Source: Pseudodesulfovibrio profundus (GTDB lineage: Bacteria; Desulfobacterota; Desulfovibrionia; Desulfovibrionales; Desulfovibrionaceae). From it: 64,000 bases of DNA. Each line of letters starts with the position of its first letter. Position 1 is the first letter of the stretch. Location of the stretch: positions 4,067,001-4,131,000 of the forward strand of contig NZ_LT907975.1 in the NCBI RefSeq assembly GCF_900217235.1. The letters are read 5' to 3'. The position numbers and the translations under genes are program-made. The notes below the pieces were generated by a model. That model had not been told where the DNA came from. It saw only the letters and a list, made by a program, of their open reading frames with translations, and searched no databases. Of this stretch, positions 1 to 64,000 are shown in pieces.

Positions 1-1
1 C

Positions 2-280
2 AAGGGAACGTTCATTTTCCTTCTGCCTCCATCCAAGGAAGAGTTGATTCGACGTCTTACCAGCCGGGGAACTGACTCGGAAGAATCCATCAGCAAGCGT
101 CTGGCCAATGCCGAAGGGGAAATCGCTGAAGCCGGTTTCTTTGACTACTGGATCATCAATGATGATCTGGATAAGGCGTACGAAGAACTGCGTGCCGTTT
201 TCGTAGCTGGTGCATGCAAACCGGAACTGCGGACAGATGTGGAACAGATCATTAAGAAGGACTGGGGGATCGATGGCTGA
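2..280 (+). CDS. gmk: Guanylate kinase, C-terminal part (5' end outside window)
   Basis: Guanylate kinase phosphorylates GMP to GDP with ATP in the cytoplasm. Only the last 92 codons are present, running in frame from base 2. The C-terminal family signature is visible: a FIFLLPPS strand, then an RGTDSEE segment and an RLANAEGEI helix, ending with an acidic, lysine-rich tail. The stop overlaps the start of pyrF by 8 bases, so the two nucleotide genes are probably translationally coupled. The catalytic P-loop half lies upstream of the window. Confidence 0.93.
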   Translation, partial: KGTFIFLLPPSKEELIRRLTSRGTDSEESISKRLANAEGEIAEAGFFDYWIINDDLDKAYEELRAVFVAGACKPELRTDVEQIIKKDWGIDG

Positions 281-974
281 GCTTGTTCTTGCCCTTGACT
301 ACAAGGATGCCCGATCAGCACTGGCAATGGCGGATACTGTAACTGGTGTTGTCCCCTGGATGAAGGTTGGTCTTGAGTTGTTCACGGCAGAGGGACCGCT
401 GGTTGTTTCCGAGTTGAAAAAAAAGGGCTTTAACGTCTTTTTGGACTTGAAATTCTTTGATATTCCCAACACTGTGCAGGGTGCGATCCGCTCGGCTGCC
501 CGACTGGGGGTGGACATGGTTAACATCCATGCCTTGGGCGGAGAGCGTATGGGGGCAGCAGCCATGCAGGGGGCTCTCGAAGGCACTCCTGATGGCGGAA
601 CGCCACCCATTGTTCTGGCTGTCACCATGCTGACGTCCATGGCAGAAGGGGATTTGCCGGTGGATAATGCGCCGCCGCCGTCGGAGATGGCCCTTGACCT
701 TGCTGTAAAAGCCAAGCAATATGGCTTAAATGGGGTTGTCTGTTCCGCTTTGGAAGCGGAACGGATAAAGCAGGCTTGCGGTGATGCATTCATCTGTCTG
801 ACTCCTGGCATTCGTCTTGCGGACAGTGCCAAGGATGATCAGAGGAGAATTGTGACGCCCGCTCAGGCTGTAATAAACGGGTCGGATTATTTGGTGGTGG
901 GACGACCCATCACCGGTGCAGCATCGCCCAAAGAGGTGGCCTTGGCCATCATGGAGGAGATGCAGCGCGTATAA
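273..974 (+). CDS. pyrF: Orotidine 5'-phosphate decarboxylase
   Basis: PyrF converts OMP to UMP, the last step of de novo pyrimidine synthesis. The 233-residue protein is of normal length. It shows substrate-binding Lys31 and the catalytic FLDLKFFDIPNTV segment with Asp58, Lys60 and Asp63, plus a C-terminal PGIR and a VVGRPI phosphate-binding motif. The ATG at 273 is chosen over an upstream in-frame ATG because homologues begin with the ALD strand and this start gives the usual tight overlap (8 bases) with gmk. Confidence 0.96.
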   Translation: MAELVLALDYKDARSALAMADTVTGVVPWMKVGLELFTAEGPLVVSELKKKGFNVFLDLKFFDIPNTVQGAIRSAARLGVDMVNIHALGGERMGAAAMQGALEGTPDGGTPPIVLAVTMLTSMAEGDLPVDNAPPPSEMALDLAVKAKQYGLNGVVCSALEAERIKQACGDAFICLTPGIRLADSAKDDQRRIVTPAQAVINGSDYLVVGRPITGAASPKEVALAIMEEMQRV

Positions 975-985
975 CAGGGGTTACA

Positions 986-1819
986 ATGACGAATCAGAGC
1001 GGCAAGAAGCCGCAGGAAAAGGATATCGTCCGTGATGGTGCGGAGAAGATCAAAGGGGTCTTCTCCACACAGTCTGTTTCCAAAGTGGGTACAGGCACAA
1101 CGCAGCGTCGAACCATTCAGAAGACCTACTGGAGTGGTGAAGAACTGGCAGACGGACGTATTGAAATCCAACCCCTCAACCGCAACTACATCCCTTCCGG
1201 TCCGAAGCGGACCATTGATCGCGACGATTTTCTAGCCAAATACAGTCCAGAACCAGAATTCTACATGACCACCGTCTACCCGGCGATCAAGAAGGTGGAC
1301 GACTCCATTGTGCGTGGTGAAAAACATCGGGAGCGTGGGGCTGCCTACAGCGCCGAATTCGAGTTCAAGCAGGTCACAGCCGTCGATGAAGAGAATGTCC
1401 GAGCCAACTTCGGTTTGGGTCTGACGTATCTTGATCGAGGGGATCAGGTCAGAGCCAACGATATCTTTGAACGTATTGTCGGACTGGACGGAGCGTTTCA
1501 CTCGGAACACAAACATCTCTTCAATGACTTTGGTATCAACATGCGGAAAAATCGTATGTTTGATCAGGCGTTGAAATACTATCTCAGAGCGCAGGAGTTG
1601 GTGCGTGATGATGAGCACCTGTTCCACAACATTGCCCGTTGCTACTACGAGAAAGGGGATGTAGAAGAGTGCAAGAAGTATTTGAGAAAGAGTCTGGAGA
1701 TCAATCCGAATCTCAAGGAAAGCAAGATGTTCTGGGCGTTCCTCAAGAGCAAAGGCTTTGTTCGGGATAACGAGGATATCCAGGATGTTGCAGAGACTTC
1801 TGAAGCTGACTCGGAGTGA
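986..1819 (+). CDS. Tetratricopeptide-repeat protein, function unknown
   Basis: This 277-residue soluble protein has an N-terminal region of about 130 residues, basic and without recognisable domain, followed by TPR-like helices from about residue 115 to 255. Residues 197-221 carry a KYYL-x-A ... DDE-x-L ... R-x-YY repeat that closely resembles residues 201-225 of another TPR protein in this window (22827-23615). There is no signal peptide or membrane segment. It follows pyrF by 11 bases and precedes an HDOD gene by 53 bases, so a role as a scaffold in signalling is possible but is only an inference. Confidence 0.8.
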   Translation: MTNQSGKKPQEKDIVRDGAEKIKGVFSTQSVSKVGTGTTQRRTIQKTYWSGEELADGRIEIQPLNRNYIPSGPKRTIDRDDFLAKYSPEPEFYMTTVYPAIKKVDDSIVRGEKHRERGAAYSAEFEFKQVTAVDEENVRANFGLGLTYLDRGDQVRANDIFERIVGLDGAFHSEHKHLFNDFGINMRKNRMFDQALKYYLRAQELVRDDEHLFHNIARCYYEKGDVEECKKYLRKSLEINPNLKESKMFWAFLKSKGFVRDNEDIQDVAETSEADSE

Positions 1820-1872
1820 TTGTAGAAACGACACTTATTTGAATTTCAAGCCTGCGCCGACAAGGAGTTTTC

Positions 1873-2733
1873 ATGTACCAGGAGAAGATTAAGGACTTCC
1901 TCCGGGAGCTGTCGAATACTCGAGAAGATCTTCCTTTCTCTCCCGCTCTGCTGCAGCAATTGCACAGTCAGACCGGAGAAAATTCAAACGCCACGATGCA
2001 GCAGATCGGTGAAACCCTGAGTAAGGATCAGGGTGTGACGGCACGTATTCTCAGCCTGGCCAACTCATCATACTACGGGCTTCAGGCGGAAGTCGGCTCT
2101 GTGGAGCGGGCTGCTGCCGTTATTGGGCTGAATGAGATTCGTAATATCGTTTTGATGCTCGGGGTGCAGCGTCTTGCTGCCAAGTATCCGCTTCCTGACG
2201 ATTTCGTGCTGGCAGAATACTGGGAGCATCACTTTCTGGTGGGGACGGTTGCCAAAGAACTTTCCCGGTTGGTCGGTGTTGGCAACCCGCAGAATCTCTT
2301 TACAGCCGGGCTGCTGCATGACATCGGCAAACTCATTACTGCTATGTTCAGGCCAGATGACTGGCAGGCCATGGTCGAGCTGGCAGAGGATGAAGAAATA
2401 GTGGATTCTGAAGCCGAAGATCGCTACTGGGGCGTGGATCACGCTGTCATTGGCGCGCTTGTTTTAAAATCCTGGGATCTTCCAGATATGTTGGTGGAAC
2501 CGGTAAACTGGCATCATTCGCCGGAATTGGCGCCAGGGTACAGTAACGAAGCTACCATCATTTGCCTTGCCGACTATGCGGCCCATGCCGTTGCCGACCC
2601 CGAGGGACCCTACGCCGGTCGAGTGGAGCAGCTCTGTATTGATATGGAGCTGGACCTTGATGAAGTGATGGAAATCACGGATGAGCTGGCCGAGTCCGAC
2701 GAGGTCGAAGAGTTCGTTCAATTGCTCAATTAG
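1873..2733 (+). CDS. HDOD domain signalling protein
   Basis: The 286-residue protein consists of an HDOD domain (about residues 15-215): a PALLQQL start, an LSKDQGVTARILSLANSSYYG helix pair, and an AGLLHDIGKL segment that keeps an HD-like motif. HDOD proteins are regulatory, non-hydrolytic relatives of HD phosphohydrolases, often linked to second-messenger or motility control. The C-terminal 60 residues are acidic. The ATG has a good AAGGAG ribosome site. It lies between a TPR gene and recJ on the same strand. The partner or ligand cannot be told from sequence. Confidence 0.88.
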   Translation: MYQEKIKDFLRELSNTREDLPFSPALLQQLHSQTGENSNATMQQIGETLSKDQGVTARILSLANSSYYGLQAEVGSVERAAAVIGLNEIRNIVLMLGVQRLAAKYPLPDDFVLAEYWEHHFLVGTVAKELSRLVGVGNPQNLFTAGLLHDIGKLITAMFRPDDWQAMVELAEDEEIVDSEAEDRYWGVDHAVIGALVLKSWDLPDMLVEPVNWHHSPELAPGYSNEATIICLADYAAHAVADPEGPYAGRVEQLCIDMELDLDEVMEITDELAESDEVEEFVQLLN

Positions 2734-2748
2734 CCATAGGAAAAAATA

Positions 2749-4461
2749 TTGCCTTGTATATGGAAAGCGCGAGGGGAGAAGCCCTCGCCCGATGAAGCCG
2801 TGCGCATGGCGGAGGAACTGTCCGTTTCTCCGCTTATTGTTGATATCCTCATGAACAGGGGCTTGAGCTCTTTGCAGGAAATGGATCAATTTCTAAGTCC
2901 GGGCCTGCGGCATTTGGCTGACCCCAATGAAGTCCCGGGGTTGAAAGAGGCTGCTGAGATGTTGACTCAGGCGCTGGGCGAAGGGCGCAAATTGGCGGTC
3001 TGGGGTGACTATGATGTTGACGGAATCACCTCTACAGCGCTGGTATCGGATTTCTTTTCTGCTCGCTCCATCGATATTCTTCAGTATCTGCCCAATCGCA
3101 TGGAAGAAGGGTACGGTGTTAATGTTCAAGGGGTAGAGCGTCTGGCGCAAGATGGTGTCGGTGTGTTGCTGACAGTCGATTGCGGCATATCCGATCATGA
3201 AGCCGTGGCCCGTGCTCGTGAGCTGGGGATGACCGTCGTTGTCTCCGACCATCACCTTCCGGGCGACACTTTGCCGGATGCCCATGCGATCTGTAACCCG
3301 CGATTGAGCGAGGGTGGACCGTATGACGATCTGGCAGGTGTTGGCGTGGCATTCATGCTCATGGCCGCGCTGAACAAACTGCTGCCAGGTACACCTGCAG
3401 AAATTCGCGAGTTGCTTGATCTCGTGGCGCTGGGAACAGTCGCTGATGTGGTCAGCCTCAAGGGCATGAATCGAATTTTGGTTAAAAACGGACTGCTGGT
3501 GATCAAGGAAGCCAAGCGTCCCGGAATCGCTGCGCTCAAGGTGGTCAGCGAGTATGAACGCGATGCCGACCTCGGTGCCGGTCAGATTGGCTTCAATCTC
3601 GCACCAAGAATCAACGCTGCAGGCAGAATGGGTGACCCCGGAAAGGGGTTGAGTCTCCTGCTTGCCAAGTCCTTTGACGAAGCCATGCCGTTTGCTGAGG
3701 AGTTGAACGCCATCAACATGGAGCGTCGTCGTCAGGAGCAGGAAATAACCGAGGAAGCCTTTGCGCAGGCAGAGTCCATGCGCGACAAGGCCGGGTTGGT
3801 TCTGTTTGCGGAACATTGGCACCCGGGTATCATCGGTATTGTTGCTTCACGCGTTGTAGAAAAATACTACAGGCCCACATTGATCCTGTGCGCTACGGAA
3901 GATGGCACCCTCTACAAGGGGTCAGGAAGAAGTATTTCCGAATTTGATTTGCATGAGAGTCTTAAAGCTATCAGTCCGATTCTGAATGGATTCGGCGGGC
4001 ATAAACTGGCTGCTGGGTTGTCCATTCAGCCGGATCAACTGGACGCTCTTCGCGAGCAGTTCAATGACCATGTTGTCGAGAAACTGGGGCCTAAACCGCT
4101 GACGCCGACCTTGAAGCTGGATCGGGAGCTGCCCTTTGGTGAAATCACCCACACGTTGCTTTCCGAACTGGAAATGCTCCAGCCCTACGGCATGGGTAAC
4201 CCGGAGCCGGTTTTTGCCTCGGCCCCGGTAACAGTGGCTGAGCACAGAACGTTCGGCAGAGAGCGAGAGCATGTCAAATTGGTACTGGCCGACGATGTGA
4301 CCGGCGCCAGACTGCCGGGTAAGGCTTGGCGCATGGCAGACAAGCTCAAGCGTGATGTGCAGGGGAGGGTGATGCGATTCGCGTTCACTCCCAAGATAGA
4401 TCGCTTTCAGGGGGTGCCGCGTATTGATCTCAGAATACGTGATTGGGACGGTATCTTTTAA
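2749..4461 (+). CDS. recJ: Single-stranded-DNA-specific exonuclease RecJ
   Basis: RecJ degrades single-stranded DNA 5' to 3' in recombination and mismatch/base-excision repair. The 570-residue protein has the DHH-family metal motifs in order: WGDYDVDG (Asp87, Asp89, Asp91), VDCGISDHE (Asp144) and SDHH (166-169), then a DHHA1 RNA/DNA-binding region with a GGH motif and a C-terminal OB-like part. The start is a TTG 8 bases after AGG; the next residues include the Trp typical of RecJ N-termini. It is followed directly by a bidirectional terminator. Confidence 0.95.
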   Translation: MPCIWKARGEKPSPDEAVRMAEELSVSPLIVDILMNRGLSSLQEMDQFLSPGLRHLADPNEVPGLKEAAEMLTQALGEGRKLAVWGDYDVDGITSTALVSDFFSARSIDILQYLPNRMEEGYGVNVQGVERLAQDGVGVLLTVDCGISDHEAVARARELGMTVVVSDHHLPGDTLPDAHAICNPRLSEGGPYDDLAGVGVAFMLMAALNKLLPGTPAEIRELLDLVALGTVADVVSLKGMNRILVKNGLLVIKEAKRPGIAALKVVSEYERDADLGAGQIGFNLAPRINAAGRMGDPGKGLSLLLAKSFDEAMPFAEELNAINMERRRQEQEITEEAFAQAESMRDKAGLVLFAEHWHPGIIGIVASRVVEKYYRPTLILCATEDGTLYKGSGRSISEFDLHESLKAISPILNGFGGHKLAAGLSIQPDQLDALREQFNDHVVEKLGPKPLTPTLKLDRELPFGEITHTLLSELEMLQPYGMGNPEPVFASAPVTVAEHRTFGREREHVKLVLADDVTGARLPGKAWRMADKLKRDVQGRVMRFAFTPKIDRFQGVPRIDLRIRDWDGIF

Positions 4462-4467
4462 CGAAGT

Positions 4468-4500
4468 AAAAAAGGCTCAGTGTAATTAACTGAGCCTTTT
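4468..4500. terminator. Bidirectional intrinsic terminator between recJ and lipA
   Basis: An 11-bp perfect inverted repeat, AAAAGGCTCAG (4470-4480) and CTGAGCCTTTT (4490-4500), encloses a 9-base loop. Each strand ends in a T-run, so it can serve both the recJ transcript and the convergent lipA transcript. Confidence 0.92.
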
Positions 4501-4506
4501 CACTTA

Positions 4507-5388
4507 TTAGGACTTGGAGCCGACAAATTGTTCGGCGTTGTAGCTGGAGCGAACCAGCGGAGCGCTGAACATATGCTTCAGGCCGCGCTTGGTGCCTTCT
4601 TCAGCATATTTATCGAATTGCTCAGGTTCAACGTATCGTTTGACCATGGGATGATGCCGCGTTGGCTGCATGTATTGACCAATGGTGACGATGTCGCAGT
4701 TGATGGCAGCTAGGTCATCGAGAACAGGCATGATCTGCTCGTCTGTTTCGCCCAGTCCAACCATGATACCGGACTTCGTCGGGATGGTCGGTGCGATGCG
4801 TTTGGCGCGCTCCAAAAGCTCCAGACTCTGGCGGTAATTTGCCTGCGGTCTGATCTCGTCATAGAGATCGGGCACTATCTCCAGATTGTGGTTGAGCACA
4901 TCCGGCCCGGCATCGAGGACCGTTTTCAGCGCGTCTTCATCGCCCTGAAAATCCGGGATGAGTACTTCAATGGTGCACTCGGGCATGCGTTCATGGACAG
5001 CACGAATGGTGGCTGCAAAATGCGCTGAACCGCCGTCAGGCAGGTCGTCGCGAGTAACGGATGTGATAACGACATGCTTGAGTTCCAGCCGGTGTGCGGC
5101 CTCTGCCACGCGCTGCGGTTCATCCGAATCAAGCGGCAGTATGTCGCCGGGAGTGATGTTGCAGAAAGCGCAGTTGCGGCTGCATATGCGGCCCATGATG
5201 AGGAATGTCGCTACATTCTTGGAGAAACATTCCCACTTGTTGGGGCATTTCGCCGACTGACAGACCGTGTTGAGTTTCAGGTCCTTGATCAATCCTGAAG
5301 TACAGGAAAAGTTTTCGTCTTTTGGTAGCTTAACGCGGAGCCACGGCGGAATCCGCAAAGGCTTTTCTGAATTCTTGGATGAAGACAT
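4507..5388 (-). CDS. lipA: Lipoyl synthase (radical SAM)
   Basis: LipA inserts two sulfur atoms into protein-bound octanoate to make the lipoyl cofactor of 2-oxoacid dehydrogenases and the glycine cleavage H protein. The 293-residue protein has the PPWLRVKLP start motif, auxiliary cluster cysteines Cys43, Cys48 and Cys54, the radical SAM triad Cys69, Cys73 and Cys76, and the C-terminal RSSYNAEQ motif holding the serine cluster ligand. Its ATG lies 59 bases inside lipB, in another frame; a TTG ten codons in is an alternative start but would trim the region before the conserved motif. Confidence 0.96.
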
Positions 5389-5977
5389 CCTTGGCTTCCT
5401 TCATGTCTATATCGTTAGCGGATTCACGGGAAATGGACGTTGGCGTCGCTCCCTGAATGCCGCACAGCGTGATCATTTCAAACAGACTGATGTCCGGGCC
5501 GACGTTGAGTGCCAGGCCGTGGTATGTGACCCAGCGTTTGACACCGATGCCCATTGAGCATATTTTGCGCGACTCGTCCACCCAGACCCCCGGGTGCCCT
5601 TTGCGCCGCTTCGTTGATACGCCAAAATGAGCGCAGGTATTGATGACCGCTTCCTCCATGTCATGGAAGAATCGGCGCATGCCGCCCGGCCGTTTCTCCA
5701 CCCGCCAAATGGGGTAGGCAACCAGTTGACCGGGGAAATGACAGGTGATGTTCCCGCCCCGCGTGGTTTGGGCCAGCTCTATCCCTTGTGATTTGAGGAA
5801 GCCCTCATCCACGTGCAGGTTTTCGGCTCCGCCTTGACGGCCATACGTAATGACTTTCGGGTGTTCCAGAACAAAAAGGGTATTCTCCTCTTTGCCATCC
5901 AATACGTTGTTGAGAGTTTCAAGCTGTAGCTCAACGCCTTCATTATAAGGGATGAGCCCGAGGTCCAGAATGCGCAT
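5330..5977 (-). CDS. lipB: Lipoyl(octanoyl) transferase
   Basis: LipB moves octanoate from acyl carrier protein to the lipoyl domain lysine, feeding LipA. The 215-residue protein carries [19 protein letters not shown] (73-84), catalytic Lys147 (SMGIGVKRW) and catalytic Cys172 in an ITLCG context. The ATG at 5977 is used rather than an in-frame ATG 72 bases upstream, since homologues begin with this strand and the upstream version would run into the Rsm22 gene. The 3' end overlaps lipA by 59 bases, which suggests coupled translation. Confidence 0.95.
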
Positions 5978-5985
5978 CCGACTTG

Positions 5986-7098
5986 CTATCCTTTGTAGGG
6001 CAGTATGATTGCCTTTGACTTGAGATCGATCTTCGGTTTGGCGGGCCATTCAGGAGCAAAAAGCTGGCCTGGCTCAAGAGGGCGCTTGTTCCCGTAATCG
6101 ATAAGGGTAAGCCCCTTGTGCGAGCATGCATACTGTCCCATGCCGCCATGTAGTCTGAAGGGCTGGGAGATAACACGAACGCCACCCCATGCTTTGCTTC
6201 CTTTTCCTGAAAGGTAGAGGAAGTTCATGGAGACATTGTCCTTGTCCAGCTTCGACTCAGCGGAGAGGTCATGCAACCACTGCGGTGCACCTTTGACGGA
6301 GAAGTTGAAGTGGCACCACGGGCTGGATTGAGAGAGTGCAGGCATTGGGCACTCTTCAACGTGAGGGCATGGAGCAATGGGCTTGAACCCGTTGTCCATC
6401 ATCTGGCTGCGCATTTCGGCAATGACGCGACCCGTCAGACGCACGCCGGTCTCGATCAGCAGGACGCGCCCGGTGTCTTTGGCAGAATTGATAAGATGCT
6501 TGGTCAGCTTTTCTGCCTGCGGTCTGGCTACGCGACCGGACCAGTCAAGTTCGTTCAAGGCATTGGCAACGATGATCAAATCCGCTTTGCGGTTGATACG
6601 GTCGGTGAATGCGGCTTTGACGGTCTTGATTCTCCATGGGGAATCCTTTCCGGCAATCTGCTGGAAGATTTTGAGGCCGGTCTGCATCGCCTTGGGAGCG
6701 CGATCCATACAGGTGAAATTCAGCTTGCGTTCGCGCAGGTGAGGGCGTGACATCCACAAAGCGAGCACTGCGGTCAGTGGACCACTGCCGAGATCAACCA
6801 CATCGCCACCATCAGGAATATCCAGCTCCAGGCCGGAAAAGAGCCGTGACATGCGGAAAAGGTTCCAGGGCAGAAAATAGTGGAGGTAAGGCGACTGGAA
6901 TTTCGCCTCACTCATGTAATCCGTTTTGCGTTCGGAGCGCTCGCTGGTCAGTCCGCGGGACATGTCGCGTATGTCGTATTTCAGGTGCTCTCTGTGTCTG
7001 GCTTTCATGGGCCAGACTTTTTTGAGAACGCGAATGAAACGCTCCAGTTCGGCTTCGTTTTCTTCAGTCAGAAGTGGGAAAAGTTGTTCAGTCGACAT
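5986..7098 (-). CDS. Rsm22-family SAM-dependent methyltransferase with four-cysteine motif
   Basis: The 370-residue protein matches the Rsm22 (mitochondrial small-subunit rRNA methyltransferase-like) family. It has a SAM site [11 protein letters not shown] (100-110), an ANALNEL motif (179-184), and a cysteine set Cys244, Cys250, Cys262 and Cys325 with the typical CPHVEECPM and WCHF contexts. In METTL17/Rsm22 homologues such cysteines bind a 4Fe-4S cluster; here that is inferred from spacing. It likely acts on the ribosomal small subunit. It overlaps the upstream RACE-like gene by 11 bases and ends 8 bases before lipB, so all four genes look co-transcribed. Confidence 0.85.
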
Positions 7099-8650
7099 AT
7101 GTAAAACGCATCCTTTTCATGAATTGATCGCCAAAGCTTGCATCTGAGGCGAGATCCAGGGCGGTTATGGTTGTGGGGAGAGTCTCGGCAAATCGGCGCG
7201 CATCAGGGTCTGTAACGAGGATTTCTGATCCCTTGAGCGCGGTATTGCCCGCCTTGACGGTTCTGTTTTTACAGTTGGGAGGCAGGAAACCGATTGTTTC
7301 GAGATCGTTCAAGCTGACGTGCTCGCCCAATGCACCGGCTATGTAAATTGTTTTTAAAGCAGATGGTTTGAGTTGGGCCTCATGTAACAGGGCAGACATG
7401 GCGAGGTTGAATGCTGCTTTAACCTTGAGAATTTCTTCAATGTCTGACGCCGGAAGCATGAGTCCGTGATCCAGTGCAAAGGCTGGCTCTCCAATTTCTG
7501 TTGTTATCAGATCCTTGGCGAGTTTTGCAGCCAGTGGTGTGGTTCCTTGCCCGAACTGGCCGGAATCGTCAAGGATACCGTGGCGGATCAGGGTGGCAGT
7601 TAATGAAATATATCCCGTCCCAGTCATGCCGGTAGGGGGCGTGTGCGACTCGTCAAACAAGACCTTCTGTAATTCCTTGGGCGTCAAACGAAAGCCGGTT
7701 ACTGCTCCGGGGCCGGCTGTTCTGCCATGGGTCAGCCCGACTCCTTCCAATGCAGGCCCCATGGGAACCGATGCACAGAGCCGTTTGTCCGGGCCGAGTG
7801 CGAGAATGAATTCGCCATTGGTACCCAGATCGGCAAGGAGGAACGGGTACTCAACATCGGCGTCATACTCGATGGCAGTCAGCCCGGCGCTGAGATCAGC
7901 ACCAATGAATGGTGCCAACAGTGGCGCTATGTAAGCTGGGGGAAGATCAGCCCCGAGCTTTTTTTCTTCACCGCCGAAATAGGAAAGCGTGTAGGGGGCG
8001 CTGGCAAGGTCGTCCGGTTTTTTGCCCAGCAGAACGTATGTCATGGCGGAGTTGCCGGACACGGCCATGGACACGCACTTGCCCTGCATGTTGTGACTGG
8101 CAAGCCGGACCAGCTCTGTCAGACGATCAAGAATGAGCGCTCGAAGGATGAATCGGCCTTCAGCGTTTGCAGCAACAGCCAGTCGGGACATTATTTCGCT
8201 GCCAAGTCCCATTTGCGGGTTGAGTTCGTGGCCGGTGGCGACTGACTCATTTCCTATCAGAACGGACCAGTGTATGGATGTCGTGCCAAGATCAATGGCA
8301 AGGGAAAAGTCTCCGGTAGTCGTGGAGGTGGCTCGAATGGCTCGTTGACTGCGTGTTGGAGCGGGAAGTTCGATGTCGCACGACTCGGAGGGGTGAAGGC
8401 AGGAGAGTCGCCATCCCTGAACCAGAGCTTCTTCGCCGAGCTTCTTTTTTTCTTCCAGAACCGGCTCAGGCGGGTTTTCAGTGAAGCGGACCTTGCACAA
8501 TCCGCATTTCCCAAGGCCGGAGCAAAGAGCCACGCCATGCCATAACCTGCTCATAACGATGGTTTTGGCCAGGGTGTCCCCTTCGCGAGGTTCCAGGGCC
8601 AGCAGTGTCCCGTCATGTGTTTTGATACGTATGCTCACGATTCGCTCCAT
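7088..8650 (-). CDS. RACE-like 2Fe-2S ferredoxin/ASKHA (DUF4445) protein
   Basis: The 520-residue protein joins an N-terminal 2Fe-2S ferredoxin domain (Cys43, Cys49, Cys52, Cys84) to an ASKHA-type ATPase-like domain beginning near residue 115 with AIDLGTTS, and containing LADLGTNGE and IAGALGEH motifs. This layout is that of reductive activators of corrinoid proteins (RamA/RACo type), which use ATP to drive reduction of Co(II) to Co(I). No corrinoid methyltransferase gene is adjacent, so its target is unknown. The ATG at 8650 lacks a clear ribosome site; a GTG at 8638 preceded by GGAG is an equally good start. Confidence 0.85.
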   Translation of the reverse strand: MERIVSIRIKTHDGTLLALEPREGDTLAKTIVMSRLWHGVALCSGLGKCGLCKVRFTENPPEPVLEEKKKLGEEALVQGWRLSCLHPSESCDIELPAPTRSQRAIRATSTTTGDFSLAIDLGTTSIHWSVLIGNESVATGHELNPQMGLGSEIMSRLAVAANAEGRFILRALILDRLTELVRLASHNMQGKCVSMAVSGNSAMTYVLLGKKPDDLASAPYTLSYFGGEEKKLGADLPPAYIAPLLAPFIGADLSAGLTAIEYDADVEYPFLLADLGTNGEFILALGPDKRLCASVPMGPALEGVGLTHGRTAGPGAVTGFRLTPKELQKVLFDESHTPPTGMTGTGYISLTATLIRHGILDDSGQFGQGTTPLAAKLAKDLITTEIGEPAFALDHGLMLPASDIEEILKVKAAFNLAMSALLHEAQLKPSALKTIYIAGALGEHVSLNDLETIGFLPPNCKNRTVKAGNTALKGSEILVTDPDARRFAETLPTTITALDLASDASFGDQFMKRMRFTYVD

Positions 8651-8814
8651 GGTTGCGCGAAGAGTAGCCCATGGTCAGAGACCTGTAAACGGGCTTTTCC
8701 CGGCCCGCCAATGATTAGCTGGACCGTCGAACAAATACGGCGCAGGGTGTGAACTGCTGTCGCGGGCTTGACCCCGCACCTGTTGCGGTAATCAATCTTT
8801 GATCATGCTAACGA
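8651..8814 (-). other. Intergenic region with weak hairpins between cbiK and the RACE-like gene
   Basis: This 164-base gap holds a GCGGG/CCCGC hairpin (8762-8777) and, read on the minus strand, a CGGGC/GCCCG hairpin (8690-8707) followed by TTTA. The latter could be a weak terminator for the cobalamin operon. A TGCTAA/TTAGCA palindrome spans the cbiK stop (about 8806-8820). No convincing promoter for the downstream unit was recognised. Confidence 0.35.
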
Positions 8815-9615
8815 TTAGCAGCGAGTCAGGCGTCGCATGGCATCATCAAGATGTTTGAGCCATATGTTGACGAGGCGCTGATACTCTCCTGCGCCTTTGA
8901 GCACGGCCTCGCATTCGATGCCCTCTTGTTCCAGTCGGGATTTCCAACTGCTTTCTCTGTCGCCGACCATGTCGCGGGCCACATGCCATCCGGCTCCGAA
9001 CAGGAAGGGGAGCAGGTAGGCTTTCTTGACGCCATCTTCTTTGAAGCGGGCGAGAATGACATCGATACCGGCTTCTTCAATGTGCTCCATCACGCCCATA
9101 TGGACGGTCTTGTCGCGTTCCTGAAATGCTCGGTGAAGTTCCGCATAGTAGACAGCGCCGTCATGGCGTGTGCCATGCCCCATGAACAGGACCGCGTCAT
9201 TGTCGCCTTTGCCTTCTTTGGCAATGGAGAGGATGGTCTCGGCCACATGTTCAAGGCCTGTTTCTCCAGCCACCAGGGGGAAGCCGATTTCCACTCGGTT
9301 GAATCCGTTATCTTCCAGCATGTAATCGTTGGCTATGCCAAGCAGGTCGTGGAACTCCATGCCGGGGACGAGGTGCAGAGACTGGATGACCACATGAGTG
9401 AAGCCCTCGGCAAGAAGCTTGTCGAGAGCTATGGGAACAGAGTCCACCTCTTCGCCCGCCTTTTTCATGTGGCCGCGTATGATACTCGATGTGTATGCGA
9501 CGCGCACCGGCGTATCCGGATACTTTTGGCGTACTTCTTCCGTGATGTGATTCAGAGAAGCTTTGGCTCGCTCGTGGCGAGAACCGAATGCGGCGAGGAG
9601 TATGGCTGTCTTCAT
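8815..9615 (-). CDS. cbiK: Cytoplasmic sirohydrochlorin cobaltochelatase (CbiK-C type)
   Basis: CbiK inserts Co2+ into sirohydrochlorin (or precorrin-2) in anaerobic B12 synthesis. This 266-residue copy has no signal peptide, unlike the second copy at 13109-14098. Metal-site residues expected for the family are visible: His147 in GHG, Glu177 in GVMEH and His211 in GAGWH. The ATG overlaps the cbiL stop by four bases (ATGA), the last gene of the riboswitch-controlled operon. Sharing an operon with the exported paralogue suggests that this copy supplies the chelation step in the cell. Confidence 0.93.
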   Translation of the reverse strand: MKTAILLAAFGSRHERAKASLNHITEEVRQKYPDTPVRVAYTSSIIRGHMKKAGEEVDSVPIALDKLLAEGFTHVVIQSLHLVPGMEFHDLLGIANDYMLEDNGFNRVEIGFPLVAGETGLEHVAETILSIAKEGKGDNDAVLFMGHGTRHDGAVYYAELHRAFQERDKTVHMGVMEHIEEAGIDVILARFKEDGVKKAYLLPFLFGAGWHVARDMVGDRESSWKSRLEQEGIECEAVLKGAGEYQRLVNIWLKHLDDAMRRLTRC

Positions 9616-10328
9616 ATGGTATTATTCTTTTTCACGAGCGCGAGAGAGAAATAATGCGGTGTCTTCGGGGCATCCTTTATGTCCATGAGAATGGATTCTC
9701 CATCCATCCCCAACCGTGATACGAGTACGGTCTTGTCGTTGAGGCGCATTTTCTCCAGCGTTCCGCGTATTGCTTCAAAATTTTTGTAGGCCTTCAGGAT
9801 AACGGCATTATCGGCCACGTCAAGCTGTCTTTCCAAAGATTCGTCGTCTGTCACCCCTGATGTAATCAGCAGGGATTCCTTGGACTCGGCAAGGACCAGC
9901 CCTATTTTGGCTGCAGCGGCATGGAACGAGGTGATCCCGGGAATCGCTTCCAGCTTAATGGACGGGTCCATTTTCAGCATGGTTCTCTGGAGATAGCCGT
10001 AGGTGGAGTAAGTCAGCGGATCGCCCAAGGTGATGAAGGCCGCGTTATCGCCGCGTTTCAGAACCTCCGAAACGATCTGTGCATTTTTATCCCATGCAGC
10101 TTCCAGTTCGTCCTGGTCTTTTGTCATTGGGAAGCCAAGGTTGATGACTTCCACTCCGGGCTTCAGGTGGGGCTTGGCAATACCATACGCCGTGGAATAA
10201 TCGTTTTTAGTCGACGATGCAGCGAATATGACATCAACTTCGCCCAATGCACGGACTGCTTTGAGGGTGAGAAGTTCCGGGTCGCCCGGGCCGACCCCGA
10301 TGCCGTATAATGTTCCTTGGCGTGTCAT
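9612..10328 (-). CDS. cbiL: Cobalt-(pre)corrin-2 C20-methyltransferase
   Basis: CbiL (CobI) methylates C20 of cobalt-factor II/precorrin-2 with SAM. The 238-residue protein has the tetrapyrrole methylase signature GIGVGPGDPELLTLKAV near the start, the TLGDPLTYSTYGYL segment and an IPGITSFHAAAAKIG motif. An AAGGAA ribosome site precedes the ATG. It overlaps cbiK by four bases and follows the binding-protein gene by 46 bases. Downstream B12 pathway genes (cbiC, cbiF, cbiG, cbiH and others) are not in this window. Confidence 0.94.
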   Translation of the reverse strand: MTRQGTLYGIGVGPGDPELLTLKAVRALGEVDVIFAASSTKNDYSTAYGIAKPHLKPGVEVINLGFPMTKDQDELEAAWDKNAQIVSEVLKRGDNAAFITLGDPLTYSTYGYLQRTMLKMDPSIKLEAIPGITSFHAAAAKIGLVLAESKESLLITSGVTDDESLERQLDVADNAVILKAYKNFEAIRGTLEKMRLNDKTVLVSRLGMDGESILMDIKDAPKTPHYFSLALVKKNNTI

Positions 10329-10374
10329 GATAATTCCTTGAAGTGACTGATTAACTGTTTTGACTTATTACGTA

Positions 10375-11280
10375 TTAATGGTTGTTCACCGGGTGAAGTA
10401 ACCTGTGCACGGTTTCAATTCCCGTGAGCAGTCGCATGGTCGGGCGAGACACGAGGTGCTCGTCCACGAGAAAGACATTGCGATCGCGAACCGCCTTGAT
10501 TCGAGAGGCTGCCGGGCCGTTGGTTATGTCCTTTACCTCAACCCGGTTCATGGTTCCGTACTGGGCCAGATAGATGTCTATCTTTGCGGATTTGTGAAGC
10601 ATCCGCTCTAATCCATAGTTTGCAATGTTGGTTCCGTGCCGAGGCTTGGCATCGCTGGCTATATTCACGCCACCTGCCATTTCCACGACGAAAATTGGCA
10701 TGGAACCGGGGCTGAATGTGGCATATTTCCTATGAATTGATTCAAAAAAGACTTTTGGCCTGACGGTGCCGGGAATCTGTTCCAGCTTGATCAGGGCGAC
10801 TTCAAGACCTTCCTTGAAATCCCCGATCATGCGTTCGGCTTGCAGTTCCTTGCCGGTCAATCGACCAAGCGTACGCCAGTAGTCGTACATTTCGTCGACT
10901 GTGTTGGGTTGCAGTGCGACGACCTGTATGCCGCGGCGTGAAAGGGCATTCCACAGCGCCGGGTAGGCGCGGTACTGCATGGGACGAATAAGGATCACAT
11001 CGGGATCGGCTGCAACAAAACGCTCCACGCCGTCGCGGGTGTTAAAGCGTTCCTTTTCCCCCACTTGAGGTGGATAGTTGTCGTTATTGCCGACACCGAT
11101 GATTTCATCATCAAGTCCGAGGGTGTACAGGTTTTCCGTGTGGGCGGCATATAAGGAAATGATTCGTGTGTAGGGGGCCTTGAAAAAGAATGACTGACCG
11201 GCATCGTCAGTGATCTTTTCCGCATGGGCCGGATTACAGAATAGAAATAGCAGAAAGTATACGAGTAAAAAGCGTTTCAA
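10375..11280 (-). CDS. Periplasmic binding protein of a B12/corrinoid- or metallophore-type ABC transporter
   Basis: The 301-residue protein starts with a Sec signal peptide (hydrophobic residues 4-15, likely cut after AHA at 18-20) and has the type III periplasmic binding fold used by BtuF and FhuD/FecB proteins: an IISLYAAHTENL start, a middle helix and a C-terminal lobe. There is no clear lipobox. The start is TTG, preceded by GGGGA, two bases after the ATPase stop. The riboswitch context favours a corrinoid or tetrapyrrole-related ligand, but the substrate is not determined by sequence. Confidence 0.85.
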   Translation of the reverse strand: MKRFLLVYFLLFLFCNPAHAEKITDDAGQSFFFKAPYTRIISLYAAHTENLYTLGLDDEIIGVGNNDNYPPQVGEKERFNTRDGVERFVAADPDVILIRPMQYRAYPALWNALSRRGIQVVALQPNTVDEMYDYWRTLGRLTGKELQAERMIGDFKEGLEVALIKLEQIPGTVRPKVFFESIHRKYATFSPGSMPIFVVEMAGGVNIASDAKPRHGTNIANYGLERMLHKSAKIDIYLAQYGTMNRVEVKDITNGPAASRIKAVRDRNVFLVDEHLVSRPTMRLLTGIETVHRLLHPVNNH

Positions 11281-11282
11281 GA

Positions 11283-12071
11283 TTATTCCCCTGATTCATA
11301 TGTGACGGTAAGGCTGTCGGAAGGACCGTGCTCGGCAATATGCGCTTTGACTCCGAAGACTTCCTGAATGGTAGCCGGAGTCAATGTCTGGCGCGGTGTC
11401 CCCTGGCTGTGCAGAAGCCCGTTTGCCATGACGGCTATGCGGTCGCAGTATCGTGCGGCCATGCTGAGATCGTGCAACACGGTGATGACCGTGCGTCCTT
11501 TATCGCGTGCCAGTCTTTTGAGCACACGCATGGCTTTCAAGGCGTGCCGGATGTCCATACTTGATGTGGGCTCATCTAGCAACAGTACAGGGGTGTCCTG
11601 TGCCAGTGCCCGCGCAAAAACGGTTCGTTGCCGTTCCCCGCCGGAGAGCTGATCAAGTGTGCGGTGTGTCAGGTGACTGAGGTCCATACAATCCAGGGCG
11701 GCATGAACAGCGCTCAAATCCTCTTCGGTGGGATTGTTGAATCGTGGGATATACGGATGACGCCCCATGAGCACGGCATCAAAAACCGTGAATGGAAAGG
11801 TGAAGGAAGATTCCTGTGGAACGACGGAAATCTGTTTGGCTCGCTCTGGAATGGGGAGTGAGTGAAGGTCTTTGCCTCCAATGGAAATGTTGCCGCCGGA
11901 TGGCTGCAAGTTGCCGGAAATCGTATTGAGCAGCGTTGTCTTACCGCATCCGTTCGGTCCTATGACAGCGTGAAGTTGACCTGCATCAAACGTGATGTCC
12001 AGCCCATGCAGAACCTGCTGGTTCCTGTATCCGAATGCTACGGATTCGATGCCTACTTCGACACTACGCAT
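11283..12071 (-). CDS. ABC transporter ATPase, BtuD/FecE type
   Basis: The 262-residue ATPase energises the adjacent permease. It has Walker A (GPNGCGKTT), a Q-loop (VVPQESSF), the signature LSGGERQR, Walker B (LLLDEPTSSMD) and a switch His (TVLHDLSM). The ATG at 12071 is chosen because a CAGG ribosome site lies five bases upstream; a GTG at 12083 is possible. The start overlaps the permease stop by eight bases, as expected for coupled subunits. Confidence 0.9.
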   Translation of the reverse strand: MRSVEVGIESVAFGYRNQQVLHGLDITFDAGQLHAVIGPNGCGKTTLLNTISGNLQPSGGNISIGGKDLHSLPIPERAKQISVVPQESSFTFPFTVFDAVLMGRHPYIPRFNNPTEEDLSAVHAALDCMDLSHLTHRTLDQLSGGERQRTVFARALAQDTPVLLLDEPTSSMDIRHALKAMRVLKRLARDKGRTVITVLHDLSMAARYCDRIAVMANGLLHSQGTPRQTLTPATIQEVFGVKAHIAEHGPSDSLTVTYESGE

Positions 12072-13101
12072 GGTTGCCTGCACGACGTGTTTTGGTGAAG
12101 AGCCAGCAGAAGACCGGGCCGCCGATCAGGGCGGTCAGGACACCGATGGGGACTTCATGGGGCAGAATGGCTCGGGTCAAGGTGTCTGCACTGATCAGGA
12201 GTAATGCTCCACCCAAGCCTGATGCGGGCAGGAGGAAGCGGTTGTCCGGGCCGATGATGAATCGCATGAGGTGGGGGATGATGAGTCCGACAAAGCCGAT
12301 AACACCGGATATGGCAACACAGATGGCGCTGACCAGTGAGGCGGTGAGCAGCAGGGTTAACCGAATGCGGGGAGTCTCGACCCCAAGGCTTGCCGCTGTC
12401 CGACTGCCAAGGCTCATGAGGTTGAGATCACGCGCATAATACAGACAGATGAGAAAAGCACAGAGGGCGGCGATGCCGGTTAGGCTGGCGTCGAACCATG
12501 TTCGGGAACTGAAACTGCCCATGAGCCAGAACACAATGGCGGCCACCCGTTCATCGGCCAGGTATTTGATGAAGCTTATGGCAGCCGAAAGGATCGCGGA
12601 AACGATGACGCCGGAAAGGATGAGGTTGGCAGGAGCCAACTCACTGTCACGGCCTGACATGGCAATGACCGCGAACAGTGTGGCTGTTGCACCGATAAAA
12701 GCCATGACGCACAGGGTGGTCGGTCCCAGAAACGATAAGCCCAGCAGCAACGACAGGGCCGCTCCGAAGGCCGCTCCTGATGAAACACCGAGGGTAAATG
12801 GGTCAGCCAGAGGATTGAGCAGCAGTCCCTGAAAGACAGTGCCAGCCATGGCAAGACCGAAGCCCACGAAAATGGATGTGAGTATGCGCGGCAGCCTTAC
12901 GTCGATGACGATGCTTTGATGCAAGGGGTCAACCGAGCCTGCCGTCCCCAGCAGGCCATGCCAGATGGAAGCGACAACATCCGTTGCGCTGATGGCGATG
13001 AATCCCATACCAGTTGCCACGATTGCAGTAAGCAAAAGTGCTGCTGCAAGCGAGGTGATGACCAGAGTGGCGCGGGATGAGCTGTGAAGGACGGCAGGCA
13101 T
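12064..13101 (-). CDS. ABC transporter permease, FecCD/BtuC family
   Basis: The 345-residue integral membrane protein has about ten hydrophobic segments and the family motifs RLPRILTSIFVGFGLAMAG (Arg-Leu-Pro-Arg start), PLADPFTLGVSSGAAFGA and, near the end, GVIGFVGLIIPH. These are standard in vitamin B12, iron-siderophore and haem importers. The start at 13101 (seven bases after the exported CbiK gene) is preferred over an upstream in-frame ATG lying inside that gene. It would form the channel with the flanking ATPase and binding protein. Confidence 0.9.
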   Translation of the reverse strand: MPAVLHSSSRATLVITSLAAALLLTAIVATGMGFIAISATDVVASIWHGLLGTAGSVDPLHQSIVIDVRLPRILTSIFVGFGLAMAGTVFQGLLLNPLADPFTLGVSSGAAFGAALSLLLGLSFLGPTTLCVMAFIGATATLFAVIAMSGRDSELAPANLILSGVIVSAILSAAISFIKYLADERVAAIVFWLMGSFSSRTWFDASLTGIAALCAFLICLYYARDLNLMSLGSRTAASLGVETPRIRLTLLLTASLVSAICVAISGVIGFVGLIIPHLMRFIIGPDNRFLLPASGLGGALLLISADTLTRAILPHEVPIGVLTALIGGPVFCWLFTKTRRAGNHA

Positions 13102-13108
13102 GTTGGTA

Positions 13109-14098
13109 TTACGGCAGCATGTGCGTTTGCGAGAGAGCGTCCTTGAGATGATCCACATACATTTGTGCGAATGCATCCACAGAGCCAAGCCCACGAAGTT
13201 CGGTCTTCACGTTGAATCCGGCTTTGGTCAGCATGACCTTCCAGGAATCATCCTCATCACCAGCCATGTCGTTGGAGGCGTGATCACCGGCTACAACCAT
13301 GAAAGGTTTCATGAGAACATTCTTCTTGCCCGAGGCTTTCAGCGCGGCCAGCAGGTCGTTGAAGTTTGGAAATCCTTCCACGCATCCGACAAATACTGGA
13401 TACCCATGGACTGCCTGCATCTCACGCTGGAATTCTGCATAAATGCCTGTTGAGTAAAAGTCGTTGCCATGCCCCATGTAAACGAGCGCCGCATTGTTTG
13501 CTTTGGCATCCTCGACATCGTGGGCCAGGGCATCAACCGCGGTCCGTATGTCATCCATATACGGATATTTGTCTCCCGGCATACCGAGGGCAGGGCGTCC
13601 AAGACGCAGGGAGGTGAAGGGCTGCCATTTGGCTTTTACCGTCTTGATGGAACGAAGCCCCACCATGACAGCCTTGAGATCGGCAAATTCTTCACCGGCG
13701 AAGATATGCAGTGGTTGAACTGCGATATCCTTGTACCCTGCATCCTGCAGGAGCCCCAGAGTGGCCAAGGGGCTTTTGACGTAAAGGATATCTTCAGGAA
13801 TGGAAGGATTCTCTTTGAGCCACTGCTCATTGGACTGGCGCTTTTGCCAGATGCCACGGATGATATCGGACGTAAAAGCGAGGCGGATGTGAATGTCGGG
13901 AAACTCCGCAGCAACTTTGTTCCGAATGTTGAGGATGGATTCAAGCGTCTTTGGATACGATGTGCCAAAGGCCGCCAAAACAATCGCTTTTTTGGCGGGT
14001 TCGCTTACGTGATGCCCGGCCTTTGCTGGCAAGGTGGTCACAAGGCAGAAAAAGATAAGGAGCGCCGGTACAAGTGTACGGCGGGTCAATAGGGTCAT
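13109..14098 (-). CDS. cbiK: Exported (periplasmic) cobaltochelatase, CbiK-P type
   Basis: This 329-residue CbiK paralogue begins with a Sec signal peptide (hydrophobic residues 10-24, cleavage probably after AKA at 26). The chelatase core keeps His210 (GHG), Glu241 (GCVEG) and His273 (AGDH). In Desulfovibrio vulgaris an exported CbiK-P next to the same transporter genes has been described as a haem-binding tetramer proposed to act in metal or tetrapyrrole traffic rather than B12 synthesis. Here it is the first gene after the cobalamin riboswitch, with a strong GGAGG ribosome site. Confidence 0.92.
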   Translation of the reverse strand: MTLLTRRTLVPALLIFFCLVTTLPAKAGHHVSEPAKKAIVLAAFGTSYPKTLESILNIRNKVAAEFPDIHIRLAFTSDIIRGIWQKRQSNEQWLKENPSIPEDILYVKSPLATLGLLQDAGYKDIAVQPLHIFAGEEFADLKAVMVGLRSIKTVKAKWQPFTSLRLGRPALGMPGDKYPYMDDIRTAVDALAHDVEDAKANNAALVYMGHGNDFYSTGIYAEFQREMQAVHGYPVFVGCVEGFPNFNDLLAALKASGKKNVLMKPFMVVAGDHASNDMAGDEDDSWKVMLTKAGFNVKTELRGLGSVDAFAQMYVDHLKDALSQTHMLP

Positions 14099-14130
14099 GG
14101 TTCCTCCAAAAGGAGGGCTGTTTACAGGGC

Positions 14131-14171
14131 AAAAAAATATTCCCCTCCCTCACCATATTCTGAGGAAGGGG
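14131..14171 (-). terminator. Intrinsic terminator in the cobalamin riboswitch leader
   Basis: Read on the minus strand, an 11-bp stem (14161-14171 with 14142-14152, one G-U pair) with an 8-base loop is followed by a T-rich run ending in seven Ts (14131-14140). It lies between the riboswitch aptamer and the first gene, so B12 binding probably decides readthrough. Confidence 0.85.
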
Positions 14172-14225
14172 AACCGTTTTTTCCCTTCGTATACCTGTGG
14201 CGGCAAGCCCACGTACCACCGAGGC

Positions 14226-14396
14226 AAACCAATATCGTTTTCAGGCAGGTCTTCCGGCTGGCTCCTCCTGTTTTCGCCTTCCCGACCGGTGGTCAGTGGC
14301 ATAATGAAAACAGTTCGGCAGAGCGTCACGGCGGCGGGTCCGCTCCCGATTTACACGGGATTCCCTATCAAGTCCGTCAGGACACCTGAAGCTGAG
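14226..14396 (-). promoter_or_regulatory. Cobalamin (B12) riboswitch
   Basis: The minus-strand leader contains the cobalamin aptamer landmarks: GGGAATCCCGTGTAAATCGG (around 14345-14366), an adjacent GGACCCGCCGCCGTGA segment, the GCCACTG...GGGAAGGC arm, and the B12 box AGCCGGAAGACCTGCCTG (14243-14260). It is followed by an intrinsic terminator and then by the exported CbiK gene. High adenosylcobalamin should therefore shut off the chelatase-transporter-cbiL-cbiK operon. Edges are approximate. Confidence 0.93.
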
Positions 14397-14426
14397 CTAA
14401 TAGGCTGGTCGTCCAGTCTCTGTCAA
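14397..14426 (-). promoter_or_regulatory. Sigma-70-type promoter for the riboswitch-controlled operon
   Basis: On the minus strand a perfect TTGACA (14421-14426) is separated by 18 bases from TATTAG (14397-14402). Initiation would fall just upstream of the riboswitch aptamer, as expected. Confidence 0.65.
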
Positions 14427-14432
14427 GGTCGT

Positions 14433-16082
14433 CTAACTGGAGGTGTTGATGCGATCCTGAAAATTCTGGAGCATCTCTTCAGTGTCGATGACCAGTGCAT
14501 CGGATTCACCCATCATTCCGTAGCCCAGAATGGGGACATGGAAAATCTCTTCTACCGGAACGGTGAAGCCGGTGATAACGACCTGCTGCTGGCGAAGCAC
14601 TTCATCAACCAGAATGGCAGCCTTGTATTCTCCCACTCGAACGACGATGGCCTGCGCCATTTCAATGTCGTCCACTTCGGGTGTTATGCCGAGAAGATCG
14701 CCAAGTCTGAGCAGGGAGTGGACTTCGCCTCGAACGTCAACAGTTTCGCGACCATCCGGCAGTTCGACGACCTCGTTGTGGCGAGGCATGTAGATTTCCA
14801 TGACGTCACGACTGGGAACGATGTAGACCTCTCCGCCGACCTTGCAGACCAGGGCGTCGACAATGCCTTCGTTGGCCGAGCGGTCGAGGGGGATGGATAT
14901 GGTGAACGATGCGCCGTGGCCCAGGTCGCTTTCGATGGTCACATCACCATCAAGAGTGACACGAATGGCGTTGACGACCGCATCCATGCCGACACCGCGA
15001 CCGGAAACGTCGGTAATTTTTTCTGCCGTTGAAAAGCCTGACTGGAGGACGAATTGAAGAATTTCGTTCTTTTCGTACTCTTCCGATGGATCGGCCAGCC
15101 CCTTCTCAATCGCCTTGTTCAGAATGCGGTCGGGATCAAGCCCGCGACCGTCATCCTTGACCTGAATGTATGCGTTGTCGCCCTTGCGCCATGCGGCGAG
15201 AGTGACATTGCCGACTTCGGGCTTGCTGGTTTCCTTACGCTCTTCCGGTGTCTCCAAACCGTGGTCGACTGCATTGCGCAGCAGGTGAACCAGTGGTTCG
15301 TTGAGGCTTTCGACAATGGTCTTGTCGAGGGGGAGTTCATCTCCCTTGACCGTGAAGTCAAGCTTCTTGCCGATCTTCTGGCTAAGGGATTTGACCAGGC
15401 GATGCATGGGCATGAAAATCTGCTTGAGCGGAACAAGCCGGATGGCATCAACTTCCTTCTGAAGCTGGCTGATGACATTGTCGAGTTCACGCAGCGAAGA
15501 TGCCACCTGATTGAGGTTGGTCGTGCCACCCTGTGCAATGACAGCGTAGGTGACCATGAGCTTTCCTACCAGTTCGATGACGCGATCGAGGCTGTCGGTC
15601 GGAACACGTATCGATGAAATGGCCTGCTGGCTCGAGGGCTTTTCCGCTTTGGCTTTTGTTTTTGCTTCCTGTGGTTCGGCTTCCGGTGCTGCATCCGCTT
15701 CGGCAGGTGATACTTCTTCCGGTTTTTCCTCGAATGCCTTGGCTGCTTCCTCTTCATTTTCTTCAAGGAAGGATTCATCTGCTACGGGCTTGGAATCGAC
15801 GATGCCCATTGAGGTGGCACCGGCTTCCATGTTGCCGCCAAGAGCGAATAAAAATCGCTTCTGGGCTTCGCAGACGCCGAGCATGGCTGTGATGATATCG
15901 TCGTTGACCGGCGTGATGCCGTCGGTCAGCATGTCCAATATGGCAATGACACTGGCGCTTGACAGTTTCATGTTGGACAGTCCGAGCGCATCCACAGCGT
16001 CACCGGCATTCTGGCCGGTTGCTGATACTTCGAGAATTTGTTTCTCAATCTCTTCGATGCATTGGATGATGCTGTCCTGCAT
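14433..16082 (-). CDS. CheA-like kinase core lacking the phospho-histidine domain
   Basis: The 549-residue protein has CheA domains P3 to P5: dimerisation helices (about 160-225, starting RVPTDSLDRVIELVGKL), an HATPase domain with N box HLLRNAVDHGLE (266-277), G1 DDGRGLD (310-316) and G2 GRGVGMDAV (361-369), and a CheW-like domain (about 405-545). Residues 41-80 resemble the last helices of a P1 domain, but no histidine occurs before His227, so it cannot carry the phosphoryl group itself. The Hpt domain is encoded 14 bases upstream by a separate gene. The protein is soluble. Confidence 0.9.
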   Translation of the reverse strand: MQDSIIQCIEEIEKQILEVSATGQNAGDAVDALGLSNMKLSSASVIAILDMLTDGITPVNDDIITAMLGVCEAQKRFLFALGGNMEAGATSMGIVDSKPVADESFLEENEEEAAKAFEEKPEEVSPAEADAAPEAEPQEAKTKAKAEKPSSQQAISSIRVPTDSLDRVIELVGKLMVTYAVIAQGGTTNLNQVASSLRELDNVISQLQKEVDAIRLVPLKQIFMPMHRLVKSLSQKIGKKLDFTVKGDELPLDKTIVESLNEPLVHLLRNAVDHGLETPEERKETSKPEVGNVTLAAWRKGDNAYIQVKDDGRGLDPDRILNKAIEKGLADPSEEYEKNEILQFVLQSGFSTAEKITDVSGRGVGMDAVVNAIRVTLDGDVTIESDLGHGASFTISIPLDRSANEGIVDALVCKVGGEVYIVPSRDVMEIYMPRHNEVVELPDGRETVDVRGEVHSLLRLGDLLGITPEVDDIEMAQAIVVRVGEYKAAILVDEVLRQQQVVITGFTVPVEEIFHVPILGYGMMGESDALVIDTEEMLQNFQDRINTSS

Positions 16083-16096
16083 GTATGTTCCCCGAA

Positions 16097-16822
16097 TTAT
16101 TGCGTCGTAAAATAAGTTTCTTCATCAGGATAGATGGCGATTGTCGAATCAAATTTCCAAGTATAGAGAGTGGATTTTGCGTCAGGTGACAAGCCGCATG
16201 CCGCGATTTGAAATGTCGTTCCCATGCTGGCAATTGCGCCCCACGCAGTTGATCCGAAGGTCAGTACCTCCGAGAGATCAAGGAGTATTTTGTCTCCGGG
16301 TTCCACTCCCATGATTGCGCCCATGATGGGCTTGTAATGAGCATCAATATGAACACGAGGATCTTTCACCCTGAGAATAGTGACCTCATCCCGGGTCTCC
16401 ACTGCCACTCCGGCCCCTGCCACAAACCCATCTTCCTGACCCGAGGCCGAAGCTTCGGCTATCAATGCCAGGACTTCCTGCTGTTCCTCTTCATCCACTT
16501 CGTCATCACGCAACTGTTCCAGAACCTGGAAGATCATGTTGACGCCACGAGAGAGCAGCGTCAGATTTTCGCTGGTTGGGTCCACATCCCCCGATTGGAC
16601 CTTTTTGAGAAAATCCTCGATCTGATGGGTGAAGTGAGATGCAGGTTCAAATCCGGCCATGAACCCGGTAACCCCTTTGATCGTGTGCAAAGGGCGTGAG
16701 AGAATCTCAATGCCTTCGCCAACGTCTGCGGATTCGAGCATCTCCAACCCTTCCATCACTTGAGGGTAGTACTTGTCATTGACCTCGGAAAAGAATTCTT
16801 CGATCATGGGATCGTCGGTCAT
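16097..16822 (-). CDS. Hpt (histidine phosphotransfer) plus STAS-like domain protein
   Basis: The 241-residue protein has an N-terminal Hpt domain (about 1-105) with phospho-acceptor His46 in LHTIKG, followed by an acidic linker and a C-terminal region (about 145-240) that looks like a STAS-type fold (VTILRVKDPRV, then DKILLDLSEVLTFGSTAWGA). This is the P1 function missing from the adjacent CheA core, so the two proteins together make one kinase. The STAS-like domain could give the complex a partner-binding or sensing role; this part is an inference. Confidence 0.85.
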   Translation of the reverse strand: MTDDPMIEEFFSEVNDKYYPQVMEGLEMLESADVGEGIEILSRPLHTIKGVTGFMAGFEPASHFTHQIEDFLKKVQSGDVDPTSENLTLLSRGVNMIFQVLEQLRDDEVDEEEQQEVLALIAEASASGQEDGFVAGAGVAVETRDEVTILRVKDPRVHIDAHYKPIMGAIMGVEPGDKILLDLSEVLTFGSTAWGAIASMGTTFQIAACGLSPDAKSTLYTWKFDSTIAIYPDEETYFTTQ

Positions 16823-16837
16823 ATTCCCAATCCTGTC

Positions 16838-17233
16838 CTAATTGTTGAGCAAACCGAGCTTTTTCAATTCCATATACAATTTATCTTTGGCCACAGGCTT
16901 GACGATGTAAGCGGATGCTTCCCCGTCATAGAATGATTTTAGCACGGTCTGCGGATCATCCAGCGCTGTTGTCATGATCACTTTGGCCTTGGGGCTGAGG
17001 CTTTCCTGCTCTTCCATGGTTCGTATCCGGTTGAGCGCTTCAATGCCATCCACTTCTGGCATCATGATGTCCATGAGAATAAGTGAGTATGGTTTGTTTT
17101 CGGTGTGGGCCAGCTTGAATGCCTCCACCGCTTCACGTCCATTAACAACAATGTCCACGTCAAATAGTGCCATGAGGAACGATTTCAGCACTTTTCGACT
17201 CAGGAATTCGTCTTCGACAATGAGTGCTCTCAT
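16838..17233 (-). CDS. CheY-like single-domain response regulator
   Basis: This 131-residue receiver has the acidic pair Glu7/Asp8, phospho-acceptor Asp55 (LMDIMMPEVDG), Thr88/Thr89 and conserved Lys112 (VKP). There is no output domain. It is the first gene of a three-gene unit with the Hpt-STAS protein (15-base gap) and the CheA core, and is the likely phosphoryl target. A TTGACA hexamer lies upstream, but no well-spaced -10 box was found. Confidence 0.92.
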   Translation of the reverse strand: MRALIVEDEFLSRKVLKSFLMALFDVDIVVNGREAVEAFKLAHTENKPYSLILMDIMMPEVDGIEALNRIRTMEEQESLSPKAKVIMTTALDDPQTVLKSFYDGEASAYIVKPVAKDKLYMELKKLGLLNN

Positions 17234-17518
17234 TTATAACTCCATGTCCATGCAGTGATGTTCACGTGATCTTTTCCTATGTAATTGAAAATTTTGTCAA
17301 TATGCTGATCTAAAATATAGCTTTCCGTTTTTCTGTCTCTGTTTCTATACATTAAAATCAATCAAATTGTTACATCTAGTTCATTTCTTATTCAATGATA
17401 ATAAGCTAAAATTCTGCAACTATTGATATGAATCTCTCTTGACGGTTGTCTTAGGACCCCGCTCAGACATACACGATGCCACTTGATCAAAACTTTCGGA
17501 AAGAGTACCAAGTCGTTC

Positions 17519-18109
17519 ATGTCGAGACCAATCACCGAAAGGCGTAAACGGCGAATCGATGCGGTTTTAGCCAAACGCCAGAAATCATTGACCATGGTTA
17601 TGGATAATATCTGGGACCCGCACAATGTTTCCGCTGTCTTACGCAGTTGTGATGCTTTCGGGGTTTCCGACGTCCATCTCTACTACACAACATCCAAATG
17701 GCCTGACCTTGGCAAGAAAAGCTCGGCATCTGCAAAAAAGTGGGTGAGAAGAACGCGCCACATTGATGCAGAGGCCATGGTTAGCCAGCTCCGCAGTGAT
17801 GGTTGCCAGGTGTTGAGAACCGGTTTTTCCGCGGACGCACGGCCAGTCATGGATTTTGATTTCACCAAGCCGACAGCAATCATTCTCAGCAATGAGCACA
17901 ATGGGACAGCACCGGAAATCGCTGAGGTGGTTCCGGACGAAATATACATTCCGATGTTCGGCATGGTGCAGAGCTTCAATGTCTCCGTGGCAGCAGCCAT
18001 TATACTATACGAAGCATCCAAGCAGCGGCAGGAAGCCGGGCTGTATGACGCTCCTTCCTTTTCTGAAGAGGAATTGGCGCAGATGCAATCTGAATGGTAT
18101 GAACGATAG
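17519..18109 (+). CDS. trmH: tRNA (guanosine-18-2'-O)-methyltransferase, SpoU/TrmH family
   Basis: The 196-residue protein has the three SPOUT motifs: NVSAVLRSCDAFGV, AIILSNEHNGTAPE and IPMFGMVQSFNVSVAAAIILYE, which build the trefoil-knot SAM site. TrmH methylates the ribose of G18 in tRNA. The N-terminal RRKRRIDAVLAKRQ helix matches TrmH rather than rRNA-type SpoU proteins. The ATG at 17519 gives the usual N-terminus; an upstream TTG at 17483 would add 12 residues. No strong ribosome site is seen. Confidence 0.88.
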   Translation: MSRPITERRKRRIDAVLAKRQKSLTMVMDNIWDPHNVSAVLRSCDAFGVSDVHLYYTTSKWPDLGKKSSASAKKWVRRTRHIDAEAMVSQLRSDGCQVLRTGFSADARPVMDFDFTKPTAIILSNEHNGTAPEIAEVVPDEIYIPMFGMVQSFNVSVAAAIILYEASKQRQEAGLYDAPSFSEEELAQMQSEWYER

Positions 18110-18211
18110 AATGTATTTTTCTGTTGAAAGTGGTAGGCTTCGGGGATACATAATCGACCAAAGAACTTTCCTTTCCTCTTTTGGAATGAAAGGAATTGCT
18201 TGGAGGCAACT

Positions 18212-18814
18212 TTGCAGAATCTCATAAAAGCGCTGACCGAAGGCGATACAATCGTCTATCCTACCGAGACTCTCTATGCTCTTGGATGCGATGCAACCAA
18301 AGAAGCTGCGTGCAACAAGGTCATAGAGATAAAGAACAGGCCGAAAGCCAAGCCGCTGCCGCTGATCATTGGTGGTGTGGACATGCTGGGGCTCGTCACT
18401 GACGACAGACCCCAGGTTCTTCAGGAACTTGCCAGTTCCTTTTGGCCCGGCCCTCTTTCCATCCTCGTCAAGGCATTGCCCGAATTGCCTGCCAGTCTCT
18501 CGGATGATGATGGGTTCACATCCGTGCGCTGGAGCGGTCATCCTTTTGCTGCTGAGCTATCACGGCGTCTGCGAAAGCCTATTGTCTCCACCAGTGCAAA
18601 CCTTAGCGGAAAACCTCCTGTTGCACATCCGGAAGATTTGGACAGCCGACTCCTTGATTTGGCCGGGGCGGCTTATTTTGATCCTCCGTGGCCCAAAGGT
18701 GGAAAACCATCCACTGTTATACGCATACTCAGCTTCAACAGGCTTGAGGTGTTGCGTGAGGGTGCCGTATCGGTGAAAATGCTCTGCGACAAAGGTTTTT
18801 CAGTTACTCTTTAG
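18212..18814 (+). CDS. tsaC: Threonylcarbamoyl-AMP synthase (YrdC/Sua5 family)
   Basis: TsaC makes threonylcarbamoyl-AMP from threonine, bicarbonate and ATP for the t6A37 tRNA modification. The 200-residue protein shows the YPTETLYALGCD start, KNRPKAKPLPLI, a WPGPLSILV segment and STSANLSGKPP. The TTG at 18212 is preferred because GGAGG lies five bases upstream; a TTG at 18200 would add four residues. It is a single-domain form without the Sua5 extension. Confidence 0.9.
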   Translation: MQNLIKALTEGDTIVYPTETLYALGCDATKEAACNKVIEIKNRPKAKPLPLIIGGVDMLGLVTDDRPQVLQELASSFWPGPLSILVKALPELPASLSDDDGFTSVRWSGHPFAAELSRRLRKPIVSTSANLSGKPPVAHPEDLDSRLLDLAGAAYFDPPWPKGGKPSTVIRILSFNRLEVLREGAVSVKMLCDKGFSVTL

Positions 18815-18883
18815 ATAGAAAATAACTGACTTTCGCAGAATGAATACTCATGGTAGGTTTTCTCAGATACTGGGAGAACCATC

Positions 18884-20356
18884 ATGACGCAAACCGAGAT
18901 CAGTCCTGATACGCATCTTATTCTCGTGGCAGAGGACAGTAAGGTTGTCTATACTGCCCTTAAGTCCACAATCGAAGAGCATCTGAAATTTGAAGTCGTT
19001 GTTCTGAAGTCGTTTGATGAGGCTCAATCGTTTCTTGATTCCAATGAACAGCCTATATTTGTCGCAATTCTTGATCTGCACATGCCGGGGTCCCGGGATG
19101 GACAGATTGTGGACATGTTTTGTGAAAGGAAAATTCCCAGCATCGTCTACACCTCGGATTTCACCGAGGAAACCCGCAAGCGCATGCAGTCGAAGAACAT
19201 CATTGACTATCTGGTCAAGAATTCAAAGACTGTCGATAATCTCATAGAATATCTTGCAAATTTATATCGCAACACCCGCATCCACGCTCTCCTGGTGGAG
19301 GATTCGGGGTCGTTTCGTCTTTGGATGCGGCATATGCTGGAGAAGCAGCAGTTCAATGTCATTGAGGCGAGAGATGGCGAAGAAGCGTGGAAGTATATTC
19401 TCTCACATGACAAAATCGATCTTGTTGTCGCTGACTATGCTTTGCCCGGCATGGATGGAATTGAGCTGACACAAGCCATCCGCAACAAATATTCCAAGCA
19501 GGAAATAATCGTGCTTGGATTGTCTTCTGTTTCTGATCCCATGTTGACTGCACGGTTTATCAAAAGCGGTGCCAATGACTTCCTGGCCAAACCGGTACAG
19601 GTCGAGGAGCTGTTCTGTCGCGTCAACCACCATGTCGAAATGTTGGATACGATTCGGGCACTTCGGAAATCTGATCAACTGAAAAACCTGTTTATGGGGA
19701 TGGCTGTGCATGATTTGCGTAGCCCCATCAATGGAATTAACGGTTTTACGACCATGCTTCTGGATGGCACGTATGGGCCTCTCAGTGAGGAGCAAAAAGA
19801 GATCATCCAATTTGTCCATGATGCAAATAAGAACATGGGGCTGCTGGTGCATGACCTGCTGGATATTTCCGTCATTGAATCGGGTAAACTGGTTTTGGAA
19901 AAAAGGGAGTCCAACATCGAAATCCTGGTTGAACACCGTTTGCGGATTCATGGACACATGGCAAAAAACAAAGGGGTTCAGTTAATTCCGTATTTTGAAG
20001 ATGTCGCACCCTTCCCATTTGATGAGAATCGAATTGGTCAGGTGCTCGACAATCTGCTGACCAATGCAATCAAATTTTCTCCCAGTAATGGCATCGTCAA
20101 GGTATTGGTTTCGTCTCAGGAAGACAGTGTGAAAATATGTATTCAGGATAAAGGGGAGGGCGTACCGCCAGGGGAAGAGATGCTCCTTTTCCAGTCGTTC
20201 TCCAAAACAAGCATTGAGCCGACAGGCGGTGAATCCGGGACCGGCCTCGGGTTGCCAATCGTCAAAAAGATTGTGGAAGCCCATGGGGGCAAAGTCTGGG
20301 TGGTGAGCGATTATCCTCATGGCGCCACTTTCTGCTTCTCCCTGCCTGCCAGGTAG
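18884..20356 (+). CDS. REC-REC-histidine kinase hybrid protein
   Basis: The 490-residue soluble protein has two N-terminal receiver domains (about 10-128 with Asp64 in LDLHMP, and 133-250 with Asp184 in VADYALPGMDG), a HisKA domain with His276 (VHDLRSPINGI) and an HATPase domain with an N box near 390-400, DKGEGVPPG and GTGLGLPIVKK. No sensor or membrane segment is present, so input must come through phosphorylation of the receivers or a partner. The ATG follows a GGGAGAA site. No cognate regulator is adjacent. Confidence 0.9.
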   Translation: MTQTEISPDTHLILVAEDSKVVYTALKSTIEEHLKFEVVVLKSFDEAQSFLDSNEQPIFVAILDLHMPGSRDGQIVDMFCERKIPSIVYTSDFTEETRKRMQSKNIIDYLVKNSKTVDNLIEYLANLYRNTRIHALLVEDSGSFRLWMRHMLEKQQFNVIEARDGEEAWKYILSHDKIDLVVADYALPGMDGIELTQAIRNKYSKQEIIVLGLSSVSDPMLTARFIKSGANDFLAKPVQVEELFCRVNHHVEMLDTIRALRKSDQLKNLFMGMAVHDLRSPINGINGFTTMLLDGTYGPLSEEQKEIIQFVHDANKNMGLLVHDLLDISVIESGKLVLEKRESNIEILVEHRLRIHGHMAKNKGVQLIPYFEDVAPFPFDENRIGQVLDNLLTNAIKFSPSNGIVKVLVSSQEDSVKICIQDKGEGVPPGEEMLLFQSFSKTSIEPTGGESGTGLGLPIVKKIVEAHGGKVWVVSDYPHGATFCFSLPAR

Positions 20357-20474
20357 AAGTTCGCCTATGTTTTTCTGATTATTGGCCTTTGGGCGCACTT
20401 CGGGTAGACTCTCGTCATCTGATAATGGCGGATACCACTCATTGCATCCGCGCAAGCCAAGATAAGGAAACATC

Positions 20475-20954
20475 GTGCAAACCTTGAAACCATGTCCCCA
20501 CTGTGGTGAAGGAATTCCCACATATAGCAACCCCACTCCAACAGTTGATGTCGTCATCCTTGTCCCCGACGGGGCAGAAGGTGAGGACGGTATTGTGCTG
20601 GTTGAACGGCTAAATCCTCCGCATGGATGGGCGTTGCCCGGTGGGTTCGTTGATGAAGGGGAGACTTGCGAAGCCGCCGCCATTCGAGAAATGCGCGAGG
20701 AAACCGGGCTTGATGTTGTGCTCACCGGCCTGTTAGGAGTGTATTCCGATCCGCGACGGGACCCCCGTCAGCATACGATGAGTGTCGTTTATACCGGCGT
20801 GGCAAAGAACATATCCACATTGTCGGCTGGAGATGACGCCAAGAAGGTGATAGTTGTGCCGATTGGCAAGTGGCCAAAGCTGGTTTTTGACCATGAACAG
20901 ATTCTTTGTGATTTTAAAAGACGTCACGATGCCATGAATGGCATCTCTGCATAA
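20475..20954 (+). CDS. Nudix hydrolase with N-terminal CxxC
   Basis: The 159-residue protein has a complete Nudix box, GGFVDEGETCEAAAIREM followed by REETGLDV, preceded by a CPHCG pair (Cys7, Cys10) that may be half of a small zinc site. Nudix enzymes cleave nucleoside diphosphates linked to another group; the ADP-ribose or NADH type is plausible but the substrate is not fixed by sequence. The start is GTG with AAGGAAAC upstream. pdxA follows 33 bases later. Confidence 0.88.
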   Translation: MQTLKPCPHCGEGIPTYSNPTPTVDVVILVPDGAEGEDGIVLVERLNPPHGWALPGGFVDEGETCEAAAIREMREETGLDVVLTGLLGVYSDPRRDPRQHTMSVVYTGVAKNISTLSAGDDAKKVIVVPIGKWPKLVFDHEQILCDFKRRHDAMNGISA

Positions 20955-20987
20955 TGACTACCAATAGAACTCTTTTCGGATAAATCT

Positions 20988-22007
20988 ATGCGTACTGTTT
21001 GTATTACTTTGGGGGACCCTTGCGGTCTTGGGCCTGAGTTGGTCGTTCGGCATTTTGCCAGGGAATCAGCTCGTCGCGATGAGAAGGTGCTGATCATTGG
21101 ACCAGAGTCAGCTCTTGTCAGAGAAATGGATCGACACGGAGTTCATCCCTTTTATGTGCGACTCGACAAGCCGGAGGATATTGAGAATCAGGACGCAGAC
21201 GTCTTTCTCTATGAACCTCCGCAGCTTTCCCGTCTAGGATTTGTGGCAGGTGAAGCCACCCGCGAAGGAGGGCTTGCAGCCGGTGTTAGCCTGGATGTGG
21301 CTGTATCGCTTTTGGCCGATGGAAAGGCTGACGGGTTGCTGACCTGCCCGTTGAATAAGGCCATGTTGCACAAGGCTGGCTTTGATTTTCCCGGACACAC
21401 CGAGTTTCTGGCTGAAAAGTTGGGAGTCGGTAAGGAGAACGTGTGCATGCATTTGTGCGGGCATGCTCCCAAGGAAGACGACAAACCAAAGCTCCGAGTC
21501 AGTCTCGTGACTACGCATCCCCCCATCTGTGAAGTCCCTAAGCTCGTTACCGGGGAAAGAATTCTCCATTGCTTGCGTTTGACCAATGACTTCGTGCAGG
21601 CAATGGGTTTTGGCAATCGCATTGCTGTTTGCGGCTTGAATCCCCATGCAGGGGAGGGGGGCCGGATTGGTCTTGAGGAAGAGACTGTCATTACTCCTGC
21701 CATTGAAGCTGCACGGAGCGAGGGGATGAACATCAGTGGGCCGTTGCCAGCGGATACGGTGTTTCATTTCGCTGCCAAAGGTGAATATGCCGCTGTTCTT
21801 GCCATGTATCATGATCAGGGGTTGGGGCCGTTGAAGCTGCTCCATTTCAGTGAGGCAGTGAACGTGACACTGGGACTGCCTTGTCCTCGGACATCACCAG
21901 ATCATGGAACCGGGTACGACCTTGTCGGTACCGGGCGTGCTTCAATCAAGAGCTTTCAGGCTGCTTACGACATGGTTCGCCGTCTGGTTGAATCCAAAGG
22001 GAAGTAA
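20988..22007 (+). CDS. pdxA: 4-hydroxythreonine-4-phosphate dehydrogenase
   Basis: PdxA oxidises 4-phosphohydroxy-L-threonine in pyridoxal phosphate synthesis. The 339-residue protein has the start TLGDPCGLGPE, a TCPLNKAMLHKAGFDFPGHTE segment with a metal-binding His, NPHAGEGG, YHDQGLGPLKLL with another metal His, and the C-terminal RTSPDHGTGYD. Length and motifs are normal. It precedes gmhB by two bases and the two are probably co-transcribed. Confidence 0.95.
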   Translation: MRTVCITLGDPCGLGPELVVRHFARESARRDEKVLIIGPESALVREMDRHGVHPFYVRLDKPEDIENQDADVFLYEPPQLSRLGFVAGEATREGGLAAGVSLDVAVSLLADGKADGLLTCPLNKAMLHKAGFDFPGHTEFLAEKLGVGKENVCMHLCGHAPKEDDKPKLRVSLVTTHPPICEVPKLVTGERILHCLRLTNDFVQAMGFGNRIAVCGLNPHAGEGGRIGLEEETVITPAIEAARSEGMNISGPLPADTVFHFAAKGEYAAVLAMYHDQGLGPLKLLHFSEAVNVTLGLPCPRTSPDHGTGYDLVGTGRASIKSFQAAYDMVRRLVESKGK

Positions 22008-22009
22008 CT

Positions 22010-22558
22010 ATGCCTAAACGATTTGTGTTGTTGGACCGGGATGGGACGATAATTGTCGATAAGCACTATCTGCATGATCCAAATGAAGTCGAGCTGCTGC
22101 CCAATGCCGCCGAGGGCCTCAAGCGCATGCAGGACATGGGATTCGGGCTGGCTGTCCTGACCAACCAAAGTGGCGTGGGACGTGGTTATTTCAGCGAGGA
22201 TGAAGTGCGCGCGTGTAATGCCCAATTGCAGAAGTTGCTTGAGCCTCACGGGATTGTGATCAGTGGGTTTTTCTTTTGCCCTCATGCCCCGGATGAAACT
22301 TGCGACTGCCGTAAACCGGCTCCGGGTTTGATGCGTCAGGCAGCGGAGGTGTTGGGATTCGATCCCAATGAATCATATATGATTGGGGATAAGAAGGCGG
22401 ATATAGGGGTTGGACAGGCTACAGGTGCTGTGTCCGTGCTTGTACGTACCGGCTATGGTCGGAAAGCTGAAGCCGATTGTGGTGAACAGGCAGACTATTG
22501 TGCTGATGATTTGTTGGACGCTGCAGAGTTCATTCGTCTGAACGAAGGCTCCAAATAG
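22010..22558 (+). CDS. gmhB: D-glycero-beta-D-manno-heptose-1,7-bisphosphate 7-phosphatase
   Basis: GmhB removes the 7-phosphate from heptose bisphosphate in ADP-heptose synthesis for LPS core. The 182-residue HAD-superfamily protein has the DRDGT nucleophile motif (Asp9, Asp11), LTNQSGVGRGYF, and the zinc-loop residues Cys90, His92, Cys98 and Cys100, followed by RKPAPG and a GDKKADI motif. The ATG is two bases after the pdxA stop. Confidence 0.94.
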   Translation: MPKRFVLLDRDGTIIVDKHYLHDPNEVELLPNAAEGLKRMQDMGFGLAVLTNQSGVGRGYFSEDEVRACNAQLQKLLEPHGIVISGFFFCPHAPDETCDCRKPAPGLMRQAAEVLGFDPNESYMIGDKKADIGVGQATGAVSVLVRTGYGRKAEADCGEQADYCADDLLDAAEFIRLNEGSK

Positions 22559-22575
22559 TAAGCCCAATGGTCTGG

Positions 22576-22689
22576 CTACTTCTTGCGCTTATCCAACCAG
22601 TAAGAGCCATAACACATCAAAAGCGTGAAGCCGATTTCAACCAGGGTCTTTGGAATGAGCACCCAGCCAAATTCTGTCCAGTAGTTCAT
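22576..22689 (-). CDS. 37-residue single-pass membrane protein, unknown function
   Basis: A complete short reading frame on the minus strand encodes 37 residues starting MNYWTEFGWVLIPK and ending YWLDKRKK. A strong AAGGAG ribosome site lies seven bases before the ATG. A hydrophobic stretch (about residues 8-32) followed by a Lys/Arg-rich tail suggests one membrane span with a cytoplasmic basic end. Upstream, TTTACA and TAATAG boxes 17 bases apart could be a promoter. It is isolated between gmhB and a terminator. I do not recognise a family. Confidence 0.72.
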   Translation of the reverse strand: MNYWTEFGWVLIPKTLVEIGFTLLMCYGSYWLDKRKK

Positions 22690-22773
22690 TAATAACTCCT
22701 TTTTATTCACAAAGTTCGGAGCTATTAGCAACTAGTATCACTTTTGTAAAGATAGTTTGATAGAGGGTGGGCG

Positions 22774-22809
22774 ATAAAAAGAATCCCCGACCTGTTCAGC
22801 TGGGGATTC
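22774..22809 (-). terminator. Intrinsic terminator after the HD-ddl-waaA-kdsB-carA-TPR unit
   Basis: On the minus strand GAATCCCC (22802-22809) pairs with GGGGATTC (22781-22788) around a 13-base loop and is followed by TTTTTAT. It closes the operon that ends with the TPR gene. Confidence 0.9.
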
Positions 22810-22826
22810 TCATAAAGGCAGATGGT

Positions 22827-23615
22827 TTATCCTAATTTTTTCTTCGCGAACTTCAGCATCTTTGCTGCTTCTGCAAAGTCCGGATTAATACTGATGGCAT
22901 TTTGCGCCGAGCGTGCCATCTTGCTCCACTTTTTCCAGTCGTAGTACAATCGGCCTACATTGTAGTGAAGGTACTCGTCGTCTGAACTCAGGGTCAACGC
23001 CTTGAGGTAGTACTTTTCTGCGGTTTCATAGTCTTCCATCTTGCGAAGGACCATACCGATTCTATTGTACAGATGGATGGCGTTGGGGTCGTCCTTCAGC
23101 GCATCGTCCAACATGTGGAACGCTTCTTTGTACCGACCGGCGTTAAGATATCGATCGGCAATATCCGCTTTAAGGTCGGCGTCAGCGCCATAGTCAATGA
23201 TCAACTGGTCAAATACCGATTTGGCGTTATCCCATTCCTGGCTGTCCAGGTGCTGTTGCCCCTTCTCTACAGCCGCTTTCTTCTGGGCAAGGATCGCTTG
23301 CATCGAGTCATTGAGAGACTGTTGAAGTTCCTGCAATAATTCATGCATGGCTTCGAGAAGTGCTCGCTCATCGCCAGGATTGTATTTGATGACAAGGGGA
23401 TATACTTCCCGAATCTTCGGGTCACTGTTCAGTTGTTGTGTCACCCGTTCAAGGATGTCCTGAAACTCTTCCCGCTCATTCTTCATGACAGGATTCTTCA
23501 GGAAAAGGATCAGACCGTCATGGATCGCCTGAACAGCGGCCATATACTTGCCCTTCTTGAGCATGGTCGATACGGAATTGAGCTTCTTCCTTGAAGTAAT
23601 CAGATCATTGGACAT
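22827..23615 (-). CDS. Tetratricopeptide-repeat protein, function unknown
   Basis: The 262-residue soluble protein has an alpha-helical N-terminal half (to about residue 115) and four TPR-like repeats in the C-terminal half. Residues 201-225 (KYYLKAL ... DDEYLHYN ... YY) closely match residues 197-221 of the TPR protein at 986-1819, so the two probably share a module. It is the last gene of the minus-strand unit with carA, 36 bases downstream, and is followed by a terminator. The partner proteins are unknown. Confidence 0.85.
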   Translation of the reverse strand: MSNDLITSRKKLNSVSTMLKKGKYMAAVQAIHDGLILFLKNPVMKNEREEFQDILERVTQQLNSDPKIREVYPLVIKYNPGDERALLEAMHELLQELQQSLNDSMQAILAQKKAAVEKGQQHLDSQEWDNAKSVFDQLIIDYGADADLKADIADRYLNAGRYKEAFHMLDDALKDDPNAIHLYNRIGMVLRKMEDYETAEKYYLKALTLSSDDEYLHYNVGRLYYDWKKWSKMARSAQNAISINPDFAEAAKMLKFAKKKLG

Positions 23616-23651
23616 GACAGTTGCTCTCTTTTTCGAGTGATCCTCAGTGGG

Positions 23652-24776
23652 TTATTTCCCCGTGGTTTCCTTCACCATATCACGAAAACGCTTAAAGAAA
23701 TAGCGGCTGTCGTGTGGTCCAGGGCCAGCTTCAGGGTGGTGCTGTATGGCAAGCATGGGGTAATCCTTGTGCTTGAAGCCTTCCAGCGTGTTGTCATTGA
23801 GGTTCATATGGGTTTTCTCAAGGAAGTCCAACCCTTCAATGTCAACACAGAACCCGTGGTTCTGCGAGGAGATTTCGATTTTTTCTGTTTCAAGATCGAT
23901 AACCGGATGGTTACATCCATGATGTCCGAACTTGAGTTTGTATGTTTTTCCGCCCATGGCCAGACCAAGGATCTGGTGACCAAGGCAGATACCGGCGATG
24001 GGGTAGTCCTTATACAGGTCTTTGGTTGCTTCTACAGCGGTTTCAACGGCAGCCGGATCACCGGGGCCGTTTGAAAGGAAAATGGAATCAGGGTTGAGTT
24101 CCCTGATCTGGGCTGCAGTAAAGCTGGACGGCAGGACGATCATGTCGAACCCTTCGGCTTCGAGAAGGCGCAGGATATTCCACTTGATTCCAAAGTCATA
24201 GACAGCAAGCTTGGGGCCGGTGCCTTTCCACTGAAAGTCTTTGAGGTTGTCGATGAAGACGCACTTTTTGCCATCCCATGTATAGGGTTTTTCGCAGGAC
24301 ACACGATCCGCGAGGTTCAACCCTTCCATATTTTCGACTCCACGGGCCTTTTTAACCAGCTCTGCAGGGTCGACGTCGCCAGTTGCCATAAAGCCTCTCT
24401 GGGCTCCATGAAGGCGTAAATGGCGTGTCAGTGCGCGAGTGTCAATCCCCTCGATTCCCATGACGCCGATCTTTTCCAGGTACTCTGGCAGCGACATGGT
24501 TGAGCGCCAGTTGCTTGGCTTCTTGCAACATTCCTTGACGATGAATCCTCCGACCTGAACCTGATGCGATTCGATATCTTCGGGATTTACGCCGTAGTTG
24601 CCGATGAGCGGGTAGGTCATCGTCACCATTTGACCTGTGTACGAGGGGTCGGTCAGGATTTCCTGATAACCGGTCATGCCGGTGTTGAAGATAACTTCAC
24701 CGCTGGCTTCGCCCTGTCCGGTGAAGCTTCTCCCCTTGAAAATGGTTCCATCTTCCAGCGCCAGTATTGCTTTCAT
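23652..24776 (-). CDS. carA: Carbamoyl-phosphate synthase small subunit (glutaminase)
   Basis: CarA hydrolyses glutamine and passes ammonia to CarB for carbamoyl phosphate, a precursor of pyrimidines and arginine. The 374-residue protein has the class I amidotransferase triad Cys264 (GICLGHQ), His347 and Glu349 ([11 protein letters not shown]) and the N-terminal [10 protein letters not shown] motif. The ATG at 24776 shares one base with the kdsB stop (TGATG) and has GGAGAA upstream. carB is not in this window. Confidence 0.96.
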
Positions 24777-25516
24777 CAAATGTTCTCCAAAATTTCCTTC
24801 GCATAAGCGAGATCTTCAGGCCGATCCACCCCATGGCAGGTGTGATCGGTTTCCGTCACGTAAATATCGATACCGTCTTCGAGCAGACGGAGCTGTTCCA
24901 GTTTTTCACGCAACTCCAACGGGCTTGGCGGCAATTGTCCAAAGCGTTTGAGTACGTCCATTCGAAATGCATACAAGCCTATATGTAACAAAAATGAATG
25001 TACTTTTTCATCTCGGTCGAATGGGACAAGGGAGCGCGAGAAGTAGAGTGCTCGACCGTTGTGTGCCCGAACCACCTTGACGCGATCCGGGGACGATGCC
25101 TCCTCTCTCCCGATGGGAGTGGCAAGTGTTGCAGCCTTCACTTCACTAGAGGAGAAGGGCTTGAGTAAATCCGAAAGCATTTCAGGGGCGAGACAAGGCT
25201 CGTCACCCTGGATGTTCACAACGACTGCGTCGTCGTCCAAATCAAGCTTCATGGCGGCTTCCAGAACCCGGTCTGTACCGCTTTGATGATGCGACCCTGT
25301 CATCACGACAGGAATATCCAACTGCTGGGCAGCCTCGAAAATGCGTGAATCGTCGGTTGCCAGCGTCACACTGCTGAGCAGAGGACACTGTGCTGCACGT
25401 TGTTGAACATGCCAGAACATAGGTTTGCCCCCGATAATAGCAAGGGGTTTGCCTGGAAAGCGAGAGGATTCATATCTCGCTGGGATGATGCCGTGACACG
25501 TGGGGAAATTGCTCAT
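24776..25516 (-). CDS. kdsB: 3-deoxy-manno-octulosonate cytidylyltransferase (CMP-Kdo synthetase)
   Basis: KdsB activates Kdo with CTP to CMP-Kdo for LPS inner core. The 246-residue protein has the [15 protein letters not shown] start, ATDDSRI, a [14 protein letters not shown] metal-binding segment, and the HIGLYAFR motif. It lies 19 bases after waaA, which uses its product, and is coupled to carA by a one-base overlap. Confidence 0.95.
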
Positions 25517-25535
25517 TGTTCTGCGTCGTGGTTAA

Positions 25536-26822
25536 TTAAACATTATTGAGGAATTCGGCAACCTGTTTGGAGACAGCTTTCGCGCCGCCCGTTCGGTCCT
25601 TGATGTACGCGTTTGCCTTGGCATAGATTTCCTTGCGTGGAACGTCCTCGTCAAGGATTTCAATCAGCAGGTTGAGGACATGTTCGGCGTCTTCTCCCAT
25701 GCGTGCCAAGCCTAAATCAAAAATATCCTGACCAATCCAGGTAAAGTTTGACCAGTGTGGTCCAATAACCGGGGTCACGCCGCAGGTCAGTGGCTCAAGA
25801 AAGTTCTGGCCGCCAAGGGGGGCAAGAGAACCTCCGACAAACGCTGCATCCGCCAGTCCATAGGCCGGGACCAACTCTCCAAACGTGTCCCAGAGAATGG
25901 CTGTTCCCGGACGTGGAGGCTCGGTCATTGTTGAACGAAGCGACCATGTGAGACCAACTGAATCCAGTGCTTTTGACCAGAGCGGTACGTGATGCATATG
26001 CCGGGGAAAAAGTCCGACAACGGTTTTGGTGCGATGGCGGACGAGGGCGGCTGCGATTTTCTTGACCGGCGTCATCTCTTCCTTGCGAACAGAGCCAAGG
26101 ACGATAAAATTCATATCTTCAGGAATGAAGCTGGCAAGCGGGTTGTCTTTCCGCTGCATGGGACCGGCTCCGGCCATGCGGTCAAATTTGATATTGGGCA
26201 TGACCCATACGCGATCACGACCGAACAAGGTGCCGAAGCGTCTTCCATCGGTTTCGGATATGGCCATAATCCTGTTGGGACCGAGCTCGCGAAACAGTGA
26301 CGGCCATGACAGGTAGCCGCCAAGGGATTTGGTAGACATCCGCCCGTTGGCAAGCAGAGTCTTGACGCCAAATTCCTTGCAGGCATTGAGGAAGCCGGGC
26401 CAGATTTCGGTCTCCATGATCAGTGCAACTTCCGGACGAACATGGCGCATCATCTGGCGCATGATATCCGGTGCATCAAAAGGGAAATACCATGGCTGAA
26501 CAGCGATGCCTTTTCGGTCGGCATTGATCTCATCGGCGGCGCGTTGCAGTGTCTCAAACCCCTGCAGAGTATTAGCCGTAACCAAAACCCGTAATGTGGA
26601 GTTCTTCTTGTTCTCAAGGTGTTTGAGTACTTCCCATGTAAGGTACGCCTCCCCGCCACTGGCTGCCTGAATCCACAGGTGTGCATGGGCGGGGTAGCCG
26701 CCGGAAAGGGTGCGTTGCTCCCAACCATCCTTCAACCGATGATTGAGCTTGAGAAAAGGAGTGGCTGCTTTCCAGCCTAAATTGTAAGCGGACAGAGCTG
26801 TCTTGATGAGTCCTTTCCCCAT
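25536..26822 (-). CDS. waaA: 3-deoxy-D-manno-octulosonic acid transferase
   Basis: WaaA (KdtA) adds Kdo from CMP-Kdo to lipid A precursor at the inner face of the cytoplasmic membrane. The 428-residue GT-B enzyme shows an IQAASGGEAYL glycine-rich start, VALIMETEIWPGFL, and the C-terminal FVGGSLAPLGGQNFLEP nucleotide-sugar motif. The ATG at 26822 is chosen; an in-frame ATG 45 bases upstream lies inside ddl. One base separates it from the ddl stop. Confidence 0.93.
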   Translation of the reverse strand: MGKGLIKTALSAYNLGWKAATPFLKLNHRLKDGWEQRTLSGGYPAHAHLWIQAASGGEAYLTWEVLKHLENKKNSTLRVLVTANTLQGFETLQRAADEINADRKGIAVQPWYFPFDAPDIMRQMMRHVRPEVALIMETEIWPGFLNACKEFGVKTLLANGRMSTKSLGGYLSWPSLFRELGPNRIMAISETDGRRFGTLFGRDRVWVMPNIKFDRMAGAGPMQRKDNPLASFIPEDMNFIVLGSVRKEEMTPVKKIAAALVRHRTKTVVGLFPRHMHHVPLWSKALDSVGLTWSLRSTMTEPPRPGTAILWDTFGELVPAYGLADAAFVGGSLAPLGGQNFLEPLTCGVTPVIGPHWSNFTWIGQDIFDLGLARMGEDAEHVLNLLIEILDEDVPRKEIYAKANAYIKDRTGGAKAVSKQVAEFLNNV

Positions 26823-26823
26823 G

Positions 26824-27738
26824 CTATTGGTCCTTCCCGGCCATGCCCAGTTCCATGAGGCGAGCAATTAGGTCGGTGAAAGAGAGGCCGATTGCGGCAG
26901 CTGCCCGCGGGAGGAGGCTGGTCGGCGTCATGCCCGGCAGTGTATTGACCTCCAGCAGGTAGAATTCACCGTCCGGAGTCATGATGAAATCACCACGGCT
27001 ATAGCCGGTCAGCCCAAGCGCTTCATGTGCTGTGCGCATTTGAGCCTGAATTGATTTGGTGACGGAATCATCAACCGGTGCCGGACAAATCTCTTCGGCT
27101 CCATCGGCAGCATACTTGTTCTCATAATCAAAGAATTCCGAATCATCGCGCGGAGTGATCATCACGAGCGGGAGCGGCTCTTCGCCGAGTATCCCACAGG
27201 TCAACTCCACACCGGGAATGAACTCCTCAACAAGAGCTGACTGGCACATGGCAAACACCTTATCCAGGGCAGCGGGAAAGTCTTTGGCCTCTTTTACCAG
27301 CGACATGCCGAGGCTGGAGCCGCCTTTGTTCGGCTTGACGAAAACTGGTAGATCAAGCTTGAGCTGTGCCTGTCTCCCCTGGGTCGGGGTAACGAGCTGC
27401 CAGTTAGGAGTATTGAGATTCCTGTCTTCGAAGATTTCCTTGGAAGCGGCTTTGTTCAGCGCCAGATAGGATGCTGCTGCTCCTGCTCCCTGATACGGGC
27501 AACCAGCTTTGTCGAGAATCGCTTGAATCAGACCGTCTTCACCGGGGGTCCCATGAAGGTTGATAAAAGCAAACTCAGCGGTTCGGGCAATGGTCAGCAG
27601 ATTTTTGAAATCTTCAGCCGGATCGAAAAACGTAACGGTATGGCCCAGTTCTTCAAGAGCTTCATGAATCTTTTTTGCTCCTGACAACGAGACTTCCCGT
27701 TCGTCAGACCATCCGCCCGCTATCAAAATCACATGCAT
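26824..27738 (-). CDS. ddl: D-alanine--D-alanine ligase
   Basis: Ddl joins two D-alanines for the peptidoglycan pentapeptide, using ATP. The 304-residue ATP-grasp enzyme has GGWSDEREVSL, the LHGTPGEDG segment, VKPNKGGSSLGM, EEFIPGVELT, and the C-terminal LEVNTLPGMT with metal-binding acid and Asn. Its start overlaps the end of the HD gene by 35 bases. The neighbours make it part of an envelope-building unit with waaA and kdsB. Confidence 0.96.
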   Translation of the reverse strand: MHVILIAGGWSDEREVSLSGAKKIHEALEELGHTVTFFDPAEDFKNLLTIARTAEFAFINLHGTPGEDGLIQAILDKAGCPYQGAGAAASYLALNKAASKEIFEDRNLNTPNWQLVTPTQGRQAQLKLDLPVFVKPNKGGSSLGMSLVKEAKDFPAALDKVFAMCQSALVEEFIPGVELTCGILGEEPLPLVMITPRDDSEFFDYENKYAADGAEEICPAPVDDSVTKSIQAQMRTAHEALGLTGYSRGDFIMTPDGEFYLLEVNTLPGMTPTSLLPRAAAAIGLSFTDLIARLMELGMAGKDQ

Positions 27739-28351
27739 TGAGATCTACCTCAAGAGAGTCGCTAAGCAGCGTTTCCAGTGCCACCGCCTGCGAGCGGGTG
27801 ACTTCAATTCGCTGCCGAATATAATCTGTGGCGCCATATCGCTTGGTCAGGTCCCTGAATCGTGATTCGATGGTCACGATGGTGTTGTGGCGGACGCGTT
27901 TGTCCGCATAAATGACCGCGAGTGGCGTGAAGTACTTGTTGATATCAACCTCGAACGGCCAGAAAACATGGTGCGTAACCCCGGTGGCAATGGTCGGGTT
28001 ACCGGTAATCTCTGTCGTCCATGCTCCGCCCAACTGGCTGTGGTTGCCACCATGCAGGATGGAGTAGGTCTTGGCAATATCGTGCATCAGGGCTGATGCG
28101 CGAATCGTCGGTACATCGATGTCAAAGCCCAGCTCGCGTCCGCGCTTTGCGACAAATGTCGCCACTTGGGCCACCTTCATGCTGTGCTCGGCAATATTGT
28201 CGAGCATGGAGAAGTGAGCCCAGTGCTCTGCGCACTGACGGTCGTTCGGGACATGGAGAGAATCATCATGGCGCACCGGGGGAGGTGGCGGAAGAGGGGA
28301 CAGAGGCTGTTCCTCGGCGATTTCGGGTGTCTCGTTGGTGCTCATGGACAT
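27704..28351 (-). CDS. HD-domain phosphohydrolase-like protein
   Basis: The 215-residue protein has an HD domain with EHSMKVA (metal His) and ALMHDIAKTY (HD pair), then GGNHSQLGG and a VTHHVFWPFEVDI region. A short proline-rich stretch precedes the domain. HD proteins of this kind may act on nucleotides or phosphate esters; the substrate is not recognised. The start is unsure: ATGs at 28351 and 28345 lack a clear ribosome site, and an open frame reaches a TTG at 28465. It overlaps ddl by 35 bases. Confidence 0.8.
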   Translation of the reverse strand: MSMSTNETPEIAEEQPLSPLPPPPPVRHDDSLHVPNDRQCAEHWAHFSMLDNIAEHSMKVAQVATFVAKRGRELGFDIDVPTIRASALMHDIAKTYSILHGGNHSQLGGAWTTEITGNPTIATGVTHHVFWPFEVDINKYFTPLAVIYADKRVRHNTIVTIESRFRDLTKRYGATDYIRQRIEVTRSQAVALETLLSDSLEVDLNACDFDSGRMV

Positions 28352-28598
28352 CTTGTGGGTTGGGCGTGCCGCTTCACTGCGACACCATTCGGGAGCATAC
28401 CAGTAGACCGTACAAAAATAAAGCTGTGGATGCTGTTTGTCGTATGTGTCCTTCTGGCTGAACAATAAGAGGAAAAGCGAAGAATCGAAGTTGTTTGTTC
28501 AATCAACTTGGGTTTTTGTTTGAAGAGTTTATTAAAGAAGTATATGGAAAGTTCTGATCATGTAAAAAGGTTGTGACAATCATAGCGAGGATGCTGAT

Positions 28599-29693
28599 TT
28601 GAGCTTCGAATTATTGGAAAAATTTCGTGACCCGGCACTGAGTCGAAAAATTCTGGACAAGATGCAGAGCGAATTGACCGGCGGTCTGCGATTTATGGAA
28701 GTATGTGGAACACACACGGTCGCCATTTTTCAATCAGGTCTGCGTTCCCTCCTGCCTGAAGAGATCGTTCACTTGAGTGGCCCCGGCTGTCCTGTCTGCG
28801 TTACCCATGAATCGGAAGTGAATGCTTTCATCGATCTTGCGGGCAAGGACAATGTCATCATGGCTACCTTTGGCGATTTGATGCGGGTGCCCGGGCACAA
28901 TGGTCGCAACCTGAAAAAAGCTGCTGCTGATGGTGCGCGTATCAAAGTCGTGTACTCGCCGTTCGACACCCTCAAGCTCGCAAAAGAAAATCCCAATGAC
29001 ACTGTTGTCTTTATTGGCGTGGGATTTGAGACCACGGCTCCTACCATAGCGGGAACCATGAAAATGGCCCGGGAGCAGGGTATCACCAACCTGCGAGTCC
29101 TCTGTTTTCATAAAACCGTTCCGACGGCGCTGGAAGCCTTACTGACAGATGCCATGAGCAACATCGACGGGTTTATTCTTCCTGGTCATGTGTCCGCTAT
29201 TATCGGACTTGAGCCATATAAATTCATTGCCGAGAAATACGGGAAATCTGCTGTTGTAGCCGGTTTCGAGCCGTTGGACATCCTCCAGTCGCTCGATCAG
29301 ATGATTGGCTGGCAAAACAAAGGCGAAGCGCATGTGGTCAACAACTACACGCGTATCGTTTCAGATGACGGTAACGCCAAGGCCCGTGAGATCATGTACG
29401 AGGTCTTTGAACCTGTGGATGCCCTTTGGCGCGGAATTGGCTTGATTCCTGGCTCTGGTTTGGAAATCCGTGAGGAGTGGGAACTCTTTGACGCGAAAAA
29501 AGAGTTTGGCATCACCATTGAAGACAGCCCGGCCTTACCCGGTTGCAAGTGTGGCGATATCCTCAAGGGAATCAAGCAGCCTGATGAATGTCCGCTGTTT
29601 AAAAAGGCGTGCACTCCGGCCAATCCGGTCGGTCCGTGCATGGTTTCCACCGAAGGAAGCTGTGCCGCTTACTACAAATACAAATTGGATTAG
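28599..29693 (+). CDS. hypD: Hydrogenase maturation factor HypD
   Basis: HypD works with HypC to assemble the Fe(CN)2CO unit of [NiFe] hydrogenases and carries a 4Fe-4S cluster. The 364-residue protein shows EVCGTHT, SGPGCPVCVT and FGDLMRVPG motifs, GFETTAPT, and a cysteine-rich C-terminus (GCKCGDIL, then three more Cys contexts). The TTG start at 28599 has GCGAGG upstream. It ends two bases before hypE. hypA, B, C and F are not in the window. Confidence 0.95.
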   Translation: MSFELLEKFRDPALSRKILDKMQSELTGGLRFMEVCGTHTVAIFQSGLRSLLPEEIVHLSGPGCPVCVTHESEVNAFIDLAGKDNVIMATFGDLMRVPGHNGRNLKKAAADGARIKVVYSPFDTLKLAKENPNDTVVFIGVGFETTAPTIAGTMKMAREQGITNLRVLCFHKTVPTALEALLTDAMSNIDGFILPGHVSAIIGLEPYKFIAEKYGKSAVVAGFEPLDILQSLDQMIGWQNKGEAHVVNNYTRIVSDDGNAKAREIMYEVFEPVDALWRGIGLIPGSGLEIREEWELFDAKKEFGITIEDSPALPGCKCGDILKGIKQPDECPLFKKACTPANPVGPCMVSTEGSCAAYYKYKLD

Positions 29694-29695
29694 GC

Positions 29696-30700
29696 ATGAG
29701 CGATAAAGTCTTATTGGATTACGGCAGTGGCGGTCGAGCTTCACAGCGGCTTATTTCGGACCTCTTTCTCAACTATCTGGGCAATGATGAGCTGAATCGG
29801 CTGAACGATGCAGCGGAGTTGACCATGTCAGGGCGTGTTGCCATGTCCACTGACTCATTTGTCGTGGACCCCATCTTTTTCCCCGGCGGAAATATCGGCT
29901 CATTGGCCGTTCATGGAACAGTGAATGATGTTGCCATGATGGGCGCCATTCCGCGTCATATTACCTGCGCGTACATTCTTGAAGAAGGGTTACCCATGGA
30001 TGATCTGGAGAAGATCGTCAAAGCCATGGGGCAGGCCGCGGAAAATGCCGGTGTGACCATTGTTTCCGGTGACACCAAAGTCGTCCCCAAAGGAGCGGTG
30101 GATAAAATATTCATCAACACGACTGGTGTGGGCGATATCATCGCAGATCCGGCGCCCAGTGGTGACGCTGCTCGTCCGGGGGATGCCGTACTGATCTCCG
30201 GCACCATTGGTGACCACGGCCTGACCATCCTCGGCACCCGCGAAGGATTGGACTTTGAAGCCAAGGTCGAGTCCGATTCTGCAGCCCTGAATCATCTGCT
30301 GGTCAGACTGGTGCAGGAGTTGCCGGAAGTACATGTTCTTCGTGATCCAACACGTGGTGGGCTTGCCACCACCTTGAACGAGATAACCGTCAGCTCCAAT
30401 GTGTGTTGTGAACTGGTGGAGAACTCGCTGCCCATTCGCCCGGAAGTGAAGGGTGGATGCTCCATTCTGGGGCTGGATCCATTGTATCTTGCCAATGAAG
30501 GCAAGTTCCTCTGTATTCTGCCAGAAGAGTACGTAGAACAGGCTCTTGAAATCATGCAGTCCGATCCGCTCGGCAAGAATGCGTGTCAAATTGGGAGAAT
30601 GACGGATGCCAATCCGGGCAAGGTTGTTCTGGAAACACCGCTTGGCGGCAAGCGACTGCTGAACATGCTTGAAGGCGAACAACTGCCTCGTATTTGCTAG
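29696..30700 (+). CDS. hypE: Hydrogenase maturation factor HypE
   Basis: HypE dehydrates the carbamoyl group on its C-terminal cysteine to thiocyanate, supplying cyanide ligands for [NiFe] hydrogenase. The 334-residue protein begins LLDYGSGGRAS, has TDSFVVDP, a GTVNDVAMMGA segment and RDPTRGGLATTLNE, and ends in the required Pro-Arg-Ile-Cys. The ATG at 29696 is used instead of an upstream in-frame ATG within hypD. A terminator follows. Confidence 0.96.
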   Translation: MSDKVLLDYGSGGRASQRLISDLFLNYLGNDELNRLNDAAELTMSGRVAMSTDSFVVDPIFFPGGNIGSLAVHGTVNDVAMMGAIPRHITCAYILEEGLPMDDLEKIVKAMGQAAENAGVTIVSGDTKVVPKGAVDKIFINTTGVGDIIADPAPSGDAARPGDAVLISGTIGDHGLTILGTREGLDFEAKVESDSAALNHLLVRLVQELPEVHVLRDPTRGGLATTLNEITVSSNVCCELVENSLPIRPEVKGGCSILGLDPLYLANEGKFLCILPEEYVEQALEIMQSDPLGKNACQIGRMTDANPGKVVLETPLGGKRLLNMLEGEQLPRIC

Positions 30701-30718
30701 ATTGAAAAGATTCCAAAC

Positions 30719-30757
30719 AAAAAACCCTTCCGACATACGCCGGAAGGGTTTTTTGTT
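30719..30757. terminator. Bidirectional intrinsic terminator between hypE and cheV
   Basis: A 10-bp stem, AACCCTTCCG (30723-30732) with CGGAAGGGTT (30741-30750), is flanked by an A-run on the left and a T-run on the right, so it can end both the hypE and the convergent cheV transcripts. Confidence 0.93.
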
Positions 30758-30772
30758 TTTAGTACAAAGTAT

Positions 30773-31795
30773 CTAGGAAGTCTTTTTACGTTGCTCAATG
30801 AGGCTTGCAGAGCGCTGGGCGAGCTGGGTGATCTCCGGCTTGGAAATCTGATCGTCTGCGCCGACGGTTTCGCCTCGGTGCCGTAGCTTTTCCGTAATCA
30901 GAGAGGAGAACAGAATGACCGGCAGATTCCTGAGAACCGGGTCCTCTTTGATGCGTTTACAAAGATGATGACCATCCATCATGGGCATTTCAATATCTGA
31001 AACGATTACCTGGACATAGTCGGTAATTGGTCTTCCATCCTGAGCAGCGTTTTCCTTCAGCTCCTGAAGTCGATCCCAGCACTCTCGGCCATTGTTGGTC
31101 TTCTCGACCCGGAATCCGGCCTGGCCCAGCATGTCATGTATCATTTCTCGAATGAGCGGGGAGTCGTCAGCAATGAGCGCCTTGTAGCCACTGGCACCTT
31201 CCAGTTGGAAGTCGTCATCCAGTTTGAGGCGCATTTGCGGGTTCAACTCAGAAACAATGCGCTCGAGGTCGAGTATGAAAACGATCCGGTCATCCAGTTT
31301 CACCACGCCGGTGATGGAATCACTGGAGAGGGCTGAAACATATTTGTTCGGGGCTTCGACGTCTTCCCAACTGATGCGGTGAATACGTGTGACGCCAGAA
31401 ACCATGAAGGCGGAAGTGACCTGGTTGAACTCCGTTACAATGACCTTGGGCGGTTCGTTCTGAACTCGCTTCTTCTTCAGCCAGATGGAAAGATCGAGCA
31501 AGGGAATAATGCGCGAACGGAGATTGAAGGCGCCAAGTACTGATTGGTGAGATACCTCGGGCATCTCAGTTACCTCAGGCATTCTGATAATTTCCAGTAC
31601 CTTGGCGACATTGATGCCGTAATAGCTTTTACGGCTGGGCTTTCTCTGTCCATCTTTTGATGAAGAGGGATCTGTTACTTCCTCGTTCAACTCACCATCT
31701 TCATCCGCCTTGGGTTCTTCTTCAAGGTAGAACTCGACGATTTCAAGCTCGTTTGTACCAGCTTCAAGTAGTATTTCAGTGGACGACTGGGCCAT
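30773..31795 (-). CDS. cheV: CheV-type chemotaxis coupling protein (CheW-like plus receiver)
   Basis: The 340-residue protein has a CheW-like domain (about 15-190) with an unusual acidic, serine-rich insertion at about 25-55, then a receiver domain (about 208-335) with the acidic pair in ALIADDSP and phospho-acceptor Asp in VIVSDIEMPMMDG. CheV proteins couple receptors to CheA and help adaptation. It could serve the split CheA system at 14433-17233, but there is no direct evidence. dus lies upstream on the same strand. Confidence 0.92.
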   Translation of the reverse strand: MAQSSTEILLEAGTNELEIVEFYLEEEPKADEDGELNEEVTDPSSSKDGQRKPSRKSYYGINVAKVLEIIRMPEVTEMPEVSHQSVLGAFNLRSRIIPLLDLSIWLKKKRVQNEPPKVIVTEFNQVTSAFMVSGVTRIHRISWEDVEAPNKYVSALSSDSITGVVKLDDRIVFILDLERIVSELNPQMRLKLDDDFQLEGASGYKALIADDSPLIREMIHDMLGQAGFRVEKTNNGRECWDRLQELKENAAQDGRPITDYVQVIVSDIEMPMMDGHHLCKRIKEDPVLRNLPVILFSSLITEKLRHRGETVGADDQISKPEITQLAQRSASLIEQRKKTS

Positions 31796-31855
31796 GAGAG
31801 TATTTCTTCCTTGTTGAGGCGTGATTAAATCATGATTTTATTAGGCTTGTACCTG

Positions 31856-32875
31856 TTACTGCTGAATGTCGTCAATGAGAGTTTCATTCGGCAGGCCATC
31901 TGCCTGCTCAAGGTCAGCGATGACCGCTGCAGCTTTTTCAAGTTCTTCCCAGTTTTCACATTCCAGCAATGAAGCCCGGAGCGTACGAATGCCTTTCAAC
32001 CCTTTGGCATATCGTGGGATAATAGAACGAATTTTACGGAAAGAGCGACCGTCACCCTCGTACTTTCTCGTAAGACGGATATGTTCACTTACAATCTGTG
32101 AGAGATGCTCGCCGGTTCGAGCGGGGAGTTGCTCTCCCTTTCGCAGGGCCACAAAACGAGCAAAGATTGAAGGATCATACAAGGCACCGCGAGCAAACAT
32201 CACTGCATCTATGCCAGTTTCCTGTATGCAACGGACACCGTCTTCCGCAGTAAACAGATCACCGGAGCCGACAACGGGTATTGAAACGGCTTCTTTCAAT
32301 AATTTGAGTTTGGACCAGTCTGCTGAACCAGAAAACATCTGCCGACCGTATCGGGGGTGCATCGTGATCCAGTCTACGCCAACGTCCTCAAGGCGTTTAC
32401 CAAGGTCAATGTATACATCCTCGCCATTGTTGTAGCCCAACCGGAACTTGATGCCGACCCTGCCGCCATCCGGATGTTCAGCGGCCTTTTTTACCATGAT
32501 TCGAGCCAGGTTCACCAGCTTGTCCAAATCCATCATCAAAGCCGCGCCACTGCCTGACTTGAGAACCTTGCGGACAGGGCAGCCGGAATTGAGATCGAAA
32601 TTGCGGTAGCCAAGGCCTACAAGCTTTTCCATGACCGGTTCGTAATAGGATGCTTCGGCACCAAAGAGTTGGAGCACCATAGGATCATCTTCCGAACAAG
32701 TGGCTATCAGGCGTTTGGTTCCTGCATTTTTGAAAGCAAGGCCTTTGACACTGACCATTTCCGAACAGCAGACACCACATCCATATTGTTTGGAAAGGAG
32801 TCTGAAGGGCAGGTCGGAATATCCGGCCAAAGGAGCCAGCCAAGGGGAATCTGGGGTGATGTTTAATTGATTCAT
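31856..32875 (-). CDS. dus: tRNA-dihydrouridine synthase
   Basis: The 339-residue FMN enzyme reduces uridines in tRNA D-loops. It has the start LAPLAGYSDLPFR, the SEMVSVKGL segment, active-site Cys in NSGCPVRKVLKSGSGAALM, WITMHPRYGRQMFSG, and the C-terminal IPVVGSGDL. The ATG at 32875 is preferred to a GTG four codons upstream, although neither has a clear ribosome site. The subfamily looks DusB-like; target positions are not certain. Confidence 0.92.
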   Translation of the reverse strand: MNQLNITPDSPWLAPLAGYSDLPFRLLSKQYGCGVCCSEMVSVKGLAFKNAGTKRLIATCSEDDPMVLQLFGAEASYYEPVMEKLVGLGYRNFDLNSGCPVRKVLKSGSGAALMMDLDKLVNLARIMVKKAAEHPDGGRVGIKFRLGYNNGEDVYIDLGKRLEDVGVDWITMHPRYGRQMFSGSADWSKLKLLKEAVSIPVVGSGDLFTAEDGVRCIQETGIDAVMFARGALYDPSIFARFVALRKGEQLPARTGEHLSQIVSEHIRLTRKYEGDGRSFRKIRSIIPRYAKGLKGIRTLRASLLECENWEELEKAAAVIADLEQADGLPNETLIDDIQQ

Positions 32876-33168
32876 TGTGAGATGCACATAATTGCAGATG
32901 GTGGATGCGTCAAAGAAAAAGGCGGATCGAAGTAAAATTAGTAGAACAACAATAGGGTCAAAGGAGTATGGGGATGGTATGGTTTGTCTTGAAGGAGGGG
33001 CGCTATTTATTATATTAGTAATGGGTTGGCTGTGATTATTTTAATTAAAATGATGAATAAGGGTTGACAAAACATCGGTTTCCAACTTAAACACGCCCGT
33101 CTTCGAGCGAAAGCTTGAAAGCAAAACCACCTCCGGGTGGAAGAGTTGAAAAAAAGTTTAAAAAACTC
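32876..33168 (+). other. Intergenic region before the tRNA-tuf cluster
   Basis: No gene was found here. A TTGACA at 33064-33069 with TTAAAC 17 bases further (33087-33092) could be an upstream promoter for the tRNA cluster. A small CCACC/GGTGG hairpin lies near 33128-33140, and an A-rich tract (33147-33165) sits just before the stronger promoter and may act as an UP element. Confidence 0.5.
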
Positions 33169-33197
33169 TTGCTTTTTGAAATATTGGTGGATAAGAC
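33169..33197 (+). promoter_or_regulatory. Stable-RNA-type promoter for the tRNA-tuf cluster
   Basis: TTGCTT (33169-33174) and TAAGAC (33192-33197) are spaced by 17 bases. The A-rich stretch directly upstream resembles an UP element, and the predicted start would lie a few bases before tRNA-Thr. Confidence 0.55.
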
Positions 33198-33210
33198 ATC
33201 TGACTCGCGA

Positions 33211-33286
33211 GCTGGCGTAGCTCAATTGGTAGAGCAGCTGATTTGTAATCAGCCGGTTGCGGGTTCAAGTCCCATCGCCAGCTCCA
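33211..33286 (+). tRNA. tRNA-Thr (anticodon TGT)
   Basis: A 76-base cloverleaf with acceptor stem GCTGGCG/CGCCAGC, anticodon loop TTTGTAA with TGT at 33244-33246, a TTCAAGT T-loop and encoded CCA. It is the first of three tRNA genes before tuf, as in the E. coli tufB operon. Confidence 0.97.
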
Positions 33287-33302
33287 TAGACAAAAGAATA
33301 AT

Positions 33303-33388
33303 GGTGGGGTTCCCGAGTGGCCAAAGGGAACAGACTGTAAATCTGTCGGCATACGCCTTCGGAGGTTCAAATCCTCCCCCCACCACCA
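33303..33388 (+). tRNA. tRNA-Tyr (anticodon GTA)
   Basis: An 86-base class II tRNA with acceptor stem GGTGGGG/CCCCACC, anticodon stem CAGA/TCTG around a GTA anticodon, a long variable arm (about 33348-33361) and encoded CCA. Confidence 0.97.
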
Positions 33389-33453
33389 CATATTTTCTTA
33401 AGCCGCGCTGTAGGAGATGCCCCCTTGAGGGGTGTTGGTGACTACGGGAGTGA

Positions 33454-33529
33454 GCGGGAATAGCTCAATTGGTAGAGCATCAGCCTTCCAAGCTGAGGGT
33501 TGCGGGTTCGAGTCCCGTTTCCCGCTCCA
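33454..33529 (+). tRNA. tRNA-Gly (anticodon TCC)
   Basis: A 76-base cloverleaf with acceptor GCGGGAA/TTCCCGC, anticodon loop CTTCCAA giving TCC, a TTCGAGT T-loop and encoded CCA. A CCCC-TTGA-GGGG hairpin lies between it and tRNA-Tyr. Confidence 0.97.
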
Positions 33530-33581
33530 GCTTCTGCTCCTCTTAACGTTACATCCTCCTTAGTATATACAGTCGGCACTG

Positions 33582-33642
33582 TGTCCTTGATTTAGGACGC
33601 CGATACCGGTACAAGCCCGGTCATGGACGAAGATCGTTCATG
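33582..33642 (+). promoter_or_regulatory. Structured leader of tuf (three consecutive hairpins)
   Basis: Three inverted repeats follow one another: GTCC...GGAC (33582-33597), ACCGG...CCGGT (33605-33621), and CATGGACGA with TCGTTCATG (33622-33642, one G-U pair). They lie between tRNA-Gly and tuf and may serve in tRNA/mRNA processing or control; the function is inferred only. Confidence 0.45.
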
Positions 33643-33700
33643 GCTTTGTTAATTTTGATAGTAATAAAACCTACACAACTTTTACGTTAGGGGGATCACA

Positions 33701-34894
33701 ATGGGTAAAGCTAAATTCGAACGTAGCAAGCCTCACGTTAACGTCGGTACCATCGGTCACATTGACCACGGTAAGACCACTCTGACCGCCGCCATCACCA
33801 AGCTCGCCGCTATGGCTGGCCACGGTGAGTTCGTCGCTTTCGACGAAATCGATAAGGCTCCTGAAGAGAAAGAACGTGGTATCACCATTGCTACTTCTCA
33901 CGTCGAGTACGAGACCGCATCCCGTCACTATGCACACGTGGACTGCCCCGGTCACGCCGACTACATCAAAAACATGATCACCGGTGCTGCACAGATGGAT
34001 GGTGCTATCCTCGTTTGTGCCGCTACCGACGGTCCCATGCCTCAGACTCGTGAGCACATCCTGCTCGCACGTCAGGTTGGCGTACCTGCAATGGTCGTCT
34101 TCCTTAACAAGTGCGACCTGGTTGATGACGAAGAGCTGCTCGAGCTGGTCGAAATGGAAGTTCGTGAACTCCTCGACAAGTACGAGTTCCCGGGTGACGA
34201 CATTCCGGTCATCCAGGGTTCTGCTCTGAAGGCTCTCGAAGCCGAGTCCGCTGATGATGAAGCTGCAAAGCCCATCTACGAGCTGCTCGAAGCCTGTGAC
34301 ACCTACATCCCCGAGCCTGAGCGCGACATCGACATGCCGTTCCTCATGCCCGTTGAAGATGTCTTCTCCATTTCCGGTCGTGGTACCGTTATCACCGGTC
34401 GTGTCGAGCGCGGTATCATCACCGTCGGCGACGAGATCGATATCATTGGTATCAAGGACACCATGAAGACCACCTGTACTGGTGTTGAAATGTTCCGCAA
34501 GCTGCTTGACCAGGGTCAGGCTGGTGATAACGTCGGTCTGCTGATCCGCGGTATCAAGCGTGACGAAGTTGAGCGTGGTCAGGTTGCTGCTAAGCCCGGC
34601 TCCATCACCCCGCACACCAAGTTCAAGGCAGAGGTCTACGTCCTCTCCAAGGACGAGGGCGGACGTCACACTCCGTTCTTCTCCGGCTACCGTCCTCAGT
34701 TCTACTTCCGTACAACTGACGTAACCGGTGTTGTTACCCTCGACGATGGTGTCGAAATGGTCATGCCCGGCGATAACGCCACTTTCAACGTCGAGATGAT
34801 CGCACCGATCGCCATGGAAGTTGGTCTCCGCTTCGCTATCCGCGAAGGTGGCCGTACTGTCGGCGCCGGTGTTGTCACCGAGATCGTGGAGTAA
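33701..34894 (+). CDS. tuf: Translation elongation factor Tu
   Basis: EF-Tu delivers aminoacyl-tRNA to the ribosome. The 397-residue protein has [10 protein letters not shown] (G1), DCPGHADY (G3), NKCD (G4) and the usual three-domain length; domain 2 and 3 motifs ([13 protein letters not shown] and the C-terminal [12 protein letters not shown]) are intact. An AGGGGG-type site precedes the ATG. The gene is flanked by tRNA-Gly and rpmG. No second tuf occurs after fusA in this window. Confidence 0.98.
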
Positions 34895-34897
34895 CAC

Positions 34898-35047
34898 ATG
34901 CGCATCAACATTCAGCTGCAATGCACAGAGTGCAAGCGTAAAAACTACGCTACGCAGAAGAACAAGAAGAATACTACCGGTCGCCTGGAAGTGAAAAAGT
35001 ATTGTCCCTGGGACAAGAAACACACGACCCACAAAGAGACCAAGTAG
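34898..35047 (+). CDS. rpmG: 50S ribosomal protein L33
   Basis: This 49-residue protein matches L33: MRINIQLQ start, CTECKRKNY, a [10 protein letters not shown] segment and a basic tail. It has only three of the four cysteines of the zinc-binding form (the last CxxC is CPWD), so zinc binding is uncertain. It starts three bases after the tuf stop and precedes tRNA-Trp. Confidence 0.95.
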
Positions 35048-35059
35048 TTTCGATAGAGC

Positions 35060-35136
35060 AGGGGTATAGTTCCAACGGCTAGAACGCCGGTCTCCAAAAC
35101 CGGATGTTGGGGGTTCGAATCCCTCTACCCCTGCCA
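35060..35136 (+). tRNA. tRNA-Trp (anticodon CCA)
   Basis: A 77-base tRNA with acceptor AGGGGTA/TACCCCT, anticodon stem CCGGT/ACCGG with loop CTCCAAA giving CCA, a TTCGAAT T-loop and encoded CCA end. It lies between rpmG and secE, the common bacterial position. Confidence 0.97.
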
Positions 35137-35158
35137 ATTAAGTCTTTGAAAGCGCGTA

Positions 35159-35191
35159 GCGGGGTTTTGGCCTAGGCGGCCAAAGCCCCGC
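35159..35191 (+). promoter_or_regulatory. Long hairpin between tRNA-Trp and secE
   Basis: A 14-bp stem (35159-35172 with 35178-35191, one G-U pair) encloses a 5-base loop. It is not followed by a T-run, so it is more likely an RNA-processing or attenuation element than a plain terminator. Confidence 0.55.
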
Positions 35192-35221
35192 AACCCGCTC
35201 AATAATTCGGGAAAAGAAGTT

Positions 35222-35479
35222 ATGGCCAAGAAAAAAAGCAAGAAGGCTGCTGAGAAGCAGGCCGCGCAGGCAACTGCAACCGGTCCCGTTGGAAAAGTCA
35301 AAGAACTTATTCAGTTTTTTGAAGAGTCCAAAGTTGAGATCAAAAAAGTTGTCTGGCCGACCCGCAAGGAGACTATCTCCACATGTGTGGCCGTGTTGGT
35401 CGTCAGCGTTGTCATCGCTCTGTATCTGGGAGTCGTTGACCTCGCACTCTCAAAGGTCGTCGAGGCCATACTGTCCTAA
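35222..35479 (+). CDS. secE: Preprotein translocase subunit SecE
   Basis: SecE clamps SecY in the translocon. The 85-residue protein has a lysine-rich N-terminus, the amphipathic helix FFEESKVEIKKVVWPTRKE (about 38-56) and one membrane span (about 60-80). It is the single-span form common outside enterobacteria. nusG follows 32 bases later. Confidence 0.95.
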   Translation: MAKKKSKKAAEKQAAQATATGPVGKVKELIQFFEESKVEIKKVVWPTRKETISTCVAVLVVSVVIALYLGVVDLALSKVVEAILS

Positions 35480-35511
35480 GTCCCTTTTACGAGCAAAGGC
35501 TGGATCACATT

Positions 35512-36069
35512 ATGGATGCCAATATGGAACAAGCTTCCCCAAAAGCCCGCTGGTACATTGTTCACACCTATTCCGGGTTTGAACAACGAGTCGAGCAGAC
35601 CGTCAGGGAGATGATACGTACCGGTCAGGACAAAGGCCTCATTGAAGAGGTTGTCATGCCGACCGAGAAGATCGTCGAGATGGTCAAGGGTGAACGCAAG
35701 ACGTCCACCAGGAAGTTTTATCCTGGCTATATCATGATCAAGATGATCCTGACCGACGACACTTGGCACCTTATCCAGTCAATTCCGCGAGTTACCGGAT
35801 TCGTTGGCGGAAAAAATCGTCCGACACCCATGCGTGACAGCGAGGCGGAAAACATCCTCACCATGATGGAGAGCCGCCAGGAAAAACCTCGTCCCAAGTT
35901 CAATTTTCAACGTGGTGACGAAGTACGGGTCATTGATGGTCCGTTCAGCGGTTTCAACGGTGTTGTGGAAGAAGTCAATTACGACAAAGGCAAATTGAAG
36001 GTTTCCGTCTCTATCTTCGGACGACAAACTCCCGTCGAACTGGATTTTGTCCAGGTGGATAAAGGGTAG
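35512..36069 (+). CDS. nusG: Transcription antitermination factor NusG
   Basis: NusG binds RNA polymerase and couples it to Rho and the ribosome. The 185-residue protein has the NGN domain (ARWYIVHTYSGFEQRV start, FYPGYIMIKM, VTGFVGG) and a C-terminal KOW domain (GDEVRVIDGPFSGFNG). The ATG at 35512 is used; an ATG four codons later is also possible. Confidence 0.96.
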   Translation: MDANMEQASPKARWYIVHTYSGFEQRVEQTVREMIRTGQDKGLIEEVVMPTEKIVEMVKGERKTSTRKFYPGYIMIKMILTDDTWHLIQSIPRVTGFVGGKNRPTPMRDSEAENILTMMESRQEKPRPKFNFQRGDEVRVIDGPFSGFNGVVEEVNYDKGKLKVSVSIFGRQTPVELDFVQVDKG

Positions 36070-36115
36070 CCAGGAATATACTCGCTAACTGCGAAATTTC
36101 TCATCGAGGAATACA

Positions 36116-36541
36116 ATGGCCAAGAAAGAATTAGGAAAGATCAAACTGCAGATACCTGCAGGTGGCGCCAATCCCTCTCCGCCGGTTGGTCCGGCACTGG
36201 GTCAGCATGGCGTCAATATTATGGAATTCTGTAAGGCGTTCAACGCCCAGACGCAGGACCAAAAGGGACTCATCATCCCTGTCATCATCACGGTTTACCA
36301 AGACCGCTCTTTTGATTTCATCACCAAAACCCCCCCCGCAGCAGTTCTTCTGAAGAAAGCCGCAAAAGTCGAGAAGGGCTCCGGTGAACCGAACAAGGAA
36401 AAGGTCGGTACAGTTACCCGCGCTCAGGTGCAGGAAATCGCCGAATTGAAGATGGTTGATTTGAACGCCAATGACATTGAGAATGCTATGCTGCAGATTG
36501 AGGGCACCGCCCGCAGCATGGGCATTGAAGTCAAAGGCTAG
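36116..36541 (+). CDS. rplK: 50S ribosomal protein L11
   Basis: The 141-residue L11 has the [21 protein letters not shown] start, the [12 protein letters not shown] helix and a C-terminal RNA-binding domain ending [12 protein letters not shown]. It forms the GTPase-associated region with L10/L12. rplA follows after 14 bases. Confidence 0.97.
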
Positions 36542-36555
36542 TGAGGATATAAGCA

Positions 36556-37263
36556 ATGCCTAAGCATGGAAAAAAATACCGCAATGCCGTCGGCGATCGC
36601 GACACTGTTGTCCGCGTTTCCGTTGAAGAGGGTGTTAAGACTGCTGTTGACAGCGCTTATGCCAAATTCGACGAGACCGTGGATGTCGCCATCAACCTCG
36701 GTGTTGACCCTAAATATTCCGATCAGATGATCCGTGGAGCTGTTTCCCTCCCTAATGGCCTTGGAAAAGACGTCCGTGTGGCCGTTTTTTGTAAGCCTGA
36801 GAAGGAAGCTGAAGCCAAGGAAGCCGGTGCAGATTTCGCTGGCTCTGATGAACTGGTCGAAAAAATTCAGGGCGGATGGCTTGATTTCGATAAAGCCGTC
36901 GCTACCCCTGACATGATGGCTGTAGTCGGTAAAATTGGTCGTGTACTCGGTCCTCGCGGATTGATGCCTAACGCCAAAACCGGCACTGTCACCATGGACG
37001 TTGCTAAAGCTGTTTCCGAACTCAAGGCCGGTAAGGTCGAGTTCAAGGTGGACAAGGCAGGTATCCTGCATGCTCCCATCGGAAAAGTATCTTTCGGTGC
37101 TGAAAAGCTGTGTGAAAACCTTCGCACTCTGCTTTCCACCGTGATGGCGCTGAAGCCTTCGTCCGCAAAAGGTACGTATCTTAAAGCTGTTGGTGTTTCC
37201 ACTACCATGGGCCCCGGCGTTAAGATCGATCCCCTTACCGTCCGTCGTTTCCTGGACGCGTAA
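36556..37263 (+). CDS. rplA: 50S ribosomal protein L1
   Basis: The 235-residue L1 builds the L1 stalk and can repress its own operon by binding mRNA. It shows [20 protein letters not shown], the [18 protein letters not shown] signature and the C-terminal [12 protein letters not shown]. The start follows a GAGGAT site. Confidence 0.97.
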
Positions 37264-37277
37264 CCTACTGGTATGCC

Positions 37278-37372
37278 GGGTGTCTTTCGGGACACCCTGT
37301 GAATAATGCACGGAGAGTTGAGTCAGAGACGGCAGGTGGGACTGTGTCCCATAATCCCTGCTTAGACAACGC
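37278..37372 (+). promoter_or_regulatory. L10-type ribosomal protein leader before rplJ-rplL
   Basis: A first hairpin, GGGTGTC/GACACCC (37278-37297), is followed by a GAGTCAGAGACGGCAGG arm and a CCTGCTTAGAC return arm around GGGAC/GTCCC (about 37320-37372). This layout, with a kink-turn-like AGAGACGG/TTAGAC junction, matches L10 leaders, in which the L10-L12 complex represses its own synthesis. Confidence 0.7.
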
Positions 37373-37410
37373 TTTGACCTGCTTTCCGGGCCTAAGACGA
37401 GGAGTGGTAG

Positions 37411-37932
37411 ATGAACAGGCAAGAAAAAGCCCAGATCATCGAGCAGCTGAACGAAAAAGCTGCGCGGGCGAACATTGCCGTCGTCACCGACTTCAAGGGA
37501 CTGACCGTTGAGGAGCTGACTGTGCTCCGCGCTAAGTGCTTCGAAGCCGGTGTTGACTACCAAGTCGTCAAGAACACCCTGGCCCGGTTGGCTCTCAAGG
37601 ACACCGATCACGGTGAATTGAGCGAACATTTCAAAGAGAACTGCGCCGTAGCGCTCGGGTACGACGATCCTGTCGCCCTTGCCAAGGTGCTGGCCGATTT
37701 CGATAAGGAAAACAAAAAGTTTACCATTCGTTTCGGTTCTCTTGAAGGGAAGTTTCTTGATAACGACGGCGTGAAAGAACTCGCTAAAATGCCCAGCAAG
37801 CCTGAGCTTTTGAGTTCTGTACTCGGCACCATGCAAGCCGTACCGCGCAATTTCGTTTGCTTGTTCGCAAACATCGAACGCAAATTCCTGTATGCCTTGA
37901 CTGCGATCAAGGATCAGAAAGAGTCTGCGTAA
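37411..37932 (+). CDS. rplJ: 50S ribosomal protein L10
   Basis: The 173-residue L10 is the base of the L12 stalk. It begins [16 protein letters not shown], has [17 protein letters not shown] and the [13 protein letters not shown]-binding helix, and ends with the helical L12-binding region. The ATG follows GAGGAGTGG. It is preceded by the autoregulatory leader and followed by rplL. Confidence 0.97.
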
Positions 37933-37973
37933 ACAAGGTTCAAAGCGAATCAATTTCTTAAGGAGAATTTATC

Positions 37974-38360
37974 ATGGCAGATATCACCAAAGAACAAGTT
38001 GTTGAATTCATCGGCAACATGACCGTCCTGGAACTTTCCGAATTCATCAAAGAGCTCGAAGACGTCTTCGGCGTAGAAGCTGCTGCTCCTGCTGCTGCTG
38101 TTGTTGCAGCTCCTGCTGCTGGCGGCGACGCCGGTGGTGCTGAAGAGCAGACCGAATTCGACGTAATTCTCGCTGGTGCAGGCGGCAACAAGATTGCAGT
38201 CATCAAGGCTGTTCGCGCCATCACCGGTCTCGGCCTCAAGGAAGCTAAAGCAATCGTTGACGAAGCTCCTAAGGCTCTCAAGGAAGGCGTTTCCAAGGAA
38301 GAAGCTGACGAAGCTGCTAAGCAGCTCGAGGAAGCCGGCGCCGAAGTTGAAGTTAAGTAA
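37974..38360 (+). CDS. rplL: 50S ribosomal protein L7/L12
   Basis: The 128-residue protein has the L10-binding dimer domain ([16 protein letters not shown]), an Ala-rich hinge (about 38-55) and the C-terminal factor-binding domain with [23 protein letters not shown] precedes the ATG. A long hairpin follows in the rplL-rpoB gap. Confidence 0.97.
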
Positions 38361-38383
38361 CTTCAGCCTTTTAAGCTATTCAT

Positions 38384-38428
38384 AGCAAAGAGCGCTCACC
38401 CTTTAATAAGGGTGTTGCGCTCTTTGCT
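38384..38428 (+). terminator. rplL-rpoB attenuator-like hairpin
   Basis: AGCAAAGAGCGC (38384-38395) pairs with GCGCTCTTTGCT (38417-38428), with a further CACCCTT/AAGGGTG stem inside. No clear T-run follows. By position it resembles the E. coli rplL-rpoB attenuator and RNase III site, which reduce rpoBC transcription relative to ribosomal proteins. Confidence 0.6.
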
Positions 38429-38656
38429 CTGTCTATGTATATACTGGGTAATTCTTTATTTTCTGGGTTTAAGCATACGTAGACGTATGTAAACGTCTGC
38501 TCCTCGTTCAACATGTGTTCGGAATTGCATGTCCGACCATGGCTTAGCACCCAATTTCCGCAGTGATCGTTTCGAAGATTGCTGCACCGACAGAGGGCAA
38601 GAGTCTCCACGTGACTCTAACGTCCCAACCACCAACCACTCATACATGAGGGTACA
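38429..38656 (+). promoter_or_regulatory. Structured rpoB leader with alternative hairpins
   Basis: CATACGT/ACGTATG (38474-38489) and AGACGT/ACGTCT (38481-38498) overlap and cannot form together. An AGAGTC/GACTCT hairpin follows at 38600-38618. No open reading frame of note is present and rpoB begins at 38657. A regulatory role is inferred. Confidence 0.4.
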
Positions 38657-41600
38657 ATGGGTCATTTCAGAAAACAATTCGGTAGCATCGTCAACACGCT
38701 CTCCATCCCGCACCTGCTTGAATTGCAGGTCGACTCCTACAAGCGTTTCCTGCAAGAAGGAACGCCACCGGCGTCGCGCGGCGACTTTGGTTTGGAAGGC
38801 GTGTTTCGGTCAGTGTTTCCCATTGAAGATTTCAACAAGACCGCTAGCCTTGATTTTGTCAGTTACGAAATCGGTGAACCAAAATACGACGTCGATGAGT
38901 GCATTTCTAAGGGACTCACCTATGAAGCACCCATTCGTATTACCGTCCGTCTCGTAGTTTTCGACGTGGATGAAGAGACAGACAATCGCACGATTCGTGA
39001 CATCAAAGAGCAAGACATTTACTTCGGTACCATTCCGCTGATGACTGAGAAGGGAACGTATGTCATCAACGGCACCGAGCGTGTAATTGTCAACCAGCTC
39101 CAACGTTCTCCCGGCATCATCTTTGAGCATGATTCCGGTAAATCCCACTCAAGCCGCAAGGTGCTTTACTCCTGTCGTGTCATTCCCATGCGCGGCTCCT
39201 GGCTCGATTTCGACTTCGATCATAAAGACATTTTGTATGTCCGCATTGACCGTCGTCGTAAGATGCCTGCAACCATCTTGTTGAAGGCTATGGGTCTTTC
39301 CCGTTCTGATATCCTGGAATACTTCTACGATACTGAAACCTACAATCTGTTGAAGACCAAGGTTCAGCGTCATGTTGTAGAAGATCAATTCCGGAAAGAG
39401 ATTGCTTTCGCAGATATTAAAGTCGGCGACAAGGTTCTGGTCAAGAAAGGTGCTCCCATCACCAAGGGTGCATGGAAGAAGCTTGTACGAAATGAGGTCA
39501 AAACCATTGAGGTTGACCCCATTTCACTTATTGGCTTGTATCTTTCCGCTGATTTGGTCGACAATACTGGTGAAGTATTGGCAGAAGCAGCTGAAGAGGT
39601 AACTGCAGAGCTCATCGAAAGAATGCGTGAATTCGGTATCAAGGAACTCAATGTCCTTCATACCCGAGGTATGGATGTATCTGATGCACTCCGTAACACC
39701 TTGTTACTTGACAAGACCACTGATATGGAGACTGCGCAGATTGAGATTTATCGTCGTTTGCGCCCGAGCTCTCCGCCTACTCCTGAAATTGCTTCAAACT
39801 TCTTCGAGAATCTTTTCAGATCTTCCGACTACTATGACTTGTCTAACGTTGGTCGTTACAAGCTCAATTCTCGTTTGAACCAGGATGTAGATCTCAATAC
39901 ACGGACCCTGACCAACGAGGATATCCTCCTTGCGGTCAAGGAGCTGATGCATCTTAAAGATACTCACGGCCCGGCCGATGATATCGATCACCTCGGTAAC
40001 CGTCGTGTTCGTCCAGTTGGTGAATTGGTGGAAAACCAATACCGTATTGGGCTTGTTCGTATGGAACGAGCTATCAAAGAGCGCATGTCCTTGCAGGAAG
40101 TCGCTACTTTGATGCCGCATGATCTGATCAACCCGAAACCGGTTGCTGCAGTACTGAAGGAATTCTTCGGAACCTCGCAGCTCAGCCAGTTCATGGATCA
40201 GACCAACCCGCTCTCCGAAGTCACTCACAAGCGTCGTCTTTCGGCTCTTGGCCCCGGTGGTCTGACTCGAGAACGTGCAGGCTTTGAGGTTCGTGACGTT
40301 CACACCTCTCACTATGGCCGTATTTGTCCCATTGAGACTCCTGAAGGACCGAACATTGGTCTGATTGTCTCTTTGACCACCTATGCGAAAGTCAATGACT
40401 TCGGTTTCATTGAAACCCCGTATCGTATGGTCAACGACAAGAAGGTGACTGACGAAGTCTACTACATGGATGCTTCCAAGGAAGCCAAGGAAGTTGTGGC
40501 ACAGGCCAATGCTCCCTTGGATGAAAATGGCGTCTTCTCCAACCCGCGTGTCAATGCTCGCCTTGCTGGTGATGTCCAGTTGACCGCAGCGGAAGAAGTC
40601 ACCTGCATGGACATCAGTCCGAGCCAGACCGTATCTATCTCGGCAGCCTTGATTCCGTTCCTTGAGCACGATGATGCTAACCGCGCACTTATGGGATCGA
40701 ACATGATGCGTCAGGCCGTTCCGCTTCTTCAGGCAGAGCAGCCGTTGGTTGGTACTGGAATGGAAGGCCCGGTTGCCCGAGATTCCGGAGCATGCGTTAT
40801 CGCCGAACAAGACGGTGTCATTCACTATGTCGACTCCGAACGCATCATCGTTAACTACGAAGGTGGCGTTTATGGTGATTCGGGTGGCGCAAAACACTAT
40901 GAATTCCAGAAATGGCACAAGTCGAACCAGAACTCCTGCTTTGGACAGCGTCCGAAGGTTCAGGTTGGCCAGGTAGTCAAGAAAGGGGATATCCTCGCGG
41001 ATGGTCCTGGTATTGATGACGGCGAACTGGCTCTTGGTAAAAACCTGCTTGTTGCCTTTATGCCCTGGTGTGGCTTCAACTTTGAGGACTCCATCCTCAT
41101 TTCCGAGCGCATGGTCAAGGAAGACGTGTTCACCTCGATTCACATTGAGGAATTCGAACTCGTTGCTCGTGACACCAAGCTCGGACCCGAAGAAGTTACC
41201 AGAGATATATCCAACGTTTCTGAAGAAATGCTGCGTAACCTTGATGAATGCGGTATTATCCGCATCGGTGCACGTATCAAACCCGACGATATCATGGTCG
41301 GTAAGATTACGCCCAAGGGTGAAACGCAGCTTACTCCTGAAGAAAAACTGCTTCGTGCGATCTTTGGTGATAAAGCCCGCGATGTTAAGAATACTTCCCT
41401 CAAGGTTCCGCCAGGAATCTCCGGTACTATTGTTGACGTCAAGGTCTTCAACCGTCGCTCATCCGATAAGGATGATCGTACCAAGGCTATCGAAGATGCA
41501 GAGCTTGCAGCATTTGATGCCAAGGAAACGAAGCACATTGCTGCTTTGACCGATGCTACCCGTGAGAGAATCTGGGAAGCTGCTGCCGGTTCCAAGCTGA

Positions 41601-42766
41601 AAAAAGACATTGTCGGCTCCAAGAAAATCGTTCTTGGAAAGTCCGGTGAAGTTGTTGAGCGTGAAGCGATTGATGGCGTACCGGTCAAGAAATTGATTGG
41701 TGTGTTCGACCGTGAGATCAATGACCAGCTCAAACTGATCATTGCTGATTACGAAGCGCAGATCGCCTTCATCAAAAATATGTATGACATCAAGAGGGAA
41801 AAAGTCACTGAAGGTGATGATCTTCCTCCGGGTGTTATTAAAATGGTAAAAGTCTATGTCGCCGTTAAGCGTAAACTGAGCGTTGGTGATAAGATGGCTG
41901 GTCGTCATGGTAACAAGGGTGTTGTCTCCTGCATCTTGCCGGAAGAGGATATGCCTTTCTTCGATGACGGTACCCCCATGGACATTGTCCTCAACCCGCT
42001 GGGCGTTCCCTCCCGTATGAACATCGGGCAGATCATGGAAACCCACTTGGGTATGGCCGGCCGCAAACTTGGACAGCAACTGCATGCAAAGATGGAAGAG
42101 GGTGTTTCTGACCTGCGCGATCAGGCAAAGCACATCTTCGACTCCAAGGAAATGGATGACTTCATTGATTCCATGTCCGATGAGGAACTCATCAACTGCA
42201 TCAAGAAGACCCAGAACGGAATCGTTGCCAAAACCCCAGTGTTTGATGGTGCCGAGGAAGAAGAAATCTGGAGCTGGCTGACCAAGGCTGGCTGTGACGA
42301 TGACGGCAAGTTCATTCTGTACGATGGTCGTACAGGTGAGCCGTTCCACAACCGCGTTACTGTGGGCATCATGTATATTCTCAAACTGCACCACTTGGTC
42401 GATGAGAAGATTCACGCCCGTTCCACAGGTCCTTACTCGCTGGTAACCCAGCAGCCCTTGGGTGGTAAGGCCCAGTTTGGTGGTCAGCGACTCGGTGAGA
42501 TGGAAGTCTGGGCTCTTGAAGCCTACGGCGCCGCATACCTCCTGCAGGAATTCCTGACCGTCAAATCCGATGACGTTCAGGGCCGTGTCAAGATGTATGA
42601 GAAGATCGTCAAGGGTGACAACTTCCTGGAAGCCGGCTTGCCGGAATCCTTCAACGTCCTGGTTAAGGAACTCATGTCGTTGGGTCTTGATGTGACCCTT
42701 CACTACGAGGACCGCAAACGTCCATCCGGCCCCTCTTACGGTGGCCCAAGGCCGCTTAATCCGTAA
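38657..42766 (+). CDS. rpoB: DNA-directed RNA polymerase subunit beta
   Basis: The 1369-residue beta subunit has the usual domain order. The rifampicin region (about 503-531) reads as wild type: [16 protein letters not shown] with Gln511 and Asp514, then [13 protein letters not shown] with His524 and Ser529. The flap and the C-terminal [18 protein letters not shown] switch/clamp motif are present. The ATG is preceded by GAGGG. rpoC follows after an 83-base gap holding a long hairpin. Confidence 0.98.
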
Positions 42767-42791
42767 GGCCGGGACTGTTTAAAGGTTTATA

Positions 42792-42818
42792 GCCTGGCCG
42801 ATCATGGATCGGCCAGGC
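42792..42818 (+). promoter_or_regulatory. Perfect hairpin in the rpoB-rpoC gap
   Basis: A perfect 12-bp stem, GCCTGGCCGATC (42792-42803) with GATCGGCCAGGC (42807-42818), leaves a three-base loop. There is no T-run after it, so it may be an RNA-processing or mRNA-stability element. Confidence 0.6.
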
Positions 42819-42849
42819 ATCAGATAACATTTTACGATAGGGGATATCC

Positions 42850-45800
42850 ATGACGTTGGACGATCTGTTCACCTTGCGTGGAGCGCCGAATCAGGCGGCC
42901 CAAGGCCGTAACTTAAAGGCTATCCAGATATCCATTGCCGCACCTGAAACCATTCGCGAATGGTCTTTCGGTGAGGTGAAGAAACCCGAAACCATCAACT
43001 ACCGTACCTTCAAACCGGAACGTGATGGCCTCTTTTGTGCCAAGATTTTCGGCCCGGTGAAGGATTACGAGTGCAACTGCGGTAAGTACAAACGCATGAA
43101 GCACCGTGGTATCGTGTGTGAAAAATGCGGCGTCGAGGTCATTGCCTCCAAAGTACGTCGTGAACGCATGGGCCACATCGAGCTTGCTGCTCCTGTTGCG
43201 CACATTTGGTTTCTGAAAACCCTGCCTTCGAAGATCGGTACACTCCTGGATATTACCATGGCCGATCTCGAGAAGGTTTTGTACTTCGATTCCTTCATCG
43301 TTCTTGATCCGGGCGAAACCCCGCTCAAGACGCACCAGGTCGTTTCCGAGGACCAGTATTTCCAGGTCATCGATCACTTTGGTGAGGACGCTCTCGAAGT
43401 CGGTATGGGCGCTGAAACCGTTCGTACCATGCTGGAAGCATTGGATCTGCCGACTCTTCGCACTGAATTGCGTGAAGAGGCAGCAACCACTCGCTCTCAG
43501 ACCAAAAAGAAGAAAATCACCAAACGCCTTAAGATCGTTGAAGCGTTTTTGGAGTCTGGCAACAGGCCCGAGTGGATGATCATGGAAGTTATTCCCATCA
43601 TTCCGCCCGAGCTGCGTCCTCTCGTCCCTCTGGACGGTGGCCGTTTCGCCACATCCGACCTCAACGACCTGTACCGACGTGTTATCAACCGTAACAACCG
43701 TCTGAAGCGTCTGCTCGAGCTCGGTGCCCCCGAGATCATCATCCGCAACGAAAAGCGTATGCTGCAGGAAGCTGTTGACGCCTTGTTTGACAACGGTCGC
43801 CGTGGTCGTGCCATTACCGGCACCAATGGTCGTCCGCTGAAATCCTTGTCCGACATGATCAAGGGTAAGCAGGGGCGTTTCCGTCAGAACCTTCTCGGTA
43901 AACGTGTCGACTATTCCGGTCGTTCCGTTATTGTTGTCGGTCCGAAGCTGAAACTGCACCAGTGCGGTCTTCCCAAGAAGATGGCTCTGGAGCTTTTCAA
44001 GCCATTCATCTACGCCGAGTTGGAAAAGCGTGACATCGCCACGACCATCAAATCTGCAAAGAAGATGGTAGAACGCGAAGATCTGGTCGTGTGGGACATC
44101 CTTGAAGATGTAGTTCGCGAATACCCGATCATGCTCAACCGTGCACCGACTCTGCACCGCCTCGGTATCCAGGCATTTGAACCGCTTCTCGTAGAAGGTA
44201 AAGCTATCCAGCTGCACCCGCTCGTCTGTTCCGCTTACAACGCTGACTTCGATGGTGACCAGATGGCTGTTCACGTTCCGTTGTCTGTTGAGGCGCAGAT
44301 CGAGTGCCGTGTACTCATGATGTCTACAAACAACATCTTGAGCCCTTCAAACGGATCTCCCATCATCAATCCTTCGCAGGATATCGTTCTTGGTCTGTAC
44401 TACCTGACCACGCCGCGATCCTTCGACAAGGGTGAGGGTATGGTCTTTTCTGATCCTGCTGAAGTTATTGCAGCTTACGATCATGGCGCTGTTGGTCTGC
44501 ATGCTCGAATCAAAGTCCGTATCAACGGCAAGATCGAGGAGACCACCACCGGTCGCGTTATCGTCAGCGAGCTTATTCCGAGCGAAGTGCCGTTCGATAT
44601 GGTCAACTGCGTTCTGAATAAGAAGAACATCGCTGCACTGGTAACCGGTGCATATCGTCAGGCTGGAACAAAGGCCACTGTTATCCTTTGTGACCGCATC
44701 AAAGATCTGGGATATGAATTCGCTACTCGCGCCGGTGTTACCATTGGTGTGAAGGATTTGAGAATCCCTGATGCCAAGGCTGGCATGCTTGATACTGCTC
44801 ACGCTGAAGTGGACGAAATCGAAAACCAGTTCCAGGACGGTATCATTACCCGTACTGAGAAATACAACAAGGTTGTTGACGTCTGGACCAAGGTCACCAA
44901 TGAGATCTCCAATGAGATGATGCAGGAAGTGTCTACCGACATCCTTACCGATCCCAAAACCGGTAAGACGGAAGTCAACTCCAGCTTTAACCCGATCTAC
45001 ATGATGGCCACTTCCGGCGCTCGTGGTAACCAGGATCAGATGCGCCAGCTTGCTGGTATGCGTGGTCTGATGGCCAAGCCGTCGGGTGAGATTATTGAGA
45101 CTCCCATTACCGCTTCCTTCCGTGAAGGTCTGTCGGTTCTGCAGTACTTTATCTCCACTCACGGTGCTCGTAAGGGTCTGGCTGATACCGCACTGAAAAC
45201 TGCAAACTCCGGTTACCTGACTCGACGTCTTGTCGACGTTGTTCAGGATGTAACCGTATCTGAACTCGATTGCGGCACTGTCGATGGCCTTGAGCTTACC
45301 CACCTTATCAAGGGTGGTGAGATCAAGCAGCGTCTGGCAGAACGTGTCCACGGTCGTGTGACGATGTTTGATATATATAATGAAGATAATGGTGAGCTGA
45401 TTATCCCCAGCAACACTGTGATCGATTCCGAATATGCGAAGAAACTTGACCAGTCCGGCGTGAACTCCATCACGATTCGCTCCGGTTTGACCTGTAAGTC
45501 CAAGCAGGGCATTTGTGCCATGTGTTACGGACGTGACCTCGCTCGCGGTCATCTGGTCAACGTTGGTGAGACTGTCGGTATTATCGCTGCTCAGTCCATT
45601 GGTGAGCCTGGAACCCAGCTTACCATGCGTACCTTCCACATCGGTGGTACCGCATCCAAGGAAATTGAATCGTCTGCCATTGAATCCCAGCACAACGGTC
45701 GCGTTGTCACCTCTCGTATGCGGACTGTTGTCAACTCCGAAGGGCACAAGATGGTCCTTGGTAAGAGTTGTCAGGTCGGTATCGTGGATGACCAGGGACG

Positions 45801-46998
45801 TGAAAGGGAAAAATACGTCCTGCCTTCCGGTGCCAGATTGCTGGTCGAAGACGGACAGGATATCAAGAAGGGTACACCGCTTGCCGATTGGGATCCGTAT
45901 ATGGAGCCCTTCATCGTTGATGTTTCCGGTACGATTAAGTTCAAGGACATCATCGAAGGCAAGACTGTGCAGGAAGACCGTACATCAAAGGCTTCCTACA
46001 CCATCATGGAATACCGGACCACGAACTATCGTCCTTCTGTCGGTATCTTCGACGAAGAGGATAATGCAGTTTGTCGTCCTGGTACTGACATTGCGGCGAA
46101 CTTCGCTATGCCTGTCGGCGCTATTCTGATGATCAAGGATGGCGACACGGTTAAGGCCGGTGACGTTATCGCACGTAAGCCGCGTGAGTCTTCCAAGACC
46201 AAGGATATCGTTGGTGGTTTGCCGCGCGTTGCAGAGCTCTTCGAGGTTCGCAAGCCCAAGGATATGGGTGTTGTTTCCTCCATCGATGGTATTGTCACAT
46301 TCGGCCCTGAAACGAAGGGTAAGCGTAAGGTCGTAGTTACTCCTGAGATTGGTGACGCCAAGGAATTCCTGATTCCGAAAGGTAAACACATCACTGTACA
46401 GGAGTCCGACTTCGTTGAAGCCGGCGATCTGCTGACCGAAGGCTCCCCTGAGCTGCACGATATCCTGCGTATCAAGGGTGAAAAACACCTTGCTCGTTAC
46501 CTCGTTGAAGAAATCCAGGATGTTTACCGCTTCCAGGGTGTTAACATCAACGATAAGCACATCGAGATTATCGTCCGCCAGATGCTGAAGAAGGTTTCCA
46601 TCCTTGAACCTGGTTCCACCTCTTTCCTTATTGGCGAGCAGGTCGACAAGCTGAGGTTCATGGAAGAGAATAACAAGGTTCTGGCTGAAGGTGGTAAGCC
46701 CGCTGTTGCCGAGACACTTGTTCTCGGTATCACTCAGGCTTCACTGTCTACTGACTCCTTCATCTCGGCTGCTTCCTTCCAGGAAACCACCAAGGTTCTG
46801 ACTGAAGCTTCTCTGAAGGGTAAGTCTGATAACCTCCGTGGACTCAAGGAAAACGTAATTGTCGGTCGTCTTGTTCCGGCTGGAACAGGATTCCGTAAAT
46901 ACACCGATTCCGGTATTATCGTACCAGACCAGACTGAGCGTCCTGACAAGTTCCTCGAAGAATTAGAGGAAAGTCCGCTTTTGGTTGAATCGGAATAA
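42850..46998 (+). CDS. rpoC: DNA-directed RNA polymerase subunit beta'
   Basis: The 1382-residue beta' subunit has the N-terminal zinc site Cys75, Cys77, Cys90 and Cys93, the catalytic [15 protein letters not shown] motif with Asp466, Asp468 and Asp470, the bridge helix/trigger loop region and a second cysteine set (C[15 protein letters not shown] context). Length is normal for the group. A strong terminator follows. Confidence 0.98.
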
Positions 46999-47035
46999 TA
47001 ATAACACCATCGCAGATAGTGTCTAATTGCCTGTA

Positions 47036-47070
47036 AATATGGGAGAGGCCTCGCCTCTCCCATATTTTTA
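47036..47070 (+). terminator. Intrinsic terminator after rpoC
   Basis: A 14-bp perfect stem, AATATGGGAGAGGC (47036-47049) with GCCTCTCCCATATT (47053-47066), has a three-base loop and is followed by TTTA. It separates the rpoBC and str units. Confidence 0.92.
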
Positions 47071-47115
47071 TGTTCCAAGAGAGGCCATGTTTTTCGAAAG
47101 GGAAGGGTAAATCAC

Positions 47116-47144
47116 TTGACAACCCGTGAACTTTTGGATTACTT
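47116..47144 (+). promoter_or_regulatory. Possible promoter for rpsL-rpsG-fusA
   Basis: A perfect TTGACA (47116-47121) lies after the rpoC terminator, but the -10 region (TTACTT at 47139-47144) is poor. A GCGCA-TTAG-TGCGC hairpin (47157-47170) lies between it and rpsL. Confidence 0.35.
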
Positions 47145-47203
47145 GCGGTCCTCTTTGCGCATTAGTGCGCGTGGTATTGTATTAACTATTGATTGGAGGA
47201 TGA

Positions 47204-47575
47204 ATGCCTACCATTAACCAGCTCATCCGTAAGGGGCGCAAAGCGCAACTCAAACGGAAGAAGACCCCGGCACTGTTGGAATGCCCTCAGCGTCGCGGTG
47301 TTTGCACAAGGGTTTACACCACGACTCCGAAGAAGCCGAACTCCGCTCTTCGTAAAGTTGCTCGTGTCCGCCTGACCAACGGCATCGAAGTCACCGCCTA
47401 CATCGGTGGTGAAGGCCACAACCTGCAGGAACACTCCGTGGTTCTTATCCGCGGCGGTCGTGTAAAAGACTTGCCCGGTGTCCGTTACCACATCGTTCGC
47501 GGCTCCCTCGACACCTCTGGTGTTGATGATCGTCGTCGTGGTCGTTCCAAGTACGGCACCAAGCGCCCGAAATAG
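47204..47575 (+). CDS. rpsL: 30S ribosomal protein S12
   Basis: The 123-residue S12 supports decoding accuracy. It starts [13 protein letters not shown], has [16 protein letters not shown] with the wild-type lysine associated with streptomycin sensitivity, [13 protein letters not shown], and ends in a basic tail. A GGAGG site precedes the ATG. rpsG follows after 96 bases. Confidence 0.97.
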
Positions 47576-47671
47576 GTTGTAGTTTTTTCGTAATGCCCGG
47601 GTTGGGATGACAAAGTAGGGCGGAGGCTGCCCGAAATAATGTCCCCCCGGTGAAACTCGAAGGAGAAAAAA

Positions 47672-48142
47672 ATGCCTCGTAAAGGACCTGTCGCCAAGCG
47701 GCAGATACTGCCGGATCCAGTTTACGGCAGCAAGCTTATTACTCGGTTCATCAACCGTCTCATGCTTGACGGTAAGAAGAACACCGCTGAAAGAATTTTT
47801 TACCAGGCTATCGAAGTCCTGGCAGACAAGACGAACGAAGATGCTCTGCGTGCATTTGAAAAATGCCTGGATAACGTTCGTCCGGCCCTGGAAGTCAAAT
47901 CCCGCCGCGTTGGTGGTGCGACCTACCAGGTACCCATGGAAGTCCGCCCGGACCGTCAGACCGCTTTGGCCATTCGTTGGCTGATCGGCTACGCACGTGG
48001 TCGCGGCGAAAAGGGCATGGTTGCCCGTCTTTCCGGCGAGCTTCTTGACGCTTTCAACAACCGTGGTGGCGCAGTCAAAAAGCGCGAAGATACCCACAAG
48101 ATGGCCGAAGCCAACAAGGCTTTCGCTCACTACCGCTGGTAG
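47672..48142 (+). CDS. rpsG: 30S ribosomal protein S7
   Basis: The 156-residue S7 organises the 16S 3' domain. It shows [25 protein letters not shown], and the [16 protein letters not shown] motif, ending AFAHYRW. In many bacteria S7 binds the rpsL-rpsG gap; here that gap has a small GGGC/GCCC hairpin at 47618-47632, but no clear target was identified. Confidence 0.97.
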
Positions 48143-48157
48143 TCACGGAGAAGAACA

Positions 48158-50230
48158 GTGCCAAGACAAGTTCCCAGAGAGAAACAACGCAATATTGGTA
48201 TTATGGCCCACATCGATGCGGGCAAGACCACGACCACAGAGCGTATTCTGTTTTACACCGGTGTTTCCCACAAAATTGGTGAAACCCACGATGGTGAAGC
48301 TACCATGGACTGGATGGTCCAGGAGCAGGAGCGCGGAATCACCATTACTTCCGCAGCAACCACCTGTTTTTGGCGTGATCATCGCGTCAACATCATTGAT
48401 ACCCCGGGTCACGTTGACTTCACTATGGAAGTAGAACGTGCCCTGCGTGTACTTGATGGTGCCGTAGCTGTCTTCGACTCCGTTGCAGGCGTTGAGCCTC
48501 AGTCTGAAACCGTATGGCGTCAGGCTGACCGTTACAATGTTCCCCGCTTGGCCTTCGTGAACAAGATGGACCGTATCGGTGCCAACTTCTCTCGTAGCGT
48601 TGAGATGATGAAGACTCGCCTCGGAGCCAAGGCTGTTCCTCTTCAGCTGCCCATCGGTGCTGAAGATGAGTTTGAAGGCGTAGTCGACCTGATCGAAGGT
48701 AAAGCTTACATTTATGATCACAAAGATCATGGTACCAGCTTCACCACCGTCGATGTTCCTGCTGAGTTGCAGGATCAATACGAAGAAATGCGCGGCGAAA
48801 TGATCGAAGCCATTGCTGAGGAAGATGAAACTCTTCTCGAAAAGTACATGGCTGATGAGGAATTGACCGCTGAAGAGCTTCGTGAAGGCGTACGTAAGGC
48901 TACCATCAGCCTGACCATCTGTCCGGTTCTGTGTGGTACCGCTTTCCGTAACAAAGGTGTACAGCCGCTGCTGGACGCCATTGTAGATTACCTTCCTTCT
49001 CCGCTTGATATTGATGCCATGAAAGGTGTCGATCCTTCTTCTGGAGAAGAAATCGAGTGCCCCTGTGACGATGACAAGCCGCTGGCTGCATTGTCCTTCA
49101 AGCTCATGACCGATCCGTTTGTTGGTCACTTGACCTTCCTGCGTCTTTACTCCGGTAAGATCGAATCCGGTGCCACCTTCATGAACGGTGCCACTGGCAA
49201 AAAAGAACGCATTGGTCGTCTTTTGAAAATGCACGCTAACAAGCGTGAGGAAATAAAAGAGGCATACGCCGGTGACATCGTCGCCGCTGTCGGCCTCAAA
49301 AACCTGGCAACCGGTGATACTCTGTGCGACATGAAGCACGCAGTAGTTCTCGAGTCCCTGGATATTCCGGACCCGGTCATCGAAGTTGCCATCGAACCCA
49401 AGACCAAGGCAGACCGCGATAACCTGTCCAATGCCCTCGTCAAACTCGCTAAGGAGGACCCCTCCTTCCGTGTTAAGACTGATGACGAGACTGGTCAGTG
49501 CCTGATCGCCGGAATGGGTGAGTTGCATCTCGAAATCATCGTTGACCGCCTCCTTCGGGAATTCAACGTCAACGCTAACGTGGGTGCCCCCCGTGTTGCA
49601 TATCGAGAAACCATTTCCCAAGCGACCAAGGTTGATGTTAAGCATGCCAAACAGTCCGGTGGTCGTGGTCAGTATGGCCACGTTGTCCTGGAAGTCGAAC
49701 CCAACAGCGAAAAAGGGTACGAGTTTGAGGACGAGATCAAGGGCGGCGTAATTCCGAAAGAATACATCCCCGCTGTTGATAAGGGTATTGTTGATGCCAT
49801 GAAGAACGGTATCGTCGCCGGTTTCCCGGTTGTCGATGTCAAGGTAAAGCTCGTCTTCGGTTCCTACCACGAGGTAGACTCCAGTGAGCAAGCCTTCTAC
49901 ATTGCCGGTTCCATGGCTATCAAGGAAGCCTGCAGGCAAGCCAAGCCTGTGCTTCTTGAGCCTATCATGTCCGTTGAAGTCGTTACTCCGGAAGATTATC
50001 TGGGCGACGTCATGGGTGACCTTAACGGTCGTCGCGGTCGTGTCGGCGAAATGGAAGCACGCCCAGGTGTACAGGTTGTACGTTCGTTTGTGCCTCTTTC
50101 CGAAATGTTCGGATATGCAACTGACCTTCGTTCGAAGACTCAGGGCCGTGCAACTTTCACCATGCAGTTCGATCACTACGAAAGAGTGCCGAACAGCTTG
50201 GCTGAAGAGTTGATGACACAGAAAGATTAA
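48158..50230 (+). CDS. fusA: Translation elongation factor G
   Basis: EF-G drives translocation. The 690-residue GTPase has [11 protein letters not shown] (17-27), the RGITITSA switch, DTPGHVDF and NKMD motifs, followed by domains II to V including the [10 protein letters not shown] domain IV loop. The start is GTG with GGAG upstream. It lies directly before the S10 cluster; tuf does not follow. Confidence 0.97.
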
Positions 50231-50255
50231 CGACGAGCCGGGATTTTACCTTCGC

Positions 50256-50299
50256 TTGACATTCGAAGCGTGTTGGGAGTATATCTCCCGACCGCTTCG
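50256..50299 (+). promoter_or_regulatory. S10-operon promoter overlapped by inverted repeats
   Basis: TTGACA (50256-50261) and TATATC (50280-50285) are 18 bases apart. CGAAGCG (50264-50270) can pair with CGCTTCG (50293-50299) around an inner GGAG/CTCC stem. Part of the same arm (AAGCG) can also pair with an upstream CGCTT. The promoter thus lies within a palindromic region. Confidence 0.6.
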
Positions 50300-50359
50300 A
50301 TAATTGTGTGTCCGTTTTGTTGCGGACAGTGAAGATAGATCCTTTGAGGAGAAAGCACT

Positions 50360-50680
50360 ATGGCTGCTTCGATGGCGAGCGATCGCATCAGAATTAAACT
50401 GAGATCATACGATTACCGTATTCTGGACAAGGCTGTCACCGAGATCGTTGACACTGCCCGGAATACTGGTGCGGCAATAGCTGGTCCTGTACCGCTGCCC
50501 ACCCGCGTACATCGTACCACCATTCAGAAGTCTGTTCACGTTGACAAAAAGTCCCGTGAGCAGTTCGAAATGCGCATTCACAAGCGCCTTCTGGATATTC
50601 TTGAACCCACTCAGCAGACAGTTGACGCTCTCGGCAAGCTTTCCTTGCCCGCTGGCGTCGATGTCGAGATCAAACTCTAG
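50360..50680 (+). CDS. rpsJ: 30S ribosomal protein S10
   Basis: The 106-residue S10 (also a NusG/NusB partner) has [23 protein letters not shown] and the [13 protein letters not shown] helix. The start at 50360 has GAGGAG upstream; an ATG four codons later would give the shorter usual N-terminus. First gene of the S10 cluster. Confidence 0.97.
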
Positions 50681-50691
50681 GAGTACTAGTT

Positions 50692-51324
50692 ATGGCTAAA
50701 ACTCTTGGAATTCTCGGTAAGAAGCTGGGTATGACCCGTATTTTCAAAGACGATGGTACCATCTGCCCTGTGACCGTTATTGAGGCAGGTCCTTGCCCGG
50801 TTATGCAGATCAAGACATCGGACAAGGAAGGCTACAACGCCCTGCAGATCGGCTATGATGTCATCGCCGAGCGCAAGGTGAACAAGCCCATGAAGGGTCA
50901 TCAGGCCAAGGCCGGCAAAGAAATGTACCGCACCCTCAAGGAATTTCCTCTTGATGCAGTGGATGAGTACGAACTCGGCCAGGACATCACTGTTGACATT
51001 TTCTCCGCCGGAGAAAAGGTCAAAGTAACCGGTACCTCCAAAGGTAAAGGTTTTCAGGGTGTCATGAAGCGTCACAACTTTGCTGGTTCCCGCGCATCTC
51101 ACGGTGCGGAGAAGGTTCATCGTGTACCCGGTTCCGTTGGTAACGCAACTTTCCCGGGCCGTATCTGGAAGGGCAAGAAAATGCCCGGCCAAATGGGTAA
51201 CGCCCGCGTGACCGTCAGCAACGTGGAAATCATTGATGTCAGGCCCGAGGACAACGTCCTGGTGGTCAAGGGCCAGATTCCTGGACCCACCAATGGCCTC
51301 GTGATGATCCGCAAGAACGGTTAG
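50692..51324 (+). CDS. rplC: 50S ribosomal protein L3
   Basis: The 210-residue L3 has [14 protein letters not shown] at the start, the [13 protein letters not shown] and SHGAEKVHR loop region, and [14 protein letters not shown]. It shapes the peptidyl transferase region. A GGAG site precedes the ATG, 11 bases after rpsJ. Confidence 0.97.
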
Positions 51325-51335
51325 AGGTAGATATC

Positions 51336-51956
51336 ATGGCAAAATTGCAAGTAGTTGATCAGAATAATACGAAAGTGGGCGATATCGAACTGGCCCCTGA
51401 GGTTTTCGAGGTTGAAGTTCAGCCTGAAATTCTCAACCTGGTTGTCCGCTCCCAGCGCGCTGCAAAGCGTCAGGGTACGCACGCAACCAAGAACCGCGCC
51501 CTTATCACGGGCGGCGGACGCAAGCCTTGGCGCCAGAAGGGCACCGGACGCGCTCGTGCTGGTTCTTCCCGTTCGCCTCTGTGGCGTGGCGGTGCGACCA
51601 CCTTCGGTCCCCAGCCCCGTGACTATTCTTTCAAAGTGAATAAAAAGGTCCGCAAGCTGGCTTTGCAGATGGCTCTTTCCTCTCGTGTTTCCGAAGAGAA
51701 ACTCACAGTGGTTAAGTCTATCGAACTCGATGAAATCAAGACCAAGGCTTTCGCAGCAGTTGCTGAAAAGCTCGGTCTCGGTAAAACCCTCATCGTGGCA
51801 AAAGACGCTGACGAAAAGCTGGTACTTTCCGCACGGAACATGCCTCACGTCAAAGTGATCGAAGCCGCTAAGCTGAATGTTTACGACGTGCTGCTGTACC
51901 CTGAGCTGGTAATGCTCGAGGCTGCCGCCCAAGACGTTCAAGAGAGGTTGAAGTAA
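51336..51956 (+). CDS. rplD: 50S ribosomal protein L4
   Basis: The 206-residue L4 has the extended exit-tunnel loop rich in Arg and Gly (KPWRQKGTGRARAGSSRSP) and a C-terminal globular part. In E. coli L4 represses the S10 operon. Its stop overlaps the rplW start by one base. Confidence 0.97.
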   Translation: MAKLQVVDQNNTKVGDIELAPEVFEVEVQPEILNLVVRSQRAAKRQGTHATKNRALITGGGRKPWRQKGTGRARAGSSRSPLWRGGATTFGPQPRDYSFKVNKKVRKLALQMALSSRVSEEKLTVVKSIELDEIKTKAFAAVAEKLGLGKTLIVAKDADEKLVLSARNMPHVKVIEAAKLNVYDVLLYPELVMLEAAAQDVQERLK

Positions 51957-52246
51957 TGGATTATTCCCAAGTTTTGCTTAAGCCCGTTGTGTCTGAAAAG
52001 GCCAACGACGCTAAGGAGCAGTCCAATCACGTCACCTTCTTCGTCCACCCTGATTCCAATAAAATCGAGGTGAAGAAGGCAGTTGAGGCAGCGTTTGACG
52101 TTAAGGTCGAGTCCGTTAACATCATTCGTAAAAAAGCCATGCCGCGCAAGCGCTTCGGTCGTGTCACCGGTCGTATCCCCGGTTACAAGAAGGCCTATGT
52201 GAAGCTCGTGAAAGGCGATAAGATCGAAATCTTCGAAGGAGTGTAA
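51956..52246 (+). CDS. rplW: 50S ribosomal protein L23
   Basis: The 96-residue L23 sits at the tunnel exit and binds trigger factor and SRP. It has VLLKPVVSEKAN, FFVHPDSNKIEVKKAVE and ends in the KGDKIEIFEGV strand. It is coupled to rplD by a one-base overlap. Confidence 0.97.
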   Translation: MDYSQVLLKPVVSEKANDAKEQSNHVTFFVHPDSNKIEVKKAVEAAFDVKVESVNIIRKKAMPRKRFGRVTGRIPGYKKAYVKLVKGDKIEIFEGV

Positions 52247-52249
52247 CAA

Positions 52250-53080
52250 ATGGCAACCCGTAAGCTGAAGCCTACTTCTCCGGGCCGCCGGTTCCAGACG
52301 ATCTCGGATTTTGCCGAGATCACCCGGACCACTCCCGAGAAGTCACTGACCAAAGGCCTGACCAAGAAGGCCGGTCGCAATAACAATGGTCGCGTAACCA
52401 TGCGCCGTCGTGGTGGTGGGCACAAAACTCTGTACCGTATCATCGATTTCAAGCGTAACAAGATTGGCGTTCCGGCCAAGGTTGCTGAGATCGAATACGA
52501 TCCGAACCGCAGTGCTCGCATCGCACTCCTGCATTATGCAGATGGTGAAAAACGTTACATTCTGGCTCCTGTTGGTCTCAATCAGGGAGACCGCATTCTT
52601 GCTGGTGAAGGTGCTGACATCAAGCCCGGCAACGCAATGCAGCTCTCTCAGGTTCCGACTGGTACCGTCGTTCACAACATTGAGCTGCATCCTGGAAAGG
52701 GTGGTCAGTTCTGTCGTGCAGCCGGCACCTACGCTCAGTTGGTAGCTAAAGAAGGCAAATACGCTCTCCTGCGCATGCCTTCCGGCGAAGTCCGCAAGGT
52801 CCTCGTCACCTGCTGCGCAACTATCGGCCAGGTTGGTAACATTCATCACGAAAGTATTAAGATCGGTAAAGCCGGACGTGCTCGTTGGCTTGGCCGTCGC
52901 CCGAAGGTTCGAGGCGTTGCAATGAACCCGATCGATCACCCGCTTGGTGGTGGTGAGGGTCGTAGCTCTGGTGGTCGTCACCCGGTTTCTCCGTGGGGCG
53001 TACCTGCTAAGGGTTACAAGACTCGCAACAAGAAGAAAGCTTCTTCGAAGCTCATCGTCAAACGCCGCGGCCAGAAGTAG
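52250..53080 (+). CDS. rplB: 50S ribosomal protein L2
   Basis: The 276-residue L2 is needed for subunit joining. It has [19 protein letters not shown], an [15 protein letters not shown] strand and the C-terminal [19 protein letters not shown] motif containing the conserved His. It starts three bases after rplW. Confidence 0.98.
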
Positions 53081-53091
53081 GAGTATAACTA

Positions 53092-53361
53092 ATGCCTAGA
53101 TCTCTTAAGAAAGGCCCGTTCATTGACGGCCACCTTATGAAGAAAGTCGAAGCCGCTGCTGAAAATCAGGATCGCCGTGTCATCAAGACTTGGTCGCGCC
53201 GCTCCACGATTTTCCCTGAGATGGTCGGTATGACCTTCGCTGTTCACAATGGACGCAAGTTCATCCCGGTTTTCGTGACCGAAAATATGGTCGGTCACAA
53301 ATTAGGTGAGTTTTCGCCCACCCGTACCTACTTCGGCCACGCTGCCGACAAGAAGAAGTAG
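53092..53361 (+). CDS. rpsS: 30S ribosomal protein S19
   Basis: The 89-residue S19 shows [36 protein letters not shown] and the [13 protein letters not shown] end. It contacts tRNA and S13 in the 30S head. Confidence 0.97.
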
Positions 53362-53372
53362 GGGAGGACATT

Positions 53373-53705
53373 ATGGAAGCTAAAGCAGTAGCTAAATACA
53401 TTCGTGTATCTCCGCGCAAGACCCGCCTTGTCGCTGATAACATCAAGGGTAAAGGCGTTGAGGATGCCCTCAACATTCTTCGGTTCACCCCGAAAAAGTC
53501 TGCCCAGATTCTCAGCAAGGTGCTGTACTCTGCCATTTCCAATGCAGAACAGATGCCCGGAGTTGATGTTGACTCTCTGATCGTTGATTCGGTCACAGTC
53601 AACGAAGGACCGACTTGGAAACGTATCCAGCCGCGTGCCATGGGCCGCGCCTATCGTATCCGCAAGCGTACCAGCCACATCACCATCGTGGTGAAGGAGC
53701 AATAG
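53373..53705 (+). CDS. rplV: 50S ribosomal protein L22
   Basis: The 110-residue L22 lines the exit tunnel with its beta hairpin. It has the [17 protein letters not shown] start and an [19 protein letters not shown] loop. It follows rpsS by 11 bases and lies one base before rpsC. Confidence 0.97.
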
Positions 53706-53706
53706 T

Positions 53707-54348
53707 ATGGGACAGAAAGTACATCCTTACGGTTTTCGTCTTGGTTATAACAAGAACTGGGTGTCCCGCTGGTACAGCAAGAAGGATTACCCGGCATTCG
53801 TTCTCCAGGACGATCAAATCCGCAAATTCGTAAAGAAGAAACTTTACCAAGCCGGTATTGCACGTCTCGAAATCGAACGTGCCGGCGGTAAGATTCGACT
53901 GATCATCCACACCGCACGTCCCGGTATCGTTATCGGACGCAAGGGTGTTGAGATAGAAAAGCTGCGCGAAGAACTCCGCAGCAAGTTTCAAACCGAATTC
54001 ACCATTGAGGTCAACGAGATCCGTCGACCGGAGGTTGAAGCTCAGCTCGTAGCTGAGAACATTGCCCAACAACTCGAACGTCGTATTGCCTTCCGCCGTG
54101 CCATGAAGCGCACGGTGGGCCTTGCCAGGAAATTCGGCGCCGAGGGTATCAAAGTCGCATGTGCCGGTCGTTTGGCCGGAGCTGAAATTGCACGCGGCGA
54201 ATGGTATCGTGATGGGCGTGTGCCCCTGCACACCCTTCGTGCCGATATCGACTACGGTTTTGCCGAAGCAGCTACCACCTACGGCGTAATCGGTGTCAAG
54301 GTCTGGATCTTCAAGGGTGAGATTCTTGACAAAGAGGTTGAACAGTAA
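53707..54348 (+). CDS. rpsC: 30S ribosomal protein S3
   Basis: The 213-residue S3 binds mRNA at the entry site. It begins [15 protein letters not shown], holds the KH-domain motif [16 protein letters not shown] and the [13 protein letters not shown] signature. It shares one base with rplP. Confidence 0.97.
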
Positions 54349-54761
54349 TGCTTGCTCCAAAAAGAGTTAAATTCAGAAAGCGGCAAAAAGGCCGCCTCAG
54401 AGGCAAGGCCCAACGGGGTAACAGCGTGTCCTTCGGCGAAATCGGCCTGAAGGCATTGGAGCATGGAAAGATCACCAGCCAGCAAATCGAATCCGCTCGT
54501 GTCGCCATCATGCGTCACATCAAGCGTGGTGGTAAGGTCTGGATCCGTATCTTCCCTGATTTCCCCGTCACATCCAAGCCCGCGGAAGTCCGCATGGGTA
54601 AAGGTAAAGGTGCTCCCGAAGGTTGGGTTGCACCGGTGAAACCGGGTCGTATCATGTACGAAGTCAAAGGTGTTGACATTAACCTTGCTAAGGAAGCTCT
54701 CAAGCGTGCTTCCTACAAGCTGCCCATCAAAACGGCCATCGTCGTTAAGGAGGGTGCGTAA
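54348..54761 (+). CDS. rplP: 50S ribosomal protein L16
   Basis: The 137-residue L16 has [15 protein letters not shown], the [12 protein letters not shown] segment, and [18 protein letters not shown]. It helps position tRNA in the A site. Its start is coupled to rpsC and rpmC follows without gap. Confidence 0.97.
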
Positions 54762-54956
54762 ATGCTGACTACTAAAGAACTTCGTGAACTGGATGACGCC
54801 GCTCTCAGCGAGAAGCTTGTTGAAACCCGCAAGGAGTTGTTCTCCATGCGCTTCAAGCATGCTACCGCTCAGTTGGAAAATACCAAGGCTCTCAGCGGCG
54901 CCAAAAAGACTATCGCCCGTATCCTGACTATTCAGAAGGAACGACAGGGAGCGTAG
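54762..54956 (+). CDS. rpmC: 50S ribosomal protein L29
   Basis: The 64-residue two-helix L29 has the LRELDDAALSEKLVETRKELFSM start (partial match shown) and ends in ARILTIQKERQ. It begins right after the rplP stop. Confidence 0.96.
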   Translation: MLTTKELRELDDAALSEKLVETRKELFSMRFKHATAQLENTKALSGAKKTIARILTIQKERQGA

Positions 54957-54960
54957 AGAA

Positions 54961-55227
54961 ATGGCTGAGTTCAAATACAAAGGCAACAGGCGTGTGCTCA
55001 CCGGCCTGGTCGTCTCCGACAAAGCCGACAAGACAATTGTCGTCCGCGTCGAGACCCTGGTCAAGCACCCGCTGCTGAAGAAGTATATTCGTCGCCGCAA
55101 GAAGTTCATGGCCCATGATCCGGCTAATGACTGCGGTGTTGGCGATAAGGTGCAGATTGTCGAATCGAGGCCCATGTCCAAGCGTAAGCGCTGGCACCTG
55201 GTGCAGATCCTCGAAAAGGCCGTCTAA
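54961..55227 (+). CDS. rpsQ: 30S ribosomal protein S17
   Basis: The 88-residue S17 is an OB-fold protein with RRVLTGLVVSDKADKTIVV and a KRKRWHLVQILE end. The ATG lies four bases after rpmC. Confidence 0.97.
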   Translation: MAEFKYKGNRRVLTGLVVSDKADKTIVVRVETLVKHPLLKKYIRRRKKFMAHDPANDCGVGDKVQIVESRPMSKRKRWHLVQILEKAV

Positions 55228-55245
55228 GGGTTAGGAGGAAATCAA

Positions 55246-55614
55246 ATGATACAGGTTGAATCCAAACTCGACGTGGCTGACAACTCCGGGGCCAAGAAGG
55301 TCCAGTGCATCAAGGTGCTTGGTGGATCCAAGCGCCGTTACGCCAGCGTCGGTGACATCGTAGTAGTATCCGTCAAGGAAGCCATGCCTCACTCCAAAGT
55401 GAAGAAAGGCTCCGTCATGAAGGCGGTTGTTGTTCGCACCAAAAAGGAAATCGGTCGTCCCGATGGTTCCTACATTAAGTTCGACAACAACTCGGCTGTT
55501 CTGCTTAACAACAACATGGAGCCTGTAGGTACCCGTATTTTCGGACCTGTTGCTCGTGAGTTGCGTGCGGCCGGCTTCATGAAGATCGTTTCCCTCGCTC
55601 CTGAGGTCCTGTAA
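55246..55614 (+). CDS. rplN: 50S ribosomal protein L14
   Basis: The 122-residue L14 starts [17 protein letters not shown] and contains the [13 protein letters not shown] strand and [16 protein letters not shown] end. A GGAGGAA site precedes the ATG. Confidence 0.98.
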
Positions 55615-55626
55615 GAGGATATGATG

Positions 55627-55947
55627 ATGAAGACGAAGATTCGTAAAGACGACAAAGTCATGGTCATCGCCGGTAAGGACAAGGGAAAGGTTGGCAAGGT
55701 TCTCAAGATTCTGACCAAAAAAGACAAACTCCTCGTTGAGAAAGTCAATATGGTTCAGCGTCACACCAAGGCCAATCCCTATGCCCAGCAGCCTGGCGGG
55801 ATCATCGAGAAGGAAGCCCCGATTCATGTATCCAATGTGGCCGTTGTATGCGATGCATGCACCAAGCCCACGCGGATCGGGTACAAGAAGACTGAAGACG
55901 GGAAGAAAGTTCGCTTCTGCAAGAAGTGCAACGAGATCTTCAAATAG
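55627..55947 (+). CDS. rplX: 50S ribosomal protein L24
   Basis: The 106-residue L24 has the KOW motif [16 protein letters not shown] and a C-terminal part with a CDAC and CKKC cysteine pair, a possible zinc site. Three ATGs lie in a row (55621, 55624, 55627); the last is best spaced from AGAGG and matches the common N-terminus. Confidence 0.95.
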
Positions 55948-55955
55948 GAATCAGT

Positions 55956-56495
55956 ATGACACGTCTCGAAAGTGTATATAAAGAAAAAGTAGTCCCTGAG
56001 CTTCAGAAGGAGTTCGGCTACAGTTCAGCAATGGAGATCCCACGTTTGGTGAAGGTCTCCCTGAACATCGGTCTCGGTGAAGCTTCGCAGAACAGCAAGC
56101 TCATCGAGCCCGCTGTAGCGGAACTGACCGCAATCGCCGGTCAGAAAGCTGTTATCACCAAGGCCAAGAAGTCCATCGCTCAGTTCAAGCTGCGTGAAGG
56201 TATGCCGATTGGTACGCGTGTAACGCTTCGCGGCGAACGCATGTGGGACTTTTACGATAGGCTCGTGTCTTTCGCGCTGCCCAGAGTCCGTGACTTCCGC
56301 GGCGTTCCCGATCGTGGTTTCGACGGTCGCGGCAACTTTACTCTCGGCATCAAGGAACACACCATTTTCCCTGAGCTCGAAATCGATAAGGTTGATTTAG
56401 TGAAGGGCATGAACGTGACCATCGTCACGACCGCAAAAACTGACAAGGAAGGCAAGATGCTTCTTGATCTCCTTGGCATGCCCTTTAAGAAATAG
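55956..56495 (+). CDS. rplE: 50S ribosomal protein L5
   Basis: The 179-residue L5 binds 5S rRNA and contacts P-site tRNA. It starts [16 protein letters not shown], has the [12 protein letters not shown] strand and the [16 protein letters not shown] loop. The ATG at 55956 is chosen over an earlier in-frame ATG within rplX. Confidence 0.97.
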
Positions 56496-56506
56496 GAGGA
56501 CGGAAA

Positions 56507-56692
56507 GTGGCCAAAACAAGCATTCGCGTTAAGGCTCGCCGCAAACCCAAGTTCAAGGTTCGCGCCTACAATCGTTGCCCGATTTGTGGCCGTCCTCGTG
56601 CTTTTCTGAGGCGTTACGGCATCTGCCGTATTTGCTTCCGCAACAAAGCTCTTGCCGGGGAACTTCCTGGCGTCCGCAAGGCGAGCTGGTAA
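56507..56692 (+). CDS. rpsN: 30S ribosomal protein S14, zinc-binding type
   Basis: This 61-residue S14 is the short, zinc-binding (C+) form with Cys24, Cys27, Cys40 and Cys43. The start is GTG preceded by GGAGG. Confidence 0.97.
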
Positions 56693-56707
56693 TTAAGGAG
56701 AAATGAA

Positions 56708-57091
56708 ATGGCTGTTGTTGATCCTGTAGCCGACATGTTGACCCGCATCCGGAATGCGTACGGTGCATATCATACCGATGTTGCCGTCCCCGCTTCCAAG
56801 ATGAAAGCTTCTATTGCGGGTATCCTGAAGGAAGAAGGTTATATCACCGACTACGCTGTCGAGGACAGGGACATCAGTATTACCCTCAAATACGCCAATG
56901 GCAAACCGCTTATCACTGGTCTGAAAAAGATCAGCAAGCCGGGTCGTCGCGTATATGTTGGTGCAGCTGATATCCCCCGAGTCCAGAACGGTATCGGTAT
57001 TTGTATCGTGTCCACCTCAAAGGGGCTGCTCGAAGGTGCCAAGGCCAAAGAGGCCAAAATTGGCGGCGAGCTTCTGGCCGAAATCTGGTAG
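56708..57091 (+). CDS. rpsH: 30S ribosomal protein S8
   Basis: The 127-residue S8 starts VVDPVADMLTRIRNAY, has KISKPGRRVYVG and the C-terminal GIGICIVSTSKGLLEG. In E. coli S8 represses the spc operon. AAGGAG precedes the ATG. Confidence 0.97.
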   Translation: MAVVDPVADMLTRIRNAYGAYHTDVAVPASKMKASIAGILKEEGYITDYAVEDRDISITLKYANGKPLITGLKKISKPGRRVYVGAADIPRVQNGIGICIVSTSKGLLEGAKAKEAKIGGELLAEIW

Positions 57092-57102
57092 AGAGGTTCC
57101 AA

Positions 57103-57639
57103 ATGTCTCGTATAGGAAAAAATCCCATCGACATCCCTGCGGGTGTCGAGGTATCCGTCGGAGCCTCCGAGATCCAGGTCAAAGGTCCGAAAGGTTCTTT
57201 GACTACTCCGGTTCATGAAACCGTTGAGTACAAGGTCGAGGATGGCAAGGTTTATATCACTCGCACTAACGATTCCCGCAATGCTCGTGGTCAGCACGGC
57301 CTGCGTCGAACCCTGCTCGCTAACTGCGTTGAAGGCGTATCCAAAGGATATACCAAGGGTTTGGAAGTCATTGGTGTTGGATACAAGGTGTCCGTTCAGG
57401 GCAAGAAAGTCGTTTTGAACGTTGGATATTCTCATCCCGTTGAATTCGATCTGCCCGCCGGTATCGATGCTAAGGCGGAAGGCATTAAGCTGACCATCGA
57501 AGGCATTGATAAGCAGCTTGTCGGTGAAGTCGCGGCTCAGATTCGTCGCGTACGTCCGCCCGAACCTTACAAGGGTAAAGGCATTAAGTACGCTGAAGAA
57601 GTCATTCGCCGCAAGGCCGGTAAGTCCGGTTCCAAGTAG
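57103..57639 (+). CDS. rplF: 50S ribosomal protein L6
   Basis: The 178-residue L6 has [15 protein letters not shown], the repeated L6 fold and the [15 protein letters not shown] signature. The ATG at 57103 is used; an upstream in-frame ATG lies inside rpsH. Confidence 0.97.
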
Positions 57640-57650
57640 GGGGAGTAGCC

Positions 57651-58010
57651 ATGAGTAAAAGCAAGAATGCAAAGCGGCTTACTCGTAAGCCCCGCATCAG
57701 AAAAAAGGTCTCCGGTACTGAAGCACGACCCCGTTTGGTTGTCTTCCGCTCCAACCAGCATCTTTATGCTCAGTTGGTTGACGATGTAAACGGTGTGACT
57801 CTCGCTTCTTCCAGCACTCAGGTGTTGGCTAAGGAAGGCGAGTCTCTGAAAGCCAACAAAGAATCCGCAGCCAAAGTCGGTAAAGACATTGCTGCGAAGG
57901 CTTTGGAGAACAAGATCGAAACCGTCGTCTTTGACCGGAATGGTTATATCTATCACGGCAAGATTAAATCCCTTGCCGACGGTGCCCGCGAGGGCGGGCT
58001 GAAATTCTAG
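57651..58010 (+). CDS. rplR: 50S ribosomal protein L18
   Basis: The 119-residue L18 binds 5S rRNA. It has [18 protein letters not shown] and the [19 protein letters not shown] end. Confidence 0.97.
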
Positions 58011-58027
58011 GCAGCTAGGAAAGTACA

Positions 58028-58519
58028 ATGGAACAAAATGAAAGTGGACTGATCGAAAAAATCGTCTACCTCAATCGCGTCGCCAAAGTTGTTAAGGGTG
58101 GCCGCCGTTTCAGCTTCAGCTGCCTGGTGGTCGTCGGTGACGGTGAAGGTGGGGTAGGCTACGGACTGGGTAAGGCCAACGAAGTGCCTGAAGCCATCCG
58201 TAAGGCTAGCGAGCGTGCTAAAAAGAACATGATCCAGGTTCCTCTTCTTGATGGCACTTTGCCGTATGAAGTACTGGGTCGCTACGGTGCTGGCCGCGTT
58301 ATGCTCAAGCCTGCATCCCGTGGTACCGGTATCATCGCCGGTGGTCCTGTGCGCGCGATCATGGAAGCCGTAGGCGTTCATGACATCCTGACCAAAGCAA
58401 TTGGTACCAACAACCCGCATAACGTGTTGCGTGCTACCATTGCCGGTCTCGAATCCCTGCGTAGTGCCGAGGATGTTTCCGCTCTTCGCGGTGTCCCGGT
58501 TTCTACGCCGAGAAAGTAG
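58028..58519 (+). CDS. rpsE: 30S ribosomal protein S5
   Basis: The 163-residue S5 has the double-stranded RNA-binding start [19 protein letters not shown] and the [17 protein letters not shown] motif, with a [12 protein letters not shown] loop. It supports decoding accuracy in the 30S body. Confidence 0.97.
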
Positions 58520-58530
58520 AGGAGATCGCC

Positions 58531-58704
58531 GTGTTGAAAGTAAAACAGATTAAAAGCAAAATTGCCTGCAAGCCTGACCAGGTGAAAACCCTGGCAGCGC
58601 TTGGTTTGCGCAAGATCGGACAGATCAAGGAACACGACGACAACGCTGTCATTCGTGGCATGATCTATAAGGTCAGACACTTGGTGGAGGTAGTTGAATC
58701 ATGA
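58531..58704 (+). CDS. rpmD: 50S ribosomal protein L30
   Basis: The 57-residue L30 has VKQIKSKIACKPDQVKTL, LGLRKIGQ and the MIYKVRHLVEV end. The start is GTG at 58531 (a TTG next to it is possible). The stop overlaps rplO by four bases (ATGA). Confidence 0.95.
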   Translation: MLKVKQIKSKIACKPDQVKTLAALGLRKIGQIKEHDDNAVIRGMIYKVRHLVEVVES

Positions 58705-59147
58705 GACTTCATGAACTCTATGCTTTCCCGGAAGAGTATAAGAATCGTCGTCGTATAGGCCGTGGTTCTGGTTCTGGCTGGGGTAAGACCTCCGCAAAGG
58801 GCCACAAGGGTCAGAATTCTCGCTCCGGTGGCGGCGTTCGCCCCGGGTTTGAGGGTGGACAGATGCCTCTGGCGCGTCGCCTTCCCAAGCGTGGCTTCAA
58901 AAATCCCTTCCGTGTGGAATACGAAGCTGTTAACGTTGGCCAGTTGATCAGCATGTTTGAAGGCAAGGATGAAATCACCCTTGCTGACATCTATGATCGT
59001 GGAGTTGCCAAAGAAGGCGCTCCGGTCAAGGTTCTCGGAACCGGTGAAGTGGAAAAAGCTGTCACCATTGAAGCACATCGCTTCAGTGCATCCGCAGCTG
59101 AGAAGATTGCCAAGGCCGGCGGTAACGCCAAGGCCATTGAAGGCTAA
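58701..59147 (+). CDS. rplO: 50S ribosomal protein L15
   Basis: The 148-residue L15 begins MRLHELYAFPEEYKNRR and has the glycine-rich RIGRGSGSGWGKTSAKGHKG arm and the C-terminal globular domain. It precedes secY by 26 bases. Confidence 0.97.
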   Translation: MRLHELYAFPEEYKNRRRIGRGSGSGWGKTSAKGHKGQNSRSGGGVRPGFEGGQMPLARRLPKRGFKNPFRVEYEAVNVGQLISMFEGKDEITLADIYDRGVAKEGAPVKVLGTGEVEKAVTIEAHRFSASAAEKIAKAGGNAKAIEG

Positions 59148-59173
59148 CCTTATAGGGTATCGGAAGGGTTATT

Positions 59174-60481
59174 GTGGCGATGTCAGGAGTTGAGAATCTT
59201 GCCCGATTACCAGAGCTGAAGAAAAAACTGCTCTGGACGTTCGCACTGCTTGCTGTCTACCGGATCGGCATTCACATTCCCATTCCTGGGGTCGACAGTG
59301 CAGCGCTTGCCGAGTTTTTCGCCCAAGCGCAGAACACACTCTTCGGGATATTCGATATGTTCTCGGGCGGTGGACTGTCCAACATGTCCATCTTCGCCCT
59401 GGGTATTATGCCATACATCTCGGCTTCAATTATCCTTCAGCTCCTGACCGTCGTGTCTCCCGAGTTGAAGCGTCTTCAGAAAGAAGAAGGCGAAGCCGGT
59501 AGAAAGAAAATAACTCAGTACACCAGATACGGAACCGTGCTCATTACCGTGGTGCAAGGCTTTGCCATTGCATCCGGTCTTGAGTCGGCTGCGAGCCCCA
59601 CTGGGGCTCCCATGGTCCTGATTCCTGGTTGGGGTTTCAAGTTGATGACCATCTTGACCCTGACTGCAGGTACCGTGTTTCTGATGTGGCTGGGTGAACA
59701 GCTGACAGAAAAGGGAATTGGGAACGGTATTTCTCTCATCATTTACGCAGGTATTATCGCCGGACTTCCTTCGGCAGTAGTTAATACTGTGCAGTTGATG
59801 ACCGTGGGAGAAATCACCCTGTTTGTCCTTCTTTTCATTGTATTATTCATGATTGCCACATTGGCATTCATCGTATTCATGGAACGTGGACAACGCAGAA
59901 TTCCCATTCACTATGCTAAACGTCAGCAAGGACGACGCATGTTTGGAGGCCAGACCACACATCTGCCTCTGAAGATCAATACCGCGGGTGTTATTCCCCC
60001 GATTTTTGCATCGTCCATCCTTATGTTCCCCGCTACCCTCGCACAGTTTTCCAACGTGCAGTGGTTGCAGGACATCTCGGCTTTCATGAGCCCTGATTCC
60101 ATCGTGTACAACTTGTTGTTCATCGGAATCATCATATTCTTCTGTTATTTCTACACTGCGATCATGTTTGATCCCAAAGGAATCTCAGAAAATATTCAGA
60201 AGCAGGGTGGTTTTATCCCAGGCATTCGTCCTGGCGCCAGAACTCGTGAGTACATTGATCGCGTACTGGCACGTATCACTCTGTGGGGTGCATTCTATGT
60301 GTCTCTTGTTTGTGTAGTTCCTATGTTCCTGATCTCAAACTTCGGTGTTCCGTTTTACTTCGGTGGAACTTCATTGTTGATTGTCGTCGGCGTTGCTATG
60401 GACTTCATGGGACAGATCGAGTCTTATCTGATTTCGCGTCAGTACGAAGGCTTGATGGGTAAAGCCGGAAAAGGTAGGTAG
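59174..60481 (+). CDS. secY: Preprotein translocase subunit SecY
   Basis: SecY is the protein-conducting channel of the inner membrane. The 435-residue protein has ten predicted membrane helices, the GIHIPIPGVD start, the SNMSIFALGIMPYISASI plug-region helix and the FVPLSEM-free C-terminal cytosolic loops (GFIPGIRPGARTREYI). The start is GTG at 59174, with an ATG two codons later as an alternative. Confidence 0.97.
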   Translation: MAMSGVENLARLPELKKKLLWTFALLAVYRIGIHIPIPGVDSAALAEFFAQAQNTLFGIFDMFSGGGLSNMSIFALGIMPYISASIILQLLTVVSPELKRLQKEEGEAGRKKITQYTRYGTVLITVVQGFAIASGLESAASPTGAPMVLIPGWGFKLMTILTLTAGTVFLMWLGEQLTEKGIGNGISLIIYAGIIAGLPSAVVNTVQLMTVGEITLFVLLFIVLFMIATLAFIVFMERGQRRIPIHYAKRQQGRRMFGGQTTHLPLKINTAGVIPPIFASSILMFPATLAQFSNVQWLQDISAFMSPDSIVYNLLFIGIIIFFCYFYTAIMFDPKGISENIQKQGGFIPGIRPGARTREYIDRVLARITLWGAFYVSLVCVVPMFLISNFGVPFYFGGTSLLIVVGVAMDFMGQIESYLISRQYEGLMGKAGKGR

Positions 60482-60483
60482 CC

Positions 60484-61254
60484 TTGAAGAAGTTCAGGGG
60501 TGTCTTCCTAAAGAATGATAAAGAGATTGGCCTCATGCGTGAGGCCAATCGTATTGTTTCCCGAATCCTCGATGAACTCGGTGAAAACGTCAAACCTGGC
60601 GTTCCCACTATTCTCTTCGAGGAGATTTGCCAGGCTCGCTGCAAAGAATTAAATGTACGGCCTGCCTTCATGGGGTATCAGGGTTTTCCCTTTGCTCTGT
60701 GTTGTTCTGTTAATGAAGAAATTGTTCATGGCTTCCCTTCCAAAGAACGCATCCTTCAAGAGGGTGACATTGTCAGTTTTGACATGGGAGTTGTGTACAA
60801 AGGATTTTTTGGAGACTCTGCCAGAACTTTTGCCGTAGGTAATGTTTCTCCAGAAACAAAAAAACTCATGGACGTAACCCGTGAGTCGCTTTACAAGGGT
60901 ATCGAACAAGCCGTACCTGGTAACAACTTGTATGACATTTCCGCGGCAATCCAGTCATATGTTGAAGGTTTCGGTTTCGGTATTGTCCGTCGTTTTGTCG
61001 GGCATGGGATTGGCAGTCATTTACATGAAAAGCCTGAAATCCCTAACTTCATTCCCAAGGGCATGTCCGGCGTTCCTCTCAAGGCCGGAATGGTGCTTGC
61101 CATAGAGCCGATGGTCACTGTTGGGAGCTATGAAGTTGAAGTGCTTGATGATAATTGGACTGCTGTTACTAAAGACAGGAAACTGTCAGCTCATTTTGAG
61201 CACTCTGTAGCAGTTACAAGTGACGGCCCCAGGATATTGAGCTTGTCTGATTAA
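60484..61254 (+). CDS. map: Methionine aminopeptidase, type I
   Basis: Map removes N-terminal methionine. The 256-residue protein has the metal ligands in DMGVVYKGFFGDSA (two Asp), GHGIGSHLHEKPEIPN (His), EPM (Glu) and the C-terminal FEHSVAVT (Glu). The start is TTG, two bases after secY. The adk gene often found here is absent. Confidence 0.95.
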   Translation: MKKFRGVFLKNDKEIGLMREANRIVSRILDELGENVKPGVPTILFEEICQARCKELNVRPAFMGYQGFPFALCCSVNEEIVHGFPSKERILQEGDIVSFDMGVVYKGFFGDSARTFAVGNVSPETKKLMDVTRESLYKGIEQAVPGNNLYDISAAIQSYVEGFGFGIVRRFVGHGIGSHLHEKPEIPNFIPKGMSGVPLKAGMVLAIEPMVTVGSYEVEVLDDNWTAVTKDRKLSAHFEHSVAVTSDGPRILSLSD

Positions 61255-61278
61255 CCACTTGGCTGGTGCAAAACAGAC

Positions 61279-61307
61279 TTGCACTTTATCGGAAATCGCT
61301 GTATGAG
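61279..61307 (+). promoter_or_regulatory. Promoter candidate for the rpmJ-rpsM-rpsK-rpsD-rpoA unit
   Basis: TTGCAC (61279-61284) and TATGAG (61302-61307) are spaced by 17 bases. A small CCCC-ATTT-GGGG hairpin follows at 61332-61343, before rpmJ. Confidence 0.45.
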
Positions 61308-61381
61308 ATACAGATTCGTTTAAAAGGCCACCCCATTTGGGGTATTGGCATTATTGTTATTTAGACAGTTTGGAGACGGTC

Positions 61382-61495
61382 ATGAAAGTCAGACCTTCTG
61401 TTAAGAAAATGTGTCCCAAGTGCAAAGTAATCAGGCGCAACGGTGTGCTGCGGGTTATCTGTGACAACCCGCGTCACAAGCAGCGTCAAGGATAA
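61382..61495 (+). CDS. rpmJ: 50S ribosomal protein L36
   Basis: The 37-residue L36 has [15 protein letters not shown] and ends NPRHKQRQG, with the zinc ligands Cys11, Cys14, Cys27 and His32. It opens the alpha cluster; infA, often upstream, is missing. Confidence 0.97.
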
Positions 61496-61507
61496 AGGGT
61501 AATAACT

Positions 61508-61879
61508 ATGGCACGTATAGCTGGTGTTGATCTGCCGAGAAATAAGCGCATGGATGTTGCGCTGACCTACATTTACGGCATCGGCCGGACCATGGCCCTG
61601 CAGATTCTCAATGATACTAAAATCGATTGGCAGACCAACAGTGACAACCTCACTGCTGATGAAGTCAACGCGATTCGTAACGAGATTGAAAACAACTACA
61701 AAGTTGAAGGTGACCTCCGTCGTGAGATTACCGGCAACATCAAGCGACTGATGGACATCGGCTGTTATCGCGGCCTGCGTCATCGTCGTGGACTGCCCGT
61801 TCGCGGTCAGAAATCCAAAACCAACGCTCGTACCCGTAAGGGGCCTCGCCGTTCCGTCATGGGACGCAAGAAGAAATAG
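61508..61879 (+). CDS. rpsM: 30S ribosomal protein S13
   Basis: The 123-residue S13 begins [16 protein letters not shown] and has [10 protein letters not shown] and the [16 protein letters not shown] tail. It makes intersubunit bridge contacts in the 30S head. Confidence 0.97.
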
Positions 61880-61961
61880 CGTCGGTACCTACAGACAATT
61901 CACGTAGCTTTTAGAAATGAGTTACGTATGTTAAGACTTTTATTAAACGGAGATTTAGGCC

Positions 61962-62348
61962 ATGGCTAGACCTCGTCGAGCTGGGAAGAAAAAAGAGAAA
62001 AAGAACATTCCCGTAGGCATTGCTCACGTTAAAGCCACGTTCAATAATACGATCGTGACCTTCACTGACGTTAAGGGCAATGTTGTCAGCTGGGCTTCCG
62101 CAGGCGCTCATTTCAAGGGTTCCCGCAAGTCCACCCCGTTTGCAGCGCAGATGGCTGCCGAATCCGCTGCCAAGCGTGCTCAGGATTCCGGAATGCGTAC
62201 TGTTGGTATTTACGTCAAGGGCCCCGGCTCTGGTCGTGAAGCCGCAATGCGCGCCATTAACAACGCTGGCTTCAAGGTGACCTTTATTCGCGATATCACA
62301 CCGATTCCGCATAATGGTTGCCGTCCGCCCAAACGCCGCAGGGTCTAA
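61962..62348 (+). CDS. rpsK: 30S ribosomal protein S11
   Basis: The 128-residue S11 has the basic start, [18 protein letters not shown], a [11 protein letters not shown] helix and the [15 protein letters not shown] end. It binds 16S rRNA in the platform. Confidence 0.97.
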
Positions 62349-62363
62349 TTAAGGAGAAGTATC

Positions 62364-62990
62364 GTGGCAAGATATACTCAAGCTAAATGCAAGCTGTGCC
62401 GTCGCGAGGGAGAAAAACTCTTCCTGAAGGGCGACCGCTGCTACACTGATAAATGCGCTTATGAAAAGCGTCCGTACCCTCCGGGACACTCCGGTCGCAT
62501 GCGTCACAAGATGAGTGACTACGCAATCCAGCTTCGTGAGAAGCAGAAAGTGCGTCGCATGTATGGAGTTCTCGAAGGACAGTTCCGTGATTACTACCAT
62601 CGTGCCGACGGCATGAAGGGTGTAACCGGTCATAACCTGTTGATGCTCCTTGAGCGCCGACTGGACAACGTGATTTTCCGTCTTGGTTTTGCTAATTCCC
62701 GTGATCAGGCTCGTCAGCTTGTACGTCATGGTATTTTCATGCTGAACGGCCGTCGCGTAAACGTCCCTTCCATGCAGGTTAAGCCCGAAGACGTTATCGA
62801 GGTCCGTGAAGAAGCTCGCAAGATCCCTGTCATTGGTGAGGCCCAGGAAGTTATCGCTCGTCGCGGTTGCCCTGAATGGCTCGAATCCGATGGTCCCAAC
62901 TTCAAGGGTACTGTCAAGGCTATGCCTAGCCGGGAAGACATTCAGTTCCCGATCAACGAGCAGCTCATCGTCGAATTGTACTCCAAGTAA
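62364..62990 (+). CDS. rpsD: 30S ribosomal protein S4
   Basis: The 208-residue S4 is a primary assembly protein. It has an N-terminal cysteine set (CKLCRREG, then CYTDKC) that may bind zinc, EKQKVRRMYGVLEGQFR and the RNA-binding S4 domain (RLDNVIFRLGFANSRDQARQ). The start is GTG with AAGGAG upstream. Confidence 0.97.
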   Translation: MARYTQAKCKLCRREGEKLFLKGDRCYTDKCAYEKRPYPPGHSGRMRHKMSDYAIQLREKQKVRRMYGVLEGQFRDYYHRADGMKGVTGHNLLMLLERRLDNVIFRLGFANSRDQARQLVRHGIFMLNGRRVNVPSMQVKPEDVIEVREEARKIPVIGEAQEVIARRGCPEWLESDGPNFKGTVKAMPSREDIQFPINEQLIVELYSK

Positions 62991-63002
62991 ATAGGGGACT
63001 TC

Positions 63003-64000
63003 ATGCTTATTGAGAACGGCGACAAATTAATCAACACCCGCAACTGGAGTGAACTGGTCAAACCTGAAAAGCTCACCCGTGACCCAAAGTCCGGTGAGAA
63101 TTACGGCAAGTTCATCTGTGAACCCCTTGAGCGCGGTTATGCTACTACCATTGGTAATGCCATGCGCCGGGTCCTTCTGTCCTCTATGCAGGGGTGTGCC
63201 ATTGTTGCCGCCTCTATTGAGGGCGTGCAGCATGAGTTCACCACACTTCCTGGTGTGCTCGAAGATATGACTGAGGTCGTATTGAACCTGAAGCAGGTTC
63301 GTATAGCTATGACCACTGATGAGCCTCAGCGGTTGGTTCTCGAAGCCAACAAAAAAGGCCCGGTCAAAGCGAGCATGATTCAGGAGAATCAGAATGCAAA
63401 GGTTCTGAACTCCGATCAGCTTATTGCCACTCTCACTGAAGATCGTCCGTTCAAAATGGAGATCGAAGTGCGCATGGGCAAGGGTTACGTCCCCGCTGAC
63501 ATGCATGAAGGTTTGACCGATGAGATCGGTTCCATGATCCTTGATGCGAGCTACTCTCCTGTAAAGAAGGTAGCTTACTCTGTGGAGCAGGCTCGTGTCG
63601 GTCAGATGACGAACTATGATAAACTCATCCTTGAAGTCTGGACCGACGGTTCCGTGACTCCTGAGGATGCCTGTGCATACAGTGCCAAGATCCTGAAAGA
63701 TCAACTCTCTGTGTTCATTAACTTCGATGAGCTGTCTTCCGAAGCCCAAGAGGAAGAAGAAGATTCCATCGATCTGAACCCCAATCTCTTCAAGTCCATT
63801 GATGAGCTCGAACTCTCTGTTCGAGCAACCAATTGCTTGAAGGCTGCCAACATTCAGTTGGTGGGAGAGTTGGTACAGCGTACAGAACAGGCCATGCTGA
63901 AGACCAAGAACTTCGGTCGTAAGTCTCTTGATGAGATTCGTCGAGTCTTGGATGGAATGCAGCTTAAGTTCGGTATGACCGTTGAGGATTTTGACAAGAA
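63003..64000 (+). CDS. rpoA: DNA-directed RNA polymerase subunit alpha (3' end outside window)
   Basis: About 332 codons are present, covering the N-terminal assembly domain ([19 protein letters not shown] and the YVPADMH loop) and most of the C-terminal domain ([29 protein letters not shown]) that binds UP elements and activators. The stop lies beyond the right edge. Confidence 0.98.

Follow-up and report, generated by a model that had tools for sequence, protein, structure and literature searches.

A Putative Split CheA Kinase with Its P1 Domain Fused to a STAS Domain in Pseudodesulfovibrio profundus and Relatives

Split CheA Kinases and STAS-Containing Relays

Split CheA kinases are rare: a survey quoted in PMC3591291 lists 11 split against 470 complete CheAs, and the only biochemically characterised pair that this paper names is CheA3/CheA4 of Rhodobacter sphaeroides. 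For this pair, trans-phosphorylation between the CheA halves is biochemically established (PMC3591291). The R. sphaeroides system (CheA3 and CheA4, with CheY6) resembles the genes described here in having a P3-P4-P5 kinase half without a phosphorylatable P1, a P1 on a second protein, and a cognate receiver. According to PMC2829493 and PMC3591291, CheA3 has, beyond its P1, a P5 and a lengthy linker that includes a phosphatase domain, whereas the P1 described here is fused to a STAS domain and lacks P5; CheA4 is described there as P3-P4-P5 only, whereas the core described here keeps a degenerate P1. The genes described here also differ in forming a set of three with no further che genes adjacent, and the STAS half occupies the place of P2 in a single-chain CheA, or of P5 in R. 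sphaeroides CheA3. The original prediction for this locus, made by a model from the DNA alone, had considered the STAS fusion foreign to the CheA3/CheA4 design, rightly so.

HsbA of Pseudomonas aeruginosa is a STAS protein. The HptB-HsbR-HsbA pathway is similar in linking a His-Asp relay to partner switching by way of an Hpt, a receiver-PP2C-kinase and a STAS-type antagonist; it is unlike in that the Hpt and the antagonist are two proteins, and not CheA but hybrid histidine kinases are named (PMC6482189). CheS of Sinorhizobium and Agrobacterium also offers a STAS domain acting on CheA, as an analogy only: it is a separate single-domain protein, whereas the STAS domain here is fused to P1 (PMC12654446). 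Among the open-licence papers listed we found no description of a P1-STAS or Hpt-STAS protein with a CheA core; the main text of the D. vulgaris cheA paper contains neither “Hpt” nor “STAS” (PMC3944678). A conserved, compact three-gene version would offer a second test case for whether kinase splitting gives switch-like responses.

Gene Set and Receiver

Pseudodesulfovibrio is a genus with cultured members. The window, a stretch of 64,000 nt from P. profundus (NZ_LT907975.1, positions 4,067,001 to 4,131,000), carries three genes tightly packed on its minus strand, with gaps of 15 and 14 bases between the open reading frames. Their coordinates and key residues agree with what had been predicted, namely an adjacent receiver (Asp55), Hpt (His46)-STAS protein and CheA core:

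16838..17233, minus: lone receiver gene, 131 aa, first gene of the set
17069-17071, minus: codon of the receiver phospho-acceptor, Asp55
16097..16822, minus: P1-STAS (Hpt plus STAS) gene, 241 aa
16430..16822, minus: CheA-type P1 (Hpt) domain, P1-STAS residues 1-131 (fold and profile matches)
16685..16687, minus: codon of the phospho-acceptor His46 (RPLHTIKG) in P1-STAS
16100..16411, minus: STAS domain, P1-STAS residues 138-241 (SpoIIAA fold match)
16355-16357, minus: codon of the invariant R156 in the STAS half
16250-16252, minus: codon of S191, the acceptor position in the STAS half
14433..16082, minus: CheA core gene, 549 aa
15831..16082, minus: degenerate P1, core residues 1-84, with helix B shortened and the HTIKG site lost (hhalign and model)
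15438..15614, minus: P3 dimerisation helices, core residues 157-215 (H-kinase_dim; two long helices in the model)
14880..15437, minus: P4 ATP-binding kinase domain, core residues 216-401 (HATPase_c; N, G1, F and G2 motifs intact)
14445..14870, minus: P5 CheW-like regulatory domain, core residues 405-546 (CheW)

Promoter and terminator scans gave nothing better than shuffled sequence. In these sulfate-reducing bacteria the set appears to be a CheA split into a kinase without its phospho-site and a partner in which P1 is fused to a domain of the sigma-switch type.

The receiver matches Pfam Response_reg (2.6e-19) and has no output domain; E7, D8, D55 and K112 are kept in all 46 rows of its alignment. 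Within the same genome it compares at 49% and 45% with two other lone receivers, and at 29% with the 125-aa receiver adjoining a 974-aa CheA (C1:992469).

The P1-STAS Protein

Three lines of evidence (fold, profile and alignment) place a P1 domain with a candidate phospho-histidine on this second protein, as in a split CheA. Its N-terminal half matches Pfam Hpt (2.3e-6); in the predicted model (pLDDT 88.6), residues 3-131 match the CheA P1 structure 1i5n_D (VIA-align Z 16.4, 127 aligned, 2.4 Å), and hhalign against 18 true P1 domains gives a probability of 99.7 (E 1.1e-26). H46, K49, H66 and E69 are present in 49 of the 49 rows with letters at those sites.

The STAS half is weak by sequence: the Pfam STAS match (E 0.0044) scores 17.2 bits, below the curated cut-off of 22.6, and among 32 homologues 11 match STAS and 4 match STAS_2 at E ≤ 0.01. 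The predicted fold nevertheless bears out the initial STAS guess, since residues 133-241 match SpoIIAA (1tid_D) with Z 14.8 over 107 aligned residues at 1.9 Å. Pfam found no CheW match in P1-STAS at E ≤ 1, nor in the 32 homologues at E ≤ 0.01; where CheA3 has its CheW-like P5, residues 133-241 here are STAS. In this respect the set departs from the CheA3/CheA4 pair, though it would still work in the manner of a split CheA. The pN/pS ratio of the STAS half (0.43, against 0.68-0.75 in linkers) indicates selection on it.

When aligned with TM1442 and 3t6o, S191 falls on the serine of the TM1442 DSAG motif, the phosphorylated residue of that protein; S191 opens a helix (191-198) in the model, and the position is Ser in 48 of 50 rows and Thr in one, as for the acceptor of SpoIIAA/RsbV-type antagonists. 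Residue 192 had been considered as the acceptor and was dropped, as the same alignment puts S191 there. Pocket Asp residues around the acceptor matter in SpoIIAA/RsbV-type antagonists. Here these acidic surroundings are missing: R156, present in 50 of 50 rows, stands where antagonists have the pocket Asp, and S191 is preceded by Gly, Asn or Ser rather than by Asp.

The CheA Core

The core has the P3, P4 and P5 domains of a CheA without a phosphorylatable P1, again as in a split CheA. H-kinase_dim is found at 2.5e-4 in the window core, just under the Pfam cut-off, and in 26 of 27 homologues at E ≤ 0.01; HATPase_c is found at 1.7e-14, and CheW at 1.6e-16 and in all 27 homologues. P4 matches 8oyq_A with Z 26.5 (172 aligned, 46% identity) and, by pN/pS, is under strong purifying selection. 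Across 27 core rows H266, R269, N270, D273, H274, D310-G312, F350, S351 and G361-M366 are invariant; these columns belong to the N, G1, F and G2 motifs.

The original prediction saw only the tail of a P1 domain at the core N-terminus. Profile, model and shuffles favour another reading: residues 1-84 resemble an entire, though degenerate, P1 in which helix B, with its HTIKG site, is truncated. Residues 6-78 match the P1 profile with a probability of 94.3 (E 1e-7), against 3.0 for the best of 100 column shuffles and 0.1 for the reversed sequence, and the gap in the alignment falls just over HTIKG. The model has four helices here, a claim that rests on model plus profile, as the fold comparison of the core spans residues 157-401. 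Tempering this assignment, the region does not match the P1 of P1-STAS (hhalign probability 0.6), and is thus not a recent copy of it. A relationship of this region to the additional domain found ahead of P1 in the sister CheAs was also considered and rejected (probability 0.4, against 94.3 for P1).

The first histidine of the window core is residue 227, so that the predicted lack of any earlier histidine stands for this protein; it fails for the family, where 37 of 50 rows have one before position 160. In 26 of these 37 it is at position 37, outside helix B, where the window core has Asn. The other 13 rows have none before position 160, counting L034, which like L052 is N-terminally incomplete. 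The degenerate P1 is under purifying selection (pN/pS 0.36, against the same 0.68-0.75 in linkers); a histidine-less P1 retained in this way raises the question of what role a P1 that cannot be phosphorylated may have.

Distribution, Neighborhood and Phylogeny

P1-STAS was found in 49 of 148 relatives searched, and the core gene adjoins it in all 49 distinct genomes; a pairing so conserved is not chance. A close relative of the receiver adjoins in 45 of the 49. Of the other four, L046 has, upstream of the set, a hybrid kinase of 1492 aa that includes two receiver stretches, L048 reaches a contig end, L049 has a 121-aa lone receiver (27.5 bits to that of the window) four genes upstream, and L050 has a receiver-PP2C. 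The flanking TrmH-like and CbiK-like genes are kept in 36 of 36 loci of the genus, and each in 9 of 14 others, so much of the co-inheritance is that of the whole neighborhood, and the counts overstate how strongly synteny by itself argues for partnership. These neighbors were not found at L047, where all three genes nonetheless keep together, or at L046, L049 and L050, where P1-STAS and core do so. L052 has its core in two frames and L034 a shortened one; in L039 it is P1-STAS that is spread over two frames. Picking genes by their longest ORF is unreliable at loci rich in G+C.

In the tree, the 27 cores included group as a single clade (support 100/98), with four complete CheAs (from L091, L097, L099 and L101) as their sister lineage. 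The P1 motif of these CheAs, FRPFHTIKGVSGFL, is close to the RPLHTIKGVTGFM of P1-STAS; they are unlike the present set in being single-chain proteins with one or two P1 domains and no STAS match at E ≤ 0.1. L049 and L050 sit on long branches that group with each other; their placement is unsure, yet they have the same gene pair. A search of the phylum (395 genomes, with at most 6 candidates scored in each, so that the full-length count is a lower bound) gave at least 3 rows covering both halves of P1-STAS in full, all from the same family. Among the other matches listed, most end before the STAS half, in frames of CheA size.

The observation that no receptor or methylation gene is adjacent holds at the window set. 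With one query each over the stretches read at the 50 loci, a single receptor gene match (L044) and no CheR were found; CheB hits occur in 33 loci, and in the 25 rows listed are receiver-size stretches of other proteins.

Relatives beside Partner-Switching Genes

The two most divergent sets, those of L049 and L050, have an HATPase_c_2 gene (1.1e-13 and 1.8e-12) directly upstream of P1-STAS and SpoIIE-type (PP2C) phosphatase genes nearby (3e-37 and 1.6e-35). The RsbW-like HATPases have a C-terminal STAS-like part (Pfam STAS 0.036 in L049, none at E ≤ 0.1 in L050), and the L050 protein aligns with the STAS part of P1-STAS from L049 (4.4e-7) in two stretches, the larger of which covers residues 142-214. 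At L133, a related operon encodes a receiver-PP2C, an HATPase-STAS, an Hpt-STAS and a complete CheA; the HptB-HsbR-HsbA pathway resembles it. G100 (L128) has an 81% copy of the L049 HATPase gene, with P1-STAS and core absent from the 14 kb read.

Given the HATPase and PP2C genes beside the L049 and L050 sets, the STAS half was probably derived from a partner-switching module, a source that goes beyond what was originally proposed. With its relatives next to RsbW-like and PP2C genes, the fusion itself suggests that chemosensory kinases and partner switching are physically and directly linked.

Possible Roles

Sequence, fold, synteny and tree all support the split-CheA reading of the original prediction, and on these grounds P1-STAS and the core are a putative new variant of split CheA. 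We put the probability of the whole proposal at roughly 0.7: a split CheA whose core acts on His46 in trans, with transfer from P1-STAS to the receiver, and with the STAS half docking or regulating. The phosphotransfer steps, coupling to the array and the role of the STAS half are what we infer. The core (P3-P4-P5) would dimerise and bind ATP, and its CheW-like P5 should make it responsive to a chemoreceptor array built from receptors and CheW whose genes lie elsewhere. As its own P1 has no phospho-site left, the core would phosphorylate His46 of P1-STAS in trans, and the phosphoryl group would pass from there to the lone receiver, whose gene comes first in the operon. For the STAS half, the likeliest role is to dock the mobile P1 on the residual P1 of the core or on the receiver, or to gate it through the S191/R156 pocket.

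The genes beside L049 and L050 suggest, as a second and rather unlikely possibility, that P1-STAS is a Ser/Thr partner-switch junction, read both by the CheA core (at His46) and by an RsbW-like HATPase (at Ser191), with a PP2C resetting Ser191 and the output being release or capture of a STAS partner, instead of or besides the receiver. The upstream HATPases and nearby phosphatases, the L050 match to the L049 STAS part, the L133 operon and the alignment of the conserved S191 with the DSAG serine all speak for it. However, HATPase and phosphatase lie beside the set in only 2 of 50 loci, and neither an RsbW-like kinase nor a PP2C was found beside that of the window; the L049 HATPase has no homologue at E ≤ 1e-5 in the window genome or the 35 other genomes of the genus, and the two small RsbW-like kinases of the window genome have STAS and PP2C neighbors of their own. 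R156 and the Gly, Asn or Ser before S191, in place of Asp, also count against it, as do the faint or missing Pfam STAS matches of the HATPases. A more speculative elaboration, which we hold to be about as doubtful, would make P1-STAS a two-input junction, phosphorylated on His by the split CheA and, by an RsbW-like kinase, on S191, with one molecule computing both chemoreceptor output and a sigma-type partner switch; L049 and L050 would keep the whole circuit, and the window lineage the STAS gate, its rebuilt Arg156 pocket binding a ligand or a phosphorylated partner.

As a third possibility, no more probable than the second, the STAS half might dock as CheS does, making P1 prefer one receiver and speeding dephosphorylation, with the lone receiver a phosphate sink for another CheA. 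S. meliloti CheS, a single STAS domain, binds CheA and affects CheA-CheY binding (PMC12654446), and a receiver without an output domain would suit a sink. Against this, the kinase motifs of the adjacent core are intact, which makes a pure sink role unnecessary.

The four genomes without an adjacent close relative of the receiver, the split or shortened frames and the histidines before position 160 in 37 of 50 rows count against the split-CheA reading. Also against it, the same genome encodes two complete P1-containing CheAs (742 and 974 aa), two small CheW-like frames and four frames of 325-354 aa that contain a CheW domain, so P1-STAS might take its phosphoryl group from another CheA, or other P1 domains might be substrates of the core. 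That the core is only a regulator or pseudo-kinase, modulating these complete CheAs in mixed arrays while they phosphorylate P1-STAS, is very improbable: two such CheAs are at hand and P5 would permit co-assembly, but the catalytic residues are invariant in the 27 rows, P4 is under strong purifying selection, and the core is inherited together with P1-STAS.

The gene set and its distribution

The three genes constitute a real, conserved, and new variant of split CheA. The split kinase proposed in the original prediction is borne out: the P1 domain with its phospho-histidine is on a partner protein (P1-STAS), the P3-P5 core has no phospho-site, and the two adjoin in 50 of 50 loci surveyed (49 distinct, L001 and L079 being the same), although in L052 the core is divided over two frames and in L034 it is shortened. 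The genes are separated by 15 and 14 bases, with a purine-rich stretch 5′ of each of the three starts. The set and the features downstream of it are:

16838-17233, minus strand: lone receiver (Asp55)
16097-16822, minus strand: P1-STAS, 241 aa (His46)
14433-16082, minus strand: CheA core, 549 aa
14227-14404, minus strand: cobalamin riboswitch (106.4 bits), between the CheA core and the CbiK-like gene
13109-14098: CbiK-like gene, 3′ of the riboswitch

A divergent TrmH-like gene lies upstream; the names TrmH-like and CbiK-like were assigned by eye and are presumptive. Both are present in all 36 genus loci, and each in 9 of the 14 remaining ones, so the neighborhood around the set is itself old. 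They flank the set across much of the family. With neither as neighbor, all three genes remain together in L047, as do P1-STAS and the core in L046, L049, and L050. A close relative of the receiver is present in 46 of the 50 loci. The predicted lack of an adjacent receptor or methylation gene extends to nearly all of these loci: when a single receptor and a single CheR of the window genome were used as queries, a receptor was matched in 1 of 50 and CheR in none.

The window spans 4067001-4131000 on the main contig, and one named relative, a Pseudodesulfovibrio MAG, has 79% identity. Also in the window are a candidate histidine kinase with two N-terminal receivers (18884-20356, plus strand; by eye), which resembles a protein matched in 34 of the 36 genus loci, and a protein that is CheV-like by size (30773-31795, minus strand; CheW domain, 111 bits), some 14 kb away from the set.

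P1-STAS occurs in 49 of 148 relatives (both halves in 47, as two frames in G032, and up to the contig end in G056). In the genus, with the window's own genome counted, 35 of 36 genomes have it; the one without it, G008, is 82% complete. Order-wide, 83 of 348 genomes match at E ≤ 1e-20, from 13 of 59 genera; phylum-wide (395 genomes), at least three rows span the two halves completely, the three listed being from the same family. The two-frame cases, P1-STAS in G032 (L039, 6382-7109; overlapping frames of 94 and 148 aa) and the core in G001 (L052, 8472-10176), could each be a frameshift, an error, or a true split.

Structure of the two proteins

By sequence families, P1-STAS has an Hpt match over the cut-off and a STAS match under it. 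In its AlphaFold model (pLDDT 88.6, 32 sequences), residues 3-131 resemble the CheA P1 domain 1i5n_D (Z 16.4, 127 aligned, 2.4 Å) and that of Rhodobacter sphaeroides CheA3, 3kyj_A (Z 15.4, 126 aligned, 2.4 Å). Structure prediction likewise upheld the proposed STAS-like C-terminal half, residues 133-241 matching SpoIIAA 1tid_D (Z 14.8, 107 aligned, 1.9 Å) and further STAS proteins, with Z down to about 11 among the matches listed; Foldseek found the same two families. The N-terminal half is a P1 of the CheA type rather than a generic Hpt, because in addition to the fold match its profile matches 18 P1 domains of complete CheAs (probability 99.7, E 1.1e-26), and all 49 rows that have letters at these positions share His46, Lys49, His66, and Glu69. 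These correspond to H48, K51, H67, and E70 of E. coli CheA.

The core matches P4 and P5 over the Pfam cut-off, and P3 just under it; at E ≤ 0.01, all of 27 homologues match CheW and HATPase_c, and 26 match H-kinase_dim. The kinase motif residues are invariant in 27 rows. Its model (pLDDT 78.6) aligns with CheA P3-P4-P5 3ja6_C (Z 26.5, 366 aligned, 5.9 Å), and P4 alone with 8oyq_A (Z 26.5, 172 aligned, 1.2 Å).

Only the tail of a P1 domain had been proposed for the core N-terminus. The relation stands, but the extent appears to be greater: residues 6-78 match true P1 domains (probability 94.3, E 1e-7; best of 100 column-shuffled P1 profiles 3.0, reversed profile 0.1), with an alignment gap over the HTIKG segment. 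Four helices are modeled there (2-22, 26-33, 43-53, and 61-81), the second of 8 residues vs. 21 in the P1 of P1-STAS. The region therefore resembles a P1 domain whose phospho-site has been lost. The match to the P1 of its partner fails (probability 0.6). The early histidines said to be missing are indeed missing from the window's core, but not from the family: one or more precede position 160 in 37 of 50 rows, and in 26 of these there is a His at position 37, which lies outside helix B and is not His in the window's core.

Both unusual parts, the degenerate P1 and the STAS domain, are maintained by selection. Within the genus (15 core and 18 P1-STAS rows, with synonymous sites near saturation), pN/pS in the core is 0.36 for the degenerate P1, 0.68 for the linker after it, and between 0.22 and 0.25 across P3-P5; in P1-STAS it is 0.21 for P1, 0.43 for STAS, and 0.75 for the linker between them.

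Proposed mechanism and known systems

The favored scheme is that the core would phosphorylate His46 of P1-STAS in trans and the phosphoryl group would pass to the lone receiver, with STAS as a docking or regulatory part. The model split CheA is CheA3/CheA4, in which neither half autophosphorylates alone and a mixture phosphorylates CheA3 (PMC3591291); CheA4-like proteins were reported in four other species among those examined in 2010 (PMC2829493). The core and P1-STAS may work analogously, but P1-STAS, unlike its counterpart, lacks P5, so the set is not a CheA3/CheA4 pair. CheS is a STAS protein acting on CheA (PMC12654446) and HptB-HsbR-HsbA links an Hpt to a partner switch (PMC6482189). P1-STAS with a CheA core was not found in the open-licence papers searched.

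The main doubt is cross-talk, which is possible because other chemotaxis proteins are encoded elsewhere in the genome. There are two complete CheAs, of 742 aa and of 974 aa (the latter has three Hpt stretches), as well as 31 frames containing an MCP signaling domain, two small CheW-like frames, and four CheW-domain frames that are CheV-like by size (325-354 aa). By the same token, arrays exist for the core's P5 to join. The set's receiver shares 49 and 45% identity with two lone receivers encoded elsewhere in the genome, and only 29% with the one beside the 974-aa CheA. The complete CheA with three Hpt stretches (L105, 7471-10395; C1:989470-992394) has receiver-, CheR-, and CheB-like neighbors, by eye.

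Role of the STAS domain

A live serine switch is possible in the window's own lineage. In an alignment with TM1442 and 3t6o, S191 occupies the position of the acceptor serine; it starts a helix in the model, and position 191 is Ser in 48 of 50 rows (Thr in 1, Pro in 1). However, the residue before S191 is Gly, Asn, or Ser instead of Asp, and the pocket Asp is replaced by an invariant Arg156; 48 of 50 rows retain H158 and W222. Homologues of the L049 HATPase (below) are absent from the 36 genus genomes at E ≤ 1e-5, and the window genome's two small RsbW-like kinases each have their own STAS and PP2C (the genome also has HATPase_c_2 matches in longer frames). The switch is therefore not favored, and a docking or ligand pocket is likelier. 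The same genome encodes a 262-aa receiver-STAS protein, by domain matches (C1:2184578-2185264, plus strand).

Origin of the fusion

When 27 cores and 15 complete CheAs are placed in one tree, the cores form one clade (100/98), whose sister is four complete CheAs with a P1 motif, FRPFHTIKGVSGFL, similar to that of P1-STAS. The sets that diverge most are L049, which belongs to a different family of the order (33% identity), and L050 (31%). Neither has a close receiver relative adjacent, although the L049 gene run includes, at some distance upstream, a lone receiver of 121 aa (27.5 bits). Directly before P1-STAS in both is a HATPase_c_2 gene (1.1e-13 in L049, 1.8e-12 in L050) whose product ends in a STAS-like part, which Pfam detects weakly in L049 (0.036) and not in L050, and which the P1-STAS profile finds in L050 (1.7e-6). 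The two HATPases are homologous (2e-48), and that of L050 matches the STAS of the L049 P1-STAS (4.4e-7). A SpoIIE phosphatase lies one gene beyond the HATPase, upstream, in L049 (3e-37); that of L050 (1.6e-35) is joined to a receiver and is encoded downstream, on the other strand.

Related genes are grouped at two other loci. L133 (G104:C18, 4345-9565) has an operon that begins with receiver-PP2C and HATPase_c_2-STAS, continues with a 367-aa Hpt-STAS protein with a middle region between the two domains, and includes a complete CheA. L129 (G047:C13, 5828-8788) has receiver-PP2C, HATPase_c_2-STAS, and Hpt-STAS (start codon uncertain) in a row, with no CheA core seen within the 14 kb read; its genome also carries a P1-STAS set (L037). 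The simplest story would be that Hpt-STAS arose inside partner-switching operons coupled to CheA, that CheA shed its own phospho-site in the lineage of the set, and that the HATPase and PP2C were dropped later. This order is presumptive, and L049 and L050 are on long tree branches. In L133 a chemosensory kinase is seemingly wired to a partner switch. Possibly another Hpt module is found in L130 (G081, 6248-7655), where a lone receiver is followed by an Hpt-receiver protein.
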